A DNA stretch of 64,000 nucleotides from Jiangella gansuensis DSM 44835 (GCF_000515395.1 NZ_KI911782.1:969090-1033089), one strand, 5' to 3'. Positions 1 through 64,000 are shown, counted from the stretch's first letter. Program-made: numbers and translations. The notes: generated from the letters alone by a model not told the origin.

Positions 1-606
1 CGCACCGAGGCGTTGCCTCGTTCCCACCTGATCGTGATCTCCTGGTCGGGGATGCGCGGCGTGGTCACGCTGGCCGCGGCCGCGGGCATCCCCGCCGTCA
101 CCGCCGACGGCGAGCCGTTCCCCGGCCGCAGCACCATCCAGGCGCTGGCGTTCGTCGTCGCCGTCGGATCCCTGCTCGTCCAGGGGCCGACGCTGCCGCT
201 GCTGGTCCGCCGGCTGAACATCTCGACCGAAGCCGAGGCGGAGGCCGAGGCCCAAGCCGAGCGACGAGCCCGGCAGATCGCCCGCGCGGCCGGCGACGAC
301 GCACTGCGGCGCATGCTGCACGACCCGCCACCCGGCGCCGACGCCGCCGTGCTGGCGCGGATGGAGGAGCGGATCGCCGCCGCCATGGACGCGCGCCAGT
401 CCGCCGACGATCGCGACGCCGACGTCGAGGAGGAAGCCGAGCGCTCGCCCGTCGTCCGCGAGACGATGCTGGTGGTGCGCCGTGCTGTCCTCGCGGCACA
501 GCGGCAGGCACTCACCGCGGCCCGCGACGCCGGCGAGCTCGATGACGAGACCATGCGCCGTGAGCTCGAGCGGCTGGACTACGAGGAGGCGGCGGCGTCG
601 CAATGA
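1..606 (+). CDS. Na+/H+ antiporter (CPA1 family), C-terminal part
   Basis: The 5' end lies outside the window; 201 codons are visible, in frame from base 1 to a TGA. The first about 65 residues are the last membrane segments of a monovalent cation/proton exchanger. The segment SWSGMRGVVTLAAAAGIP is the conserved late transmembrane motif of CPA1 exchangers, and a further hydrophobic helix (LAFVVAVGSLLVQGPTLPLL) follows. After that comes a long charged cytoplasmic tail rich in Ala, Glu and Arg, probably helical or coiled-coil, ending in an acidic REL/RLDYEEA stretch. The role would be export of Na+ (or K+) in exchange for protons at the plasma membrane. Family assignment is firm from the motif; ion preference cannot be read from this fragment. 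Confidence 0.82.
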   Translation, partial: RTEALPRSHLIVISWSGMRGVVTLAAAAGIPAVTADGEPFPGRSTIQALAFVVAVGSLLVQGPTLPLLVRRLNISTEAEAEAEAQAERRARQIARAAGDDALRRMLHDPPPGADAAVLARMEERIAAAMDARQSADDRDADVEEEAERSPVVRETMLVVRRAVLAAQRQALTAARDAGELDDETMRRELERLDYEEAAASQ

Positions 607-692
607 CGCCGTCGCGGGTGACCCGCCGCGGAACGGGTACGTACCCTCAATACAGGAGGCGGCGCTGCTCGCCGGCCGCGGCGCTGGGGGCC

Positions 693-941
693 ATGAAGGG
701 TGACAGGGTCGAGATCGTCATCGACGCGGGCGACACCACCCGCACCTACGAGCTGGCCGCCACCCGTGCCGGCCGCCGGGTCGACGTCAGCATCGGCCGC
801 GGCGTCGTGGTCGTGGCCGAGGTCACCCGGTCCGGCACGCCGGTGCGCACCGCCCGGTTCATGTCGGCGCGGGTGCTGGCGCTCGTAGAGCATCCGGCGT
901 CCCAGGCGGCCATCGCCCAGGACGCCGGCGAGCCGGCCTGA
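693..941 (+). CDS. Small conserved actinobacterial protein, unknown function
   Basis: Encodes about 82 residues starting MKGDRVEIVIDAG. The reading frame is open back to 603, so the start could be earlier. I chose the ATG at 693 because homolog-like sequence (alternating beta-strand pattern, VEIVIDAGDTTRTYELAAT) begins there. A strong AGGAGG lies further upstream at 653-658, with no good start codon at normal spacing from it. No signal peptide or membrane segment is seen. The last third (RFMSARVLALVEHP) looks helical. It follows the antiporter gene by 86 bases and converges on the PRC-barrel gene. I do not recognise a function. Confidence 0.6.
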   Translation: MKGDRVEIVIDAGDTTRTYELAATRAGRRVDVSIGRGVVVVAEVTRSGTPVRTARFMSARVLALVEHPASQAAIAQDAGEPA

Positions 942-948
942 CCCCGTC

Positions 949-1371
949 TCACATGTACCGCGGGAACGGCGGGTAGACGTACCCGGGCGCCCAGAACGGC
1001 GGGTAGCCGTAGTAGCCGTACAGGTCCTCGTAGTAAGTGGGCTGCTCGTGGATGAGGTCCGGGTCGTAGGCCGGTGCGGAGGCCACTCGGGTGCGTTCGG
1101 TGCCCAGGTGCACGGTGTCGTCGTCGACGCGGACCACGGCGTCGACCGGGATGAGCTGCTTCTTCTCACCGATGCCGAGGAAGCCGCCCGACCCTACGTG
1201 CAGGAACCGGACCTTCCGCTCGTCGGGATCGATGAGGAGGTCGTCGATCTCGCCCACCTCGTCGCCGTTGCGGTCGACGAGGGTGCGGCCGCGGACGTCG
1301 TCGTCAGGGTCGGCCGTGGTCAGGTCCGTATCGGTGAGATGTACCAGCGCCTTGGGCGATTCGGTGGTCAT
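949..1371 (-). CDS. PRC-barrel domain protein
   Basis: Encodes 140 residues. Residues about 25-90 form a PRC-barrel-like beta domain (DVRGRTLVDRNGDEVGEIDDLLID, then VRFLHVGSGGFLGIGEKKQLIPVDAV), a small fold used for RNA or protein contacts in stress-type and photosynthetic proteins. The C-terminal 35 residues are very rich in Tyr and Pro (YYEDLYGYYGYPPF) and are probably disordered. The ATG at 1371 is preferred over upstream in-frame starts because a clear AGGGAGAG ribosome site lies just upstream on the minus strand. It is divergent from the DUF3140 gene, with 113 bases between. In actinobacteria such proteins are often found with stress genes; the exact role is unknown. Confidence 0.75.
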   Translation of the reverse strand: MTTESPKALVHLTDTDLTTADPDDDVRGRTLVDRNGDEVGEIDDLLIDPDERKVRFLHVGSGGFLGIGEKKQLIPVDAVVRVDDDTVHLGTERTRVASAPAYDPDLIHEQPTYYEDLYGYYGYPPFWAPGYVYPPFPRYM

Positions 1372-1484
1372 CGGACTCTCCCTTCCTCTACTGGAGCCGT
1401 GCCCGCGCGCCCGGTGTCCAAACGGGCCGGGGTGGGTACGCGGACCAACGACGTTGGACACACGACGAGGATGGTGAGTCGCGA

Positions 1485-1826
1485 ATGGCACGCAGCCCGC
1501 TCGAGACGGAAGAGCTCTGGCAGCGCTTTCACGACGTCGTGAACATGACCTCTCGGGAGCTCGTCGACTGGCTCGGCGTGCAGGCCGATCTGGACGCCCC
1601 GCGCCCGGGGCCGGTCGAGCGCGCCCAGTTGGGCGACGCCGTCGTCGGCATCCTCGGTAAGCGGCGGACCGATCTGACCGACGACGACCTCGACGCGATG
1701 CGGAAGGTCATCGAGGTCGTGGAGACCGAGACCGACGGCGTCACGAAGGAGCAGATCCTCTCCGACGAGCGGCGGCGGCACCGGCTCATGACCGTCGGGC
1801 ACGACCCGTTCCGCGAGGCGGAATGA
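1485..1826 (+). CDS. DUF3140 family protein
   Basis: Encodes 113 residues. The N-terminal segment ELWQRFHDVVNMTSRELVDWL is the signature of DUF3140, a small DNA-associated-looking family of actinobacteria and other soil bacteria. The middle (AVVGILGKRRTDLTDDDLDAMRKVIEVVE) is helical and charged, and the C-terminus is basic (RRRHRLMTVGHDP). It has no membrane segment or signal peptide. It is divergently placed to the PRC-barrel gene, and the two could share a stress-type promoter region (1372-1484). The molecular function of DUF3140 is not established. Confidence 0.75.
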   Translation: MARSPLETEELWQRFHDVVNMTSRELVDWLGVQADLDAPRPGPVERAQLGDAVVGILGKRRTDLTDDDLDAMRKVIEVVETETDGVTKEQILSDERRRHRLMTVGHDPFREAE

Positions 1827-1941
1827 CGGATTGGTGTGAGTCACGCCACATTTCCGGTTCGGGCGTGCTGACCGACCTCTCCGGCGGCTCATCCGTGGTG
1901 ACGGCCGGCGTGGGGCGCGCCGGCGTCGCGGGAGGTAAGCG

Positions 1942-2136
1942 ATGGCAGAGCCGAGGCGGGGACGGTTCCGGGTGCGGCGGCGCGGCCGCGACATCCTGAC
2001 GGCGGAGTTCGCACGTGACCTGCGCCTGGTTCAGGTGCGTGTGCAGCGCTCGACGGTTCTCCTGGTGGCGGTGGTCTTCCTGTGCTCGGCCGTGGCGGCC
2101 GGTGTGGGTGCGATGGGCATGCGCGCCGCCGGCTGA
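1942..2136 (+). CDS. Small single-pass membrane protein, unknown function
   Basis: Encodes 64 residues. The first about 35 are strongly basic (PRRGRFRVRRRGRD), and residues about 38-60 form one hydrophobic helix (STVLLVAVVFLCSAVAAGVGAMG). The arrangement predicts the N-terminus inside. A good ribosome site (GGGAGGTAAG) lies 7-8 bases before the ATG. It is followed directly by a GC-rich hairpin that looks like its terminator. No family recognised. Confidence 0.55.
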   Translation: MAEPRRGRFRVRRRGRDILTAEFARDLRLVQVRVQRSTVLLVAVVFLCSAVAAGVGAMGMRAAG

Positions 2137-2148
2137 GCGACTCGTCTG

Positions 2149-2171
2149 GGCGGCGCCGTCTGGGCGCCGCC
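2149..2171. terminator. GC-rich hairpin after the small membrane protein gene
   Basis: Perfect 9-bp inverted repeat, GGCGGCGCC and GGCGCCGCC, with a 5-base loop, 12 bases after the stop at 2136. There is no real T-run, as is usual for high-GC actinomycetes. Confidence 0.6.
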
Positions 2172-2298
2172 GTCTTGACCGCAGTCTGATCTCCCCCGGG
2201 GCGTGGCTCGGCGCCGCACGGTGTGCGCGCCGGTCCTTGCCGACCAGCTCCGGGGATTGAGGATGCCGGGCCCGTCCGCCTCGGCTTCCTCGACGGCG

Positions 2299-2346
2299 AT
2301 GGCTGCGGAGTCCGGGCTGCTCCCGTGGCCCGGAATCCGCAGCCAT
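2299..2346. terminator. Long 19-bp stem-loop upstream of the metal-regulated promoter
   Basis: Arms at 2299-2317 (ATGGCTGCGGAGTCCGGGC) and 2328-2346 pair over 19 positions with one mismatch and a 10-base loop. It lies between the upstream small gene and the Fur/Zur-type box. It could insulate the downstream promoter from read-through, since it sits before the operator rather than between operator and gene. No other structure is evident in 2172-2298. Confidence 0.5.
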
Positions 2347-2374
2347 GTGTCGTCCAGCGGCCCCCTTGGACATT

Positions 2375-2392
2375 GAATGGGAATCATTCTCT
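2375..2392. promoter_or_regulatory. Fur/Zur-type operator
   Basis: GAATG-GGAAT-CATTC is a perfect inverted repeat with a 5-base centre, inside TGGGAATCATTCTC. This resembles the core of Fur-superfamily sites (ATNATCATT) and the Streptomyces-type Zur box. It lies 37 bases upstream of the AztD-like gene. Because the product looks like a zinc chaperone, Zur is the likelier regulator; that choice is inference. Confidence 0.6.
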
Positions 2393-2428
2393 ATAGTCCT
2401 TCCCGAAGCCCACCGATCGGGAGGAACC

Positions 2429-3685
2429 GTGACCAGGACCCCATCGCGCGCCGTGGCCGTCGCCGCCGGCTGCGCCCTGCTCGCCAGTGCCGGTGCGGCG
2501 CTGCTGCCCGCCGCCGCCCACCGTGGCGTCGACCGCGTGCCGGAGGTGTGGACCGCCCAGGAGCGGCTTCTCGTCGTGGACTCCGACACCGGCGACCTCG
2601 TGGTCCTCGACGACGGCGACGAGGTCGAGCGGCTCTCCACCCCGCCCGCGCCGATCAGCCTGGCCCGCAGCGACGATGGCCGGCACGTGTTCGCCCTGCG
2701 TGGGCGCAACACCGACCGCGACCACGTCACCGTCATCGACACCGCATACGACGAGGTCACGGGCGAGGCGCGCCGTCCGTACGTGGCCCGCACCTACCTG
2801 GCGCAGTCGCCCGGCGGTGTGAGCGACGGCCGGCTGCCGGAGGTCGGCGGCGCCATCGGCGTGGCCGAGGAGGGGACCGGCGCGATGCATCTCCTCGACC
2901 CCGGTGGGCTGTCCGGCCTGGGCGACGCGGCCGCCGCCTCGCTCGAGCTCGCCGCGCCGGACCACTACGCGTTCGCCGTCACCCACGGCGGCGACGGTCG
3001 CGAGGTCCTGCACGCCGGGCACCTGCGCGCCGGCGGCGTCCAGGTGCTCGACCCGGCGACCGGCCGGCAGCGCGCCTGGTACGACGGCTGCACAACACTC
3101 CATGGCGCCGCCCCGGCCGGGGAGCGGGTGTTCTTCGGCTGCGCCGACGGTGTCCTGGTCACGCCCGCCGACCCCGACGCCGGCACCGAAGCGCGCCTCG
3201 TGCCGTACCCCTCCGATGAGCGGGTGGCCGCGTTCCACGCCGGCGCCGGCGGAACCCTCTGGGGCACCAGTGAGGGCGCGAACACCGTCGTGCACCGGAT
3301 CGACACCACCCGCGACGTCCCGCTCATCGATCAGGTGTCGTTGAGCACCGGCAGCGGCGCGCTGCGCACCGCGCTGGCCACCACCACGACGCCGGACGGC
3401 AGCCGGCTGCTGGTCCTCACCCACCAGGGGTTCCTGCAGATCCGGGACGGTTCCGACGGTGCGCTGCTGCGCGAGGTCCAGCTGGGCGAGCGCTATGACC
3501 TGGACTTCCACGAGCACGTCGACCGGGCCGAGGCGCCGGATCTCGCTCCCGCCGACGGCCACGTGTACGTGTCGCAGCCGCGCGGCGGCCGGATCGTCAC
3601 CGTCGACCTCGGCCGGGGCCGCGTCGTCGACCGGATGCCGGTGGCCGGCATGCCGACCCGCATGGTGCTGCTCGGCGGCGCCTGA
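2429..3685 (+). CDS. aztD: Secreted beta-propeller metal protein, AztD-like zinc metallochaperone
   Basis: Encodes 418 residues. The start is the GTG at 2429 with a GGGAGGA ribosome site. Residues 1-30 are a signal peptide (AVAVAAGCALLASAGAALLPAAA). The rest is a WD40/beta-propeller-like series of short strands (LLVVDSDTGDLVVLDDGD, VHVLDPATGRQ). Candidate metal ligands are visible: DFHEHVDR near residue 360, two Cys in WYDGCTTLHG and FFGCADG around residues 225-240, and GHLRAGG. This pattern matches AztD, the periplasmic or extracellular chaperone that passes zinc to the AztABC importer. No aztABC genes lie nearby, so it would act with a remote transporter. The Fur/Zur box upstream supports a zinc-limitation role. 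The family call is from remembered pattern and is not certain. Confidence 0.6.
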   Translation: MTRTPSRAVAVAAGCALLASAGAALLPAAAHRGVDRVPEVWTAQERLLVVDSDTGDLVVLDDGDEVERLSTPPAPISLARSDDGRHVFALRGRNTDRDHVTVIDTAYDEVTGEARRPYVARTYLAQSPGGVSDGRLPEVGGAIGVAEEGTGAMHLLDPGGLSGLGDAAAASLELAAPDHYAFAVTHGGDGREVLHAGHLRAGGVQVLDPATGRQRAWYDGCTTLHGAAPAGERVFFGCADGVLVTPADPDAGTEARLVPYPSDERVAAFHAGAGGTLWGTSEGANTVVHRIDTTRDVPLIDQVSLSTGSGALRTALATTTTPDGSRLLVLTHQGFLQIRDGSDGALLREVQLGERYDLDFHEHVDRAEAPDLAPADGHVYVSQPRGGRIVTVDLGRGRVVDRMPVAGMPTRMVLLGGA

Positions 3686-3714
3686 CCGTCGGAGCCGACC
3701 CCTATCGTGGTGGC

Positions 3715-4929
3715 ATGTCGGCGTCGACGGTGCTCGAGGTGGCCGGCCGCGAGGTGACCATCACCCATCCGGACAAGGTGGTCTTCCCCGACGGCGGGCA
3801 CACGAAGCTGGACTTGGTGACGTACTACCTGACGGTGGCCGACGGCGCCCTGCGCGGCGTCGCCGGCCGCCCGATGATCCTCAAACGGTTCGTCAAGGGC
3901 ATCGACCAGGAGGCGTTCTTCCAGAAGCGCGCCCCCGAGAAGCGGCCCGACTGGATCGAGGTCGCCACGCTGCGCTACCGCTCCGGTACCTCCGCCGACG
4001 AAGTGGTGGTGCGCGACGCCGCGGCGCTGGCGTGGGTGGTCAACCTCGGCTGCATCGACCTCAACCCGCACCCCGTCCAGGCCGAGGACCTCGACCGTCC
4101 GGACGAGCTGCGCATCGACCTCGACCCGAACCCGGGCATCGAGTGGCAGCAGATCATTGATGTAGCAGTCGTGGCGTCGGAAGTCCTGCAGGACCACGGG
4201 CTCACCGCATGGCCGAAGACGTCGGGCTCGCGCGGCTTCCACGTCTACACCCGCATCGACCCGTCGTGGAGCTACCGGCAGGTGCGGCTCGCGGCCGAGA
4301 CCGTCGCCCGCGAGGTCGAGAACCGGGCGCCCGGCATCGCCACCAGCAAGTGGTGGAAAGAGGAGCGCGAGGGCGTCTTCGTCGACTTCAACCAGAACGC
4401 CAAGGACCGCACCGTCGCGTCCGCGTACTCGGTGCGCGCCACGCCCGACGCGCGCGTCTCCATGCCGTTGACCTGGGACGAGGTCCCGTCCTGCCGGCCG
4501 TCCGACTTCACACTGGACACCGCGGCGCGGCGGTTCCAGGAGATCGGCGACCCCTGGGAGGGCATCGAGACGTCGGCCGGCTCGCTGGAGCCGCTGCTGG
4601 AGCTGGCCGACCGGCTGGGCCCGGCGGAGAAGCCACCGAAGGGCGTCGGGCGCCGGCAGCAGACCATGCCACTCATCGAGATCGCCCGCGCCAAGACGAA
4701 GGACGAGGCACTCGCCGGGCTCGAACGGTGGAAAGAGCGGCACTCGTCGGTGGTGCCGCATCTGCTGCCGGCGGACATCCTGATCGACGGGATGCGCGGG
4801 CGCAGCTCGCTCTGGTACCGCATCCGCATCAACCTGCAGCATGTCCCCGAGGCTGAACGGCCAGGTCAAGAGCCCCTGGAGGTCGACTACGACCCGTGGG
4901 CCGGGTTCGTTCCTCCGAGCCCGAAATGA
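3715..4929 (+). CDS. LigD-type DNA polymerase/primase domain protein (NHEJ PolDom)
   Basis: Encodes 404 residues, the archaeo-eukaryotic primase fold found as the polymerase domain of bacterial LigD, which fills gaps and adds ribonucleotides during non-homologous end joining. The metal-binding acidic residues are visible: DLD (Asp135, Asp137) and Asp224 in VDFNQN. The nucleotide-binding SGSRGFH segment is at 170-176 and RATPDARVSMPL at 241-252. The protein is about 100 residues longer than a bare PolDom; the extra C-terminal part (KERHSSVVPHLLPADILIDG, WYRIRINLQHVP) is a separate small domain. No ligase or nuclease domain and no Ku gene are nearby, so it is a stand-alone polymerase. Its TGA stop lies within an intergenic repeat (ATGATCACG). 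Confidence 0.85.
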   Translation: MSASTVLEVAGREVTITHPDKVVFPDGGHTKLDLVTYYLTVADGALRGVAGRPMILKRFVKGIDQEAFFQKRAPEKRPDWIEVATLRYRSGTSADEVVVRDAAALAWVVNLGCIDLNPHPVQAEDLDRPDELRIDLDPNPGIEWQQIIDVAVVASEVLQDHGLTAWPKTSGSRGFHVYTRIDPSWSYRQVRLAAETVAREVENRAPGIATSKWWKEEREGVFVDFNQNAKDRTVASAYSVRATPDARVSMPLTWDEVPSCRPSDFTLDTAARRFQEIGDPWEGIETSAGSLEPLLELADRLGPAEKPPKGVGRRQQTMPLIEIARAKTKDEALAGLERWKERHSSVVPHLLPADILIDGMRGRSSLWYRIRINLQHVPEAERPGQEPLEVDYDPWAGFVPPSPK

Positions 4930-4997
4930 TCACGTCCACCATGCGTCCACCTGCTCCACGACGGATGCTTGCCACGGAAGCGGGAGAACGCCTGGGG
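4925..4997. repeat. Dispersed intergenic repeat, family 1, copy A
   Basis: About 73 bp beginning ATGATCACGTCC and ending GGGAGAACGCCTGG. It matches copies at 35435-35509 and 49805-49879 (same orientation) and 19193-19260 and 61789-61860 (opposite). The central part normally forms a hairpin (CCCGCTCCACC with GGTGGAGCGGG); in this copy the arms are degraded. The stop codon of the upstream polymerase gene is the TGA in ATGATCA. Confidence 0.75.
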
Positions 4998-5004
4998 GCG
5001 GCCC

Positions 5005-5035
5005 TTGACCTCAAGTTCGCTTGAGGTTGTTGCAT
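5005..5035 (+). promoter_or_regulatory. SoxR/MerR-type promoter with 19-bp spacer
   Basis: A TTGACC -35 box (5005-5010) and TTGCAT -10 box (5030-5035) are separated by 19 bp. The spacer holds most of the palindrome CCTCAAGTTCGCTTGAGG (5009-5026), which is essentially the SoxR box (CCTCAAGTTNNCTTGAGG). Overlong 19-bp spacers are diagnostic of promoters activated by MerR-family regulators. The oxidoreductase start codon is 36 bases downstream. No soxR gene is in this window. Confidence 0.8.
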
Positions 5036-5070
5036 GGATGGACAACCGAACCGCTGAGCGAGAGGTCCTC

Positions 5071-5937
5071 ATGTCCGCCCCCACCCTGTACGGAGCCGCG
5101 CTCCCGGCGTCCGCGCACCGGCTGCCCGAACTGCTCGACGCGGCCCGCAGTGCCGAAGACCTGGGTGCCGACCTCGTCACCGTCGCCGACCATCCCTACC
5201 TGCCGACCGAGCTGGACGCCTGGACGTTGATCCCACTGCTGCTGGCGCGGACCCAGCGGGTGCGGGTGGCGCCCAACGTGACGGCGTTGCCGTTCCGGAC
5301 GCCGACGGTGATCGCGAAGGGTGCGGCCACCCTGCAGGCCACCAGTGGGGGCCGGTTCGTCCTCGGGCTGGGTGTCGGCGGGCCGTACGACGGCATCCCC
5401 GGCTGGGGCGGCGCATGGCCGACCCTCGGGAGCGCGATCAGCGCCCTGGACGAGGCGATCCCGCTGATCCGGCGGCTCTGGGGCACCACCCCGGTCGACC
5501 ACGACGGCAGCTACTACCAGCTCCGCGACGCGATCGCCGGACCGGCGCCGGACTCCGCGCCACCGATCTGGGTGGGCGCGTTCAAGCCCCGGATGCTGGC
5601 GGTGACCGGGCGGCACGCCGACGGCTGGCTGCCCACCAACGCCTACCTGTCGCTGGACGAGGTGCCGGGCATGCAGGCCGCCATCGACGATGCCGCGCGG
5701 GAGGCCGGCCGCGACCCGCGGTCCGTCCAGCGCATCTTCAACGTCATGGGCGTCATCTCCGAGACCGAGCCGGAGCGCAACGACCAGCTGCTGGTCGGGT
5801 CGCCGGGGTACTGGGCGGAGGCGCTGGCCGGCTACCGGGAGCGGCTCGGGTTCGACTCGTTCGTCTTCTGGCCGGTGCGCGGCGACACGCGGCCGCAGGT
5901 CGAGCTGTTCTTCGAGAAGGTGCGCCCGCGGCTCTGA
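5071..5937 (+). CDS. F420-type LLM-class (luciferase-like) oxidoreductase
   Basis: Encodes 288 residues with a TIM-barrel luciferase-like monooxygenase fold. Recognisable family segments are SAEDLGADLVTVADHPYLP near residue 25, RVAPNVTALPFRTPTVIAKGAATL around 70, the phosphate-binding GGRFVLGLGVGG near 96, and PPIWVGAFKPRMLAVTGRHADGW near 170. These enzymes use reduced F420 or FMN to oxidise or reduce small molecules. I chose the ATG at 5071 over the in-frame upstream frame because it follows the SoxR-type promoter and has a GAGCGAGAGG ribosome site. Regulation by a redox-sensing MerR protein suggests a job in responding to redox-cycling compounds; the substrate cannot be told. Confidence 0.82.
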   Translation: MSAPTLYGAALPASAHRLPELLDAARSAEDLGADLVTVADHPYLPTELDAWTLIPLLLARTQRVRVAPNVTALPFRTPTVIAKGAATLQATSGGRFVLGLGVGGPYDGIPGWGGAWPTLGSAISALDEAIPLIRRLWGTTPVDHDGSYYQLRDAIAGPAPDSAPPIWVGAFKPRMLAVTGRHADGWLPTNAYLSLDEVPGMQAAIDDAAREAGRDPRSVQRIFNVMGVISETEPERNDQLLVGSPGYWAEALAGYRERLGFDSFVFWPVRGDTRPQVELFFEKVRPRL

Positions 5938-5949
5938 CTCAGGTTCTCC

Positions 5950-6004
5950 CATGATCATCAAGGGTTGACCCGGTCATGGCCGGGCAAACTCTGGATGATC
6001 ATGA
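5950..6004. repeat. Dispersed intergenic palindrome, family 2, copy a
   Basis: Imperfect palindrome with ends CATGATCATC and GATGATCATG and a GC-rich inner hairpin (GACCCGGTC, GGCCGGGC). It lies between the convergent oxidoreductase and MFS genes. The MFS stop codon (minus strand, 5999-6001) is the TGA in the right-end ATGATCAT. Confidence 0.75.
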
Positions 6005-7231
6005 GAGCCGACGGAGGGCGCGGATCAGCAGCGGCGCGGCGACCAGCAGGGCGACCGCCCGGATAGCCGCCGCGATCAGGTACGGCGCCCGCAGCCCCAG
6101 CGAGTGCGCCACCAACCCGCCGGTCAGCGCACCCAGCGGGGTGAGCCCCAGTCCGACCATGCGGTACACCCCGGTCACCCGGCCGAGCAGGTGCGATGGC
6201 ACCAGCTGCTGGCGCAGCGTGACGGTGACGACGCTCCACAGCGTGGTGGCGAACCCGGCGACGCCCAGCAGCGCGCCGAGCGTGAGCGGGTCCGGGCTCA
6301 GCCCGATGCCGGCGAACGCGACGACGTTCGTGCCGAGTGCGCCGAGGATGGCGCCGCGGACCCCGAGCACCGCGATGAGCCGCGCGCTGACCAGTCCGCC
6401 GATGACGCTGCCCACCGCGGCCGCGGCCAGCAACAGCCCGTAGGAGCGGGCGTCGAGGTCCAGGGTGTGGGTGACCAGCAGGACGAGTGTCGCGGTGGCG
6501 AGGTGGAAGCAGAACGTGTTCACCGCCAGCAGGACGGCGAGGAGGCGCAGCAACCGGTGGCCGGCAAGCCAGCGCAGGCCGTCGGCGATCGCGGTGCGCA
6601 GCTTCAGTGGCGGCGCGGCGGCGGGCGCTGCGCTCGTCTGGTCGCGGGTTCGGGGCAGCGTCGCCAGCAGCACCGCGGACACGGTGAGCGCGGCGGCGTC
6701 CACCCCGAACGGCAGCGCCGCCGCGGCGGCGAACAACAGGCTCCCCGCCGGCGGTCCGGCGAACTGCCGCCCGACGATCACGATGGTCTGGTGGTAGCCG
6801 TTCGCCCGGTGCAGATGTGGCCCGGCGACGAGGTCCGGCAAGAGCGCCTGCGCGGCGGTGCCGACGACGATCTGGCAGGTCCCGAGGCCGAACGCGAGCA
6901 GCGCGAGTGTCGCCATGCTGATCCGCCCGGTCCCGGCCAGCACCGCGACGGCTGCCACCAGCACCGCCTGAGCCGCTTGGGCTCGCCACATCAGCCCGGC
7001 CCGGTCGTGCCGGTCGACCAGCGCGCCGACGGGCAATGACAGCAGCAGCCACGGCAGCGACGTCGCCGCGGCGACCGCCGAGATCAGCCGTGCATCGCCG
7101 GTGAGGGTGGCGGCCAGCAACGGGACGGCGGCGGCGAACGCGCCCTCGCCGACGGCGTTGACTCCGGCCGCGCCGGCCAGCTGCCAGTACGAACGAGGGA
7201 GCGGGTGCCGGTCAGCGATAGGTGCGGTCAT
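5999..7231 (-). CDS. MFS transporter (multidrug/siderophore exporter type)
   Basis: Encodes 410 residues with about 12 predicted membrane helices. The motif-A region between helices 2 and 3 is visible (LPVGALVDRHDRAGLMWRAQ), with the usual Gly and basic residues. Gly/Ala-rich helices such as GAAGVNAVGEGAFAAAVPLL are typical of the MFS_3 (EntS-like) exporters. The cytoplasmic loop after helix 6 holds TRDQTSAAPAAAPPLKLRTAIADGL. It is divergent from an ArsR-type regulator with 68 bases between, the classic layout of a repressor controlling an exporter. The intergenic region has a short inverted repeat (GCATCGTGACGGCGATGTGC, 7235-7254) that could be the operator. Substrate unknown. Confidence 0.85.
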   Translation of the reverse strand: MTAPIADRHPLPRSYWQLAGAAGVNAVGEGAFAAAVPLLAATLTGDARLISAVAAATSLPWLLLSLPVGALVDRHDRAGLMWRAQAAQAVLVAAVAVLAGTGRISMATLALLAFGLGTCQIVVGTAAQALLPDLVAGPHLHRANGYHQTIVIVGRQFAGPPAGSLLFAAAAALPFGVDAAALTVSAVLLATLPRTRDQTSAAPAAAPPLKLRTAIADGLRWLAGHRLLRLLAVLLAVNTFCFHLATATLVLLVTHTLDLDARSYGLLLAAAAVGSVIGGLVSARLIAVLGVRGAILGALGTNVVAFAGIGLSPDPLTLGALLGVAGFATTLWSVVTVTLRQQLVPSHLLGRVTGVYRMVGLGLTPLGALTGGLVAHSLGLRAPYLIAAAIRAVALLVAAPLLIRALRRLS

Positions 7232-7299
7232 GCCGGCATCGTGACGGCGATGTGCGGCGGCGCGACACGATTGAGCTCATTGCTACATACTTTCGAACC

Positions 7300-8298
7300 A
7301 TGGCGTTGGCGGTGGACCTCGGCGTGGCGGAGCTGGCCGCCACCCGGTTCGCCGTCTCGCCGTTGTCGGAGACGGTGGCCGCGCTGCAGCAGTTGGCCGG
7401 CCAGGACCGGCAGCCGGTTCACCGGCGCTGGCTGCGCTGGGCGGTGGCGGAACTGGACCGGGAACCCCTCGACCTCTCCGTCACCTGGCCGCTGCTGGTC
7501 AGCGACCGGCCGGGCTGGCCGGAGTTCCTCGTCCCGGCGCCGTCGACGGCGGGCGCCGGCATCGACGACGACCTGGCGGCGCTGCGGCGCACCACCGCCG
7601 ACCAGGTCCGGGCCAGCCTGCGCCGCGTCTTCGGCGATGCGCTCCCGGACGCCGCCGCCGCGCTCGCCGCCCGCCCCGCCGCCGGTTTGCGGACCGTCGC
7701 GACCGAACTGCGCGCCGCGCACGACCGCCTGGTCGCACCGCACTGGCCGCGCCTGCGCGCCGTCCTGGATGCCGACATCGCCCACCGAGCCAGGCGGCTG
7801 GCGGCCGGCGGCGCGGCCGGCCTCTTCGCCGACCTGCATCCGGACCTGCGCTGGAGCGGCGGCCGGCTGCGGCTGGAGGGGGAACGCTGGCGAACCGACC
7901 GGACGGTGAACCGCGGCCCGGGCGGGCTGGTCCTGATGCCGGTCGTCCTCGGCTCGGCCCACGTGCTGATCAAGAAGAACACGTCGACGCAGACGACCGT
8001 CCGCTACCCGGCCCGCGGCGCCGGGGCGCTGTGGACCGCCGGGGCCAAGCCGCCGGCGGACGCCGCGGTGCGCCTGCTCGGCCGGGCCCGCGCCGAACTG
8101 CTCGACGTGCTGCGCTCGCCAGCCAGCACCACCGGCCTGGCCCGCGCTCTCGGCGTGACGCCCAGCGCGGTCTCGCAACACCTGCGGGTGCTGCGCGAGA
8201 ACGGCCTGGTGGCCGGTGAGCGATCCGGGCGCGCCGTCCTCTATTCGACGACGGCGTTGGGCTCGGCTCTGCTCGACGGTTCCGCCGCCTCCCCATGA
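7300..8298 (+). CDS. ArsR-family regulator with DUF5937-type N-terminal domain
   Basis: Encodes 332 residues. The N-terminal part begins MALAVDLGVAELAATRF and continues AVSPLSETVAALQQL, the usual opening of the large actinobacterial ArsR-like regulators with a DUF5937 ligand-binding-like domain. The winged helix-turn-helix is at the extreme C-terminus (residues about 275-330: TGLARALGVTPSAVSQHLRV then ENGLVAGERSGRAVLYSTT). No Cys metal-binding pair is present in the DNA-binding helix, so it is unlikely to sense arsenic. An upstream in-frame start at 7222 would overlap the divergent MFS start, so ATG 7300 is preferred. It probably represses the adjacent exporter. Its stop lies in the following repeat. 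Confidence 0.8.
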   Translation: MALAVDLGVAELAATRFAVSPLSETVAALQQLAGQDRQPVHRRWLRWAVAELDREPLDLSVTWPLLVSDRPGWPEFLVPAPSTAGAGIDDDLAALRRTTADQVRASLRRVFGDALPDAAAALAARPAAGLRTVATELRAAHDRLVAPHWPRLRAVLDADIAHRARRLAAGGAAGLFADLHPDLRWSGGRLRLEGERWRTDRTVNRGPGGLVLMPVVLGSAHVLIKKNTSTQTTVRYPARGAGALWTAGAKPPADAAVRLLGRARAELLDVLRSPASTTGLARALGVTPSAVSQHLRVLRENGLVAGERSGRAVLYSTTALGSALLDGSAASP

Positions 8299-8347
8299 TC
8301 ATCGACCGCCGCGCGTCACCACGCACCCAACCGTTGATGATCATGGG
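8292..8347. repeat. Dispersed intergenic palindrome, family 2, copy b
   Basis: Ends CCCATGATCATCGAC and GTTGATGATCATGGG pair over about 15 bases. It fills the space between the ArsR gene and metG. The ArsR stop codon at 8296-8298 is the TGA of the left end. Confidence 0.8.
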
Positions 8348-8371
8348 CGGCCGGGGACTACGATCGGGGCC

Positions 8372-9961
8372 ATGCCCAAGGCGTTCTACGTCACCACACC
8401 CATTTACTACGTCAACGACGCGCCGCACATCGGGCACGCGTACACGACGGTCGCCACCGACTTCATCGCCCGCTGGCATCGGCAGCGCCAGGAGGACGTC
8501 TGGTTCCTGACCGGCACCGACGAGCACGGCGAGAAGGTGCTGCGGACCGCGGAGGCGAACGGCACCAGCCCGAGGGAGTGGGCCGACCGCCTGGTCGAGT
8601 CCGCCTGGAAGCCGGTGCTGCGCACCATCGACGCGTCGAACGACGATTTCATCCGCACCACCGAGGACCGCCACGTCGAGCGGGTCAAGGAGTTCATCCA
8701 GGGCCTGTACGACGCCGGCGAGATCTTCGAGGGGACGTACGAGGGCGCCTACTGTGTGGCTTGCGAGGAGTACAAGCAGCCCGCTGACCTGGTGGAGGGC
8801 ACCGGCGAGTATGCCGGCCAGATGGTCTGCTCAATTCATGGCCGGCCGGTCGAGATGCTCGCCGAGACGAACTACTTCTTCCGGATGTCCGCGTACACCG
8901 ACAAGCTGCTGGAGTTCTACGAGCAGAACCCCGGCTTCGTGCAGCCGGAGAGCGCCCGCAACGAGGTCGTCAGCTTCGTCAAGCAAGGCCTGCAGGACCT
9001 CTCCATCTCGCGCTCCACGTTCGACTGGGGCGTCACGGTGCCGTGGGACCCGTCGCACGTCATCTACGTGTGGATCGACGCGCTGCTCAACTACGCGACG
9101 GCGGCCGGATACGGCGCGGACGAGGAGAAGTTCCAGCGCACCTGGCCCGCCGACATCCACTTCGTCGGCAAGGACATCCTGCGCTTCCACGCCGTCATCT
9201 GGCCGGCCATGCTGATGGCGGCCGGGCTGCCGTTGCCGAAGAAGGTGTTCGCGCACGGCTGGCTGCTGGTGGGCGGCGAGAAGATGAGCAAGTCGAAGCT
9301 CACCGGTATCGCGCCGGCGCAGATCACCGACACGTTCGGCTCCGACGCTTTCCGTTACTACTTCCTGCGTGCCATCGCGTTCGGCAACGACGGCTCGTTC
9401 TCGTGGGAGGACATCGCCGCGCGGTACCAGGCGGAGCTGGCCAACGGGCTGGGCAACCTCGCCTCGCGGGTGACGGCCATGGTGGGGCGCTACTTCGACG
9501 GTGTACTGCCGGCACCCGGCGCGAGCACGGACGCGGAAGAGCAGCTCGCCGCCGTCGCCGCCCAGGCCGCGCAGGACGCCGACGCCGCCGTCGACAGCGT
9601 GGCGCCGCACGACGCGCTGGCCGCGGTGTGGACGCTGGTCGAGGCCGCCAACGGCTACATCACCGAGCAGCAGCCGTGGGCCGTCGCGAAGGCGGCCGCC
9701 GACGACGAGTCCCAGCGTGAGCGGCTGGCCACCATCCTCTACTCGTCGGCCGAAGCGTTGCGGGCACTGGCCGTGCTGCTGAACGCCGCGATGCCGAAGT
9801 CGTCGGCTCGGCTGTGGGAGGCGCTGGGTGCGGAGAAGGCGCTCGGTTCACTGGCCACGCAGCCGGTCGGTGACGCGGGACGCTGGGGTCAGCTGGTGCC
9901 GGGCACCGAGGTGACGAAGGGCGACGCGCTCTTCCCGCGCATCGACCCCGACGCGCAGTAG
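8372..9961 (+). CDS. metG: Methionine--tRNA ligase
   Basis: Encodes 529 residues; charges tRNA-Met in the cytoplasm. The class I HIGH motif is in NDAPHIGHAYTT (residues about 14-25), and KMSKSK lies near residue 305 after GWLLVGGEK. Family segments FLTGTDEHGEK and the Cys-containing connective peptide (AYCVACEEYKQP) are present. It lacks the C-terminal EMAP-type tRNA-binding extension seen in E. coli, as expected for actinobacterial MetRS. The ATG at 8372 is chosen because homology starts at MPKAFYVTTPIYYVNDAP; the frame is open further upstream only through the repeat. A TatD-type gene follows after 4 bases, so they are likely co-transcribed. Confidence 0.96.
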   Translation: MPKAFYVTTPIYYVNDAPHIGHAYTTVATDFIARWHRQRQEDVWFLTGTDEHGEKVLRTAEANGTSPREWADRLVESAWKPVLRTIDASNDDFIRTTEDRHVERVKEFIQGLYDAGEIFEGTYEGAYCVACEEYKQPADLVEGTGEYAGQMVCSIHGRPVEMLAETNYFFRMSAYTDKLLEFYEQNPGFVQPESARNEVVSFVKQGLQDLSISRSTFDWGVTVPWDPSHVIYVWIDALLNYATAAGYGADEEKFQRTWPADIHFVGKDILRFHAVIWPAMLMAAGLPLPKKVFAHGWLLVGGEKMSKSKLTGIAPAQITDTFGSDAFRYYFLRAIAFGNDGSFSWEDIAARYQAELANGLGNLASRVTAMVGRYFDGVLPAPGASTDAEEQLAAVAAQAAQDADAAVDSVAPHDALAAVWTLVEAANGYITEQQPWAVAKAAADDESQRERLATILYSSAEALRALAVLLNAAMPKSSARLWEALGAEKALGSLATQPVGDAGRWGQLVPGTEVTKGDALFPRIDPDAQ

Positions 9962-9965
9962 CGGC

Positions 9966-10853
9966 ATGCGTGCCAGCCAACGCCGTTCCGCCACCGACGA
10001 GTCCGGGCGGCGGCGCGACCGCAGCCGGCCGCCCGCGCCGGAGCCGTTGCCCTACCCCGTCACCGACACCCACTGTCACCTGGACATCGCCGACGGCGAG
10101 GACGGCGACGAGCTGACCGTCGACCAGGCGATCCGGGCGGCGGCCGACGTCAACGTGACCCGGATCGTGCAGGTCGGCTGCGACCTGCCCGGTTCCGCGT
10201 GGGCCGTCGACGCTGCCAGCCGCTATTCGAGCGTCGTCGCCACCGTCGCGCTGCACCCCAACGAGGCGCCCGGGCTGGCCGAGCAGGGCAGGCTGGACGA
10301 CGCGCTGGCCGAGATCGACCGGCTGGCCGGGTCCAGCCCGCGGGTGCGAGGGGTCGGCGAGACCGGCCTCGACCACTTCCGTACCGGGCCCGACGGCCGG
10401 GCCGCGCAGGAGGCGTCGTTCCGCGCGCACATCGAGATCGCCCGGCGCCGTGGACTGGCGCTGGTGATCCATGACCGGGACGCGCATGATGACGTCCTGC
10501 GGGTGTTGGACGACGTCGAAACGCCGGAACGTGTCGTATTTCACTGTTTCTCGGGGAACGAGACCATGGCTCGCCACGTCGCGGAGCGCGGCTGGTTCCT
10601 GTCCTTCGCCGGCCCGGTGACGTTCCGGAACGCGGCCGAACTGCGCGCCGCGCTGGCCGTCACGCCATTGGAGAACCTCCTCGTCGAGACCGACGCGCCG
10701 TTCCTCACGCCGCACCCGTACCGCGGCCGGCCGAACGCGTCGTACCTGGTCCCGGTGACGGTGCGAGCTGTCGCCGAGGCGCTGGCGGTGGACGTCGAGG
10801 TGGTCTGCCGGGCTGTGCACGACAACGCCGAGCGGGCTTTCGGGGCCTGGTGA
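9966..10853 (+). CDS. TatD family metal-dependent hydrolase/DNase
   Basis: Encodes 295 residues. After a basic, Pro-rich leader of about 30 residues, the TatD amidohydrolase barrel begins with the metal-binding DTHCHLDI. Other ligands are visible in the GETGLDHFR (Glu/Asp) segment, LVIHDRDAHDD (His), VVFHCFSG (His) and the final ETDAPFLTPHPYRG (Asp). The family comprises Mg-dependent 3'-5' exonucleases and related hydrolases. The metG-tatD-rpfB-rsmA-ispE order is the standard actinobacterial arrangement. The leader is longer than usual, and the true start could be the ATG used here or a later codon; no better candidate was found. Confidence 0.9.
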   Translation: MRASQRRSATDESGRRRDRSRPPAPEPLPYPVTDTHCHLDIADGEDGDELTVDQAIRAAADVNVTRIVQVGCDLPGSAWAVDAASRYSSVVATVALHPNEAPGLAEQGRLDDALAEIDRLAGSSPRVRGVGETGLDHFRTGPDGRAAQEASFRAHIEIARRRGLALVIHDRDAHDDVLRVLDDVETPERVVFHCFSGNETMARHVAERGWFLSFAGPVTFRNAAELRAALAVTPLENLLVETDAPFLTPHPYRGRPNASYLVPVTVRAVAEALAVDVEVVCRAVHDNAERAFGAW

Positions 10854-11194
10854 CGGCGAGTCGTCGCCGCTGGTCACGGCTGGGGTCCGGGACGGCCGGA
10901 CGGGCTGGGGGAGGACGGCCCGGAGGTCCGCGTCGCCGGCCCCGCCAGTGTCACAGCTGGGGCGGAATCGGATGATATGTCGGATTCGCGGCGTAGCTTC
11001 AGTTGTCCGGCGGACAGACTTACGTTACCGTCCCGAGATGTTAGCCGGGGTCGGGGAACCTTCGGATGGCACACGAACGGCCAGACACGCCAGCTGGCAA
11101 GCTCCGCGAGCACGATGCGACACGGTAGCTTGACGCGTTGGGGTGGCTGGTTCTGCCACCGTCCCGTGCCCGGACGGTACGACCAAGGAGCACA
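10854..11194. other. 341-base intergenic region upstream of rpfB
   Basis: No gene seen. A short hairpin GGTGGC/GCCACC (11142-11160) and a TTGACG (11129-11134) lie before the rpfB start. I looked for the c-di-AMP (ydaO) riboswitch that precedes some actinobacterial rpf genes and could not recognise its conserved blocks. Isolated fragments such as CGGGGAACC (11053-11061) occur, but without the rest of the motif. Confidence 0.4.
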
Positions 11195-12340
11195 GTGCGC
11201 CTGTCCGCGAAGACGATGGCGATCAACACCGCCGTCGTCGCTGCTCTGGTAGGCGGCGGAGTCGCCTACATCACGCTCGACAACGCCGTCACGCTCACCG
11301 TTGACGGCCAGACCGAGACCGTGCACACCTTCAGTGGCAACGTCGAGGACGTCCTCGACGAGCAGGGCATCGAACTCAGTGCGCGCGACGAGGTCATTCC
11401 CACGTTGGACAGCGACGTCGAGGACGGCACGGAGATCTCGGTCCGGTACGCCCGGCAGATCACCGTCACGGTCGACGGCGAGGAACAACAGCTGTGGACC
11501 ACGGCGCTCTCTGTCGACGAGGCGCTGGCCGACCTGGACATCCGGCACGAAGGTGCCGACATCTCCGTCGCTCGGTCCCAGTCCATCGGCCGTGGCGGCC
11601 TGGACTTCGAGATCCGAACCCCGAAGGAGATCACCGTCGTGGCCGACGGTGCCTCCAACCCGGTGACCACCACGGCGCTGACCGTGCGTGAGGCGCTCAC
11701 CGAGGCCGGGATCACGCTCGGCGATCGCGACCTGGTCGAACCAACCCTGGAATCGGTGGTCGCCGACGCCGCGACCGTCACCGTCCAGCGGGTCACCGTC
11801 GAGACCGAGACGGTCACCGCGGCGGTGCCGTTCGAGACCACCGAGCAGGAGGACGACTCCCTCGAGGTCGGCAAGGAGTCCGTCGCGACAGAGGGTCAGA
11901 ACGGCTCGGTCGAACGAGTCGTGCAGAAGACCTACGTCGACGGCACGCTCCACAACGAGAAGGTCCTCTCCGAGACCGTCGTTGCCGCGCCGGTGGACGA
12001 AGTCGTCCTCATCGGCACCAAGGAGCCCCCGCCGCCGCCCGCCGAGGACGACAGCGACAGTGGCGGTGGCGGCGGTAGCGACGACAACGTCGACGGCGGT
12101 GTGTGGGACCGGCTGGCACAGTGCGAGTCCGGCGGCAACTGGTCCATCAACACCGGCAACGGCTACTACGGCGGCCTGCAGTTCTCGCTGGGCACCTGGC
12201 GGGCCTTCGGTGGCTCCGGGTACCCGCACGAGAACAGCAAGGCTGAGCAGATCCGCATCGCCGAGAAGGTCCGCGACAACCGTGGCGGTTACGGAGACTG
12301 GCCGGCCTGCGCCCGCAAGCTGGGCCTGCCGCTCGGCTGA
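11195..12340 (+). CDS. rpfB: Resuscitation-promoting factor RpfB-like (DUF348, G5, Rpf domains)
   Basis: Encodes 381 residues. The start is the GTG at 11195 with an AAGGAG ribosome site. Residues about 8-28 are a signal or anchor helix (MAINTAVVAALVGGGVAYIT). Three DUF348 repeats follow (about 30-70, 85-130, 143-185), then a G5 domain (about 205-280, VERVVQKTYVDGTLHNEKV). A Pro- and Gly-rich linker (PPPPPAEDDSDSGGGGG) precedes the C-terminal Rpf lysozyme-like domain (306-381), which has the catalytic Glu in CESGGNW and the conserved YYGGLQFSLGTWRAFGG. It cleaves peptidoglycan at the cell surface and promotes growth resumption. Position between tatD and rsmA is the conserved actinobacterial context. 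Confidence 0.93.
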   Translation: MRLSAKTMAINTAVVAALVGGGVAYITLDNAVTLTVDGQTETVHTFSGNVEDVLDEQGIELSARDEVIPTLDSDVEDGTEISVRYARQITVTVDGEEQQLWTTALSVDEALADLDIRHEGADISVARSQSIGRGGLDFEIRTPKEITVVADGASNPVTTTALTVREALTEAGITLGDRDLVEPTLESVVADAATVTVQRVTVETETVTAAVPFETTEQEDDSLEVGKESVATEGQNGSVERVVQKTYVDGTLHNEKVLSETVVAAPVDEVVLIGTKEPPPPPAEDDSDSGGGGGSDDNVDGGVWDRLAQCESGGNWSINTGNGYYGGLQFSLGTWRAFGGSGYPHENSKAEQIRIAEKVRDNRGGYGDWPACARKLGLPLG

Positions 12341-12373
12341 CGGCCGACGCGGCGCGGGCAGTACGCTCGGCCC

Positions 12374-13252
12374 GTGCCGATGAATGACGACGAGACGTCC
12401 GCCGGCTCCAGACTCCTGGGGCCGGCGGACGTTCGTCGTCTGGCCGCGGAGCTCGAGCTGCGGCCCACGAAGACGCTCGGGCAGAACTTCGTCATCGATC
12501 CCAACACCGTGCGCCGCATCGTCCGGGTGGCCGGGGTCGGTGCGGACGACGTCGTGGTGGAGGTCGGCCCCGGCCTCGGCTCGCTGACCCTGGCACTGCT
12601 GCCGGTGGTGCGCCGGGTGGTCGCGGTCGAGGTCGACCCGGTGCTGGCCGGGCGGCTGCCGTCGACGGTGTCGCAGTACGCGCCCGCGGTGGCCGGACGC
12701 CTCGAGGTGGTGGAGGCGGACGCATTGCGGATTCGGTCGCTGCCGGGGCCGGCGCCGACCGCGCTGGTGGCCAACCTTCCCTACAACGTCTCGGTGCCGG
12801 TCCTGCTGAACCTGCTGGAGGCGTTCCCCAGCCTGTCCCGGGTGCTGGTGATGGTGCAGAAGGAGGTGGCCGACCGGCTGGCCGCGCCGCCGGGGTCGCG
12901 CACCTACGGCGTGCCGTCGGTCAAGGCAGCCTGGTACGCGACGGTCTCGGGGGCCGGGGCGGTCGGGCGCAACGTCTTCTGGCCGGCGCCCAACGTCGAC
13001 TCCGGGCTGGTGCTCATGCAGCGCCGCGCGGAGCCCCTCACCGGCGACCGGGCCGCCGTGTTCGCCGTCGTCGACGCCGCATTCGCCCAGCGACGCAAGA
13101 CGCTGCGGGCGGCGCTGAGCGGCTGGGCCGGGTCCCCGGCGGCCGCGGAGACCGCGCTGACAGCCGCCGGTGTCGATCCGCGGGCCCGCGGCGAGCAGCT
13201 CACCGTGGACGATTTCGCCCGGATCGCGGCAGCCACCTCGCTCAGTTCCTGA
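12374..13252 (+). CDS. rsmA: 16S rRNA dimethyladenosine transferase
   Basis: Encodes about 292 residues; dimethylates the two adjacent adenosines near the 3' end of 16S rRNA using S-adenosylmethionine. Motifs: [10 protein letters not shown] at about residue 34, the SAM-binding [13 protein letters not shown] near 58, acidic VAVEVDP, and the catalytic [12 protein letters not shown] near 137. The C-terminal helical domain ends [10 protein letters not shown]. The start may be the GTG at 12374 or the ATG two codons on (12380); neither has a strong ribosome site. It is 33 bases after rpfB and 27 before ispE, the usual cluster. Confidence 0.95.
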
Positions 13253-13279
13253 GCGGGCTCGTCCGGTAGCGTCAGCTGG

Positions 13280-14194
13280 GTGCTACAGGTGATCGCCCGC
13301 ATGCCGGCGAAGATCAATCTGCTGCTCGCGGTCGGCCCGGTACGCGCCGACGGCTTTCATGAGCTCGCCACCGTCTTCCACGCCGTCTCGCTCTACGACG
13401 AGGTCACCGCCTCCGCCGCCGACGACGACGGCGTCAGCGTCACCCTGAGCGGCCGCTACGGCAGCGGCGTGCCCGACGACCAGAGCAATCTGGCGGTGCG
13501 GGCGGCACACGCCCTGGCGAAGCGCCGTCCGGCGGTGCGGCGTCCGGCGGTGCGCTCCGGCGTCCGTCTCGGCATCCGCAAGGAGATCCCGGTGGCTGCC
13601 GGTCTGGCCGGTGGCAGCGCCGACGCGGCCGGCGCCCTGCTCGCCTGTGCCCAGCTGTGGCAGCTGCGGCTGTCCAATGCCAGGCTGGCGACGGTGGCCG
13701 CCTCGCTGGGCAGCGACGTGCCGTTCTCGCTTCTCGGCGGGACGGCGGTCGGCACCGGTCGCGGCGAGCGGCTGCGTCCTGTCCCCGTCGGCGGGTCCCT
13801 GCACTGGGTGCTGGCGGTCGCCGACGGCGAACTGTCCACACCGGACGTGTACCGCCGCCTGGACGAGCTGCGTGCCGGCCGGCCGGTGCCGGACCCGACG
13901 GTGCCGGATGAGCTGCTGGCCGCCCTCGCGGCCGCCGACGCGCCGACGCTGGCCGGGCTGCTCCACAACGACCTCCAGGAAGCGGCCCTGTCGCTGCGCC
14001 CGCAGCTGGCGGACACGCTGGCGGCCGGCCGCGACCTGGGCGCGCTGGCCGGCATCGTCTCCGGTTCCGGCCCCACGTGCGTCTTCCTGGCTCCCGACGC
14101 GGACGCTGCCGCGGCCCTGGCGTCCGGCCTGGCCGCATCGGGAACCTGCGCGGACGCCGTCGCCGTCGTCGGGCCGGCGGCCGTGGGCGCATGA
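13280..14194 (+). CDS. ispE: 4-diphosphocytidyl-2-C-methyl-D-erythritol kinase
   Basis: Encodes 304 residues, a GHMP kinase of the MEP isoprenoid pathway that phosphorylates CDP-methylerythritol. The N-terminal RMPAKINLLLAVGPVRADGFHEL is the IspE signature, followed by the ATP-binding PVAAGLAGGSADAAGALLA near residue 105 and the C-terminal GSGPTCVFL motif. The start is a GTG at 13280. The neighbouring rsmA gene is the standard partner. Nothing unusual apart from a short Arg/Pro-rich duplication (RRPAVRRPAVRS) near residue 85. Confidence 0.94.
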   Translation: MLQVIARMPAKINLLLAVGPVRADGFHELATVFHAVSLYDEVTASAADDDGVSVTLSGRYGSGVPDDQSNLAVRAAHALAKRRPAVRRPAVRSGVRLGIRKEIPVAAGLAGGSADAAGALLACAQLWQLRLSNARLATVAASLGSDVPFSLLGGTAVGTGRGERLRPVPVGGSLHWVLAVADGELSTPDVYRRLDELRAGRPVPDPTVPDELLAALAAADAPTLAGLLHNDLQEAALSLRPQLADTLAAGRDLGALAGIVSGSGPTCVFLAPDADAAAALASGLAASGTCADAVAVVGPAAVGA

Positions 14195-14217
14195 CGTCGA
14201 CGTTCTGATCGCCTTGG

Positions 14218-14276
14218 CACGCGAAATCACCACACCGGCACCCGATATGCACCGGTTTCAAGGACGATTTCGCGTA
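14218..14276. repeat. Intergenic palindrome after ispE
   Basis: Outer arms CGCGAAATC (14220-14228) and GATTTCGCG (14266-14274) with an inner CACCGG/ACCGGT pair. It lies between ispE and the deaminase gene and could act as a terminator. It is unrelated in sequence to the TGATC repeats. Confidence 0.55.
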
Positions 14277-14334
14277 CCACGGCGCGCGGCGACGCGTGCT
14301 GGTGCGCACGGTTGCTGTGTGATTGGGTCCGGGG

Positions 14335-14799
14335 ATGAACAGCGGGCCGCAGACCCTGACTGATACCGACCGCGAGCTGATCGAAGCCGCCAGGTCGACA
14401 ATTGACGCCCACACCGACGCGTCAAGCCTCGCCGACCCCGGCGTGCACACGATGGGCGCCGCGGCTCGTGACGTCGACGGCCGGATTCACGTCGGCGTCA
14501 ACCTCGCACACTTCACGGGCGGGCCGTGCGCGGAATTGGTCGCGCTAGGTGCCGCCCGCGCCAACGGTGCTCGGCACATCGAGACCATCGTCGCTGTGGG
14601 CAACTACGGGCGCGGCGTCGTCGGGCCCTGCGGCCGGGACCGGCAGATCCTGTTCGACTATCACCGCGGTGTACGTGTACTGGTGCCGACAGCTGACGGC
14701 GTCCGTGCGCTCCTCATCGAGGACCTCATGCCCTATGCGACGGCATGGACCATCGAGGGCGGTACGCAGCCCTACGACCGCGAGCGGTTCGGCCCATGA
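14335..14799 (+). CDS. Cytidine/blasticidin-S deaminase family protein
   Basis: Encodes 154 residues with the cytidine deaminase fold. The zinc-site motif TGGPCAELVALG contains Cys65 and catalytic Glu67, and the second half is GVVGPCGRDRQILFDYH with Cys99. In typical members this reads PCGxCRQ; here the last zinc-ligand Cys is Asp102, encoded by GAC. The spacing of the two half-motifs and the ending are closest to blasticidin-S deaminase-like proteins. It may deaminate a nucleoside or an aminopyrimidine antibiotic, or the changed ligand may alter activity. The start is the ATG at 14335; a TTG at 14323 is an alternative. The stop lies within repeat copy c. Confidence 0.78.
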   Translation: MNSGPQTLTDTDRELIEAARSTIDAHTDASSLADPGVHTMGAAARDVDGRIHVGVNLAHFTGGPCAELVALGAARANGARHIETIVAVGNYGRGVVGPCGRDRQILFDYHRGVRVLVPTADGVRALLIEDLMPYATAWTIEGGTQPYDRERFGP

Positions 14800-14851
14800 T
14801 CATGGCGCCCTTTGTACTGCTCAGGCGACACGAAGGCCGCCATGATCAAGG
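14793..14851. repeat. Dispersed intergenic palindrome, family 2, copy c
   Basis: Ends CCCATGATCATGGCG and CCGCCATGATCAAGG. It separates the convergent deaminase and OhrR-like genes and supplies both stop codons: TGA 14797-14799 on the plus strand and TGA 14848-14846 on the minus strand. Confidence 0.8.
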
Positions 14852-15304
14852 TCGGTTCGCGTCGGCGGCGCCGATGACGCGGGTGAGGGCCGCGTGCAGG
14901 GCCTCGAGCTCCGCGACCGGCATGCCAAGCCGCTCGACGACGCGATGCGGGATCTTCTCCGCTTCCGCGCGTAGCGCCCGGCCGGTGTCGGTCAGCTCGA
15001 CGACGAGTAGGCGCTCGTCGTCGGCGCTGCGCCGGCGGGAGATGTAGCGCGCCGCTTCCAGCCGCTTGAGCAGCGGCGACAGCGTCGCCGATTCCAGCTG
15101 CAGGGTGGTGCTCAGGTCCTTCACCGAGCGGGGCTCGTGCTCCCAGAGTGCCAGCATCACCAGGTACTGCGGGTGGGTGAGGCCCATGGGTTCGAGCATG
15201 GGGCGGTAAAGGCCGATGACGCTGCGCGCCGCGACCGCGAGGGCGAAGCAGACCTGCCGGTCCAGGGCGAGCGGGTCGTCGCCGAGGTCGACCTCTGTCG
15301 TCAT
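14846..15304 (-). CDS. ohrR: MarR-family regulator, OhrR type (organic hydroperoxide sensor)
   Basis: Encodes 152 residues with a winged helix-turn-helix. The segment LDRQVCFALAVAARSVIGLY contains Cys19 in the exact position of the reactive cysteine of OhrR, which is oxidised by organic peroxides and releases DNA. Also typical are LTHPQYLVMLALWEHE and the wing RRRSADDERLLVVELTDTG. ATG 15304 is preferred over the GTG two codons earlier. An AT-rich palindrome upstream is a likely operator. The usual ohr (OsmC-like peroxidase) partner is absent; the divergent gene encodes a small zinc-ribbon protein. Confidence 0.82.
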   Translation of the reverse strand: MTTEVDLGDDPLALDRQVCFALAVAARSVIGLYRPMLEPMGLTHPQYLVMLALWEHEPRSVKDLSTTLQLESATLSPLLKRLEAARYISRRRSADDERLLVVELTDTGRALRAEAEKIPHRVVERLGMPVAELEALHAALTRVIGAADANRP

Positions 15305-15329
15305 GCTCACACTCTATCGAGCGCTATTG

Positions 15330-15343
15330 ATTAGTGCGCTAAT
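15330..15343. promoter_or_regulatory. Probable OhrR operator
   Basis: ATTAG-TGCG-CTAAT inverted repeat in an unusually AT-rich stretch (15327-15352) between the divergent ohrR and zinc-ribbon genes. A further ATTAG follows at 15345-15349. MarR-family sites are AT-rich palindromes of this kind; assignment rests on position. Confidence 0.5.
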
Positions 15344-15363
15344 GATTAGCATACGATGGGGCT

Positions 15364-15579
15364 ATGAGCAGACGGCGAGACCGAGGCAAGCTGCCCTGGT
15401 ACGGCCGGCTCACCGAGGCGCTCATGCCGCTCCTGGGCCCGGCGGACGTCGGTTCGCCGGACGAGCCGCCGGCGTCGCGCGCGACCCGCGACACCATATG
15501 CCCGCAGTGCCACCAGCCCATGTCCCTGCATCGCCGCGAGCGGGTGGGCGGCAAGAACAGGCACTACTGCCCGGCGTGA
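15364..15579 (+). CDS. Small zinc-ribbon-like protein, unknown function
   Basis: Encodes 71 residues. The basic N-terminus (SRRRDRGKLPWYGRLTEAL) is followed by an acidic, Pro-rich middle. The C-terminal segment CPQCHQPMSLHRRERVGG ends in HYCPA, giving a CxxC pair plus a last Cys and several His, consistent with one small zinc knuckle. It is divergent from ohrR and starts 15 bases before the ABC-F gene, so it may be peroxide-controlled and co-transcribed with it. No family function is known to me. Confidence 0.6.
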   Translation: MSRRRDRGKLPWYGRLTEALMPLLGPADVGSPDEPPASRATRDTICPQCHQPMSLHRRERVGGKNRHYCPA

Positions 15580-15594
15580 GAAACTGGTGCCGAC

Positions 15595-17346
<1,752 letters not shown>

Positions 17347-17502
17347 CGGCGGCCACGATGGGCGGCCAGCCGCCGGCTGGGTCAGGAGCGGGGCGGCCGC
17401 CGGACGTCGTCACCGGCGAATCACGTCTCGGCGCGCATGGACGAACCCGTGGCGGGTAGTGCCCTAGGTGATGTGGGAGAAGCGAGGAAGCTGGACGGCG
17501 GG

Positions 17503-18240
17503 TCAGACCCCGACGCCGTGCTCCTCGAGCCAGGCGCGCGGGTTGACCGGGTCGCCGTCGTTGGGGCGGACCTCGAGGTGCAGGTGCGGGCCGGTCGAGT
17601 TGCCGGTGGAGCCGACCCGGCCGATGACCTCACCGGGGGCGACCTCGCCGGAGCGCAGGACGAAACGGGAGAGGTGGCAGTACCAGACGACAGTGCCGTC
17701 CCAGTGCCGGACGGCGATCTTGTTGCCATACGGGCCGTCGTACTCGGCGAAGATGATCTCGCCGGAGGAGATGGCGCGGACCTCGGTGCCGGACGGTGCG
17801 GCGAAGTCGAGGCCGGTGTGGCGGTTGCTCCACATGGAGCCGCCGGCGCCGAAGCCTGCGGTGATGCGGTAGTCGGAAACCGGGGCCAGCCAGCGCTTGG
17901 ATTCGCGCTCGGCGCGGGCCGCTTCGGCGGCGGCCTCGGCGCGCTGCTGCTCGACGAGCTGTGTGTGCGCCTGCTGCGCGGTCTCGGTGGCCGACGCGGT
18001 CAGCGACTGCTCGGCTGCGGCCAGCGTGTCGAGGGCGCCGCCCCCGTTGCTGCTGACCTGCCCCTGCGGCCGCTGGGCGATGGCGCTGAGGTCCTCGGGG
18101 TCGGTCGGCGAACCGGCCGCGTGTGGCATGGCCAACGCGCCGGAGGCCGCTGCTGCCACAGCTACGGAACCGACCACCGATGGGACACTGACGTGTCTGC
18201 GGCGGCTACGGTGACGCCCGCTGCCGGAGCGTTGCGACAC
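17503..18240 (-). CDS. Secreted M23-family peptidoglycan endopeptidase
   Basis: Encodes 245 residues. The start is GTG 18240 with an AAAGG ribosome site. A basic leader (SQRSGSGRHRSRRRHVSV) and hydrophobic stretch (VVGSVAVAAAASGALA) form a signal peptide. Residues about 70-115 are Ala/Glu-rich coiled coil. The M23 LytM domain begins near residue 120: HTGLDFAAPSGTEVRAISSG holds the first zinc His and Asp, and GPHLHLEVR the HxH motif. It would cut peptide cross-links in cell-wall peptidoglycan. A consensus Crp site lies in the upstream region. Both this gene and rpfB would remodel the wall. Confidence 0.9.
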   Translation of the reverse strand: MSQRSGSGRHRSRRRHVSVPSVVGSVAVAAAASGALAMPHAAGSPTDPEDLSAIAQRPQGQVSSNGGGALDTLAAAEQSLTASATETAQQAHTQLVEQQRAEAAAEAARAERESKRWLAPVSDYRITAGFGAGGSMWSNRHTGLDFAAPSGTEVRAISSGEIIFAEYDGPYGNKIAVRHWDGTVVWYCHLSRFVLRSGEVAPGEVIGRVGSTGNSTGPHLHLEVRPNDGDPVNPRAWLEEHGVGV

Positions 18241-18716
18241 GCCAGGACCTTTCGCCGGGGATGTGGACTCGCAGGACCATAGCCCTCCCCTAGGGGTGGT
18301 GCCAAACGCCTCCGGGGTGGTGTTTCACCCGGTGATCACGGTGCGTGACGACGGAAACGGGCGCGCTGACCTCGTGATCTGGCCGTGACCTCGGCGGACG
18401 GTGCTCTGGTGATCGCTTGGGCATGATCACGCACAGTGACGCTCTGTGACATGTGATCTGCATCACATTCGTCTGTTCTCATCCGGGTGGCGGCCGCCCA
18501 TCGTCCGGATGGCCGGTGTGGCGGTCGTTCGCCTGTCGTTCACGGCGTGGTAGCGGGCGGTCCGCAGGTGGATAGTTCGTATTGCGGGTGAAATGCCCGA
18601 TGTCACTCAGTGCGACGGGCCGTCGTCGTCGCTGCCCTCCGTCGTGGCGACGTGTGATCGTGCGCCGAGTTACTGTGCAGTCAGCCGTAGGAACAGTGCC
18701 GCTCCTGGAGGTAGTC
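18241..18716. other. 476-base intergenic region between the M23 and B12-binding genes
   Basis: No gene seen. It contains the divergent promoters, a consensus Crp-type site (18452-18467), several TGATC/GTGAC half-sites (GGTGATCACGG 18341-18351, GCATGATCACGC 18421-18432) and a CCCCTAGGGG palindrome (18288-18297). No ydaO or cobalamin riboswitch could be recognised on either strand. Confidence 0.45.
18452..18467. promoter_or_regulatory. Crp-type operator (TGTGA-N6-TCACA)
   Basis: TGTGATCTGCATCACA is a perfect copy of the Crp consensus half-sites. It lies 212 bases upstream of the M23 peptidase start and 250 bases upstream of the B12-binding protein start, so which promoter it serves is open. 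In mycobacteria and streptomycetes Crp homologs control cell-wall hydrolase and resuscitation genes, which favours the M23 gene. Confidence 0.7.
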
Positions 18717-19130
18717 ATGGCAGAAGGTCGTCCACTCCGTGTGGTGGTGGCCAAGCCCGGCCTCGATGGTCACGATCGTGGCGCCAAGGTCGTGGCGCGG
18801 GCGCTGCGCGATGCCGGGGTCGAGGTCATCTACACCGGTCTGCACCAGACTCCGGAGCAGGTCGTCGAAGCGGCCATCCAGGAGGATGCCGATGCCGTCG
18901 GCCTGTCCATCCTCTCCGGCGCCCACATGACACTGTTCAAGCGCGTGCTCGAGCTCCTGGCCGAACGGGACGCGTCCGACATCGTCGTGTTCGGCGGCGG
19001 CATCATTCCGGACGCCGACATCCCGCTGCTCACCGAGATGGGAGTGGCGAAGGTCTTCACGCCGGGGGCGTCGACCCAGGACATCGTCACCTGGGTGCAC
19101 TCCCTGCGCGACCGCGCCCAGGCCTCGTAG
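18717..19130 (+). CDS. Cobalamin-binding domain protein (mutase small-subunit type)
   Basis: Encodes 137 residues, a stand-alone B12-binding domain like the C-terminal domain of methylmalonyl-CoA mutase and the small subunits of split acyl-CoA mutases. The base-off cobalamin motif is [20 protein letters not shown], with His24 in the DxHxxG position as the lower cobalt ligand. [10 protein letters not shown] and [12 protein letters not shown] complete the nucleotide loop-binding fold. ATG 18717 follows a GGAGGTAG ribosome site. The catalytic large subunit is not in this window. It probably supports an acyl-CoA mutase such as methylmalonyl- or isobutyryl-CoA mutase encoded elsewhere. Confidence 0.88.
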
Positions 19131-19192
19131 CTCCCGGCGCCGTCCGCGCCCGCCGTCCGTCCGCCGCGGCCGGCGTCTGTCGCGCACCCTAG

Positions 19193-19260
19193 GGCTGTGT
19201 TCGCTCCACCAGGCATGCATGGGTGGTGGAGCGGGTGCACCCATGCCGAACGTGATCATT
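19193..19260. repeat. Dispersed intergenic repeat, family 1, copy B (reverse orientation)
   Basis: Runs from TGTTCGCTCCACC to GAACGTGATCATT. The arms CGCTCCACC and GGTGGAGCG form the central hairpin. It is the reverse complement of copies A, C and D. It lies upstream of the large phosphodiester glycosidase gene. Confidence 0.75.
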
Positions 19261-19383
19261 TCGATGAAAATTGTTCACGGGGGTATCGGGTTTCTGTCGT
19301 GAGTCGGTAAGGTTTGCCGGAAATTCACCGGTATGCGGCCCGGCGCTCCATCCTGGGTCGTCCGACCCCGATGAGGTGGCCCC

Positions 19384-22300
19384 GTGTTGAATCGACGCGT
19401 CCACGTGGTCCCCGCCGCCGTCGCCGCCGTGCTCACCGCGGCGTTGCTCACCGCCCCACCGGCCGGCGCGGTCGAACCCGACGACCTGTTCCGCCCGGGC
19501 GAATCGGTCCTGGTCGACACCGACCAGCTCACCATCGCGCCCGGGATGGAGCTCACCACGTTCTCCCGGCTCGAGGACGGCGGCTGGAACGCCGGCTCGG
19601 TGCTGGAGGTCGACCTCGACGCGGGAGTGACGCTCGACTACCAGTACTCCGGCCAGGTCACCCGCACCGCCACCGTGCGGTCGCTCGCCGAGGCCAGCGG
19701 CGCCACCGCTGCCATCAACGGCGACTTCTACGACATCAACAACTCCAATGCACCGCTGGGTGCTGGCGTCAGCCGCGACGAGGGCATGGTCACCGCGCCG
19801 ACCGCCGGGCACGAGAACGCCCTCGCGGTCGCGAACGACGGCGCCGTGCAGCTCGCGCAGGTGTTCCTGGAGGGCACGGCGGTGACCGGTGACGGCGAAA
19901 CGCTGCGGCTGGCCGGGGTCAACACGTTCCGGCTTCCGGCGGACGGCATCGGCGTCTTCACGTCCGCGTGGGGCGAGTACACCCGCGCCAACAGCGTCGG
20001 GTCCGCGGCGGCCACGGCGGAGGTCACCGTCGTCGACGGCGTGGTGACCGCCACCGGCACCACCCCTGGCTCCGGGCCGATCCCCGCCGACACGATCGTC
20101 CTGGTCGGCCGGGATTCCGGGGCGGCCGCCCTGCTGCGGCTCGAGCCCGGCGACACCGTGGACGTCACGTACGCCCCTCGCTCCGACCTGGGCGAGGTGG
20201 CGGTGGCCGTCGGCGGTAACCACATGCTGGTCGAGGACGGCGTGCAGCGCCCGTTCACCGACACCGAGCCGGCCGCGCGCTCGGCGATCGGGCTGTCCGA
20301 GGACGGCCGCACCATGTATCTGGTGTCCATCGACGGCAAGCAGGCGCACTCGCGCGGCACCACGCTCGGCGAGACCGCCGAAATCATGCTCGACCTGGGT
20401 GCCCACGACGCGCTGAACATCGACGGCGGCGGTTCGTCCACCCTGGTGGTCCGCGATCCCGGCACGGACGAGCGCAGCGTCGTGAACAGCCCTTCCGACG
20501 GCAGCGAGCGGTCGGTGGCCAACGGTCTGGCGCTGTTCGCGGCCGAGGGCTCCGGTGAGCTGGACGGCTTCCGCCTCACCGCCGGCTCCACCGGGGTCGC
20601 TGCCGACGGTGCCGATCGGGTTTTCCCCGGGCTGACCCGCACCGTCCAGGCCCTCGGCCACGACGAGACGTTCGCGCCGGTGGCCGCCCGGCCGCGCTGG
20701 CTGAGCTCGGATCGCCGCGTCGCCAGCGTGACCCGCGGCACCACCGCAACCGAAGCCGTCGTCACCGGGGTCCGGCCCGGCGACGCCGACATCGAGGCCA
20801 GCCTGCGCGGCGCCGACGGCGAGCTTGCCATCACCGTCCTCGGCGACCTGCGGCGGCTCGAGCCGACCGCCACGCTGGTCCCGCTTGCCGGTGCCGACGA
20901 CACCGGCCGGATCGAACTGACCGGTTACGACATCGACGGCTACCGGGCGCCGGTCGAACCCGGCGACGTGACGGTCACCGGCGACGACGGCGTGGTGGAG
21001 TTCGTGCCCGACGGCGACGGGTTCAGCGTGCGGCCGCTCACGGACAGCGGCTCGGCGCTGGTGACCCTCGAAGCTGCCGGCGTCGAGACCAGCGTCGCCG
21101 TCACGATCGGCCTGGAGGAGACCACCGTCGCCGACTTCGCCGATGCCGACGACTGGACCATCAGCTTCGCCCGCGCCACCGGCGCCATCGAGCCGGCCCC
21201 CGGCCCGGACGGCCGCGCCGGCATCCGGCTCACCTACGACTTCACCGGGCCGAACACCCGGGCCGCCTACGCCGCCCCGCCGGCGCAGTTCGAGCTGCCG
21301 GGCCAGCCGCAGGCCATCAAGGCGTGGGTCGAGGGCGACGGCCAGGGCACCTGGATCCGGATGCGCGTCTACGACCCGAACGGCACGCTGCTCACCCTGA
21401 ACGGCGGCTACACCACGTTCACCGGCTGGCGGCAGCTCACCTTCCCGGTCCCGGCGGGCACCGAGTACCCGCTGCGCCTGCGCGACGTCTACGCCGTCGA
21501 GGCGTCCGGGGCGCGCAGCTATCACGGGCAGACATCGTTCAGCGACATCAGCGTCGAGGTGGCGCCGGACGTCGAGCTGCCCGTCACCGAGCGGTTCGAG
21601 GACCCGGTCATCGTCACGAACGGGACGGTCGACGGCGCCACCCAGCGGGTCGCCGTCATGAGCGACTCGCAGTTCGTCGGCCGCGCCCCGGACAGCGACA
21701 TCGTCGCCGCGGCCCGCCGCACGCTCCAGGAGATCGTCGCCGCCGATCCGGACGTCCTGGTCATCAACGGCGACCTGGTGGACGAGGCCGCGCCCATCGA
21801 CTTCGACCTCGCCCGCCGGGTGCTCGACGAGGAACTCGCGGACGCCGACTTCCCCTGGTACTACGTGCCGGGCAACCACGAGGTGCAGGGCGGCCCGATC
21901 GGCAACTTCATCGCCGAGTTCGGCCCCACCCAGCACACCGTCGACGTCGAGGCCGCCGGCGGCACCACCCGGATCATCACCCTGAACTCGGCGTTCGGGA
22001 CGCTGCGCGGCGGCGGGTTCGAGCAGATCGCCGCGTTGCGTGCCGGTCTTGACGAGGCTGCTGAGGACCCGGAGATCACCGGCGTGCTGGTCTTCGCCCA
22101 CCACCCGCCGAACGACCCGCTCCCGACGGCGAACAGCCAGCTCGCCGACCGGCGCGAGGCCGCCATGCTCGAGACGTGGCTGGCCGACTTCGAGGCCGCC
22201 AGCGGCAAGTCGGCGGCGTTCGTGGGAGCCCACGCCGGCGTGTTCGACGCCAGCTCCGTCGACGGGGTCCCGTTCCTCGTGAACGGCAACTCCGGCAAGG

Positions 22301-22710
22301 GCCCGGCCAGCACGCCGGACAACGGCGGCTTCACCGGCTGGACGATGCTCGGCGTCGAACCGTCCCGCGGCGACCGGGGGAACGACGACGCCTGGCTGCG
22401 GGCCGAGGTGCTCGCCCGGGTCGACACGATCGCGCTGGAGGCCCCCGCCGAGCTGGGTGTCCGCGCGACCGGCCAGGTGGCCGCCTCCGTCGTCCAGGAC
22501 GATGCGCGCACCGTCCCCGTCCAGTGGCCGGTGACGGCGCAGTGGGGTGGCGACGGCGTCCACGTCGGCGCCGCGGCGGACGCACCGCGCGACGCCGTCG
22601 TCGCGGTGGACCCGGCGGCCGGGACGATCGAGGGCCTGCGGGCCGGGACCGTCACCGTCACCGTCACGGTGAACGGCGAGACAGCGTCGCGCTCGGTCAG
22701 CGTCAACTGA
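19384..22710 (+). CDS. Secreted phosphodiester glycosidase (NAGPA) plus metallophosphoesterase fusion
   Basis: Encodes 1108 residues. Start GTG 19384. Residues 1-30 are a signal peptide. Residues about 90-375 are a NAGPA/phosphodiester glycosidase domain: TAAINGDFYDINN near 111, SAIGLSEDGRTMYLVSIDGK near 300, and the hallmark DALNIDGGGSSTLVV near 345. Residues about 385-560 look like Ig-like or carbohydrate-binding modules. Residues about 755-960 are a calcineurin-type phosphoesterase with VAVMSDSQF, NGDLVDE, PGNHEVQGG, FAHHPP and GAHAG metal-ligand motifs. A Big-like domain ends the protein. It probably removes and dephosphorylates sugar-phosphodiester groups on wall polymers or environmental substrates. 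It forms its own transcription unit, followed by a strong hairpin. Confidence 0.85.
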   Translation: MLNRRVHVVPAAVAAVLTAALLTAPPAGAVEPDDLFRPGESVLVDTDQLTIAPGMELTTFSRLEDGGWNAGSVLEVDLDAGVTLDYQYSGQVTRTATVRSLAEASGATAAINGDFYDINNSNAPLGAGVSRDEGMVTAPTAGHENALAVANDGAVQLAQVFLEGTAVTGDGETLRLAGVNTFRLPADGIGVFTSAWGEYTRANSVGSAAATAEVTVVDGVVTATGTTPGSGPIPADTIVLVGRDSGAAALLRLEPGDTVDVTYAPRSDLGEVAVAVGGNHMLVEDGVQRPFTDTEPAARSAIGLSEDGRTMYLVSIDGKQAHSRGTTLGETAEIMLDLGAHDALNIDGGGSSTLVVRDPGTDERSVVNSPSDGSERSVANGLALFAAEGSGELDGFRLTAGSTGVAADGADRVFPGLTRTVQALGHDETFAPVAARPRWLSSDRRVASVTRGTTATEAVVTGVRPGDADIEASLRGADGELAITVLGDLRRLEPTATLVPLAGADDTGRIELTGYDIDGYRAPVEPGDVTVTGDDGVVEFVPDGDGFSVRPLTDSGSALVTLEAAGVETSVAVTIGLEETTVADFADADDWTISFARATGAIEPAPGPDGRAGIRLTYDFTGPNTRAAYAAPPAQFELPGQPQAIKAWVEGDGQGTWIRMRVYDPNGTLLTLNGGYTTFTGWRQLTFPVPAGTEYPLRLRDVYAVEASGARSYHGQTSFSDISVEVAPDVELPVTERFEDPVIVTNGTVDGATQRVAVMSDSQFVGRAPDSDIVAAARRTLQEIVAADPDVLVINGDLVDEAAPIDFDLARRVLDEELADADFPWYYVPGNHEVQGGPIGNFIAEFGPTQHTVDVEAAGGTTRIITLNSAFGTLRGGGFEQIAALRAGLDEAAEDPEITGVLVFAHHPPNDPLPTANSQLADRREAAMLETWLADFEAASGKSAAFVGAHAGVFDASSVDGVPFLVNGNSGKGPASTPDNGGFTGWTMLGVEPSRGDRGNDDAWLRAEVLARVDTIALEAPAELGVRATGQVAASVVQDDARTVPVQWPVTAQWGGDGVHVGAAADAPRDAVVAVDPAAGTIEGLRAGTVTVTVTVNGETASRSVSVN

Positions 22711-22721
22711 CGACCCCACTC

Positions 22722-22783
22722 CACTTCTGGAGACTTATCCACCCTTCGGACCGGCTTGAAGGGTGGATAGGTCTCCAGAAGTG
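22722..22783. terminator. Long near-perfect stem-loop upstream of sucC
   Basis: Arms at 22722-22747 (starting CACTTCTGGAGACTTATCC) and 22758-22783 pair over 26 positions with a single G-T wobble and a 10-base loop. It starts 12 bases after the stop of the glycosidase gene and ends 48 bases before sucC. Terminator for the upstream gene is likely; the unusual length also suggests a mobile palindrome. Confidence 0.65.
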
Positions 22784-22830
22784 CGAGGGGGATAGGCTGC
22801 GCACGGACCGAGACCGAAGGATGGATTCGC

Positions 22831-24018
22831 GTGGACCTGATGGAGTACCAGGCGAAGGAGCTCTTCGCCAAGCACGGAGTCCCGGTACTGCCGGGGACCG
22901 TGGTAGACACCGCTGACGAGGCCAAGCAGGCCGCCGCGGCGATCGGTGGCCAGGTCGTCGTCAAGGCGCAGGTGAAGATCGGCGGCCGTGGCAAGGCCGG
23001 CGGCGTGAAGCTGGCCGAGAACCCCGACGAGGCAGCCGAGAAGGCCGGGGCCATCCTCGGCATGGACATCAAGGGCCACACGGTCCATCGGGTGCTCGTC
23101 ACCCAGGCCAGCGACATCGCCGAGGAGTACTACGTCTCCTTCCTGCTCGACCGCGCCAACCGCACCTACCTGGCCATGGCCAGTGTCGAGGGCGGCGTCG
23201 AGATCGAGCAGCTGGCGGTCGAGCGGCCGGAGGCCCTGGCTCGCATCGCCGTCGACCCGCTCGCCGGTGTCGACGCGGCGAAGGCGGCCGAGATCGCCGA
23301 CGCCGCCGGGTTCGGTGCCGACGTCCGCGACCAGGTCGTCGAGGTCCTGCAGACGCTGTGGACGGCGTTCATCAGCGAGGACGCAACCCTCGTCGAGGTC
23401 AACCCGCTGGTGAAGACGCCGGACGGCAGGGTCGTCGCGCTCGACGGCAAGGTCAGCCTGGACGAGAACGCCGAGTTCCGCCACGACGACCACGCCGCGT
23501 TCGAGGACAAGGCTGCGGCGGACCCGCTCGAGGCGCGCGCCAAGGAGAAGAACCTCAACTACGTCAAGCTGTCCGGCGAGGTCGGCATCATCGGCAACGG
23601 CGCCGGCCTGGTCATGTCGACGCTGGACGTCGTCGCCTACGCGGGCGAGGAGGTGGGCGGTGTCAAGCCGGCCAACTTCCTCGACATCGGCGGCGGCGCG
23701 TCGGCCGAGGTGATGGCCAACGGCCTGGAGATCATCCTCTCCGACGACGAGGTCAAGAGCGTCTTCGTCAATGTCTTCGGCGGCATCACCGCCTGCGACG
23801 CCGTCGCCAACGGCATCGTTCACGCGTTCGACCTGCTGGAGAGCCGTGGCGACCAGGTCACAAAACCGCTGGTCGTTCGCTTGGACGGCAACAACGCCGA
23901 GGAAGGCCGCCGCATCCTGTCCGAGTTCGCCGCGAAGGCGCCGGACGGGCTGATCGAGCAGGTCGACACGATGGATGGTGCCGCGCGACGCGCGGCCGAG
24001 CTCGCGGCAGCGAAGTAG
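22831..24018 (+). CDS. sucC: Succinate--CoA ligase (ADP-forming) beta subunit
   Basis: Encodes 395 residues; with SucD it converts succinyl-CoA to succinate with ATP or GTP formation in the TCA cycle. The start GTG gives [22 protein letters not shown], the standard N-terminus of the ATP-grasp domain. Other landmarks are [31 protein letters not shown] and the CoA-ligase domain with [10 protein letters not shown] and [13 protein letters not shown]. The stop is 14 bases before sucD. A GAAGGAT ribosome site precedes the start. Other TCA genes (citrate synthase, mdh, icd) lie 13-15 kb downstream. Confidence 0.96.
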
Positions 24019-24032
24019 GGGCGACGGCAACC

Positions 24033-24932
24033 ATGGCAATCTTCCTCGACGAGAACAGCAAGATCATCGTCCAGGGCATCACCGGCGCCGAGGGCACCAA
24101 GCACACGCAGCGGATGCTGAAGGCCGGTGCCAAGATCGTCGGCGGCGTCAACGCCCGGAAGGCCGGCCAGGAGCTGGACTTCACCGAGTTCGCGCCGGAC
24201 GCCGTGCTCACCGTCTACGGCACGGTCGCGGAGGCGATGGACAAGACCGGCGCGAACGTGTCGGTGGCGTTCGTGCCGCCGAAGTTCACCAAGGACGCCG
24301 TGATCGAGGCGGTCGACGCGGGCATCGAACTGCTGGTCGTCATCACCGAGGGCATCCCGGTGCACGACACCGCGGAGTTCTGGGCCTACGCGTCGTCGAA
24401 GGGCAACAAGACCCGCATCGTCGGGCCGAACTGCCCCGGCGTCATCAGCCCCGGCAAGTCCAACGCCGGCATCATCCCGGCCGACATCACCGGCGCCGGC
24501 CCGATCGGCCTGGTCAGCAAGTCCGGCACGCTGACTTACCAGATGATGTACGAGCTGCGTGACATCGGCTTCTCCACCGCCGTCGGCATCGGCGGCGACC
24601 CGGTCATCGGCACCACGCACATCGACGCGCTCGAGGCGTTCGAGGCCGACCCGGACACCAAGGCGATCGTCATGATCGGCGAGATCGGCGGCGATGCCGA
24701 GGAGCGGGCGGCCGCGTACATCAAGGAGCACGTCACCAAGCCGGTGGTCGGCTACGTCGCCGGGTTCACCGCGCCGGAGGGCAAGACCATGGGCCACGCC
24801 GGCGCCATCGTCTCCGGCTCGTCCGGCACCGCGCAGGCCAAGAAGGAGGCCCTCGAGGCCGCCGGGGTCCGCGTCGGCAAGACCCCCAGCGAGACCGCCC
24901 GGCTGCTGCGCGAGATCTACCAGCAGCTCTGA
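24033..24932 (+). CDS. sucD: Succinate--CoA ligase (ADP-forming) alpha subunit
   Basis: Encodes 299 residues. The start [21 protein letters not shown] is the canonical Rossmann CoA-binding opening. [16 protein letters not shown] and the phosphohistidine segment [18 protein letters not shown] (active-site His in GHAGA) are intact. It is read in the same operon as sucC, 14 bases apart. The open frame continues upstream through sucC in another frame, but the ATG at 24033 is fixed by homology. Confidence 0.96.
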
Positions 24933-24946
24933 CTGGCCCGGCCGTC

Positions 24947-25005
24947 CCCATGATCATCAACGACTGGTGGCGTGATAGCTCGCCCACCCGTTGATGATCA
25001 TGGGG
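24947..25005. repeat. Dispersed intergenic palindrome, family 2, copy d
   Basis: Ends CCCATGATCATCAACG and CGTTGATGATCATGGG are perfect inverted copies over at least 16 bases. It lies 14 bases after the sucD stop and is the cleanest member of the family. Confidence 0.85.
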
Positions 25006-25078
25006 AACGGCTGGAAGTTGTCCACAGATCGTCGCCACCCTCTGGCGTCGGCAGCTCGGCGGCGCCACGCTCGGCTAC

Positions 25079-26050
25079 ATGGACCTGCCGGCCGGCCTCG
25101 AGGAACTGCGTGTCACCCAGTGCGGGCTGGTCAGCTTCGACCAGGCGCGTGCTTGTGGCCTGAGCAAGGGCCGGATCGCCTGGCTGCTGCGGCGCGGACA
25201 CTGGCGGCGGGTGCACCGTCGGGTGTACGCGACATTCACCGGCCCGCTGTCGTTCGAGGCGCAGGTGTGGGCGGCGATCCTGCGCGCCGGCCGCGGCGCC
25301 GTCGCGAGCCACTGTACGGCCGCGTACCTCGATGGACTCTGCGACGAACCAGGGCCCCTGATCCACCTCACTCTTCCGGCGGATCGGCATGTCCGAAGCC
25401 GGATCGACGGCGCCCGCATCCACTACGCGCACCGACTCGACCGTTCCCGACACCCCACCCTCTCCCCGCCGCGGACACGTGTCGAGGACACCGTGCTCGA
25501 CCTCGTGGATGCCACCACGCGCCCGCGGGAGGTCGAGACATGGGTCACCGCGGCCTGCCAGCGTCGGCGCACCACGCCGGAACGTCTCGCCGACGCGCTC
25601 GGCCGGCGCAAGAAGATCCGCTGGCGGCCCATGCTCGAAAGCATGCTGAGCGATGTCGCCGCGGGCGCACAGTCACCGCTCGAACTCCGCCACCTCCGCG
25701 CCGTTGAGCGTGCGCACGGCCTGCCGACCGCCCGCCGTCAGCGGCGGGTGGCCGGCGGACGCGTCATCTGGGTGGATGTCGACCACGACGAGTTCGCAAT
25801 CCGGATCGAGCTGGACGGGCGCGTGGGGCACGCCGACGAAGGCCGGTTCCGGGACCGGCATCGTGACAATCGTGCCACGGTGGACGGCAGGGCGACGCTT
25901 CGGTACGGCCATGCCGACGTCTTCGGCACGCCGTGCGAGGTGGCGGCAGAACAGGCGCGTGTGCTCGCGGCTCGAGGCTGGGAGGGTTCGCCGCGACCAT
26001 GCGGTCGGGACTGCACCGCGTTCGTTGATCATCAACGGTTGGTCGCATGA
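25079..26050 (+). CDS. AbiEi-antitoxin-domain/DUF559-like protein
   Basis: Encodes 323 residues. The N-terminal about 50 residues (LVSFDQARACGLSKGRIAWLL then RRGHWRRVHRRVYATF) are the winged-helix AbiEi antitoxin-like domain common in actinobacteria. The C-terminal part (IWVDVDHDEFAIRIELDGRV and FRDRHRDNRATVDG with RYGHADVFGTPCEVA) resembles the Vsr/DUF559 endonuclease-like fold, here with WVDVDHDEFAIRIELDG as the acidic core. No AbiEii toxin gene is adjacent, and such orphan proteins are abundant with unproven function. The last eight residues (VDHQRLVA) and the stop are encoded by the left arm of repeat copy e, so the original C-terminus was probably replaced by the repeat. Confidence 0.7.
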   Translation: MDLPAGLEELRVTQCGLVSFDQARACGLSKGRIAWLLRRGHWRRVHRRVYATFTGPLSFEAQVWAAILRAGRGAVASHCTAAYLDGLCDEPGPLIHLTLPADRHVRSRIDGARIHYAHRLDRSRHPTLSPPRTRVEDTVLDLVDATTRPREVETWVTAACQRRRTTPERLADALGRRKKIRWRPMLESMLSDVAAGAQSPLELRHLRAVERAHGLPTARRQRRVAGGRVIWVDVDHDEFAIRIELDGRVGHADEGRFRDRHRDNRATVDGRATLRYGHADVFGTPCEVAAEQARVLAARGWEGSPRPCGRDCTAFVDHQRLVA

Positions 26051-26078
26051 TGGCACGTCCAGCCGTTGATGATCATGG
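26023..26078. repeat. Dispersed intergenic palindrome, family 2, copy e
   Basis: TTGATCATCAACGGTTGG at the left and CCGTTGATGATCATGG at the right. The left 28 bases are translated as the tail of the AbiEi-like protein; the right end lies 33 bases before the next start. Confidence 0.8.
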
Positions 26079-26111
26079 CTAAGAGGTATGAACCTCAGGA
26101 GGAGGAGCACC

Positions 26112-26699
26112 ATGAGCAAGCTCGTCGTGATCGAGAACGTGAGTCTGGACGGCGTCATGCAGGCGCCCGGCGCCCCGGAGGAGGACACTCGCGGCGGCTT
26201 CGCGCACGGCGGATGGGCCGCGCCCTACAGCGACGATGTCGCCCTCGCCGAGATGAGCGAGGGCATGTCCGTGGGCGGGCCGTTGCTGTTCGGCCGCCGC
26301 ACGTACGAGAGCTTCCACGGGTACTGGGGCCAGCAGGCCGACGACAACCCGTACACCCCGGTGCTCAACGCCGCCACGAAGTACGTCGTGTCGACGACGC
26401 TGTCCGAGCCGCTGCCGTGGCAGAACTCCAGGTTGGTCAGCGAGGACGTCCCGGCCGCGGTCGCCGCGCTCAAGGAACGCGAGGAGCGGGACGTCGGCGT
26501 CCTCGGAAGCGGTGAGCTGGTCCAGACGCTGATCCGGTACGACCTCATCGACCAGTACGTCCTGTCGATCCACCCGCTGGTGCTCGGCCAGGGCGCCAGG
26601 CTGTTCCGCGAGAGCGCCCCGCTGACCAAGTTCCGGCTGGCGAAGTCGGTGCCGACCACGACCGGCGTCATCATCGCGACGTACGACCGCGCCCGGTAA
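26112..26699 (+). CDS. Dihydrofolate reductase-like (RibD C-terminal domain) protein
   Basis: Encodes 195 residues of the DHFR/RibD-reductase fold: VVIENVSLDGVMQAPG at the N-terminus, PLLFGRRTYESFHGYW near 60 (nucleotide-binding), and DVGVLGSGELVQTLIRYDLID near 130. Family members are NADPH-dependent reductases of unknown substrates, often in isolated actinobacterial genes. ATG 26112 has a very strong ribosome site (AGGAGGAGGAG). It converges on the kynureninase gene with 15 bases between stops. Confidence 0.85.
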   Translation: MSKLVVIENVSLDGVMQAPGAPEEDTRGGFAHGGWAAPYSDDVALAEMSEGMSVGGPLLFGRRTYESFHGYWGQQADDNPYTPVLNAATKYVVSTTLSEPLPWQNSRLVSEDVPAAVAALKEREERDVGVLGSGELVQTLIRYDLIDQYVLSIHPLVLGQGARLFRESAPLTKFRLAKSVPTTTGVIIATYDRAR

Positions 26700-26714
26700 A
26701 GGCGCCACGCACGG

Positions 26715-27950
26715 TCACGTCACCGCAGCTCGGGCGGTGTTCTCGGGGCGCTCGTGCTCCCGGCCGGCCAGGACCTCGACCATGTGCGAGACCGCGTCGT
26801 ACACGTCGGCGAACCCCACGTACAGCGGCGCGAAGCCGAACCGGGCCAGGTCCGGCTCGCGGAAGTCGCCGATGACCCGCCGGCCGATCAGTGCCTGCAC
26901 GAAGCCGTACGCGCCCGGCAGGCGAAGGCAGACCTGAGACCCGCGCTCGGCATGCGCCCGCGGCACTTCCGCCACCACGCCGTACGACGCCAGCCGTTCC
27001 GCGGTGAGCTCCAGGAACAGGTCGGTCAGCGCCAGCGATTTGCGCCGCACCTCGGCCATGGAGACCCCGGCGAACGCGTCCAGCGCGGCGTCCAGTGCCG
27101 CCACGCCGAGCACCGGGGTGGTGCCGCTGAGCATCCGGCGCACGCCCGCCGCCGGCCGGTAGTCGCGCTCCAGCGCGAACGGGTCGGCGTGCCCGAACCA
27201 GCCGGTGACCGGCTGCTCGATCGCGTCCAGCCAGCGCGGCGCAACGTAGACGAAGGCCGGCGCGCCCGGCCCGCCGTTGAGGTACTTGTATCCGCAGCCC
27301 ACCGCGAGGTCGGCGTCCCATCCGGCGAGGTCGACGTCCACCGCGCCGGCGGAGTGGCACAGGTCCCACAGCATGACGGCACCGGCCTCGTGGACCGCGG
27401 CGGTGACCGCGGGACCGTCGTGCATCCGTCCGAGCCGGTAGTCGACGTGGCACAGCGACACCACCGCGACGTCGTCGTCGAGCACGGTCGCGAGGTCCGG
27501 CGAGTCCGCGGCGGACCACCAGCGCACCGTCAAGCCGAGCAGCCGGGCCACCCCGTCCACCACGTAGGAGTCGGTGGGGAAGTTGCCCGGTTCGGTGACG
27601 ACGACCCTGCGTCCGGGCCGCAGCCGGGCCGCGGCCACGAGCAGCTTGAACAGCTGAACGCTGGTGGAGTCGCCGACGGTGACGGTGCCGGGCGCGGCGC
27701 CGAGCAGCGGCTCCAGCTTCGCGCCCACCGTCGCCGGCAGGTCGTACCAGCCGTGGGTGTTCCACGAGGTGATGAGGGCGTCACGCCACTCGTGCCCGAC
27801 CAGCCGGCTCATCCGCTCGGCGACACCGCGCGGCAACGGACCCAGCGAGTTGCCGTCGAGGTAGATCACCCCGTCCGGCAGTTCGAACCGTTCCAGCAGG
27901 GAGCGCAGCGGGTCGTCGCGGTCCAGAGCCTCGGCATGTGCGCGGTCCAT
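26715..27950 (-). CDS. kynU: Kynureninase
   Basis: Encodes 411 residues, a PLP enzyme that splits kynurenine to anthranilate and alanine. Seen: GVIYLDGNSLGPLP near residue 32, TVGDSTSVQLFKLL near 105, CHVDYRLGRMHD, LWDLCHSAGAVDVDL and the PLP-lysine segment GCGYKYLNGGPGAPAF near 240. Late GTTPVLGVAALDAAL and LPGAYGFVQALIGRRVIGDFREPD match the family. The ATG at 27950 is set by homology. No kynurenine formamidase or dioxygenase gene is in the window, so the tryptophan-degrading partners are elsewhere. Confidence 0.92.
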   Translation of the reverse strand: MDRAHAEALDRDDPLRSLLERFELPDGVIYLDGNSLGPLPRGVAERMSRLVGHEWRDALITSWNTHGWYDLPATVGAKLEPLLGAAPGTVTVGDSTSVQLFKLLVAAARLRPGRRVVVTEPGNFPTDSYVVDGVARLLGLTVRWWSAADSPDLATVLDDDVAVVSLCHVDYRLGRMHDGPAVTAAVHEAGAVMLWDLCHSAGAVDVDLAGWDADLAVGCGYKYLNGGPGAPAFVYVAPRWLDAIEQPVTGWFGHADPFALERDYRPAAGVRRMLSGTTPVLGVAALDAALDAFAGVSMAEVRRKSLALTDLFLELTAERLASYGVVAEVPRAHAERGSQVCLRLPGAYGFVQALIGRRVIGDFREPDLARFGFAPLYVGFADVYDAVSHMVEVLAGREHERPENTARAAVT

Positions 27951-27979
27951 GAGCCGCAGCGTACGACGGCCCCGGCACC

Positions 27980-29488
27980 TCAGCGCACGGCGCGCTGCAG
28001 GGCGGTGCCCAGCAGTCGGGCCGCGAGACCGGGCCAGTCGCCGTCGGACGGGTCGCCGAATGCCCGGAAGGAGACGACCACGACGACGTTGCCGACCCGG
28101 GCCATGCCGTTGCCGGTGAACGACGGCTCCGAGCCGGGGTTGTCCGGGGTGGGCGAGTTCAGCACGCTCCACGCGAGGGCGTCGTCGGCGCCGTCGACAG
28201 AGACGGCGACCGGCTGGGTCACCGACTCCTCACGCTGCTCGCCGACCTCGCCGCAGACCTCCGGCCGGACGGTGTGCGCGGAGACCACCCGGAACGCCGA
28301 GTCGGCGTCCGGCATCCGCAGCACGTACTCCTGCACGCTGCCCTCGCCGAGCTCCTGGAAGTAGTGCATGTCCAGTGCGGCGTCGGCGCCGGCGGCGGAG
28401 AGGTCGTCGATGCAGCGTTCGGCCGGCGGCTCCGGGTCCTCGTAGTCGGAGCTGCGGGTGAACCCGGTGTAGGTGCCAACGGAGGCGAGGTCGGCGTCGG
28501 TGAGGAAGGGATCGTCAGCCAGGTCGAGCAGGTCACCTGGCGGCTCGGTGGGGTCGCCGGGACCGGTGGGGTCGCCCGTCGGCTCGGGGTCCGTGGTGGG
28601 TGTGGGTTCGTCCCCGGGTCCGGTTTCGGTGCCGGTCGGCTCGCCCCCCGGCTCGGTGCCGGGCTCGGTGAGATCGGCGGTGGAGACGTCTCCGACGCAG
28701 TCGGCGCCGAACAGCGTGTCGCAGACGCGTTCGGTGGCGCGGACGGGGGTGTCGATGTCGATGTCGCCGCTGGTGTTCTCGGTGGGCTCGATCCGGGTGG
28801 TGACGCTGACGACGTCCTCGACCCGGGTCAGGGCGACGGTGACGGCGTCGGCCTGCGGATCCGCCGGGTCGGCGTAGTAGCGCAGCATGAAGCCCTCGTC
28901 GCCCACGCCGTCGATCTGCAGCGTGTCGACCACCTGCGGCAGCTCGCCGCTGGTGGGGTCGGGCAGGCAGCCGTCCACCTCGTCGAAGAGCGGCCGCAGC
29001 TCGACGCCGCCGCCGATCCGGACCAGTTCCTGGCGGATCTCGCCGGCGCCGTCGGCCCGGTACGCGACCTCGGCCCGGTCGGTCACCGCGCTCAGGGTGT
29101 CCACGACGCCGGCCGGGTCGCAGGCCACCTCGGGACCGGCCGCGGTGGCGGCCCACGTGGTGCCGGTGTCGCCGGCGAGGTCCTCCGGCGTCAGCAGTGC
29201 CGCCGCGAGCTCACTGGCCTGCGTCGCCGGTGCCTCGGTCGCCGGCGGCGTGGACGCGGCGACCGGCGGGTCCGGCTCCGGCGTCGTCGTCAGCTCCGGT
29301 GGGTTGATGGCGAACACGGCCGCTCCGACCACCGCGATGCCGGCGACCACCCCGCCGGTGACCTGGTGACGGGTGCGGCGGGCGGCGCGGGCGCGAGCGG
29401 CGGCCGGTCCGGGCAGCGGGGCGGCCGGGACGTCGTCGCCGAGGGAGCCGAGCCTGCGTTGCAGGACCTCGTCGAAGTCGTCCGTCAT
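27980..29488 (-). CDS. Single-pass membrane protein with exported domain, possible anti-sigma factor (paralog B)
   Basis: Encodes 502 residues. Cytoplasmic residues 1-42 (MTDDFDEVLQRRLGSLGDDV, then an Ala/Arg segment), one membrane helix (about 44-62), a Pro/Thr stalk, then a long exported region. This contains two Cys-containing globular parts (VACDPAGVVDTL and ERVCDTLFGADCVGD) separated by a Pro/Thr/Gly linker (GPGDEPTPTTDPEPTGDPTG) from a C-terminal domain. Its first 65 residues align without gaps to the protein at 29997-31445, including RTRHQVT at the same residue numbers. It overlaps the sigma gene by 4 bases (ATGA). Position and topology fit an extracytoplasmic sensor or anti-sigma protein; no zinc HxxxCxxC motif was seen, so this is inference. 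Confidence 0.6.
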   Translation of the reverse strand: MTDDFDEVLQRRLGSLGDDVPAAPLPGPAAARARAARRTRHQVTGGVVAGIAVVGAAVFAINPPELTTTPEPDPPVAASTPPATEAPATQASELAAALLTPEDLAGDTGTTWAATAAGPEVACDPAGVVDTLSAVTDRAEVAYRADGAGEIRQELVRIGGGVELRPLFDEVDGCLPDPTSGELPQVVDTLQIDGVGDEGFMLRYYADPADPQADAVTVALTRVEDVVSVTTRIEPTENTSGDIDIDTPVRATERVCDTLFGADCVGDVSTADLTEPGTEPGGEPTGTETGPGDEPTPTTDPEPTGDPTGPGDPTEPPGDLLDLADDPFLTDADLASVGTYTGFTRSSDYEDPEPPAERCIDDLSAAGADAALDMHYFQELGEGSVQEYVLRMPDADSAFRVVSAHTVRPEVCGEVGEQREESVTQPVAVSVDGADDALAWSVLNSPTPDNPGSEPSFTGNGMARVGNVVVVVSFRAFGDPSDGDWPGLAARLLGTALQRAVR

Positions 29489-29991
29489 GGCGCACCTCCC
29501 GCGGGGACGTCGTCCTCGGTGAGCAGCTGGGCGAGCGCGGCCCGGCCACGGGACAGGCGGGCCTTGATGGTGCCGGTGGGCGTGCCGGTCTCGTGAGCGA
29601 TGTCGTCGACGCTCATGCCGACCAGGTGGTGCATCACGATCGCCTGCCGCTGCGCCTCCGGGATCTGCCTCAGCGCGGTGACGAGCGCGACGTGGTCGGG
29701 GTCCGGCGACGGCGTGTGCTGCGGTGCGCCGTGCTTGACCAGTGCGGTGAAGCCGTTCTTCGTCTTGCGCCAGCGGCTCGCGGCGATCCGCCAGGCGACG
29801 GTGCGGATCCACGCCTCGGGGTTGGTGGTCTGGCTGACGGTCTTCCAGCGCTGCCAGGCACGGGCGTACGCCTCCTGGGTGCATTCCTGCGCGTCGGCGA
29901 GGTTGCCCGTCATGGCGTACATCTGGTGCAGGACGCGGCGGCTGGTGGCGTTGTAGAAAGCGTCGAAGTCAGCGGTGTTCGTCTCGGCCAT
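29485..29991 (-). CDS. SigE-family RNA polymerase sigma factor
   Basis: Encodes 168 residues, an ECF sigma factor with only regions 2 and 4. Region 2 is YNATSRRVLHQMYAMTGN and AQECTQEAYARAWQRW, followed by NPEAWIRTVAWRIAASRWRK. Region 4 is IPEAQRQAIVMHHLVGMSVD then DIAHETGTPTGTIKARLSRGRAAL. ATG 29991 follows a GGGGTGAGGA ribosome site; a GTG at 30000 overlapping the upstream stop is the alternative. It sits between two paralogous single-pass membrane proteins in one minus-strand operon, with a 4-base overlap to the downstream one. It probably directs polymerase to a small regulon in response to an envelope signal; its promoter targets are unknown. Confidence 0.88.
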   Translation of the reverse strand: MAETNTADFDAFYNATSRRVLHQMYAMTGNLADAQECTQEAYARAWQRWKTVSQTTNPEAWIRTVAWRIAASRWRKTKNGFTALVKHGAPQHTPSPDPDHVALVTALRQIPEAQRQAIVMHHLVGMSVDDIAHETGTPTGTIKARLSRGRAALAQLLTEDDVPAGGAP

Positions 29992-29996
29992 CGTCC

Positions 29997-31445
29997 TCAC
30001 CCCCCGAGCCTCTGGCCGGCCCGATCGAGCAGCAGGCGGGCCTGTTCAGGGGTGACGTCGTACGAGAGGCCGTCGCTGTGGCTGGCGATGAAGTGGAAGA
30101 CGACGGCGACGGTGTCGTCCCGCAGTACCGCGCCATAGACGGAGACGACGCCGTACTCGCTCTCGGAACGCCAGGTCATGCCCTCGTACCCGTCGCCGGA
30201 GATCGCCCCGGTGTTCTCGATGACGTCCCCGGGCTGGGTGAACACGTCGGCGGCCGCGACCAGCGCCTCGTAGTGGGCGCGGGCGGTGGCAGCGTCGGGG
30301 AAGTGCGCCCGCAGCTCGTCCAGGCTGGCACCACCCGGCTCCATCGGATCAGCGTAGCCGCGGTGTTCCAGGGATTCGGCGCCATCGGCGAGCGGGTCGC
30401 GGGGCAGTCCGACGTGACCGTATTCCTGCCACCCGTACTCGTCGGTGTTGTCACTGACCTCGCCGCCCTCGGTGATGTCGGCCAGCCCGATCTCGGCGAT
30501 GTCGTCGATGGTCAGCCAGCCGTCGACGTCACCCTCCGGCTCGGGGTAGAGCCGGTGTTGCTCCGGGGTGGTGGGGCAGTCGGTGCCGAGGGCGTCGCAG
30601 AGCCTTTGAACAGCGCGTACGGTCCGGTCCGGTTCGGGCACGCCGTTGTAGTCCTGGCCCTCGCCGCCGTGGAAGATGGCGCTGACATAGTCGCCGGAGC
30701 GGGCCAGGCCGGCGGTGACGTAGGTCTGCGTCTCCGCCGTCAGCGGCGGCCCCCGCCAGACCAGCAAGTAGGCCTCGTCGCCCACCCCGGCCAGCTCCCA
30801 CACCTGGATCAGGTCGTGTTGGTCGTCGCCCTGCGCGCAGGCGGTGATCTCGTCGCGGATCGCGCCCAGCCGGTCGTCCGCCGCTCCGGGCTCGGTGGGT
30901 TCGACGACGTGGTCGAACCGGGCGCTGTCGCCGATGCCGAAGCTCGCGACCGCCGCCGTCGCCGGGAACACCGGGACGCAGGGGAGCCAGCCGTCCTCGG
31001 GCGGCAGATCCGCCCAGTCGACGCCGCTGTCACCGACGACGTCGTCCAGGACGAGGAGCGCGCCGGGCGGGACGGTCAGTTCCGTGCGGGCGTCGGTGTC
31101 GGGTTCTTCCTGGCCCGACGGGTCCGGATCGGCCGGCGGCGCCGTGGGCGGGGTGGTGGGCTCGTCCGTCGGGGTGGCCGGTGCGGTCGGCGTGGCCGTC
31201 GGGGTCGCACCGTCGGAGGCAGGCGGCGCCGGTTGCGGGCTCGCGGTGAACTCCGGGGTGCTGATGGCGAGCACACCGGCCGCGATGACCGCGACCCCCG
31301 CGAGTACCCCGCTGGTGACCTGGTGCCGGGTGCGCTGAGCGGCCCGGTGGCGCGCGGCTACGGCCCCCGGGAGCGTGACCCCGGTGAGATCGGATTCCAG
31401 CCTGGCGAGGCGCCGGGCCAGCCCGTCGTCGAGGCTGTCAGCCAC
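29997..31445 (-). CDS. Single-pass membrane protein with exported domain, possible anti-sigma factor (paralog A)
   Basis: Encodes 482 residues. GTG start at 31445 with a GGAGGTAG ribosome site. Cytoplasmic residues 1-43 (ADSLDDGLARRLARLESDL), one membrane helix (about 44-62, GVLAGVAVIAAGVLAIS), a Thr/Pro-rich stalk (ATPTATPTAPATPTDEPTTPP), then an exported region with several Cys (GWLPCVPVF, EITACAQGDD, LCDALGTDCPTT). It is paralogous to the protein at 27980-29488 in topology, the RTRHQVTSGV membrane-proximal motif and the exported Cys pattern, but diverged in the outer domain. First gene of the three-gene operon with the sigma factor. Anti-sigma or sensor role is inferred only from context. 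Confidence 0.6.
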   Translation of the reverse strand: MADSLDDGLARRLARLESDLTGVTLPGAVAARHRAAQRTRHQVTSGVLAGVAVIAAGVLAISTPEFTASPQPAPPASDGATPTATPTAPATPTDEPTTPPTAPPADPDPSGQEEPDTDARTELTVPPGALLVLDDVVGDSGVDWADLPPEDGWLPCVPVFPATAAVASFGIGDSARFDHVVEPTEPGAADDRLGAIRDEITACAQGDDQHDLIQVWELAGVGDEAYLLVWRGPPLTAETQTYVTAGLARSGDYVSAIFHGGEGQDYNGVPEPDRTVRAVQRLCDALGTDCPTTPEQHRLYPEPEGDVDGWLTIDDIAEIGLADITEGGEVSDNTDEYGWQEYGHVGLPRDPLADGAESLEHRGYADPMEPGGASLDELRAHFPDAATARAHYEALVAAADVFTQPGDVIENTGAISGDGYEGMTWRSESEYGVVSVYGAVLRDDTVAVVFHFIASHSDGLSYDVTPEQARLLLDRAGQRLGG

Positions 31446-31632
31446 ACCTACCTCCGTGATGACGACGTCATGGGCTACACCAGACAGGACCCGCCAGCGC
31501 CGCCTACGGTTGCACGACGAAACGGTGAACGCGGTCCATTCCCCGTATTCCGGCCCGGAAAATGCGGCCTGATCAGCGGCTTGTCGGCGTGGTGACCACG
31601 GATGCGGCGGAACTTCTGGTGACCATGGAGGC

Positions 31633-33036
31633 GTGGCCGACCTGCTGACCCGACCGCTGCTGCGCCGTGACGAACCGGCGTGGGGGTCTCGGGTCCCGTG
31701 GCTGGCGGCCATCGTGGCGGCCGCCTGGGCTCTGGTGGCGGGCCTGGCCATCTGCGTGTTGCCCGGGGTCGCGGTGTGGATCGGCGAGGGCGCGGTGGCG
31801 CCGCTGGGCGACCCGCTACGCCTGGGCGCCCGGCTCTGGCTGTCCGCGCACCGCGTCGGACTCGACGCCGGCGGCGCCGACATCACCTTCGCGCCGCTCG
31901 GGCTGACGCTCGTCATCCTCTTGCTGCTGCACCGCTGCGCGCGGTGGGCCGCCCACTCGGCCGGGGTGGCGACGACGCGCGGCGCGGTCACCGTCGTCGT
32001 TCCGGCCACGCTCGTCTACGGGCTGGGCGCCGGCGCGGTCGCCGGGTTCGCCACCACGCCCGACCTGACCGTCCTGCCGCTGGCGGCGGTGCTCTGGGCC
32101 GCCGGGTGGTCCGGCGCCGCGGTGACCCTCGGCACCGCGCACGAATCCGGCCTGCTGATGGGCTCGCTGGTGCGGCTGCCGCGGTACGCACGCGCCGGCG
32201 TGGCCGGTGCCGTCGCGGCGGTGGCCGGGCTGATCGTCGTCGGCGCGGGGTTGACGGCGCTGAGTGCGGTGCTCAACACCGACCGGGTCGGCGCGCTGGC
32301 CTCGGCGCTGGACGCCGGGCTGCTCGGCGGCACCGTCCTGGCCCTGGCCTGCGCGGCCATCGTGCCCAACGCCATCGTCTGGAGCACCGCGTTCGCGCTC
32401 GGGCCCGGCTTCGCCGTCGGCACCGGGACGTCCGTGGCGCCCGACGGTGTCACACTCGGCCTGGTGCCCGCGGTGCCGGCCCTGGGCGCACTGCCCGCCG
32501 ACCTGCCCGGTGCGGTCGCCTGGCTGGTCGTGGCCGGTCCCCTGCTCGCCGGAGCGGTCACCGGCCTGGTGGTGCACCGGTGGATGGACGACGACGACCT
32601 GTGGCCCGCGGTGGGCGTGACCGGCGGCGCCGGGGCGGTCGCGGCGGTGGCGATGGCGGTGCTGGCGCTGCTCTCCGGCGGCTCGGCCGGTGCTGAGCGG
32701 CTCACCCAGATCGGCCCGGTGCCGTGGGAGATGGCCGCCGCGACGCTGGCCTTCATCAGCGTGCCGGCCGCGCTCGTCGTGGTCGTGCTCCGCCTGCGCC
32801 GCGTCGCCCCCGCCCAGGACCCCGAAGCCGAGCCCGCCCCGGACGGCGACCCCGTCCCCGAACGTGACCTCGGCGGGGATCCCGAGCCCGAAACCGCCCT
32901 CGGCGGGGATCCCGAGCCCGAAACCGCCCTGGACCCAGCCCCCACCGGAGACCCGGACCCCGAGCCCGGTGGGCCCCCCGAAACGGCCCCGGAGGCCGAC
33001 CCCGGCCAACCCCCGCCCCCACCCAGCCCCCGTTGA
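31633..33036 (+). CDS. DUF6350 family polytopic membrane protein
   Basis: Encodes 467 residues. Residues about 20-395 hold roughly nine to ten hydrophobic helices separated by short Gly/Pro loops, a DUF6350 pattern (WLSAHRVGLDAGGADITFAP, STAFALGPGFAVGTGTSVAP, ALGALPADLPG). Residues about 395-467 are a disordered Pro/Asp/Glu tail containing two identical 10-residue repeats. DUF6350 genes sit just before purN in many actinomycetes, as here; some annotations link the family to cell division, but the function is not established. GTG start at 31633. The stop codon (33034-33036) is the TGA inside the following CGTTGATC repeat. Confidence 0.82.
   Translation: MADLLTRPLLRRDEPAWGSRVPWLAAIVAAAWALVAGLAICVLPGVAVWIGEGAVAPLGDPLRLGARLWLSAHRVGLDAGGADITFAPLGLTLVILLLLHRCARWAAHSAGVATTRGAVTVVVPATLVYGLGAGAVAGFATTPDLTVLPLAAVLWAAGWSGAAVTLGTAHESGLLMGSLVRLPRYARAGVAGAVAAVAGLIVVGAGLTALSAVLNTDRVGALASALDAGLLGGTVLALACAAIVPNAIVWSTAFALGPGFAVGTGTSVAPDGVTLGLVPAVPALGALPADLPGAVAWLVVAGPLLAGAVTGLVVHRWMDDDDLWPAVGVTGGAGAVAAVAMAVLALLSGGSAGAERLTQIGPVPWEMAAATLAFISVPAALVVVVLRLRRVAPAQDPEAEPAPDGDPVPERDLGGDPEPETALGGDPEPETALDPAPTGDPDPEPGGPPETAPEADPGQPPPPPSPR
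32871..32930. repeat. Perfect 30-bp tandem duplication in the DUF6350 tail
   Basis: Two identical 30-bp units, starting CGGCGGGGATCCC, at 32871-32900 and 32901-32930. They encode two copies of a GDPEPETALG-like decapeptide in frame. Exact identity suggests a recent slippage event. Confidence 0.85.
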
Positions 33037-33104
33037 TCTTGGAGTTTCCGCGGAATCCATCGGACATTCCGGGCGGCGAATCCGCGATTGCTCCAAGATC
33101 AACG
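33031..33104. repeat. Dispersed intergenic palindrome, family 3, copy 1
   Basis: Ends CGTTGATCTTGGAG and CTCCAAGATCAACG are exact inverted copies, with inner GCGGAATCC and a related GGCGAATCC block. About 85 per cent identical by eye to the copy at 56653-56726. Supplies the stop of the DUF6350 gene. Confidence 0.85.
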
Positions 33105-33220
33105 AGAGTGGGGCGGATGGTGCGCCGACGCGGGCAACGTGCGGGGGACGGCGCCGAGGTATTGTCGCCACGCCGCCTCCCGCGCGTCCGGAGCGGTGAC
33201 GACGATCGAGGAGTTTGACG

Positions 33221-33844
33221 GTGCCTGAGCGGCCGGGACGGATGTGCCGGATCGTGGTGCTGGTGTCGGGGACGGGCAGCAATCTCGCCGCCCTGCTCGA
33301 GGCCTGCGCCGACGAGTCGTACGGAGCCGCGGTGGTGGCCGTCGGCGCCGACCGGGACGGCATCCGGGCCCTGGACATCGCCGCCGAAGCGGGTGTGCCG
33401 TCCTTCGTCGAGCGGGTCAAGGACTATCCCGAGCGCGCCGACTGGGACCGCGCCCTCGCCGAACGCACCGCCGAACACGAACCCGACCTCGTCGTGTCGG
33501 CCGGTTTCCTCAAGCTGGTCGGCCCGGCCTTCCTCGCCCGGTTCGGCGACCGCTACCTCAACACCCACAATGCGCTGCTGCCGTCGTTCCCGGGCATCCA
33601 CGGCCCGCGCGACGCCCTGGCCTACGGCGTCAAGATCACCGGCGCGACGCTGTTCTTCGTCGACGAGGGCGTCGACACCGGTCCCATCGTCGCCCAGGTC
33701 GCCGTCCCAGTAGAGGACGGCGACACCGAGGAGACGCTCACCGAGCGCATCAAGGCCGCTGAGCGCGCCCAGTTGGTCGAGTACGTCGGGCGGTTGGCCC
33801 GCGACGGCTGGACCATCACCGAGAGAAAGGTCAGCATTCCGTGA
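33221..33844 (+). CDS. purN: Phosphoribosylglycinamide formyltransferase
   Basis: Encodes 207 residues. The GTG at 33221 has a CGAGGAG ribosome site 7 bases upstream. It transfers a formyl group from 10-formyl-THF to GAR in purine synthesis. Motifs: [18 protein letters not shown] (phosphate-binding), the catalytic [15 protein letters not shown] with Asn and His, and [14 protein letters not shown] with the catalytic Asp. Its stop overlaps the purH start by 4 bases (GTGA), so translation is coupled. Confidence 0.96.
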
Positions 33845-35403
33845 GCGAGGCACGTACGCCGATCCGGCGGGCGCTCATCAGCGTCTACGACAAGACCGGC
33901 CTGGAAGAGCTGGTCCGGGGGCTGGCCGCGGCCGGCGTCGCCATCGTGTCGACGGGGTCGACCGCGCAGCGGATCGCCGCGGCCGGGGTCGAGGTGACCA
34001 AGGTCGAGGACCTCACCGGGTTCCCGGAGTGCCTCGACGGCCGGGTCAAGACGCTGCACCCGAACGTCCACGCCGGCCTGCTGGCCGACGTGCGGCTCGA
34101 CTCGCACCGCACGCAACTGGGTGAGCTGGGGATCGAACCGTTCGAGCTGCTGGTCAGCAACCTGTACCCGTTTGCGCAGACGGTCGCGTCCGGCGCCGGT
34201 CCGGACGAGGTCGTCGAGCAGATCGACATCGGCGGTCCGTCCATGGTCCGTGGCGCGGCGAAGAACCACGCCAACGTGGCCGTCGTCGTCGATCCAGCAC
34301 GCTACGGCGACGTGCTGGCGGCCGTGGCCGCGGGCGGGTTCACGCTGGCCGAGCGGCAGCGGCTGGCGTTGCAGGCGTTCACCCACACCGCCACCTACGA
34401 CGTCCACGTGGCGTCCTGGCTGGGCAGTGTCGTCGCGCCGCCGGCCGACGGCTCGGTCTTCCCGGAGTGGCTCGGCGGCACCTGGGAGCGCGGCGCCGTG
34501 CTGCGATACGGCGAGAACCCGCACCAGGCCGCGGCGCTCTACCGCACCGGGCACGGTGCGGCCGGACTGGCCGGCGCTGAGCAGTTGCACGGCAAGGAGA
34601 TGTCGTACAACAACTACGTCGACGCCGATGCCGCCTGGCGCTCCGCCCACGACTTCACCGAGCCGGCCGTCGCCATCATCAAGCACGCCAACCCGTGCGG
34701 CATCGCCGTCGGCGCGGACATCGCCGAGGCGCACCGGCGCGCGCACGCCACCGACCCGGTGTCGGCCTTCGGCGGCGTCATCGCGGCGAACCGGTCGATC
34801 ACCGCGGAGGCCGCGCAGCAGATCGCGAAGGTCTTCACCGAGGTCATCGTGGCGCCGGACTTCGAGCCCGGCGCCCTCGAGGTGCTGACGCTGAAGAAGA
34901 ACGTGCGCCTGCTGCGGCTGCCCGAGGCCGACCAGCGGCCGGTCGAGACCCGCTCGATCTCCGGTGGCCTGCTCATGCAGCAGGTGGACCGGGTGGACGC
35001 GGCCGGCGACGACCCCGAGTCGTGGACCCTGGCGACCGGTGATCCCGCCGATGACGCCACCCTGGCCGACCTCGCCTTCGCCTGGCGCGCGGTGCGGTCG
35101 GTGAAGAGCAACGCGATCCTGCTGGCCGCCGGCGGCGCCGCGGTCGGCGTCGGCATGGGCCAGGTCAACCGGGTGGACTCCGCCCGGCTGGCTGTCTCGC
35201 GCGCGGGCGAGCGGGCGGCCGGGTCGGTGGCCGCGTCGGATGCGTTCTTCCCGTTCCCGGACGGGCTGCAGGTGCTGGTCGAGGCCGGGGTGCGAGCCGT
35301 GGTCCAGCCGGGTGGTTCGGTGCGCGACGAGGAAGTCGTGGCCGCGGCCCGCGAGGCGGGTGTGACGATGTACTTCACCGGCACTCGGCACTTCTTCCAC
35401 TGA
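33841..35403 (+). CDS. purH: Bifunctional AICAR transformylase/IMP cyclohydrolase
   Basis: Encodes 520 residues, last two steps of de novo IMP synthesis. The N-terminal cyclohydrolase (1-200) has [49 protein letters not shown] and [10 protein letters not shown]. The transformylase part has [41 protein letters not shown] and the end [24 protein letters not shown]. Overlaps purN by 4 bases. It uses the folate cofactor that the downstream FolD helps to make. Confidence 0.97.
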
Positions 35404-35434
35404 CGCCTTCACCGACGCCCTCGCCCGGCTCGGA

Positions 35435-35509
35435 AATGATCACGTCGAGCATGGCTGCTCCCGCTTCACCAGGAATGCTTGCCTGGTGAAGCGGGAGAAC
35501 GCCTGGTGG
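35435..35509. repeat. Dispersed intergenic repeat, family 1, copy C
   Basis: Begins ATGATCACGTCGAGCATGG and ends GGGAGAACGCCTGG. The central hairpin CCCGCTTCACCAGG / CCTGGTGAAGCGGG is a perfect 14-bp stem. It lies between purH and the DUF5302 gene; a further GATGATCATGGG half-element is at 35524-35535. Confidence 0.85.
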
Positions 35510-35558
35510 CACACCGGATCGCGGATGATCATGGGACCGGACAGGCTAGAGTGTGACC

Positions 35559-35735
35559 ATGGCAGAAGCCAAGAAGTCCGGCGGCAATGACGACCTCAAG
35601 GCCAAGTTCCGCGAGGCCCTGGAGCGTAAGAAGTCCGCCGACCACGAGCACCCGCACGACGACGCCGCGGGCACCGGTCCCACGCACGAGGACGCGGCCA
35701 AGACCCAACGCATGTTCCGGCGCAAGAGCGGCTGA
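35559..35735 (+). CDS. DUF5302 family small protein
   Basis: Encodes 58 residues, MAEAKKSGGNDDLKAKFREA followed by LERKK. A Lys/Glu-rich helix is followed by a His/Asp-rich stretch (ADHEHPHDDAAG) and a basic end (FRRKSG). This is the DUF5302 pattern, an actinobacteria-specific short protein of unknown role. ATG 35559 lies six bases after an in-frame GTG. It is 24 bases before folD, so probably co-transcribed. Confidence 0.78.
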   Translation: MAEAKKSGGNDDLKAKFREALERKKSADHEHPHDDAAGTGPTHEDAAKTQRMFRRKSG

Positions 35736-35759
35736 TCGATCCATGCGAGAATCGCCATC

Positions 35760-36629
35760 GTGAGCGCGACGATTCTCGACGGCAAGTCCACCGCAGCCAG
35801 CATCCGCTCCGAGCTCACGGGCCGCGTCAAGGCATTGGCCGACCGCGGCGTCGTGCCGGGGCTGGGCACCGTCCTGGTCGGTGACGACCCCGGCAGCCAT
35901 GCCTATGTCGCGGGCAAGCACCGCGACTGTGCCGAGGTCGGCATCGAGTCTCTCCAGGTCGAACTGCCGGCCACGGCCACCCAGGCCGAGGTCGAAGCCG
36001 CGATCGCCCAGCTCAACCGCGACCCCGCCTGTCATGGCTTCATCGTGCAGCTGCCGCTGCCGAAGGGCCTGGACGACGACGGCGTCCTGTCGGCCATCGA
36101 CCCGGCCAAGGACGCCGACGGGCTGCACCCACAGAACCTCGGCCGGCTCGTGCTCATGCAGCCCGCGCCGTTGCCGTGCACACCGCGCGGCTGCCTCGAG
36201 CTGCTGCGCCGCTACGACGTCCCGATCGACGGCGCCGAGCTGGTGATCGTCGGGCGGGGCGTCACCGCCGGCCGGCCGATGGCCCTGTTGTTCTCGCGAC
36301 GCAGTGAGAACGCCACGGTCACCATCTGCCACACCGGTACCCGTGACCTCGCCGAGAAGCTGCGGCGGGCCGACATCGTCATCGCCGCGGCCGGGGTGCC
36401 GGGGCTCATCACGGCCGACATGATCAAGCCCGGGGCTGCCGTGCTCGACGTCGGCATCACCCGCGTCGTGGGCCCGGACGGCAAGGGCCGCTACACCGGC
36501 GACGTCGCACCCGACGTGCGTGAGGTCGCCGGTCACCTGGCCCCGATGCCCGGCGGCATCGGGCCGATGACCCGGGCGATGCTGCTGGCCAACGTCGTCG
36601 AGGCGGCGGAGGCGTCGACAACGGAGTGA
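35760..36629 (+). CDS. folD: Methylenetetrahydrofolate dehydrogenase/cyclohydrolase
   Basis: Encodes 289 residues; interconverts 5,10-methylene-THF and 10-formyl-THF with NADP, feeding PurN and PurH. Start GTG 35760. Seen: [20 protein letters not shown] (catalytic Lys region), [51 protein letters not shown], and the Rossmann part [16 protein letters not shown] with [16 protein letters not shown] at the end. The order with citrate synthase, DUF3017 and mdh is typical for actinomycetes. Confidence 0.96.
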
Positions 36630-36702
36630 ACCGCACCCCGCGCGGGTGCAGCGACTCGGTAGGGTGACGCCGGCTCGCTCTTCGAGAAGGAGGACCCAGT
36701 AC

Positions 36703-37826
36703 ATGGCCGAGAAGTCTCCGCGCGGCCTCGCCGACGTCGTGGCAGCGTCCACGTCGATCTCCGACATCGACGGGCGAGAAGGACGGCTGTCCTACCGCGG
36801 TTACGACATCCACGACATCGCCGGGCGCATCTCGTTCGAGGAGTGCGTCCACCTGCTCCAGCGTGGTTCGCTGCCCACTCAGGCCGAGCTCGATGGCCTG
36901 ACGAGGGAGTTGTTCGAGGGCCGGCAGTACGGTTCGGTGGCGATGACGCTGCTGCCGCATGTGGTGCAGAGCGGGACGCCGATGGAGGCGCTGCGCACCC
37001 TGGTGTCGTCGCTGGCCATCGACGACCCCGACGCCGCGGACGCGTCCATCGAGGCCGACCGGCGCAAGGCCACCCGGCTGGTGGCGCAGCTGCCGATGCT
37101 GGTGGCGGCATACGAGGCCCAGCGCAGCGGGCGTGAGGTGCCGGACCCGGACCCGGAGCTCGGCATCGCCGGCGCCTTCCTGCTGCAGATCACCGGTGAG
37201 CGGCCGGCAGCGCGGGCGGCGGAGATCTTCGACGAGTGCCTCGTGCTGCACGCCGACCACACCATGAACGCCTCCACGTTCACCGCCCGGGTTATCGCCG
37301 CCACCCTGTCCGACATGCACTCGGCCATCACCGGGGCCATGGGTGCGCTGCGTGGCCCGCTGCACGGCGGCGCCAACGAGGCCGTCATGAAGACGCTGAC
37401 GTCCATCGACGGAGACGTCGACGACGTCGACGCGTTCGTCCGGGCCGAGCTCGACGCCGGCCGCAAGATCATGGGCTTCGGGCACCGGGTCTACAAGACC
37501 GAGGACCCACGCGCCACCCACCTGCGCAAGATGAGCGAGGAACTGGCCGACCTCACCGGCAACCGCCGCTACTACGAGTTCTCCCGCCGCATGGAGCAGG
37601 TGGTGCTCGACGCCAAGGGCCTGTACCCGAACGTCGACTTCTTCGCCGCCAGCGTCTACCACGCGCTGGGCATCCCGACCGACCTGTTCACGCCGGTGTT
37701 CGCCATCTCGCGGATGAGCGGCTGGACCGCCCACGTCATCGAGCAGCACGAGGACAACCGCCTCATCCGGCCCGACAGCGACTACACGGGCCCGCAGGAC
37801 CAGCGCTGGGTGGAGATCTCGCAACG

Positions 37827-37830
<4 letters not shown>
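36703..37830 (+). CDS. Citrate synthase (type II/2-methylcitrate synthase-like)
   Basis: Encodes 375 residues; condenses acetyl-CoA (or propionyl-CoA) with oxaloacetate. The catalytic residues sit in LHADHTMNASTFTAR, GPLHGGANEAVMK and GFGHRVYKTEDPRA, and an Asp in the NVDFFAASVYHALG region. The short, roughly 375-residue form without a long N-terminal domain is shared by citrate and 2-methylcitrate synthases, so substrate is not fixed by sequence alone; nearby mdh, icd and sucCD favour the TCA role. ATG 36703 has a GAAGGAGGA ribosome site. Its stop overlaps the next start (GTGA). Confidence 0.92.
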
Positions 37831-39244
<1,414 letters not shown>

Positions 39245-39308
39245 GGCCCGTCACCTCGGTCTGTTATCTTGACGTCGAGACACCCTCACACTCAGGAGCA
39301 CTGACACC

Positions 39309-40526
39309 ATGGCGAAGATCAAGGTAGCCGGGCCCGTAGTCGAGCTCGACGGCGACGAAATGACGCGGATCATCTGGTCCTTCATCAAGGATCGCCTGAT
39401 CCACCCGTACCTCGACGTCGACCTGCGCTACTACGACCTGTCGATCCAGCACCGCGACGCCACCGACGACCAGGTGACGGTCGACGCCGCCAACGCCATC
39501 AAGGAACACGGCGTCGGCGTCAAGTGCGCCACCATCACGCCGGACGAGGCGCGGGTGGAGGAGTTCGGCCTGAAGAAGATGTGGGTGTCGCCGAACGGCA
39601 CCATCCGCAACATTCTCGGCGGCGTGGTCTTCCGCGAGCCGATCATCATCTCGAACATCCCGCGGCTGGTCCCGGGCTGGACCAAGCCGATCATCATCGG
39701 CCGCCACGCCCACGGTGACCAGTACAAGTCCACCAACTTCAAGGTGCCGGGCGCCGGCACGGTGACCATCACCTACACCCCCGCCGACGGCTCGCAGCCG
39801 ATCGAGCACGAGGTCGTCCGGATGCCCGACGACGGCGGTGTCGTCATGGGCATGTACAACTTCAACAAGTCGATCGAGGACTTCGCCCGGGCGTCGTTCT
39901 CCTACGGCCTGCAGCGCGGCTACCCCGTCTACATGTCGACGAAGAACACCATCCTCAAGGCCTACGACGGCGCCTTCAAGGACATCTTCGCCGACGTCTT
40001 CGAGCGGGAGTTCAAGGCCGACTTCGAGAAGGCCGGGCTGACCTACGAGCACCGCCTCATCGACGACATGGTCGCCGCGGCGATGAAGTGGGAGGGCGGC
40101 TACGTCTGGGCCTGCAAGAACTACGACGGCGACGTCCAGTCCGACACCGTCGCGCAGGGCTTCGGCTCGCTGGGCCTGATGACCTCGGTGCTCATGACCC
40201 CGGACGGCAAGACGGTCGAGGCGGAGGCCGCGCACGGCACCGTCACCCGGCACTACCGGCAGCACCAGGCCGGCAAGCCGACCTCCACCAACCCGATCGC
40301 CTCCATCTACGCCTGGACCGGCGGCCTCAAGCACCGCGGCAAGCTCGACAACACCCCCGAGGTCACCGGTTTCGCCGAGGCCCTCGAGGACGTCGTGGTG
40401 AAGACGGTCGAGTCCGGCGCCATGACGAAGGACCTCGCCCTCCTGGTCGGTCAGGACCAGCAGTGGCAGACCACCGAGGAGTTCCTCGCGACCCTCGACG
40501 AGAACCTCTCCAAGCGCCTCGCCTGA
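39309..40526 (+). CDS. icd: NADP-dependent isocitrate dehydrogenase
   Basis: Encodes 405 residues, the dimeric eukaryote-like IDH form. Diagnostic are [40 protein letters not shown], the catalytic Tyr/Lys region [20 protein letters not shown] with [10 protein letters not shown], and the metal-binding [20 protein letters not shown] followed by [31 protein letters not shown] is the cofactor loop. Makes 2-oxoglutarate and NADPH. A repeat-rich segment with a perfect 15-bp hairpin starts 9 bases after the stop and is probably its terminator. Confidence 0.96.
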
Positions 40527-40534
40527 GGTTCTGT

Positions 40535-40702
40535 CACCTGATCTCCGATTCGTCACCTGATCGTTCCCACGGGGGCGATCAGGTGACGAATGCGCACCGA
40601 CAGAGGGTCCGGACGCCACCTGATCATGTCCGTGATGTGGATGCCGAACGATCAGGTGCACTTTGGCGGTGAAACCCGGCCGCATGGTCACCTGATCGTT
40701 CG
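40535..40702. repeat. Cluster of six CACCTGATC repeats forming two palindromes
   Basis: CACCTGATC occurs at 40535, 40554, 40617 and 40689, and its reverse complement GATCAGGTG at 40577 and 40650. Two perfect inverted repeats result. TTCGTCACCTGATCG (40549-40563) pairs with 40576-40590 across a 12-base loop, and CGAACGATCAGGTG (40645-40658) pairs with 40689-40702 across 30 bases. The first is a likely terminator for icd. The second lies inside the open frame of the next gene. Confidence 0.85.
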
Positions 40703-41384
40703 CAGAGCGCGGCATCCCACTGAGACCGTCCGGGCGTGGATCGATCGTCCCGGCCGGATGCGGGTCGAGGGCGAGTCCGGCCGCGTCACGTCGTACGACG
40801 AGTCCCGCCGCGAGCGCACCGACCGGGGCGTCTTCGCGGTCAGTACGGCAGGCTCGAACGGGGCGCCGCCGACGGAGCTCGCGCAGCCTGAGTACCACTT
40901 CCCGCAGGACCCGGACGCGCCGCCACCGGTGCGCCGTCCCGACGGCCTGGTCGCCGCGCGGCCCACGGACTTCTCCGTGATCTACGACGACCCGATGCAC
41001 GTCAACTACCTGTGGGTGGTCATGCTCGACCCGGTCGAGCTGGCCGACGGTGCGCCGCCGGACGGACCCCCGTCGCCCGACGTGCCCGCTCTGGACGTGC
41101 TCGCACTGACCGCCGGGACCCGTGCCGGCCGTCCCACGGTCGAGGCGACCGTGCGCCCGACCCCGTCGTACAGCCCGCGCTGCACCTGCTGCGCCCTGCT
41201 CGACGGAGAGGTGGTCGCTTGGCTCCTGCGCGATGAAGGCGGGCCGGTGCCGCCGCGGCGGGCCTACCCCGACGTCTTCGAGGTCGCGCTGGACACCGGG
41301 ACCGGGATCTGCGTCTGGCTTCGCGAGCTCGGCGGCGACCACGACGGCGCCGGTTTCGACGTCGTCATCGAGGCGGCACGCTGA
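40590..41384 (+). CDS. Hypothetical protein, N-terminus overrun by repeats (possibly 5'-truncated)
   Basis: The frame runs 264 codons from an ATG at the foot of the icd hairpin. Its first about 40 codons are simply the translated CACCTGATC repeat cluster (GRHLIMSVMW, GHLIV), so the true protein probably starts later. The ATG at 40758 (MRVEGESGRVTSYDES) is a candidate. The remainder (about 209 residues) has a beta-rich pattern: FSVIYDDPMHVNYLWVVMLDP, LTAGTRAGRPTVEATVRPTP, RCTCCALLDGEVVAWLL. It resembles actinobacterial LolA-like or hypothetical proteins that begin with a longer N-terminal domain. It ends 20 bases inside the convergent DUF4185 gene. No function assigned; may be a remnant. Confidence 0.5.
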   Translation: MRTDRGSGRHLIMSVMWMPNDQVHFGGETRPHGHLIVRRARHPTETVRAWIDRPGRMRVEGESGRVTSYDESRRERTDRGVFAVSTAGSNGAPPTELAQPEYHFPQDPDAPPPVRRPDGLVAARPTDFSVIYDDPMHVNYLWVVMLDPVELADGAPPDGPPSPDVPALDVLALTAGTRAGRPTVEATVRPTPSYSPRCTCCALLDGEVVAWLLRDEGGPVPPRRAYPDVFEVALDTGTGICVWLRELGGDHDGAGFDVVIEAAR

Positions 41385-42492
41385 GGGACGTGCGCATCAG
41401 CGTGACGTTGTACGGCGCCCACTGGGTCATGGCGAAGTAGAGGTCCGGGCCACTCGACCACGGGTGCAGGAACGCTCCGTACAGCGCCGGGTACTCGCTG
41501 CCGCTGACGATCACCTGCTCGTTGCTCCACGGCCCAGTGGGCCGGGGCGCGTCGCGCAGCACGATGGCCGCGCGGGACTCGTCGAGATACGTCATCAGCC
41601 AGCGGCCGGTGTACTCGTTGTACTGCACTGACAGCTCGCCCACCGTGCCGGCCGCCACCGGCGCGGCCGTGGCTTCGTCCGGCGACCACCCGGAGCCGTT
41701 CCAGTACCGGTACGCGTCCTTGTCCAGGACCTTCCCGGCCGGTACCCGGGCGAGGTGCGCGTCGCCGAACCGGCCGTTCGGCGTGCCGAACAGGTACACG
41801 TGTCCGCCGTGCCGGGCGAAGGCGGCCAGCTGGAACGCGCTGCTCCACTCCGGCGTGTTCGTCCAGACCGCGTCCGGGTCCTTCGTCCACGTCTCGCCGT
41901 TGTCGTCGGAGTAGGCGATGCCCGCGTGGTTGGTGAACCACTGCCCGGGCGGGCCCCAATGGTGCACCGACATGTAGTGCAGGTAGCTGCGGCCGTCGAC
42001 CGTGACGCCCGCGGTGGGGATGACGGTCTCCTCGTCGTTGTTGACCTGCTTGCAGTCGAGCAGCTGCCCGGCGTGGCCGGGCCGGTCCTGGACCATGGTG
42101 TCGAACGTCATGCCGTCGGCGAGGTCGGTGTCGGACGAGCGGGCCAGCACGTTGCATCGCCAGTCGGCGTCGCGCGGCCCGGCGCCGTTGCCGCCCCAGC
42201 CCTCGCCGTAGGTGTCGCCGAACGCCATGAGTACCTCGCCGGCGCCGTTGTCCCAGATGATCCCGAGATCGGTGCCGTGGACCTGGTAGCGGGCGGCGGT
42301 GTGGTTGACGGAGCCGGCGCCGGTGAGGCGTGCGACCGGCACTGCAGGGTCGGCCGTGACCGCGGATGTCGGTTCGGCCCGCGACGGTGCGGGGTTCCGC
42401 TCCGCGTGGGGCACGCCGTCTGAGGCCATCGCGGACGACGCCACCAGCAACAAGGCGACGGCTCCGGTTGCGGCGAGCAGCTGGACTCTCAT
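41365..42492 (-). CDS. Secreted DUF4185 protein, GH183-type endo-D-arabinanase candidate
   Basis: Encodes 375 residues. ATG 42492 has an AGGAGG ribosome site. Residues 1-33 are a signal peptide (QLLAATGAVALLLVASSAMA). The DUF4185 beta-propeller follows: WDNGAGEVLMAFGDTYGEGW near residue 80, WRCNVLARSSDTDLADGMTF, then GIAYSDDNGETWTKDPDAVW, HVYLFGTPNGRFGDAHLARV and ELSVQYNEYTGRWLMTYLDE blades. Members of DUF4185 have been shown to be endo-acting D-arabinofuranases (GH183) that cut mycobacterial-type D-arabinan. Here it has its own AATCGATT operator and lies next to LacI and a GH172 gene. Secretion plus context support a role in releasing arabino-oligosaccharides outside the cell; substrate is inferred, not shown. 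Confidence 0.78.
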   Translation of the reverse strand: MRVQLLAATGAVALLLVASSAMASDGVPHAERNPAPSRAEPTSAVTADPAVPVARLTGAGSVNHTAARYQVHGTDLGIIWDNGAGEVLMAFGDTYGEGWGGNGAGPRDADWRCNVLARSSDTDLADGMTFDTMVQDRPGHAGQLLDCKQVNNDEETVIPTAGVTVDGRSYLHYMSVHHWGPPGQWFTNHAGIAYSDDNGETWTKDPDAVWTNTPEWSSAFQLAAFARHGGHVYLFGTPNGRFGDAHLARVPAGKVLDKDAYRYWNGSGWSPDEATAAPVAAGTVGELSVQYNEYTGRWLMTYLDESRAAIVLRDAPRPTGPWSNEQVIVSGSEYPALYGAFLHPWSSGPDLYFAMTQWAPYNVTLMRTSLSVPPR

Positions 42493-42530
42493 GCGGGCCT
42501 CCTTCGCCGGCGGTGTCGCCAAGCAGGTGA

Positions 42531-42542
42531 GAAATCGATTTC
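42531..42542. promoter_or_regulatory. LacI-type operator 1 (GAAATCGATTTC)
   Basis: Perfect 12-bp palindrome with AATCGATT core (42533-42540), 38 bases upstream of the DUF4185 start. Same core as operators at 43711, 48202 and 48353. Confidence 0.75.
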
Positions 42543-42588
42543 CAGCCTAGAGTCGGTGCGCTGGACCCGTCAACGCCCAGCCCTCCTC

Positions 42589-42646
42589 CCCATGATCATC
42601 GGCATTCGACCCCGCTATGACGGGGTGGATCGCCGATGATCAAGGG
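42589..42646. repeat. Dispersed intergenic palindrome, family 2, copy f
   Basis: Ends CCCATGATCATCGGC and GCCGATGATCAAGGG, with an inner ACCCCG/CGGGGT hairpin. It lies between the lacI stop and the DUF4185 operator, so it probably separates the two transcription units. Confidence 0.8.
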
Positions 42647-42655
42647 AAGAGCGGG

Positions 42656-43654
42656 TCAGCGGCGGGTGGAGCTGGCCCGGATCTGCAGCTCGGTCGGCAG
42701 CACGACGTGGGTGGTGTCGGCGTCGGGCTTGGAGAGCCGTCGGGAGAGCAGCTGCGCCGCCTGCCGCCCGACGTCGTAGGCCGGCTGGGACACCGTGGTC
42801 AGCGTCGGCCGGATGAGGTCGGCCCAGGGGATGGTGTCGAAGCCGACGACGGCGATGTCGGAGGGCACCGTGAGCTCGCGCTGGACCAAGCACTCCATGG
42901 CGCCGACGGTCATCAGGTTGTTGGCCGCGAACAGGGCGTCCGGCGCGGCATCGTCGTCCAGGAGTGAGGCCATTGCGTCGTAGCCGCCCCGTTCGCGGAA
43001 GTCGGCGAACCGGACCAGCGATTCGTCCAGCGGCAGGCCCGCCGCGCCCAGGGCTCGCCGGTAACCGTCGTAGCGGTAGGTGGCGGTGCTGAGCCAGCGG
43101 GGACCGCCGATGCACGCGATGCGCCGGTACCCCTGGTCGATCAGGTGGGCGGTGGCCTGCTCGGCGCCGTGCTCGTTGTCGACGAGGACGGTGTCGGTGC
43201 GCAGGCCGTGCAGTTCGCGGTCGATGACGACCACCGGGCAGCCGGAGTCGAGCAGCAGCTTGACGTCGTCGACCCGGTTGGACGACGGGGAGATGATGAC
43301 GCCGGCCATCTGCTCGCTCAGCGCGGCGAGGATGTAGTTGGACTCCTTCTCCGGGTTCTCGTCGCTGTTGCAGAGCACGACGGAGTACCCGGCGGCCAGT
43401 GCGATGTCCTCGACCCCACGGACCATCGAGGTGAAGAACGGGTTCTCGACGTCGGAGATGATGACGGCCCACAGGCTGGTGCGGCTCTTGCGCAGGTTGC
43501 GGGCGACGGCGTTGCGGCGGTACCCGAGCTCAGAGACCGACGTGGTGACCCGCTCGGCCAGCACGGGGTCGACCTTGGCATGCCCGTTGAGGACGCGCGA
43601 GACCGTCGCCGCGGAGACGCCGGCGTGGCGCGCCACATCGTAGATGGTGACCAC
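42656..43654 (-). CDS. LacI-family transcriptional regulator
   Basis: Encodes 332 residues. GTG start. The N-terminal helix-turn-helix is VTIYDVARHAGVSAATVSRV then LNGHAKVDPVLAERV, with hinge LGYRRNAVARNLR. The sugar-binding domain follows with VIISDVENPFFTSMVRGVED and DALFAANNLMTVGAMECL, plus DIAVVGFDTIPWADLIRPTLT. It sits among the sugar-locus genes, and its own promoter region carries one of the four AATCGATT sites, pointing to autoregulation and control of the whole locus. The inducer is likely the sugar imported or released by the neighbouring genes. Confidence 0.9.
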   Translation of the reverse strand: MVTIYDVARHAGVSAATVSRVLNGHAKVDPVLAERVTTSVSELGYRRNAVARNLRKSRTSLWAVIISDVENPFFTSMVRGVEDIALAAGYSVVLCNSDENPEKESNYILAALSEQMAGVIISPSSNRVDDVKLLLDSGCPVVVIDRELHGLRTDTVLVDNEHGAEQATAHLIDQGYRRIACIGGPRWLSTATYRYDGYRRALGAAGLPLDESLVRFADFRERGGYDAMASLLDDDAAPDALFAANNLMTVGAMECLVQRELTVPSDIAVVGFDTIPWADLIRPTLTTVSQPAYDVGRQAAQLLSRRLSKPDADTTHVVLPTELQIRASSTRR

Positions 43655-43708
43655 CCCGTGCCCCTCTCCTGCACCGTCGACATGGGCCCGATCATCCTAG
43701 ACGATCGT

Positions 43709-43720
43709 GGAATCGATTTC
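43709..43720. promoter_or_regulatory. LacI-type operator 2 (GGAATCGATTTC)
   Basis: AATCGATT core at 43711-43718, 55 bases upstream of the lacI start, in the 182-base gap after the GH172 gene. Consistent with autoregulation. Confidence 0.75.
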
Positions 43721-43836
43721 TCATCGACTTCCGCCCTATGGGCCTCGGCGCACCCCGGTCACTATCCGTCATACACCTCCCGGTCGGCGATGGCGGTGAA
43801 GCTCGCCGAACCGGTCCGGGCAGTGCGGCACATCGG

Positions 43837-44934
43837 TCAGTTCACCTCCATGGTCAGCAGGTCCGGCGCGGGCGGCCGGTTCGGCAGCGACGGCGCGTCC
43901 AGGTAGAACAGCGCGGTCGAGGCGAGGTCGTCGCTGGTGGGCCGGTACCGGTGCGCGAGCCCGTTGTGGTGCCCGGGCCCGATGCCGAGGCTTTGGACGG
44001 TGACCCGGAGGTTCTCGGTGAACCGGATCGGGTCCGGGATGTGCCAGCGGTACATGCCGAAGCGTTGCTGGCTGGCGTAGAGACCGTCCGGTCGCAGCAC
44101 CTGGTTGAGGCCCAGGTACGGCGTGGTGAAGGGGGTGTAGCCCTGCCCCGGGACGTCGAAGTTCCAGGCGCCGCCGAAGTAGTCCTCCGTGCCGGTGCCG
44201 CAGATAGTGGGGAACTCGACGTCACCGTCCAGGAAGAACTTGACCTCGCCCTCGCCCCACCAGCCGGGGTCGTTGGTGGCCCAGGCCAGGTAGGTCCCGA
44301 CGTAGTGGCCGCTGCCCTCGACGCGGTCGAGGATGGTGTGCACCTCGCCGCGCGGCACCGGGTGGCTGCGCCGCCAGTGCGCGTGCAGGTACGACGCGTC
44401 GTCCGCGACGTCGCCGAGCTCGTAGTCGATCTGGTAGTAGAGAACCACCTCTTCGGCGGACACGTTCTCCAGCGTCAGGCGGGCCGAGCGGCGGAACGGC
44501 ATCGGCCAGTAGGCGTTGAAGCCGCCGTTCGGGTTCGCGGCCACGGCCAGTGAGGAGACCTGGCTGAACGTGTTCCAGCCGTTGCAGAAGAGGTCGCCGA
44601 GCGGCACCTCGACGGCCGGCACCTGCTCGCCGTCCCAGTACATCCGCAGGATGGTGCCCCGCCAGGCGCGGTGCGGCGCGGTGGTGCACCAGATGTGCTT
44701 GATCACCCCCGGGCCGCCGATCTCGCCCAGGACCGCGGTCTCGCCGGCCGGGATGTGGATGCTGGGCGAGATCTTCCAGCCCTGGCCGAGGTCGCCGGCC
44801 GCACGGGCGCCGGTGCCCTCGGTCGCCATCCCGCCGCGGCCCTTCTCGCCGGTGGGGTTCTCCGCGCTGATGGAGCGGCTGACGCGGGACGAGCGGCGGG
44901 ACAGGGATTCCAGGCCGATCGGGTCGTCGAGCAA
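43837..44934 (-). CDS. DUF2961/GH172 family glycosidase, exo-D-arabinofuranosidase candidate
   Basis: Encodes 365 residues and no signal peptide, so cytoplasmic. The start is a TTG at 44934, chosen for its strong AAGGAG ribosome site. Landmarks of the family: GEIGGPGVIKHIWCTT near 70, RGTILRMYWDGEQVPAVEVP then LGDLFCNG near 100, NAYWPMPFRRSARLTLEN near 140, and WWGEGEVKFFLDGD and FPTICGTGTEDYFGGAW near 225-257 with conserved Glu residues (Glu250 in GTGTEDYF). GH172 members include difructose-dianhydride enzymes and exo-acting D-arabinofuranosidases. With a DUF4185 partner the latter is more likely. It follows the permease gene by 44 bases and is the last gene of the importer operon. Confidence 0.85.
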   Translation of the reverse strand: MLDDPIGLESLSRRSSRVSRSISAENPTGEKGRGGMATEGTGARAAGDLGQGWKISPSIHIPAGETAVLGEIGGPGVIKHIWCTTAPHRAWRGTILRMYWDGEQVPAVEVPLGDLFCNGWNTFSQVSSLAVAANPNGGFNAYWPMPFRRSARLTLENVSAEEVVLYYQIDYELGDVADDASYLHAHWRRSHPVPRGEVHTILDRVEGSGHYVGTYLAWATNDPGWWGEGEVKFFLDGDVEFPTICGTGTEDYFGGAWNFDVPGQGYTPFTTPYLGLNQVLRPDGLYASQQRFGMYRWHIPDPIRFTENLRVTVQSLGIGPGHHNGLAHRYRPTSDDLASTALFYLDAPSLPNRPPAPDLLTMEVN

Positions 44935-44978
44935 GGTCGTCTCCTTCGTCTAGCTGGTTGTGCGTCACCGGGCGCCGT

Positions 44979-45866
44979 TCACTTCAGGCCCGAGGTCTTG
45001 ATGGACTCCACGATTCTGCGCTGGAAGATGGCGAACGCGATCAGCGTGGGTATCGCCGCGATCGTGGCCGCGGCCAGCACGTACTGCCAGTCGGCGCTGT
45101 TCTGGTCCTGGAAGCTGGCGATGCCCAGCTGCACCACCTGCAGGTCCGAGTCCGTCGTCGCCACCAGGGGCCACAGGAACGCGTTCCAGTTGGCCAGGAA
45201 GAACAGCACGGCCAGCGCGGCGAAGATGGACCGGCTCAGCGGCAGGATGATCGACCAGTAGATGCGCCAGTACCCACAGCCGTCCAGTACCGCCGCCTCC
45301 TCCAGCTCGGCCGGAATGGACAGGTAGAACTGCCGCAGCAGGAAGATGCCGTACGCGCTGAAGATGGCCGGCAGGATCAGCCCGGCGTAGCTGTTGAGCA
45401 GTCCCAGGCGGTGCACCACCAGGAACAGCGGCACCAGCACCACCGGCCCGGTGACCAGCAGGGTCGAGAAGATGCCCAGGAAGATCGCGTCGCGGCCGGG
45501 GAACTTCAGCCGGGCCAGCGCGTAGGCGGCCATGGAGTGGAAGAACAGCGCGGCCACCGTCACCGTCACCGACACCACGAAGCTGTTGAACAGGTACCGG
45601 CCGAACGGGGCGGCGGTGAACACGTAGTCGAAGTTGTCGACGGTGGGGGCCGACGGCAGCAGGTTGGTGCTGAGCACCTCGTCGGCGCCCTTGAACGAGC
45701 TGGTCACCATCCACACCAGCGGGAACACCGTCAGGATGGTGATGACGCCGACGACGACGAAGAGCGTGGAGGACTTCCTGCGCCGCCGGGACATGCGCCG
45801 GCGTGGTTCCGACGAGGCCGCGGCGGACCCGGCCGGACGGGGGAGGGCGGCGGTCTCACTGGGCAT
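44979..45866 (-). CDS. Carbohydrate ABC transporter permease (MalG type)
   Basis: Encodes 295 residues with six predicted membrane helices after a basic cytoplasmic N-terminus (RRRMSRRRRKSSTLFVVVGV). The EAA loop that contacts the ATPase is ELEEAAVLDGCGYWRIYWSI. PLVWMVTSSFKGADE and LLVTGPVVLVPLFLVVHRLG are typical of the CUT1 MalG family. Its ATG overlaps the end of the other permease gene by 11 bases. The ATPase is not in the locus; CUT1 systems commonly share a housekeeping MsiK-type ATPase, which fits. Confidence 0.9.
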   Translation of the reverse strand: MPSETAALPRPAGSAAASSEPRRRMSRRRRKSSTLFVVVGVITILTVFPLVWMVTSSFKGADEVLSTNLLPSAPTVDNFDYVFTAAPFGRYLFNSFVVSVTVTVAALFFHSMAAYALARLKFPGRDAIFLGIFSTLLVTGPVVLVPLFLVVHRLGLLNSYAGLILPAIFSAYGIFLLRQFYLSIPAELEEAAVLDGCGYWRIYWSIILPLSRSIFAALAVLFFLANWNAFLWPLVATTDSDLQVVQLGIASFQDQNSADWQYVLAAATIAAIPTLIAFAIFQRRIVESIKTSGLK

Positions 45867-46833
45867 GGCTGAATCGGCCTCCCTTGGTGACGGCGAACAG
45901 CAGCGCCGACCACGCCAGCAGGATCAGCACGATGAACGACCCGATCGCCGCGGCGTAACCGAACTCCCCGTACACGAATGCCTGTTGGTAGACGTAGTAG
46001 ATGACCAGCGTGGTCGAGTTGGCCGGGCCGCCGCCGGTCAGGATCACCAGCAGGTCCAGGCCGCCGGTCATCACCGCGATCGTCGACGTGAGCAGGATGA
46101 AGAAGCTGGTCGGTTTCAGCAGCGGCCAGGTGATGTTGCGGAACGTCGTCCACGGACCGGCGCCGTCGAGGCTGGCCACCTCGTAGTACTCGCGCGGGAT
46201 GTCCTGGAGACCGGCCAGGAAGATGAGCATGTAGTAGCCCATGGAGAACCAGATCGTGATGATCATGACCGTGGGCAGCGCGAACGTCGGATCGCCCAGC
46301 CACGACGGTGCAGTGAGCCCGACGCGGGCGAGGACCCGGGCGATGAAGCCGACGTCGTCGGTCAGCAGGAACTGCCAGATGAGCGCGACGACGACGAGGC
46401 TGACGACGTTGGGGGCGAACAGCGCGGTGCGGAACAATCCGACCAGCGGGAACTTGTGCCGCACCAGCAGCGCCAGGCCGAGGCCGGACAGGAACAGCCC
46501 GGGCACCAGGACCACCAGGTAGACGAGGGTGCGCCCGAGGCTGGCGAGGAAGTACGGGTCGGCGAACATCCGCTCGAAGTTCGCCAGGCCGACGAAGTCG
46601 TAGCCGCCGAACCCGTCGACGCGGAAGAACGCCAGGATGATGGAGAGCACCATCGGGATCGCGACGAAGATCGTCAGCCCGATGAGGTTGGGGGCCATGA
46701 ACAGATAGGCGGCACGTCGTTCGCGCCGTTCCCGCGCGGTGCGGGTGCTGGCGTCGGGAGTGCCGCCGCCGCGGGCTCGGTGTGCGCCGGCGGGGGCGGT
46801 GGGCTCCGCCGGGCTCGTGGTGGGAGTGCTCAT
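45856..46833 (-). CDS. Carbohydrate ABC transporter permease (MalF type)
   Basis: Encodes 325 residues. After a hydrophilic, Ala/Pro-rich N-terminus there are six helices; AYLFMAPNLIGLTIFVAIPM is the usual first helix of CUT1 MalF-like permeases. The EAA loop is DIPREYYEVASLDGAGPWTT. GGLDLLVILTGGGPANSTTL follows. The ATG at 46833 overlaps the stop of the binding-protein gene (ATGA), so translation is coupled. Forms the membrane channel with the MalG-type partner. Confidence 0.9.
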   Translation of the reverse strand: MSTPTTSPAEPTAPAGAHRARGGGTPDASTRTARERRERRAAYLFMAPNLIGLTIFVAIPMVLSIILAFFRVDGFGGYDFVGLANFERMFADPYFLASLGRTLVYLVVLVPGLFLSGLGLALLVRHKFPLVGLFRTALFAPNVVSLVVVALIWQFLLTDDVGFIARVLARVGLTAPSWLGDPTFALPTVMIITIWFSMGYYMLIFLAGLQDIPREYYEVASLDGAGPWTTFRNITWPLLKPTSFFILLTSTIAVMTGGLDLLVILTGGGPANSTTLVIYYVYQQAFVYGEFGYAAAIGSFIVLILLAWSALLFAVTKGGRFSHAQ

Positions 46834-48185
46834 GCCAGGTCTACCCCCTCGTACGTGGTGAGGTAGGCATCGATGGCCTGCGCCGCGGTGGCCGCCTGGT
46901 CCTCGGGGTCGCCTCCGGCCAGCTGGCAGGACTGGATGGCGTCGGACACCGCCTTGTAGATGACCGGTGGGTAGCGTGGCTCGCCGCGGCCGGTGGGGAA
47001 GATCTCGTCGCGGAACAGGCGCATGTGCTCGCTGTCGTAGCCGCCGGCCTGGCTGCCGTCCTCCAGGCTGCTGCGGCGCGGGGAGATGTCGCGCTTGGCG
47101 TCGGTGCACCAGTTGGCGACCCGGGCGATGCCGTCGTCGTCCATGGAGCCCAGCGCCCAGGCGCAGAACCGGGCCGCTTCGTCCGGGTTGCGGCCCAGCG
47201 CGTTGGCGGCGAAGGCCCAGCCACCCAGGACGGTGGCCGGCTCGCCGCCGTCGGGAACGGGTAGCGGGATGACGCCGTAGTCGAAGTCGGGCGCCTTGCG
47301 TTCGAAGTCCTGGATGGCCCAGATGCCGGTCTGCCAGATGGACGCGTAGCCCTCGCCGAAGGAGGTGACGATGTCGTCGGAGGCCGGTGGGACGCGCGGG
47401 GTGAGGCCCTCCTCGACGGCGTCCTTCCACAGTCGCAGCGCGTTGACGGCGGCCGGGGAGTCGAAGCCGCTGCGGGAGCCGTCGACGACCTCGCCGCCGC
47501 CCTGCCACATCCACGGGTACCAGACGAAGTTCTGGTAGTAGTCCTGCGCGGTCGGGACCACGAACCCGCCCTCTCCGGCCGACAGGAGGCGGTCGGTGAC
47601 GGACAGCAGGTCGTCCCAGGTGGCCGGCAGGTCGCCCTCGGACAGTCCTGCTCGCTGGAACGCCTCGCGGTTGTAGAAGAGCGCCAGCGGCTCGATCTCC
47701 ATGGGCAGGGCATAGACACGGTCGCCCACCATCCGGGTGGCCAGGTTGTCGGGGTAGAAGTCGTCGATGGCCTCCTGGCTCAGATGCGGGGTGAGGTCGG
47801 CCAGGACGTTCCCGTTGAGGTAGCGGGCGATGTCTCCCGGGCTGATCAGGAAGATGTCCGGGCCCTCGCCCGCGGAGAACGCGGTGCCCAGCTTCTGACT
47901 GCCGAGGACGGGCGCGTAGACCAGCTCGATCTGCTGCTCGTTCTCGGCGTTCCAGCGGTCGACGGTGTCCTGCATCCACGCCGCTCGAGCGATGACGACG
48001 GGGTCCTCGTTGGGGGCCGGCGCGTAGAAATTCCAGAACTGCAGCGGTGCGGATGCCGAGGCAGTGCCGCCGCAGCCGCTCAGCATGCTCGGCAGTGCGA
48101 CGGAGCTGGTCAGGCCCGCGGTGAGGCCGAGAAATCGGCGCCGGGACAGCGGCCCGGCGGGGGGTGTCGCAGGGGGAGGTGGCAC
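46830..48185 (-). CDS. ABC transporter sugar-binding lipoprotein (Tat-type)
   Basis: Encodes about 451 residues. GTG 48185 is chosen because it stands six bases after an AGAGGAG ribosome site; longer frames run through the operator. Residues about 14-40 form a twin-arginine lipoprotein signal: SRRRFLGLTAGLTSSVALPS then MLSGCGG, so the mature protein is anchored at Cys. The rest is a CUT1 solute-binding domain (EGPDIFLISPGDIARYLNGN, PMEIEPLALFYNREAFQRAG, GGWAFAANALGRNPDEAARF). First gene of the importer operon. Its ligand is predicted to be a D-arabino-oligosaccharide or related sugar on context. Confidence 0.88.
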   Translation of the reverse strand: MPPPPATPPAGPLSRRRFLGLTAGLTSSVALPSMLSGCGGTASASAPLQFWNFYAPAPNEDPVVIARAAWMQDTVDRWNAENEQQIELVYAPVLGSQKLGTAFSAGEGPDIFLISPGDIARYLNGNVLADLTPHLSQEAIDDFYPDNLATRMVGDRVYALPMEIEPLALFYNREAFQRAGLSEGDLPATWDDLLSVTDRLLSAGEGGFVVPTAQDYYQNFVWYPWMWQGGGEVVDGSRSGFDSPAAVNALRLWKDAVEEGLTPRVPPASDDIVTSFGEGYASIWQTGIWAIQDFERKAPDFDYGVIPLPVPDGGEPATVLGGWAFAANALGRNPDEAARFCAWALGSMDDDGIARVANWCTDAKRDISPRRSSLEDGSQAGGYDSEHMRLFRDEIFPTGRGEPRYPPVIYKAVSDAIQSCQLAGGDPEDQAATAAQAIDAYLTTYEGVDLA

Positions 48186-48199
48186 GGCCACTCCTCTCA

Positions 48200-48211
48200 G
48201 CAATCGATTAC
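48200..48211. promoter_or_regulatory. LacI-type operator 3 (GCAATCGATTAC)
   Basis: AATCGATT core at 48202-48209, immediately upstream of the ribosome site of the binding-protein gene. A repressor here would block the importer/GH172 operon. Confidence 0.75.
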
Positions 48212-48350
48212 TTGCTGTGGCCGAGAGGTTAACCACACGTCACGTGCCGGTCAACACTCTGCACAGGACAAAAGCCGTCATTGCAGGACCATCGCCGTGC
48301 GAGCGGCGGCGCCGTCGTTGACATCGCAGGGGGCCTCACCTAGCGTGTCA

Positions 48351-48362
48351 GCAATCGATTTC
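48351..48362. promoter_or_regulatory. LacI-type operator 4 (GCAATCGATTTC)
   Basis: AATCGATT core at 48353-48360, 34 bases upstream of the isomerase start; shares the wider TCAGCAATCGATT with operator 3. Lies in the divergent promoter region (48186-48393). Confidence 0.78.
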
Positions 48363-48393
48363 TAGATGGTTCGAGAACGATGGGAGTGCCACC

Positions 48394-49803
48394 GTGGCGC
48401 GTATCGGTGTGTTGACGATCTCCGACGGCCGAGACTTCGTCCATCGCGACATCGCGGATTGGGCACGGTCGTCGGAGGATGCCATCGTCACGGCCCTGGA
48501 GGGTGCCGGGCACGAGGTGGTGCGCGCGCCGGAGCTGGTGAGCACCAACGAGCTGGCCACCAGCCAGGCCCGTCTCGTCGCGGAATCGCGCCCGGACCTG
48601 ACCATCTTCAACTACTCCGTCTGGGCCTTCCCGCACTTCTCCATGCTGGCCGCCGACTCCACGCCGGGCCCCCTGGTGCTGCTGTCGAACATCGACCCGG
48701 TGCAGCCGGGCATGGTCGGCATGCTGGCAGCCGGCGGCGCGTTGGACCAGATCGGCCGGGTGCACGGCCGGGTCTGGGGCGACGTCGCCGACCCGGCCAC
48801 ACTGGAACGCCTGCTGGTGCACGTGCGTGCCGCCCAGGCGGTCGGCGGCCTGAGGGGCAGCACGTTCGGCCGGTTCGGTGGCCGCCCGATGGGCATGTAC
48901 ACCGCCGTCGCGAACACCGACCAGTGGCTGTCGACCTTCGGCGTCGATGTCGAGGAGATCGACCAGTGGGAGATCGTGCGGCGGTCCGAGCTGGTGTCGT
49001 CCACCCGGGCCAGGGAAGGCCGGGAATGGCTGGAGAAGCACGCCAACGTCCACTACGACGGCAAGCAGCTCACGCCCGAGGTGCTCGAGCGGCAGATCCG
49101 CTCCTACCACGCCGTCCGAGAGCTCATCGACGAGTGGAACCTCGACTTCTCCGGCATCAAGGGCCAGCCGGAGCTGACCACGCACTTCACCACCATGGAC
49201 ATCACCGAGGCGTTCCTCAACGACCCCTACGACTGGGAGGGTCCGAAGCCGACCCATGTCACGGCGACGGAGTCGGACATGGACGCCGCGCTGACCATGC
49301 AGATCCTCAAGCTGATCTCCGGTGACCCGGTGCTGTTCGCCGACGTGCGGCACTACCACGCCGACCGCGACATCTGGGATCTCGCCAACTCCGGCCAGCA
49401 CGCCACCTGGTACGCCGCCCGCAGCGACGACCCGGCCGAGAACCTGCGCCGGGTTCACCTCTACCCGGAGGTGTTCTTCTTCCCAGCAGGCGGGGCGTCC
49501 GTGCACCACATCGCGGCGCCGGGCGACATGACGCTGGCCCGGCTGACCCGGCACAGCGGCCGCTACCGCATGCAGGTGGTGCGCGGCGCGTTCGAGGACT
49601 ACGGCGACGAGGTCAACGAGTCCTTGGCCCGCCAGTCGACGTTCGAGTGGCCGCACGCGTTCACCCGGATGGAGGTCCCGGCCGACGAGTTCCTGTCCCG
49701 GTTCGGCGCCAACCACATCCACGCCGTCCCGGGCGACTACGTGGCCGAGCTGAAGCAGGTGTGCAGGCTGCTCGACGTCGACTTCGAGCCCCTGGGCCGC
49801 TGA
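48394..49803 (+). CDS. L-fucose/D-arabinose isomerase family protein
   Basis: Encodes 469 residues. GTG start with GGGAG ribosome site. The fold and motifs are those of the L-fucose/L-arabinose isomerase superfamily: FNYSVWAFPHFSMLAA and VLLSNIDPVQPGMVGML near 70-110, MGMYTAVANTDQWLSTFGVD near 165, THVTATESDMDAALTMQILK near 285 with the catalytic Glu/Asp pair, LFADVRHYHADRDIWDLANS and GQHATWYA near 315-335, and a late His-rich strand (GANHIHAVPGDYV). L-fucose isomerase also acts on D-arabinose, giving D-ribulose, which fits this locus. It is shorter than E. coli FucI. It starts a divergent operon with the downstream sugar kinase under operator 4. Confidence 0.85.
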   Translation: MARIGVLTISDGRDFVHRDIADWARSSEDAIVTALEGAGHEVVRAPELVSTNELATSQARLVAESRPDLTIFNYSVWAFPHFSMLAADSTPGPLVLLSNIDPVQPGMVGMLAAGGALDQIGRVHGRVWGDVADPATLERLLVHVRAAQAVGGLRGSTFGRFGGRPMGMYTAVANTDQWLSTFGVDVEEIDQWEIVRRSELVSSTRAREGREWLEKHANVHYDGKQLTPEVLERQIRSYHAVRELIDEWNLDFSGIKGQPELTTHFTTMDITEAFLNDPYDWEGPKPTHVTATESDMDAALTMQILKLISGDPVLFADVRHYHADRDIWDLANSGQHATWYAARSDDPAENLRRVHLYPEVFFFPAGGASVHHIAAPGDMTLARLTRHSGRYRMQVVRGAFEDYGDEVNESLARQSTFEWPHAFTRMEVPADEFLSRFGANHIHAVPGDYVAELKQVCRLLDVDFEPLGR

Positions 49804-49804
49804 T

Positions 49805-49879
49805 GAATGATCACGTCCGGCATCGGTGTTCCCGCTCCACCAGGGATGCTTGCCCAGTGACACGTGAGGACGCCTGGTG
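49805..49879. repeat. Dispersed intergenic repeat, family 1, copy D
   Basis: Begins ATGATCACGTCCGGCATCGG and ends AGGACGCCTGGTG. It fills the gap between the isomerase and kinase genes, and its last part provides the only ribosome-site-like sequence (GTGAGGAC) ahead of the kinase. Confidence 0.8.
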
Positions 49880-51358
49880 ATGAGCGAACTCGTCCTGGGC
49901 ATCGACATCGGGACGGCCAGCAGCAAGGGCGTCCTCGCCACCGTCGACGGCGAGGTGGTCGCCGTCGAGGTCGTGGAGCACGAGACGGCGCGCCCGCGGC
50001 GGGGCTGGGTCGAGCACGACGCCGACGGCGTGTGGTGGTCCGACGTGTGCGAGCTCAGCCGCAGGCTGACCGGAGCCGTCGACGCAGCCCGTATCCAGGC
50101 CGTCTGCGTCAGCGGCATCGGCCCGACGGTGCTGGCCGCGGACGCCGACGGCGTACCGCTGCGGCCGGCCATCCTGTACGGCGTCGACACCCGAGCCGTC
50201 GGGGAAGCCGCCGAGCTGTCGGCGCGGCTGGGCGACGACGCCGTCCTCGACCGGTGCGGTTCGCGGCTGTCGTCGCAGTCGGCCGGGCCCAAGCTGGCCT
50301 GGCTGCGCCGCCACGAGCCCGAGGTGTGGGCACGCACCCGCTACTTCTTCATGGCCAACAGCTACGTCGTCCACCGGCTGACGGGGCAGTACGTGCTGGA
50401 CCACCACTCGGCCAACCAGGCGCAGCCGCTGTACGACCGGCGCCGCGGCGAGTGGATCGAGGAGTGGGCCGACGTCGTCGCGCCCGGGCTGGAGCTCCCG
50501 CGGCTGCTCTGGCCGGCCGAGATCGCCGGCACCGTCACCGCCGACGCCGCGGCCGTCACCGGGTTGCGGGCCGGCACGCCGGTCGCCGCCGGGACCATCG
50601 ACGCCTGGGCGGAGGCCGAGAGCGTCGATGTTCGGCACCCCGGCGACGTCATGATCATGTACGGCTCCACGATGTTCTTCATCGCGGTCACGTCCGCACC
50701 GGTCGCCGCCGCCAACCTGTGGGGCACCGTCGGCCAGCACGCCGGCCTGCACACCCTTGCCGGCGGCATGGCCAGCTCCGGCTCCGTCACCGGCTGGTTC
50801 CGATCGCTCACGGGGGACCGGCCGTACGAGTCGCTGGTCGCGGACGCGGCCGCCGTCGGTGCCGGTGCCGACGGGCTGCTCGCGCTGCCGTACTTCGACG
50901 GCGAGCGCACGCCGTTCGCCGACCCCGACGCGCGCGGCGTCATCGCGGGCCTCACCCTGCGGCACGGCCCGGGCCACGTCTACCGTGCGCTGCTGGAGGC
51001 GACCGCGTTCGGCGTGCGGCACAACCTGGAGGCCTTCGCGGCCGCCGGGGTGACGCCGTCGCGCGTAGTCGCCGTGGGCGGCGGCACCAAGGGCGACCTG
51101 TGGACCCGCATCGTCAGCAGCGTCGCCGGCGTGACGCAGGAGGTGCCGGCGGTCACGGTTGGTGCGTCCTACGGCGACGCCAAGTTGGCCGCCGTCGCCG
51201 TCGGAGCCGCCGAGCGGGATACCCGGTGGAGCGGCGGCGGCATCACCGTCGAGCCCGACCCAGCCGACGCGGCGCGGTACGACAAGCTCTACCCCCTGTA
51301 CCGAAGCCTGCACGAGCGGACCAGCGACATCCAGCACGCACTGGCCACCAGAGCGTGA
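49880..51358 (+). CDS. FGGY-family carbohydrate kinase (D-ribulokinase/xylulokinase type)
   Basis: Encodes 492 residues. ATG 49880 directly follows a GTG in the same frame. The ATPase-fold phosphate loops are LVLGIDIGTASSKGVLATVD at the N-terminus and VVAVGGGTKGDLWTRIVSS near 400. YFDGERTPFADPDARGVIAG near 340 is the family sugar/ATP segment. VCVSGIGPTVLAADADG and RPAILYGVDTRA are typical of xylulokinase/ribulokinase relatives. It would phosphorylate the ketopentose made by the isomerase, giving D-ribulose 5-phosphate if the sugar is D-arabinose, and hand it to the pentose phosphate pathway. It is 76 bases after the isomerase, across the repeat. Confidence 0.88.
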   Translation: MSELVLGIDIGTASSKGVLATVDGEVVAVEVVEHETARPRRGWVEHDADGVWWSDVCELSRRLTGAVDAARIQAVCVSGIGPTVLAADADGVPLRPAILYGVDTRAVGEAAELSARLGDDAVLDRCGSRLSSQSAGPKLAWLRRHEPEVWARTRYFFMANSYVVHRLTGQYVLDHHSANQAQPLYDRRRGEWIEEWADVVAPGLELPRLLWPAEIAGTVTADAAAVTGLRAGTPVAAGTIDAWAEAESVDVRHPGDVMIMYGSTMFFIAVTSAPVAAANLWGTVGQHAGLHTLAGGMASSGSVTGWFRSLTGDRPYESLVADAAAVGAGADGLLALPYFDGERTPFADPDARGVIAGLTLRHGPGHVYRALLEATAFGVRHNLEAFAAAGVTPSRVVAVGGGTKGDLWTRIVSSVAGVTQEVPAVTVGASYGDAKLAAVAVGAAERDTRWSGGGITVEPDPADAARYDKLYPLYRSLHERTSDIQHALATRA

Positions 51359-51408
51359 CGCGCGCCCGGCGATCGCCTAGGGTGATCAAGGGCGTACGAG
51401 GGGGCATA

Positions 51409-54015
51409 GTGGCGCGGCGGCTACAGGGGACGGGCGAGAACGCTGCCACCGTCGTCGGAGCCGATGTCGGCGTCGATGCCGACCGTCGTTGGACACTGGA
51501 GCGCCTGGCGCTGGAACTGCGGTCGATGCGCTCGGCGGCCGGCCATCCCTCATACGCCGAGATCGCGCGGCGAATTGCCGCGCACCGCGCTGGCAGGGGA
51601 GTGCCGCCAGCCGAACGCAGACCCGCCAGGGCCACCGTCTACGACTGCTTCCGCACTGATCGTCGCCGCGTCGACGTCGACCTCGTGGTCGACATCGTGC
51701 GGGCGCTCGGCGCGTCCGAGTCGGAGTGTGCCTGGTGGGTTCGTGCGTGCAGCGCGGCCCAGCGCCAGGCCGACGCGGCGACCGTCGTCTCCGTGCATGC
51801 GGACCTCCCGGCTGCCGTCGACGAGTTCGTGGGTCGCGACCGTGCAGTCGACCTCATCGTGAGCTCCGGCGCGGCGGGCACCGGCCCCCGGCTGTTCTCG
51901 ATCGAGGGCCTGGCAGGCGCTGGGAAGACCCAGCTGGCCGTCCGAGCCGCGCGCCGGCTCGTCGACCGGGGCGACGTGGACGCCGCTATCGTCGCGGACT
52001 TGCGCGGCTTCGACCGCGACAGCCCGCCGGCGGACCCGTACGCCGTCATGGCGGCCTGCCTGCGCGTCCTCGGCGTCCCCGCCCGGCAGATCCCGGCCGA
52101 CAGCCAGCGACGGTCTGCCCTTTTCGCCGAACGGCTGCGGGATCGCAGGTGTGTCGTGATTCTCGACGATGCCGCTGACGCCGACCAGGTACGCCCGCTC
52201 CTGCCGGACGCCCACGATGGCGTCGTGCTGATCACCAGCCGGACCGCGGTGAGCGAGCTCATCGGCGCGGTCCCGGTGGCGCTCGGAGCTCTGTCCACCG
52301 ACGAGTCGGTGAGCCTGCTCCGGCAGGTGGCCGGAGCGGAGTTGGTCGAAGCGGATCCGGATGCCGCCGCTGACCTCGTCGAAGAATCCGGGGGCTTGCC
52401 CCTGGCGGTCGGCCTGACCGCCACCCGGGTCGCGGCACGGCCCGGGTGGTCGCTGAGGGACCATGTGGCCGTCCTGCGCGAGCGGCGCCGCACGCTCCGT
52501 CTCGACGACGCCGTCCGGGCCTCGCTCGACCTGTCGTACTCGGCCCTGCCTGCCTCCGCCCGCGCGGTGGTCCGCCTGCTGGCCGTGCATCCGTGCGACG
52601 ACCTCGACCTGCCCTCGATCGCCGCTCTCACCGGGCGCGAACTCGCCGACGTGCGCGGGGACGTCGACGATCTCACCCGCCACCACCTGCTCGACCAGCC
52701 GCGCCCAGGCCGGTACGCCATGCACGCACTGGTACGGACCTATGCCCTGGACCGTTCGCACGATGAGGACCGGCCCGCGGATCGGCGAGACGCCATGCTT
52801 CGACTGTGTGACCACGTCGCCGCCATGGTGTGGGGTGCGTATCACGCTTCTCACCGGGCCGAGGGCGAAGGGCCGCGACGGCACCCCGCGCGGCTCACGG
52901 TGCCCGCTCTGAGCGAGGACGACGCCCGCACCTGGCTGTCCGCCAATCTCGCGACCATTTTGACGCTGGCCGGGCACGGGAGCGACACCGGTCGTGACGG
53001 CCTGGTCGTCGAGCTGTCCGAGGGCGCCGCCTCGTGGCTCAACACGTTCGGGCATTACCGCGAGGCACGGCTGCTGCATCAGATGGCGCTGGACCACGCA
53101 ACGACAGCCGGCGACCGCCCGGCCGCGGCGCGGGCACGGCTCGACCTGGGGATGACCCTGGTCAGGCTCAGCGAGAACGCACTGGGCAGCCGCCAGCTCC
53201 ACCGGGCTCTGAACGTGTTCGACGACATGGGCGACGTCAGGGGCGCCGGGGTGGCGATGAATGCCCTGGCGATCATCGACGTCCACGAGGGCCGGCTCGA
53301 CGACGCGATCGAACGGTTCCAACGTGCTGGTGAGTACGCCCGCGCCGCCGGCGACGGCGTCGGTATCGCCACCGCACTGGACAACACCGCGATCGTGCTG
53401 CGCCGAGCCGGCCGGCTCGACGAAGCCGCCCACCACCACGAACTCGGACTCCAGCAGGCAGAACTGATCGGCGACACGTATCGCGTGTCCACCGGGATGA
53501 TCAATCTGGCCGAGGTGCAGCTGCTGCTCGACCGGCCCGAGGACGCCCTCACGTCGGCCGGCCGTGGCCTCGAGCTCGCTCGCGCTCTGGCCAATGCGCC
53601 GGCGATCGCCTACGGCAACGACAACCTGGCCACTGTCCTCTCGACGCTGGGTGATCACGCCGCCGCCCTGACTCACTACGAGGAGGCGCTGGCGCTGAGC
53701 CGGGACATCGGAGACAGGCACCTCGAGGCGGGCGTGCTCAACAACATCGGCACGGCCAGCTTCAAGCTTGGGGACGTGGAGCGAGCCCGCAGCCATCACA
53801 GCGACGCGCTGATCGTGAGCTCCGGCATCGACGACGATTTCGAGAAGGCACGCGCGCTGGGCGGGCTCGGCGCGGTCCTGGCGGCCGGCGACGACGTCGA
53901 CGAGGCCCGCCGGATGTGGACCGACTCCCTGGCGATCTTCGAACGGCTGGGTGCCCCTGAGGCCACTGATATCCGCGACTGCCTGAACCGTTTCCACGAG
54001 CGACCGGAGGCGTGA
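51409..54015 (+). CDS. STAND regulator: HTH-like, NB-ARC ATPase and TPR repeats
   Basis: Encodes 868 residues. GTG 51409 follows a GAGGGGG ribosome site. Residues about 20-120 are an N-terminal helical region resembling the HTH region of actinobacterial regulators (HPSYAEIARRIAAHRAG, ATVYDCFRTDRRRVDVDLVV). The NB-ARC ATPase has EGLAGAGKTQLAVRAA (Walker A near 166), CVVILDDAADADQVRPLLPD (Walker B), LITSRT (sensor) and SGGLPLAVG (GLPL motif). The last about 350 residues are at least seven TPR-like repeats (ALNVFDDMGDVRGAGVAMNA, LDEAAHHHELGLQQAELIGD). Such proteins are ATP-switch transcription regulators. Its neighbours are the sugar locus and two secreted proteins; no target is evident. Confidence 0.85.
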   Translation: MARRLQGTGENAATVVGADVGVDADRRWTLERLALELRSMRSAAGHPSYAEIARRIAAHRAGRGVPPAERRPARATVYDCFRTDRRRVDVDLVVDIVRALGASESECAWWVRACSAAQRQADAATVVSVHADLPAAVDEFVGRDRAVDLIVSSGAAGTGPRLFSIEGLAGAGKTQLAVRAARRLVDRGDVDAAIVADLRGFDRDSPPADPYAVMAACLRVLGVPARQIPADSQRRSALFAERLRDRRCVVILDDAADADQVRPLLPDAHDGVVLITSRTAVSELIGAVPVALGALSTDESVSLLRQVAGAELVEADPDAAADLVEESGGLPLAVGLTATRVAARPGWSLRDHVAVLRERRRTLRLDDAVRASLDLSYSALPASARAVVRLLAVHPCDDLDLPSIAALTGRELADVRGDVDDLTRHHLLDQPRPGRYAMHALVRTYALDRSHDEDRPADRRDAMLRLCDHVAAMVWGAYHASHRAEGEGPRRHPARLTVPALSEDDARTWLSANLATILTLAGHGSDTGRDGLVVELSEGAASWLNTFGHYREARLLHQMALDHATTAGDRPAAARARLDLGMTLVRLSENALGSRQLHRALNVFDDMGDVRGAGVAMNALAIIDVHEGRLDDAIERFQRAGEYARAAGDGVGIATALDNTAIVLRRAGRLDEAAHHHELGLQQAELIGDTYRVSTGMINLAEVQLLLDRPEDALTSAGRGLELARALANAPAIAYGNDNLATVLSTLGDHAAALTHYEEALALSRDIGDRHLEAGVLNNIGTASFKLGDVERARSHHSDALIVSSGIDDDFEKARALGGLGAVLAAGDDVDEARRMWTDSLAIFERLGAPEATDIRDCLNRFHERPEA

Positions 54016-54029
54016 CGCAGCCGCGGCCG

Positions 54030-54071
54030 CACCGGTGAGGTGGGCCGGGCTCCCGGCTCACCCCACCGGTG
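54030..54071. terminator. Bidirectional terminator hairpin
   Basis: Arms CACCGGTGAGGTGGGCCGGG (54030-54049) and 54052-54071 pair at 18 of 20 positions with a 2-base loop, between the convergent STAND gene and secreted-protein gene, 4 bases beyond the latter's stop. Confidence 0.75.
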
Positions 54072-54075
54072 GGTG

Positions 54076-54576
54076 CTACTTCGGCAGGGTCTCCACCGTC
54101 ACCGGCTTGCCCACGTGGACCGTGCCCGTGCGAATCGGCGTGAAGCTACTGGGGAACAGCGTCCATCTGCTGCTGGTCCGTGGTGCGTTGACGTCCACGC
54201 CGGCACCGACCTGCGGGGCGAGCTCATCGATCTCGACCGGGTCATCGTTGTCCAGGTTGTCCTCGTAGTACGTACAACCGCCGTCTCTGGTGAAGACGTA
54301 AGGACGTCCGCCGGTGGTCTCTCGCCAGACCTCGGCCCGGAAGCTGTGGCCGTCGCTGATGAGGTAGCGCTGGTACCGGTAGTTTCCGGACGCCCAGGGC
54401 ACGCCTTGTCGGAAGCTGTAGTTCTGGATCGCGTCGTAAGATGCCGTCGGGCACTGACCTGCGGCATTGGCTGTCGGCGCCGTACCGATCAGGACCGTGG
54501 CGGGCGCAGTAGCCGCGAGAGCCGCGGCCAGGAGACGGCGGCCCGGCCGCCGGGATCGTCTGGACGATGCAGACAT
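54076..54576 (-). CDS. Secreted protein of unknown function
   Basis: Encodes 166 residues. ATG 54576 with an AAGGAG ribosome site. A twin-Arg-like basic leader (SASSRRSRRPGRRLLAAALA) and hydrophobic stretch ending TANAA form a signal peptide. The mature part has two Cys (GQCPTASYDAIQNYSFRQGV, DGGCTYYEDNLDNDD) that could form a disulfide, and a beta-rich region (YRYQRYLISDGHSFRAEVW). Followed upstream on the same strand by a second small secreted gene. No family recognised. Confidence 0.65.
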   Translation of the reverse strand: MSASSRRSRRPGRRLLAAALAATAPATVLIGTAPTANAAGQCPTASYDAIQNYSFRQGVPWASGNYRYQRYLISDGHSFRAEVWRETTGGRPYVFTRDGGCTYYEDNLDNDDPVEIDELAPQVGAGVDVNAPRTSSRWTLFPSSFTPIRTGTVHVGKPVTVETLPK

Positions 54577-54629
54577 CTGACTCCTTGCCGTGGGCCGTCG
54601 GCTGCCTGCGCTCGGGTGTGCGGCTCGGC

Positions 54630-54815
54630 TCACGCGGCACCGCACTGCCGCGAATTGGAGATGGAGCCGTAGTACGTGCCGTCTAGGCCATAGATGTGCG
54701 CTGTGCTCCCGATGCAGCGGACCTGATGCCCGACCGCGCTCGCCGGCGCCGCGGCCCCGGCGAGCGCGACAGTGGCCAGAGCTGCGACCGCCAGTCCGGA
54801 TGTAAGACGTTTCAT
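54630..54815 (-). CDS. Small secreted Cys-pair peptide, unknown function
   Basis: Encodes 61 residues. ATG 54815 with an AGAGGAG ribosome site. Residues 1-28 are a clear signal peptide (LTSGLAVAALATVALAGAAA then PASA). The mature about 34 residues contain two Cys (VRCIGSTAHIYGLDGTYYGS, SRQCGAA), likely one disulfide. It lies 53 bases upstream of the other secreted gene on the same strand. Could be a secreted factor or small adhesin; nothing more can be said. Confidence 0.65.
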   Translation of the reverse strand: MKRLTSGLAVAALATVALAGAAAPASAVGHQVRCIGSTAHIYGLDGTYYGSISNSRQCGAA

Positions 54816-55038
54816 CGGTGAGACTCCTCTGTTCGACCTGACATTCCAGCCGCCCGCGTTTCGCAGACGCGGACGTCCCATGCAGCATCGCCGCGGGTGG
54901 GGGTCGGCCGATACTTCTCCGGACGATCCCGGACGCCCGGCCGGGCCGTCGGCGTAGGAGGTCGTCGCCGAAGCGGTTTCGCGGTAGGGGTGGTCGCGCC
55001 TTGGGCGTGGCGCGGTCGAGTGGAGTGGGACCGAAGTG

Positions 55039-55992
55039 TCAGTCCTCGGAGCGACCGGCCCGCCAGTAGCCCATGAACGTGACGGCGCCCTTGTCGATGC
55101 CGCGCTCGCGGACCAGGTGCCGCCGGATGGTCTTGATCGCGCCGGCCTCGCCGGCGATCCACGCGTAGGCGCTGCTGCCGACGCCGGCGGCGACCTCCCA
55201 CAGCACCTCGAGGTCGATGTCGACGGTGTCGACGGCACTGGCGTCCAGCGCGGCCGCCCGGGCACCGCGGCCGAACTCCGCCCCGCACACGGCATCGACC
55301 AGCAGCTGGCCGTTGGGCGCGACCGAGCCGTCCGGACGCAGCCGGGGCAGCCACGTGATCTCGGCCTGGTGCGGTGCGGACAGCGTCAGGGCGTCGGCAG
55401 CCTCGGGAACCTCGAGGAACACCTGTAGGCGGGCGGTCTCCGGCAGCGTGCCGCGCAGCCGCTCGAGGATGCCACCGATGGCCGGGACCGCGGTCTCGTC
55501 GCCGGCGATGAGCACGTCGCGGGCGTCGACCGGCGGGTTCCACTCGTGCCCGCGACAGTCGGAACCGTACAGCCGGTTCGGGCCGATCAGCGCGACCTCC
55601 TGGCCGACGACGGCGCGGCCGGCCCACGCCGAGGCCGGGCCGGCGTCACCGTGCAGCGCGAAGTCGACGTCCACCTCACGGGCGGCCGGCCGGACCGCCC
55701 GGATCGTGTACGTGCGCACGTAACCACGTTCGGCGGGGTCGGCGGCGCGGTAGTGGGTGTACCAGTCGGTGGCGGGCAGGTGTGGGACTGGCCGGCCGGC
55801 TGGCGGCAGGTGCAGCTTGATCCGCTGGTCGGGGCCGTCGTGACCGAACTCGTCGAGGTCGTCGCCGGTGAACGTGATGCGCAGGAAACACGGGCTCAGG
55901 CGCAGCACCCGGGCCACGGTGACCCGGAACGGCCGCCAGGACGGAACGTCGGCGGCGCGTCGGTCGGCGCGTGCGGTGGTCACGGTGGTCAT
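55039..55992 (-). CDS. Siderophore-interacting protein (flavin ferric-siderophore reductase)
   Basis: Encodes 317 residues. The N-terminal FAD-binding barrel has FRVTVARVLRLSPCFLRITF and the RxYTIR motif in GYVRTYTIRAV; VVGQEVALIGPNR follows. The NADPH-binding half includes DVLIAGDETAVPAIGGILER and the C-terminal SSAYAWIAGEAGAIKTIRRH then FMGYWRAGRSED, all typical of the SIP/ViuB family. It reduces imported ferric siderophores to free iron in the cytoplasm. An IdeR/DtxR-type iron box lies just upstream. No siderophore biosynthesis or uptake genes are adjacent. Confidence 0.93.
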   Translation of the reverse strand: MTTVTTARADRRAADVPSWRPFRVTVARVLRLSPCFLRITFTGDDLDEFGHDGPDQRIKLHLPPAGRPVPHLPATDWYTHYRAADPAERGYVRTYTIRAVRPAAREVDVDFALHGDAGPASAWAGRAVVGQEVALIGPNRLYGSDCRGHEWNPPVDARDVLIAGDETAVPAIGGILERLRGTLPETARLQVFLEVPEAADALTLSAPHQAEITWLPRLRPDGSVAPNGQLLVDAVCGAEFGRGARAAALDASAVDTVDIDLEVLWEVAAGVGSSAYAWIAGEAGAIKTIRRHLVRERGIDKGAVTFMGYWRAGRSED

Positions 55993-56028
55993 GGTGTCCC
56001 CGGTTGATCCCCGTCGGAAGGTTGCGTT

Positions 56029-56055
56029 CGCCTAACTTAGGCGAGGCTAACCGAT
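56029..56055. promoter_or_regulatory. IdeR/DtxR-type iron box
   Basis: CGCCTAACTTAGGCG (56029-56043) is a perfect palindrome. It is overlapped by TTAGGCGAGGCTAACC (from 56037), which matches the IdeR/DmdR iron-box consensus TTAGGTTAGGCTAACC at most positions. It is 37 bases upstream of the siderophore-interacting protein start and faces the GNAT remnant on the other side. Confidence 0.8.
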
Positions 56056-56119
56056 GGCCTTCAAGATCGCACCCCTGGGGTGGCAGATATTTCGTGGACA
56101 GCGTCATTAGCCTGGTTCG

Positions 56120-56658
56120 GTGCTGACGACCTCGCTGACCGAACTGCCCGGCCACTCCGCACCGGTGGCGCACAGCGGCGGTCACCCGGTGCCGCGGTGG
56201 CATCTCCCGCCGGCCGTGCACTGTTCGTCGTCGCCCCCAGTGCCGAGGCGGGTCGGCTGGCGACGGCCGCGTTGGAGCTCGACCCCGTGGCCCGGATCAT
56301 CGTGCCGGCCGGCGCGGAGCCGGACGTGGGGGCGCCCCTCGGTGAGGGCTGGGAGTGGATCTGGTTCTGGGCCGACCAGCCGCCGGCGTGGCGCCCAGGC
56401 GAAAGCGCCGTCCACCGCCTCACCGCCGCCGATCTCGACGCCGCCGCCGCCCTCCTCCGGGTGGCGTCGCCGCGGACGTCCGTGCTGCCCGGCGACCCCG
56501 GTGTCCGCTCCTGGTTCGGCGTCCGCGACGACGACGGCGCCCTGGTCGCGTGCGCAGCCGAGCACGAGCGCGCCCCGGGCGTGTGGCACCTGCAGGCCAT
56601 CGCGTCGCATCCGCAGCGCCGGGGCCGGGGACTGAACCGTCCCGACCTCCCCCGTTGA
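56120..56658 (+). pseudogene. GNAT acetyltransferase, truncated and probably frameshifted
   Basis: The C-terminal half reads as a GNAT domain: LGEGWEWIWFWADQPPAWRP, VASPRTSVLPGDPGVRSWFG, LVACAAEHERAPGVWHLQAI and ASHPQRRGRG, the acetyl-CoA loop (motif A). Right after GRG the normal helix is missing: the frame ends after LNRPDLPR at a TGA contributed by intergenic repeat family 3. The N-terminus seems to lie in another frame (GTG at 56120, residues LTTSLTELPG then HPVPRW), while the rest is in the frame open from GTG 56080. A frameshift near 56205 is suggested. Without the rest of the CoA site it is unlikely to be active. Frameshift is inferred by eye; truncation is plainer. Confidence 0.6.
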
Positions 56659-56726
56659 TCTTGGAGTTTCGGCGGAATCCATGCGACATTTCGGGCCGCG
56701 AATCCGCACTTTCTCCAAGATCAACG
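56653..56726. repeat. Dispersed intergenic palindrome, family 3, copy 2
   Basis: Ends CGTTGATCTTGGAG and CTCCAAGATCAACG? The visible right end is TCTCCAAGATCAACG, an exact inverted copy of the left arm. The inner GCGGAATCCATGCGACATTT closely matches the copy at 33031-33104. It sits at the point where the GNAT reading frame breaks off. Confidence 0.85.
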
Positions 56727-56783
56727 CGGAGCGGGAGGGGAGGGCGGGGTCCAGCGCTGTGTCGACCCCATGGGGGCGAGTGG

Positions 56784-57691
56784 TCAGAGGGCCGCGATGG
56801 TCCAGGTGGTCTCGTGCGACTCGCCGGGGGACAGCTTCACCAGGTCGGTGCCGGAGTTGAACGCGTCCGGCGGGCAGGTCATCGGCTCGACCGCGAGCCC
56901 GGCGCGGTGGCCCGGGTCGCCCGGCCGGTCGGCGGTGTGGATCTGCACCCACGGGCAGGTCGCCGGGTCCCACGTGCACACCACACCGCGGCCGTCGGCG
57001 GCCCGCAGCCGGACCCGGGCCCTGCCGTCGGACTCCGGCGACAGCGAGGTGAACGCGTGGTCGATGAAGACGTCGTCGAGTGTCCGCGACGCGCGGAAGT
57101 CGAACGCCGAGCCGTCCACCGTCGCCCGCGACACCGGCAGCAGCCGATCGGGCGTGACCTCGAGATACTCAGCCGCCGGCAGTTCCAGCGACCAGTCGTC
57201 CACCCGGCCGTCGCCGGCCACCAGGTAGGGGTGCGGTGCGGTGCCGTACGGTGCCGGGCCGTCGCCGGCGTTGGTGGCCGCCACGGTCCAGTGCAGGCCG
57301 GCGTCGTCCAGGCGGTAGCGGACCCGCAGCTCCAGCGGATGCGGGTAGAACGGCTGCGGCACCAGCCGGTGCGCCAACTCGACCGCATCGGACGACTGCG
57401 CCGCCACCTCCCAGCGCACCCAGGTGACCAGGCCGTGCAGCGCGTTGTGGCGGTCGGGCTCGGTGAGCGGGAGCTGCCGGGTCTGCCCGCCGAACGTGTA
57501 CCGCCCGTCGGCGATCCGGTTCGGCCACGGCGCCAGGACCGCGCCGCGGTGCGCGGGCCGGATCTCGTCGGCGCCGAAGCCGACCACCAGTGGCCGGTCG
57601 CCGTGGTGCAGGGTGCGCAGAGTGGCGCCGACCTGCGTCACGACGGCGGAGTAGTCGCCGTGCCGCAGCTCGACCTGGGTGCCGCTGGGAC

Positions 57692-57695
<4 letters not shown>
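56784..57695 (-). CDS. galM: Aldose 1-epimerase family protein (galactose mutarotase)
   Basis: Encodes 303 residues. GTG 57695 overlaps the galK stop (GTGA). The beta-sandwich epimerase motifs are visible: LVVGFGADEIRPAHRGAVLA near 35, WPNRIADGRYTFGGQ, HNALHGLVTWVRWEV near 85 (substrate His), GTAPHPYLVAGDGRVDDWSL near 170 and a late WVQIHTADRPGD. It interconverts anomers of galactose and related aldoses before GalK. Last gene of the Leloir operon. Confidence 0.9.
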
Positions 57696-58797
<1,102 letters not shown>

Positions 58798-58801
<4 letters not shown>

Positions 58802-59754
58802 CGCTGCAGGAACGTCCACGCGTCCTCCACGATCGTCTCCAGTCCGTGTTCGGCCCGCCAACCCAGGTCGGCCGCGATGCGCTCGGCCGACGCGACCAGC
58901 ACCGGCGGGTCGCCGGCGCGGCGGTCGCGGTCGCGGGTGGGCACCGGGTGGCCGGTGACCCGTCGTGCCGCCTCGATCACCTCGCGCACCGAGTAACCGG
59001 TGCCGGAACCGAGGTTGTAGACCCGGTGCGTGCCCGGCGCGCCGCTGGTCCCCGTCCAGTCCAGCGCCAGCAGGTGCGCCCGGCCCAGGTCCTCCACGTG
59101 CAGGTAGTCGCGCACCGCCGTGCCGTCCGGGGTGGGGTAGTCGGTGCCGAAGACGTCCACCGCATCGCGGCGGCCGGCCGGGACGGCCAGCACGTTCGGG
59201 ATCAGGTGGGTCTCCGGGTCGTGCCGCTCGCCGTGCCGGCCGAATGCGCCGCCGACGTTGAAGTAGCGCAGGCTCACCGCGGCCAGGCCATGCGCCGTCG
59301 CCTCGCCGGCCAGTGCGTGATCGACGGCGAGCTTGCTCTGGCCGTACGGGTTGATCGGGAGCGCCGGGGTGTCCTCGGTGATCGGGCTGACCTCCGACTG
59401 GCCGTAGGTGGCCGCCGTCGACGAGAACACGAGCCGCCGCACGCCCGCGGTACGCATCGCGTCGAGCAGCCGCAGCGTGCCGACGACGTTGTTCCACCAG
59501 TACAGCTCGGGCTGCTGGACGGACTCGCCGACCAGTGAGCGGGCTGCGAAGTGCAGGACAGCGTCGAAGCTGGAATCGATGGCGTCGGCAGCTTCTTCTA
59601 TGCTGCCGCGGACGAACCGCGCCCCGTCCGGCACGGCTTCGTCGTGTCCGGTCAGCAGGCTGTCCAGGACGACGACCTCGTGTCCGGCGGCGACCAGCTG
59701 CGCGCCCACCACCGAGCCGATGTACCCGGCACCGCCGGTCACCAGGAGCTTCAC
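58798..59754 (-). CDS. galE: UDP-glucose 4-epimerase
   Basis: Encodes 318 residues of the short-chain dehydrogenase type. KLLVTGGAGYIGSVVGAQL is the NAD-binding loop. HFAARSLVGESVQQPELYWW, SSTAATYGQSEVSP and PYGQSKLAVDHALA give the catalytic Ser-Tyr-Lys (YGQSK). RYFNVGGAFGRHGERHDPET and DYPTPDGTAVRDYLHVEDLG are GalE hallmarks. GTG 59754. It is 49 bases after galT and overlaps galK. Confidence 0.95.
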
Positions 59755-59803
59755 AGATCCACCTCGCTGTTCGTCCGGTCGCGCTCGGTCCCTCGTCCGT
59801 TCC

Positions 59804-60886
59804 TCACTCGGGCACCTCGCTGCTGCGCAGGCGTGCGGCCACGTCCTCGGGCAGCACGTCGGTGATGAACGCGCCCATCCCGGATTCGGACCCGGCCAGG
59901 TACTTCAGCTTGTCCGCCGCCCGTTTGACCGAGAACAGCTGCAGGTGCAGGTAGGCGAGGTCGCGGCCGGTGGAAACCGGAGCCTGGTGCCAGGCCGCGA
60001 TGTACGGCAGCGGCGCGTCGTACAGCGCGTCGAACCGCTTCAGCACGTCCAGGTAGAGGTGCACGAACTCGTCGCGCTCGGGGTCGTCGAGGTCGGCGAT
60101 GGCGGCCAGCTGACGGTGCGGGTACAGGTGCACCTCGACCGGCCACCGCGCCGCGGCCGGAACGAACGCCGTCCAGTGCCGCGTCTGCGCGACGACGCGC
60201 ACGCCGGCGGCCTGCTCCTCGGCCAGCACGTCGGCGAAGAGGTTGCGGCCGGTGCGTTCCCGGTGCTTGCGCGCCGACTCCAGCATGCGTGCGGTGCGCG
60301 GCGTCACGTACGGGTAGGCGTAGATCTGCCCGTGCGGGTGCGACAGCGTCACCCCGATCTCCTGGCCGCGGTTCTCGAAGCAGAACACCTGCTCGACGCC
60401 GGGCAGCGCGGACAGCTCGGTGCTGCGGTCGGCCCAGGCCTCGACGACGAGCCGGGCCTGTTCGGGCGCCAGGGTGGCGAACGACGCGTGGTGGTCGCTG
60501 CTGAAGACCAGCACCTCGCACCGGCCGACGCCGGGCCGGATCGGCACCAGCTCGGTGCCGGTCGCCTCGGTAGCGGCCGCCATGGACAAGCTGGGGAAGC
60601 GGTTCTCGAACGCGACGACGTCGTAGTGGTCCGACGGCACCTCGGTGGGCCGGTCCGGGGTGGACGCGCACAACGGGCACAGGTCGGCCGGCGGCAGGAA
60701 GGTGCGGGTCTGCCGGTGCCCGGCCATGGCCACCCACTCGTCCAGGACCGGGTCGTGCCGCAGCTGTGAGGTCGTGCTCACCGGAGGCAGGTCGCGCGGG
60801 TCGTCGAGCCGGTGCGTGGCGTCGTCGCGACGGTCGAAGTAGATGATCTCGCGGCCGTCGGCCAGCCGCGCCGTGGTGCGTTTCAT
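59804..60886 (-). CDS. galT: Galactose-1-phosphate uridylyltransferase
   Basis: Encodes 360 residues; exchanges UMP between UDP-glucose and galactose 1-phosphate. Seen: DEWVAMAGHRQTRTFLPPAD, the zinc-type Cys pair in LCPLCASTPD, FENRFPSLS, the active-site HPHGQIYAYPYV with the nucleophilic His, and HLQLFSVKRAADKLKYLAG. ATG 60886 overlaps the stop of the upstream DeoR-family gene (ATGA), so it is the first enzyme gene of the operon. Confidence 0.95.
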   Translation of the reverse strand: MKRTTARLADGREIIYFDRRDDATHRLDDPRDLPPVSTTSQLRHDPVLDEWVAMAGHRQTRTFLPPADLCPLCASTPDRPTEVPSDHYDVVAFENRFPSLSMAAATEATGTELVPIRPGVGRCEVLVFSSDHHASFATLAPEQARLVVEAWADRSTELSALPGVEQVFCFENRGQEIGVTLSHPHGQIYAYPYVTPRTARMLESARKHRERTGRNLFADVLAEEQAAGVRVVAQTRHWTAFVPAAARWPVEVHLYPHRQLAAIADLDDPERDEFVHLYLDVLKRFDALYDAPLPYIAAWHQAPVSTGRDLAYLHLQLFSVKRAADKLKYLAGSESGMGAFITDVLPEDVAARLRSSEVPE

Positions 60887-61674
60887 TCCGGTCCGTTCTC
60901 GTGTGCTGCGGTGGGGGCGAGGATGAGTTCGCCGACGTGCTCGGCGAGCTGCCGGCGGGCGTCGTCCGGGAGGCCGTCGTCGGTGACGAGGACGTCGGCG
61001 TCCTCCAGCCGGGCGATGGTGCTGATGCCGACCGTGCCCCACTTGGTGTGGTCGGCGACGACGCCGAGGCGCCGGCCGGCCGCGACCAGGGCGCGGTCGG
61101 TGTCGGCCTCGAGCAGGTTGGGCGTGGTGAAACCGGCACGCGGGTCCATGCCGTGGACGCCGAGGAACACCAGGTCGAGGTTGAGCCGCTCGAGCGAGGC
61201 GACGGCCACCGGGCCGACCAGCGCGTCGGACGGAGTGCGCACGCCACCGGTGATGATGACGTCGATGTCGCCGTCGCCGTGCAGCACGTCGGCGATCTGC
61301 ATGGAGTTGGTGACGACCGTCAGCCGGGGGATCCCGCGCAGCTGCCGGGCGAGTGTCCACGTCGTGGTGCCCGCGGACAGCCCGACGGCCCAGCCGGGCT
61401 GTACCAGGGCCGCGGCCGCCCGCGCGACGGCTTCCTTCTCCGCCTCCTGGCGCAGCCGCTTCGCCGCGAAACCGGGCTCCTCGGTGCTGGGCGCCCGCCG
61501 CGAGGTGGCGCCGCCGTGCACCTTGTCCAGCGCGCCGCGGGCCACCAGGGCGTCGAGGTCGCGGCGGATGGTCATGTCGGAGACGTCGAACCGGCCGGCC
61601 AGCTCGCTCACCCGGGCGGCGCCGCGACGATGTACCTCGTCGAGGATCAGCGCCTGACGCTCCGCAGCCAGCAT
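60883..61674 (-). CDS. DeoR/GlpR-family transcriptional regulator of the gal operon
   Basis: Encodes 263 residues. ATG 61674 with GAGGAGC ribosome site. The N-terminal helix-turn-helix is ERQALILDEVHRRGAARVSE then LAGRFDVSDMTIRRDLDALV, followed by KVHGGAT, the DeoR family signature. The C-terminal sensor has GLSAGTTTWTLARQL, VVTNSMQIADVLHGD, IITGGVRTPSDALVGPVA and GVVADHTKWG, which bind sugar phosphates in this family. Translationally coupled to galT. Three 10-bp-spaced TGTGCG repeats precede it and are likely its own binding sites. Confidence 0.92.
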   Translation of the reverse strand: MLAAERQALILDEVHRRGAARVSELAGRFDVSDMTIRRDLDALVARGALDKVHGGATSRRAPSTEEPGFAAKRLRQEAEKEAVARAAAALVQPGWAVGLSAGTTTWTLARQLRGIPRLTVVTNSMQIADVLHGDGDIDVIITGGVRTPSDALVGPVAVASLERLNLDLVFLGVHGMDPRAGFTTPNLLEADTDRALVAAGRRLGVVADHTKWGTVGISTIARLEDADVLVTDDGLPDDARRQLAEHVGELILAPTAAHENGPE

Positions 61675-61689
61675 CGCGCTCCTCGGTGG

Positions 61690-61737
61690 TGTGCGGGCTT
61701 GTGCGTTCCTGTGCGAAAGGTTAGCACTTCGCGTGCG
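61690..61737. promoter_or_regulatory. Phased direct repeats upstream of the gal regulator
   Basis: TGTGCG at 61690, 61700 and 61710, exactly 10 bp apart, with a fourth degenerate CGTGCG at 61732. They lie 16-63 bases upstream of the DeoR-family start. A TAACCT (minus strand, 61723-61718) could be the -10 box, so a bound repressor would cover the start of transcription. Helical phasing fits a DeoR-type oligomer. Confidence 0.6.
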
Positions 61738-61788
61738 ATGCCGTTCGAGCTGTGCTGTCGGCGTGGCGCTGGCGGGCCGGGATGCGGC

Positions 61789-61860
61789 CAGGCGTCCTCC
61801 CGCTCCACCGGGCAAGCATTCATGGTGGAGCGGGAGGACCCGTGCCGGACGTGATCATTT
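61789..61860. repeat. Dispersed intergenic repeat, family 1, copy E (reverse orientation)
   Basis: Begins CCAGGCGTCCTCCCGCTCCACC and ends GGACGTGATCATTT with the stem TCCTCCCGCTCCACC / GGTGGAGCGGGAGGA intact over 15 bp. It lies between pgm (ends 61886) and the gal regulator. Confidence 0.85.
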
Positions 61861-61885
61861 GGGGGCCTGGTGCCGGGGCGGGCTG

Positions 61886-63556
61886 TCAGGAGGCCGCGAG
61901 GGCCCCGTCGACGACGGCGCGGGCCTCGGCCTGAAGCTCGGCCAGATGGTCCGGGCCGCGGAAGCTCTCGGCGTAGATCTTGTACACGTCCTCGGTGCCG
62001 GACGGGCGCGCCGCGAACCAGCCGGACTCCGTCACCACCTTCAGCCCGCCGATGGGGGCGTCGTTGCCCGCCGCCCGGGTGAGCTTCGCGGTGATCGGCT
62101 CGCCGGCCAGCTCGGTCGCCGTCACCTGGTCCGGCGACAGCGCGCCGAGCGCCTTCTTCTGCTCGCGGGAGGCGGGCGCGTCCACCCGGGCGTATGCCGG
62201 GTCGCCGAACTCCGCCGCCAGCCGGCGGTAGTGCTCGCTCGGCGTCGACCCGGTCACCGCGGTGATCTCGGCGGCCAGCAGGCAGGCGATGATGCCGTCC
62301 TTGTCCGTGGTCCACACCCCGCCGTCGCGGCGCAGGAACGACGCGCCCGCGGACTCCTCGCCGCCGAACCCGACCGACGCGTCGATCAGCCCCGGCACGA
62401 ACCACTTGAACCCGACCGGCACCTCCACCAGTGGCCGGCCCAGCCCGGCCGCCACCCGGTCGATCATCGACGAGCTGACCAGCGTCTTACCCACCGCCGC
62501 TGTCGCGGGCCAGGCCGGACGGTTGCGGAACAGGTAGTCGATGGCCACCGCGAGATAGTGGTTCGGGTTCATCAGCCCGCCGTCCGGCGTCACGATGCCG
62601 TGCCGGTCGGCGTCGGCGTCGTTCCCGGTGGCGACGTCGAACGTGGCGCCGTCGTCGGACATCCGCTGGATCAGCGATGCCATCGCGTGCGGCGACGAGC
62701 AGTCCATGCGGATCTTGCCGTCCCAGTCCAGGGTCATGAACCGCCAGGTCGGGTCGACCAGCGGGTTGACGACGGTGAGGTCGAGCCGGTGCCGCTCGGC
62801 GATGGCCGCCCAGTAGTCGACCGACGCCCCGCCCAGCGGGTCGGCGCCGATGCGCACCCCGGCCGAGCGGATGGCGTCGACGTCGACGACGGCGGACAGG
62901 TCGTCGACGTACGTGCCGAGGAACTCGTAGGAGTCGGTGGTGGGCGCCTTGCGCGCGGACGCCAGGTGCATCCGCTTCACTCCGGCCAGGCCGTCCTCGA
63001 GGTATCGGTTGGCGGCGTCCTGGATCGCGCCGGTGATGTCCGAGCCGGCCGGGCCGCCGTCCGGTGGGTTGTACTTGAACCCGCCGTCCCAGGGCGGATT
63101 GTGCGACGGGGTGACGACGACGCCGTCGGCCTGCCGCCCACCCGGGCCGGAACCCGCGTTGTGGCGCAAGATCGCGTGCGAGACCGCGGGCGTCGGCGTG
63201 TACCGGTCGGCGGCGTCGACCAGCAGCGTCACCTCGTTGGCGGCGAACACTTCGACCGCGGTCGCCCACGCCGGCTCCGACAGCGCGTGCGTGTCCTTGC
63301 CCAGGAACAACGGCCCGTCGATGCCGTTCGCGGCCCGGTAGTCGCAGATCGCCTGCGCCGTCGCGGCGATGTGGTCGTCGTTGAACGCGGCCGCCAGTGA
63401 CGACCCGCGGTGCCCGGACGTCCCGAACGTGACCCGCTGGCCGGGCTCGGCCGGGTTGGGGTGCGTGGTGTAGTACGCCCGGACCAGCTGGGCGATGTCG
63501 ACGAGGTCCTCATATGCGGCGGGCTGCCCCGCGCGCGGGTGGTTCGTCACCGTCAT
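61886..63556 (-). CDS. pgm: Phosphoglucomutase (alpha-D-glucose phosphate-specific)
   Basis: Encodes 556 residues; interconverts glucose 1- and 6-phosphate and so connects the Leloir pathway to glycolysis. The catalytic-Ser loop is [20 protein letters not shown] near 150. The metal loop is [18 protein letters not shown] near 310, the sugar-binding loop [17 protein letters not shown] near 390, and the phosphate loop [17 protein letters not shown] near the end. [10 protein letters not shown] at about 45 is typical of the bacterial form. The ATG is used here; a GTG two codons later (63550) has better spacing from the GAGAGG ribosome site and may be the real start. Confidence 0.94.
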
Positions 63557-63658
63557 CCTCTCGCGCCGTCGGTCGTGCCGCTGACACCAGGCACTCTAGG
63601 ATTTTCGGATGGACGACTCCACCACGGGCCGACATAGACCTTCCCAGGTGATCCCGTC

Positions 63659-64000
63659 GTGAACCAGGACACCCTGCTCAACTTCGGCCTCGTCATGCTG
63701 TTCATCCTCGTCGGCGGGCTCTTCGCCGCCACCGAGCTGGCGCTGGTGTCGCTGCGCGAGAGCCAGTTGGCGCAGCTGGCGCAGCAGGGCCGCCGCGGCG
63801 AGCGGGTGGCGGCACTGGCGCACAACCCCAACCGCTTCCTGTCAGCGGTTCAGATCGGCGTCACCGTCGCCGGCTTCTTCTCCGCCGCCTACGGCGCCTC
63901 CACGCTCGCACCTGACCTCGCGCCGGTGCTCGAGGACTGGGGCCTGCCGGCCCCCGACACCCTCGCGTTCATCGCGTTGACCCTGTTCATCGCCTACCTG
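63659..64000 (+). CDS. CNNM/hemolysin-C-type membrane protein (5' part)
   Basis: The first 114 codons are visible; the gene runs off the window. GTG start at 63659 (MNQDTLLNFGLVMLFILVGG) after a CCAGGTGA ribosome site. The first helix is followed by the DUF21 signature LFAATELALVSLRESQLAQL, a basic loop (GRRGERVAALAHNPNRFLSA) and VQIGVTVAGFFSAAYGASTL, the CNNM transmembrane domain. Full-length members continue with paired CBS domains and a CorC/HlyC domain and handle Mg2+ or other cation efflux. It is divergent from pgm. Confidence 0.88.
   Translation, partial: MNQDTLLNFGLVMLFILVGGLFAATELALVSLRESQLAQLAQQGRRGERVAALAHNPNRFLSAVQIGVTVAGFFSAAYGASTLAPDLAPVLEDWGLPAPDTLAFIALTLFIAYL

What the first reader, a model, noticed from the sequence alone, without database searches (positions are those of the whole stretch)
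41365..51358. Complete candidate D-arabinan scavenging locus (GH183 + GH172 + importer + isomerase + kinase)
Seen: a signal-peptide DUF4185 protein, a signal-less DUF2961 protein, a Tat lipoprotein binding protein with two CUT1 permeases, an L-fucose-isomerase-family enzyme, an FGGY kinase and a LacI regulator, contiguous and sharing operators. Established knowledge: DUF4185 founded GH183 (endo-D-arabinofuranases), GH172 (DUF2961) includes exo-D-arabinofuranosidases, and L-fucose isomerases convert D-arabinose to D-ribulose. Inference: secreted GH183 cuts D-arabinan from mycobacterial-type cell walls, oligosaccharides are imported, GH172 releases D-arabinose, and the isomerase and kinase give D-ribulose 5-phosphate. 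A self-contained, regulated pathway of this composition would explain how soil actinomycetes feed on, or remodel, arabinogalactan.
Basis: partly seen in the sequence, partly recalled or inferred. Interest (0 to 1): 0.92.

Follow-up and report, generated by a model that had tools for sequence, protein, structure and literature searches.

The report
D-arabinan-eating gene set in Jiangella
This soil bacterium carries a gene set, of a kind first described in 2023, for cutting up and eating the unusual sugar chain (D-arabinan) of mycobacterial cell walls; the enzyme that seems to be missing from it sits 0.9 million bases away next to the same DNA switch, so the set is split in two rather than complete in one place.

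Summary
The host is Jiangella gansuensis. The DUF4185 protein is 52% identical to the solved endo-D-arabinanase EndoMA1, all catalytic residues kept. The DUF2961 protein is 62% identical to exo-alpha-D-arabinofuranosidase ExoMA1 and has the Asn that excludes fructosides. The host has no Emb arabinosyltransferase, so feeding is likelier than wall remodelling. The pathway and cluster type were published in 2023 (PMC10509167, PMC10115798): a new member of a known kind.

"Complete" and "self-contained" are wrong. The exo-beta-D-arabinofuranosidase (GH116) and a transporter ATPase are not in this locus. The genome's only GH116 lies 0.89 Mb away beside a CUT2 sugar importer and a secreted GH172. The operator palindrome GNAATCGATTNC occurs exactly six times in the genome: four here, two at that second locus. 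It is strongly enriched in related actinomycete loci, including published-type clusters.

The isomerase is a short, divergent subfamily of the fucose/D-arabinose isomerases; in related cassettes a very different isomerase sits beside the same kinase. The route D-arabinose to D-ribulose to D-ribulose 5-phosphate is well supported by context but not assayed.

The parts
41365..42492 (-). GH183 (DUF4185) secreted endo-D-arabinanase, Sec-type signal peptide (by eye); ORF opens at TTG 42522, likely start ATG 42492
42531..42542 (.). operator GAAATCGATTTC before GH183
42580..42655 (-). strong hairpin between LacI and GH183 genes, probable terminator
   Evidence: z -7.9
42656..43654 (-). LacI-family regulator
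43709..43720 (.). operator GGAATCGATTTC before LacI
43837..44934 (-). GH172 (DUF2961) cytosolic exo-alpha-D-arabinofuranosidase, no signal peptide seen
44979..45866 (-). CUT1 ABC permease (MalG/UgpE type)
45856..46833 (-). CUT1 ABC permease (MalF type)
46830..48191 (-). solute-binding protein, Tat lipoprotein motif; ORF opens at GTG 48236, likely start GTG 48191 or 48185
48200..48211 (.). operator GCAATCGATTAC before the binding protein
48351..48362 (.). operator GCAATCGATTTC before the isomerase; 18 bp around it identical to the site before the distant GH116
48394..49803 (+). short fucose/D-arabinose-isomerase-family enzyme, Mn ligands E293, D317, H441
49877..51358 (+). FGGY pentulose kinase, predicted D-ribulokinase

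Best explanation
This is half of a two-locus, LacI-controlled D-arabinan utilisation regulon of Jiangella gansuensis. Secreted GH183 cuts the alpha-D-arabinan of mycobacterial-type arabinogalactan or lipoarabinomannan into oligosaccharides. The CUT1 binding protein and permeases, presumably with a shared ATPase encoded elsewhere, import them, and cytosolic GH172 releases D-arabinose from alpha linkages. The isomerase and kinase convert D-arabinose to D-ribulose and D-ribulose 5-phosphate, which enters the pentose phosphate pathway. The second locus at genome position 1.9036-1.9156 Mb adds an apparently exported GH116 that removes terminal beta-D-arabinofuranose, a secreted multidomain GH172, and a complete CUT2 monosaccharide importer, so arabinose freed outside the cell can also be taken up. 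The LacI protein at 42656-43654 represses both loci through GNAATCGATTNC until D-arabinose or a derivative is present. SHOWN by sequence: gene content, catalytic and specificity residues, operator distribution, co-location in related genomes. INFERRED: enzyme activities, transport substrates, LacI binding and its inducer, carbon use. The host lacks Emb, so the role is feeding on other bacteria's walls rather than remodelling its own.
For: GH183 and GH172 are 52% and 62% identical to assayed, solved enzymes with substrate and catalytic residues kept. The genome's only GH116 keeps E431, H446, R483 and D557 of exo-beta-D-arabinofuranosidase ExoMA2, including the two residues that differ in beta-glucosidases. 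The operator occurs six times in 5.59 Mb, all at these two loci, reversed-pattern control 0. In 10 Jiangellaceae genomes 57 of 75 operator sites lie within 6 kb of isomerase, GH116, GH183 or GH172 genes, although those stretches cover at most 2.3% of any genome. The two-operator GH116 locus is conserved in other Jiangella (L170, L171). In Nonomuraea sediminis (L037) the locus-B genes, isomerase and kinase form one locus; in Thermoactinospora rubra (L038) GH116, GH183 x2, GH172, CUT1, LacI, isomerase and kinase do. 57 of 80 genomic loci of this isomerase have GH172, GH183 or GH116 close by. No Emb (positive control rings in Corynebacterium glutamicum). No class II aldolase in either locus, which fits a 5-phosphate route. 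The published cluster is induced by D-arabinose (PMC10509167).
Against: No activity, binding or growth data exist for this organism. The isomerase is only about 20% identical to characterised isomerases, and FucI Gln300 is an invariant Lys256 in its subfamily, so its sugar is not settled by sequence. The second GH172 has Tyr where ExoMA1 has the specificity Asn, so its substrate may differ. AATCGATT-type palindromes are common LacI-family operators, so a LacI paralog elsewhere could bind the distant sites. GH183 enzymes also cut D-arabinofuranan in other glycans such as Pseudomonas pilin (PMC10115798), so the natural substrate need not be mycobacterial wall.
Confidence: 0.86

Rival explanations
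1. The enzymes act on D-arabinan, but the two loci are separate systems: locus A for arabinan oligosaccharides, locus B (GH116, CUT2, second GH172) for another furanoside, and the shared palindrome is bound by different LacI paralogs.
For: The locus-B GH172 lacks the ExoMA1 Asn and is closest to 4kq7/8ah3. LacI-family operators are often alike (established knowledge). Some operator sites in Jiangellaceae lie at other genes (18 of 75).
Against: Only six sites in the genome, all at the two loci; 18 bp identical before isomerase and GH116; locus-B genes joined with the isomerase and kinase in Nonomuraea, Actinoallomurus and Pseudonocardiales loci; GH116 keeps the D-arabinose-specific residues.
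Confidence: 0.08
2. Catabolism of L-fucose or another sugar of like configuration is the main role of the isomerase and kinase; the arabinan enzymes are secondary.
For: [quoted passage not shown] Gln300 of FucI is replaced by Lys.
Against: No class II (fuculose-phosphate) aldolase in either locus; best profile and fold match is a D-arabinose isomerase; 57 of 80 loci of this isomerase lie next to GH172, GH183 or GH116; a different isomerase occupies the same slot beside the same kinase in published-type arabinan clusters.
Confidence: 0.04
3. Remodelling or recycling of the host's own cell-wall arabinan.
For: Mycobacteria use GH183 in this way (PMC10115798).
Against: No Emb arabinosyltransferase in the 99.9% complete genome, positive control present; the locus includes a full import and catabolic route.
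Confidence: 0.02

Closest known systems
D-arabinan-degradation PUL of Microbacterium arabinogalactanolyticum (EndoMA1/EndoMA2 GH183, ExoMA1 GH172, ExoMA2 GH116; PMC10509167)
   Same: Same enzyme families (GH183, GH172, GH116), sugar ABC importer with SBP_bac_8-type binding protein, a putative isomerase and kinase, same proposed pathway. Published-type actinobacterial clusters found here (L159, L162) also carry the same operator.
   Different: In Jiangella the set is split over two loci 0.89 Mb apart; one GH183 instead of four and without the CBM; GH116 and a second GH172 appear exported rather than cytosolic; a CUT2 importer is added; the isomerase is of another, shorter subfamily than in L159/L162. 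The paper's text mentions no operator or regulator.
Dysgonomonas gadei PUL42 (PMC10115798)
   Different: A Bacteroidota polysaccharide utilisation locus, not an actinobacterial LacI/ABC-importer layout.
Bacillus pallidus D-arabinose isomerase (PDB 3a9r) and L-fucose isomerases (1fui, 6k1f)
   Same: Fold (TM 0.75 by query length) and all three metal ligands.
   Different: About 20% identity, 469 instead of about 590 residues, Gln300 replaced by invariant Lys256.

Membership tests
GH183 endo-D-arabinanase | DUF4185 domain with the two catalytic Asp and the supporting Arg and Glu | tested here: met
   PF13810 420 bits; D85, D103, R251, E296 aligned to EndoMA1 D33, D51, R198, E243
GH183 endo-D-arabinanase | endo-D-arabinanase activity on AG or LAM | not testable with these tools
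   needs enzyme assay
GH172 exo-alpha-D-arabinofuranosidase (ExoMA1 type) | DUF2961 with the catalytic carboxylates and Asn253 in place of the Gly of fructofuranosidase alphaFFase1 | tested here: met
   62% identity; E228, E230, E250, D251, N258
Actinobacterial D-arabinan PUL | GH183, GH172, sugar ABC importer, isomerase and kinase together | tested here: met
Actinobacterial D-arabinan PUL | GH116 exo-beta-D-arabinofuranosidase within the cluster | tested here: not met
   absent from the window locus; the genome's only GH116 is 0.89 Mb away beside the same operator and matches ExoMA2 at its active-site residues
Actinobacterial D-arabinan PUL | induction by D-arabinose or mycobacterial cell-wall extract | not testable with these tools
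   needs expression measurements
L-fucose/D-arabinose isomerase family | fold and Mn ligands Glu337, Asp361, His528 | tested here: met
   E293, D317, H441; Foldseek best 3a9r E 1e-24
L-fucose isomerase equivalog (TIGR01089) | score above the curated cut-off | tested here: not met
   68 of 850 bits; FucI Gln300 is Lys256
FGGY D-ribulokinase | phosphorylates D-ribulose at O5 | not testable with these tools
   FGGY domains present, below all curated equivalog cut-offs
Own-wall arabinan remodelling (mycobacterial type) | host makes D-arabinan (Emb arabinosyltransferase) | tested here: not met
   PF04602 absent, positive control present

The most novel reading that the evidence does not exclude
The palindrome GNAATCGATTNC marks a D-arabinan/D-arabinose regulon shared across several actinomycete orders, whose members combine two supply routes (CUT1 import of oligosaccharides with cytosolic exo-enzymes; exported GH116/GH172 with CUT2 import of free D-arabinose) and an uncharacterised short D-arabinose isomerase subfamily that is exchanged for another isomerase type in some lineages. 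Searching for this operator would reveal D-arabinan feeders and their unassigned hydrolases.
Probability: 0.5. Interest if true: 0.55.

Novelty: new member of a known kind. Interest (0 to 1): 0.42.

Why it matters
It extends an experimentally characterised D-arabinan pathway to a soil and desert actinomycete that lacks Emb, and shows that the pathway can be split into two loci that appear to be held together by one operator. The operator gives a cheap genome-wide handle for finding further D-arabinan enzymes, which are useful tools on mycobacterial arabinogalactan and lipoarabinomannan. The short isomerase subfamily and the two-importer layout are directly testable.

Tried and rejected
Own-wall remodelling: rejected on absence of Emb. 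Fructofuranosidase reading of GH172: rejected on N258 and on 476 bits to ExoMA1 against 148 to alphaFFase1. L-fucose catabolism: disfavoured, no class II aldolase in either locus. The first mapping of ExoMA2 residues was off by four because the PDB chain index differs from the paper's numbering; it was redone with the offset that fits all four residues. Paper searches for work after 2023 on GH183/GH116 found nothing closer. Promoter scanning and RNA-family search were not run because nothing depended on them. One paper look-up failed on a term with commas and was repeated.

Full report
WHAT IS THERE. The window lies in a 5,585,780-base single-contig genome. That length equals the published genome of Jiangella gansuensis YIM 002 (PMC5292007), and the nearest named relatives of its isomerase are other Jiangella species. 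On the minus strand, outwards from the divergent centre at 48.2-48.4 kb: binding protein, two CUT1 permeases, GH172; then LacI; then GH183 behind a strong hairpin. On the plus strand: isomerase and kinase. Starts were adjusted for GH183 (ATG 42492) and the binding protein (GTG 48191 or 48185).

ENZYME IDENTITIES. GH183 is 52% identical to EndoMA1, and the residues reported as catalytic or substrate-binding in the EndoMA1 complex that were checked are all kept (PMC10509167). The isomerase is a 469-residue, divergent member of the fucose/D-arabinose isomerase family. Its best profile match and its best fold match are both the D-arabinose isomerase 3a9r (model pLDDT 75). The three Mn ligands are kept (E293, D317, H441), but FucI Gln300 is an invariant Lys. 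The kinase is an FGGY kinase outside all curated equivalogs.

NOT SELF-CONTAINED. The D-arabinan of AG and LAM ends in beta-linked arabinose, which in the published system needs a GH116 enzyme (PMC10509167). There is none in this locus. The genome has exactly one GH116, at 1.906 Mb. It carries an RRAFIALSAVG Tat-like N-terminus (by eye), matches ExoMA2 best (E 2e-69, next GH116 1e-16), and keeps E431, H446, R483 and D557. It is followed by a CobW-type GTPase, a CUT2 ATPase, permease and binding protein, and a secreted 1066-residue GH172. A genome-wide search for the operator seen in the window found six sites: four in the window locus, one before this GH116 and one before the CUT2 genes (sites read). 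The stretch GTGTCAGCAATCGATTTC is identical before the isomerase and before GH116.

COMPARATIVE EVIDENCE. In ten Jiangellaceae genomes 57 of 75 operator sites are within 6 kb of isomerase, GH116, GH183 or GH172 genes, where at most 2.3% of sites would be expected by coverage. The GH116/CUT2/GH172 locus with its two operators is conserved in other Jiangella (L170, L171). Of 80 public genomic loci encoding the isomerase, 57 have GH172, GH183 or GH116 nearby; several contigs are cut short, so this is a lower bound. Nonomuraea sediminis (L037) joins the locus-B genes with the isomerase and kinase; Thermoactinospora rubra (L038) holds GH116, two GH183, GH172, CUT1, LacI, isomerase and kinase together. 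Starting instead from GH172 across 395 Actinomycetes genomes, two clusters of the published type (L159, L162; organisms unnamed) carry GH183, GH172, GH116, CUT1, LacI, the same kinase and four copies of the same operator each. Outside Jiangellaceae the operator count is 59 in 72 isomerase loci and 11 in 8 GH172 loci; the reversed control gives 0 and other palindromes of equal composition 0-2.

ISOMERASE SWAP. In L158 a cassette with GH172, binding protein and permeases of the window type has, next to the same kinase, a different roughly 545-residue isomerase; the same type is in L159 and L162 (57-78 bits to the window enzyme), and the L159 copy shows only sub-threshold matches to the fucose isomerase domains. 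Two isomerase types in one slot with a constant kinase point to the same reaction, D-arabinose to D-ribulose. This is inference.

MECHANISM. As in Best explanation. Gene content, residues and operator distribution are shown; activities, transport and LacI control are inferred. Emb is absent (positive control present), so scavenging fits and remodelling does not. No class II aldolase lies in either locus, which fits a 5-phosphate route.

NOVELTY. The pathway, the gene-cluster type and its occurrence in other Actinobacteria are published (PMC10509167 Fig. 9 and Discussion; PMC10115798). The split into two loci, the shared operator, the second importer and the short isomerase subfamily are additions not found in the text of those papers (for operator and regulator terms). 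I therefore file it as a new member of a known kind, with a moderate interest score.

Noticed in passing
G000:C1:1903615-1915551 (L011:8616-17001, L012:2189-7551): Second locus of the regulon: exported GH116, CobW-type GTPase, CUT2 ABC importer, secreted 1066-aa GH172 with Tyr at the ExoMA1 Asn253 position; this GH172 is closer to 4kq7/8ah3 than to ExoMA1, so its substrate is open.
   Followed up: yes
L011:12420-13559: A CobW/G3E-type GTPase overlaps the end of the GH116 gene and is conserved there in other Jiangella and near it in Nonomuraea (L037); why a metallochaperone-like GTPase travels with an arabinofuranosidase is unexplained.
   Followed up: partly
L011:8659-12423, residues about 290-660: GH116 carries long inserts between its N-terminal and catalytic domains with two similar segments (PDIVFEDWERDTYAPWTASGTAFG and PDVIIEDWERTTYAPWTASGTAFG) that look like carbohydrate-binding modules; not named by Pfam.
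   Followed up: no
window 49825-49849 (-), 61816-61840 (+), 19239-19256; L011:8002 and 8515: Dispersed, partly palindromic intergenic repeat (GCATCCCTGGTGGAGCGGGAGGACC, often followed by ATGCCGAACGTGATCATTT); one copy lies between the isomerase and kinase genes.
   Followed up: partly
G005:C4:2143611-2144397: In one Jiangella relative the GH183 of this locus is split into two frames, suggesting a broken copy, while other GH183 genes remain elsewhere in that genome.
   Followed up: no
L033, L034: Some Jiangellaceae keep only LacI, isomerase and kinase at this place without GH183 or GH172 nearby: the arabinan module comes and goes around a stable D-arabinose core.
   Followed up: partly
L054, L058, L062, L063, L071, L076 (Nocardia): Nocardia, which have D-arabinan in their own walls, carry the same isomerase beside a LacI gene and a CUT2 importer, which could mean recycling of wall arabinose.
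   Followed up: no
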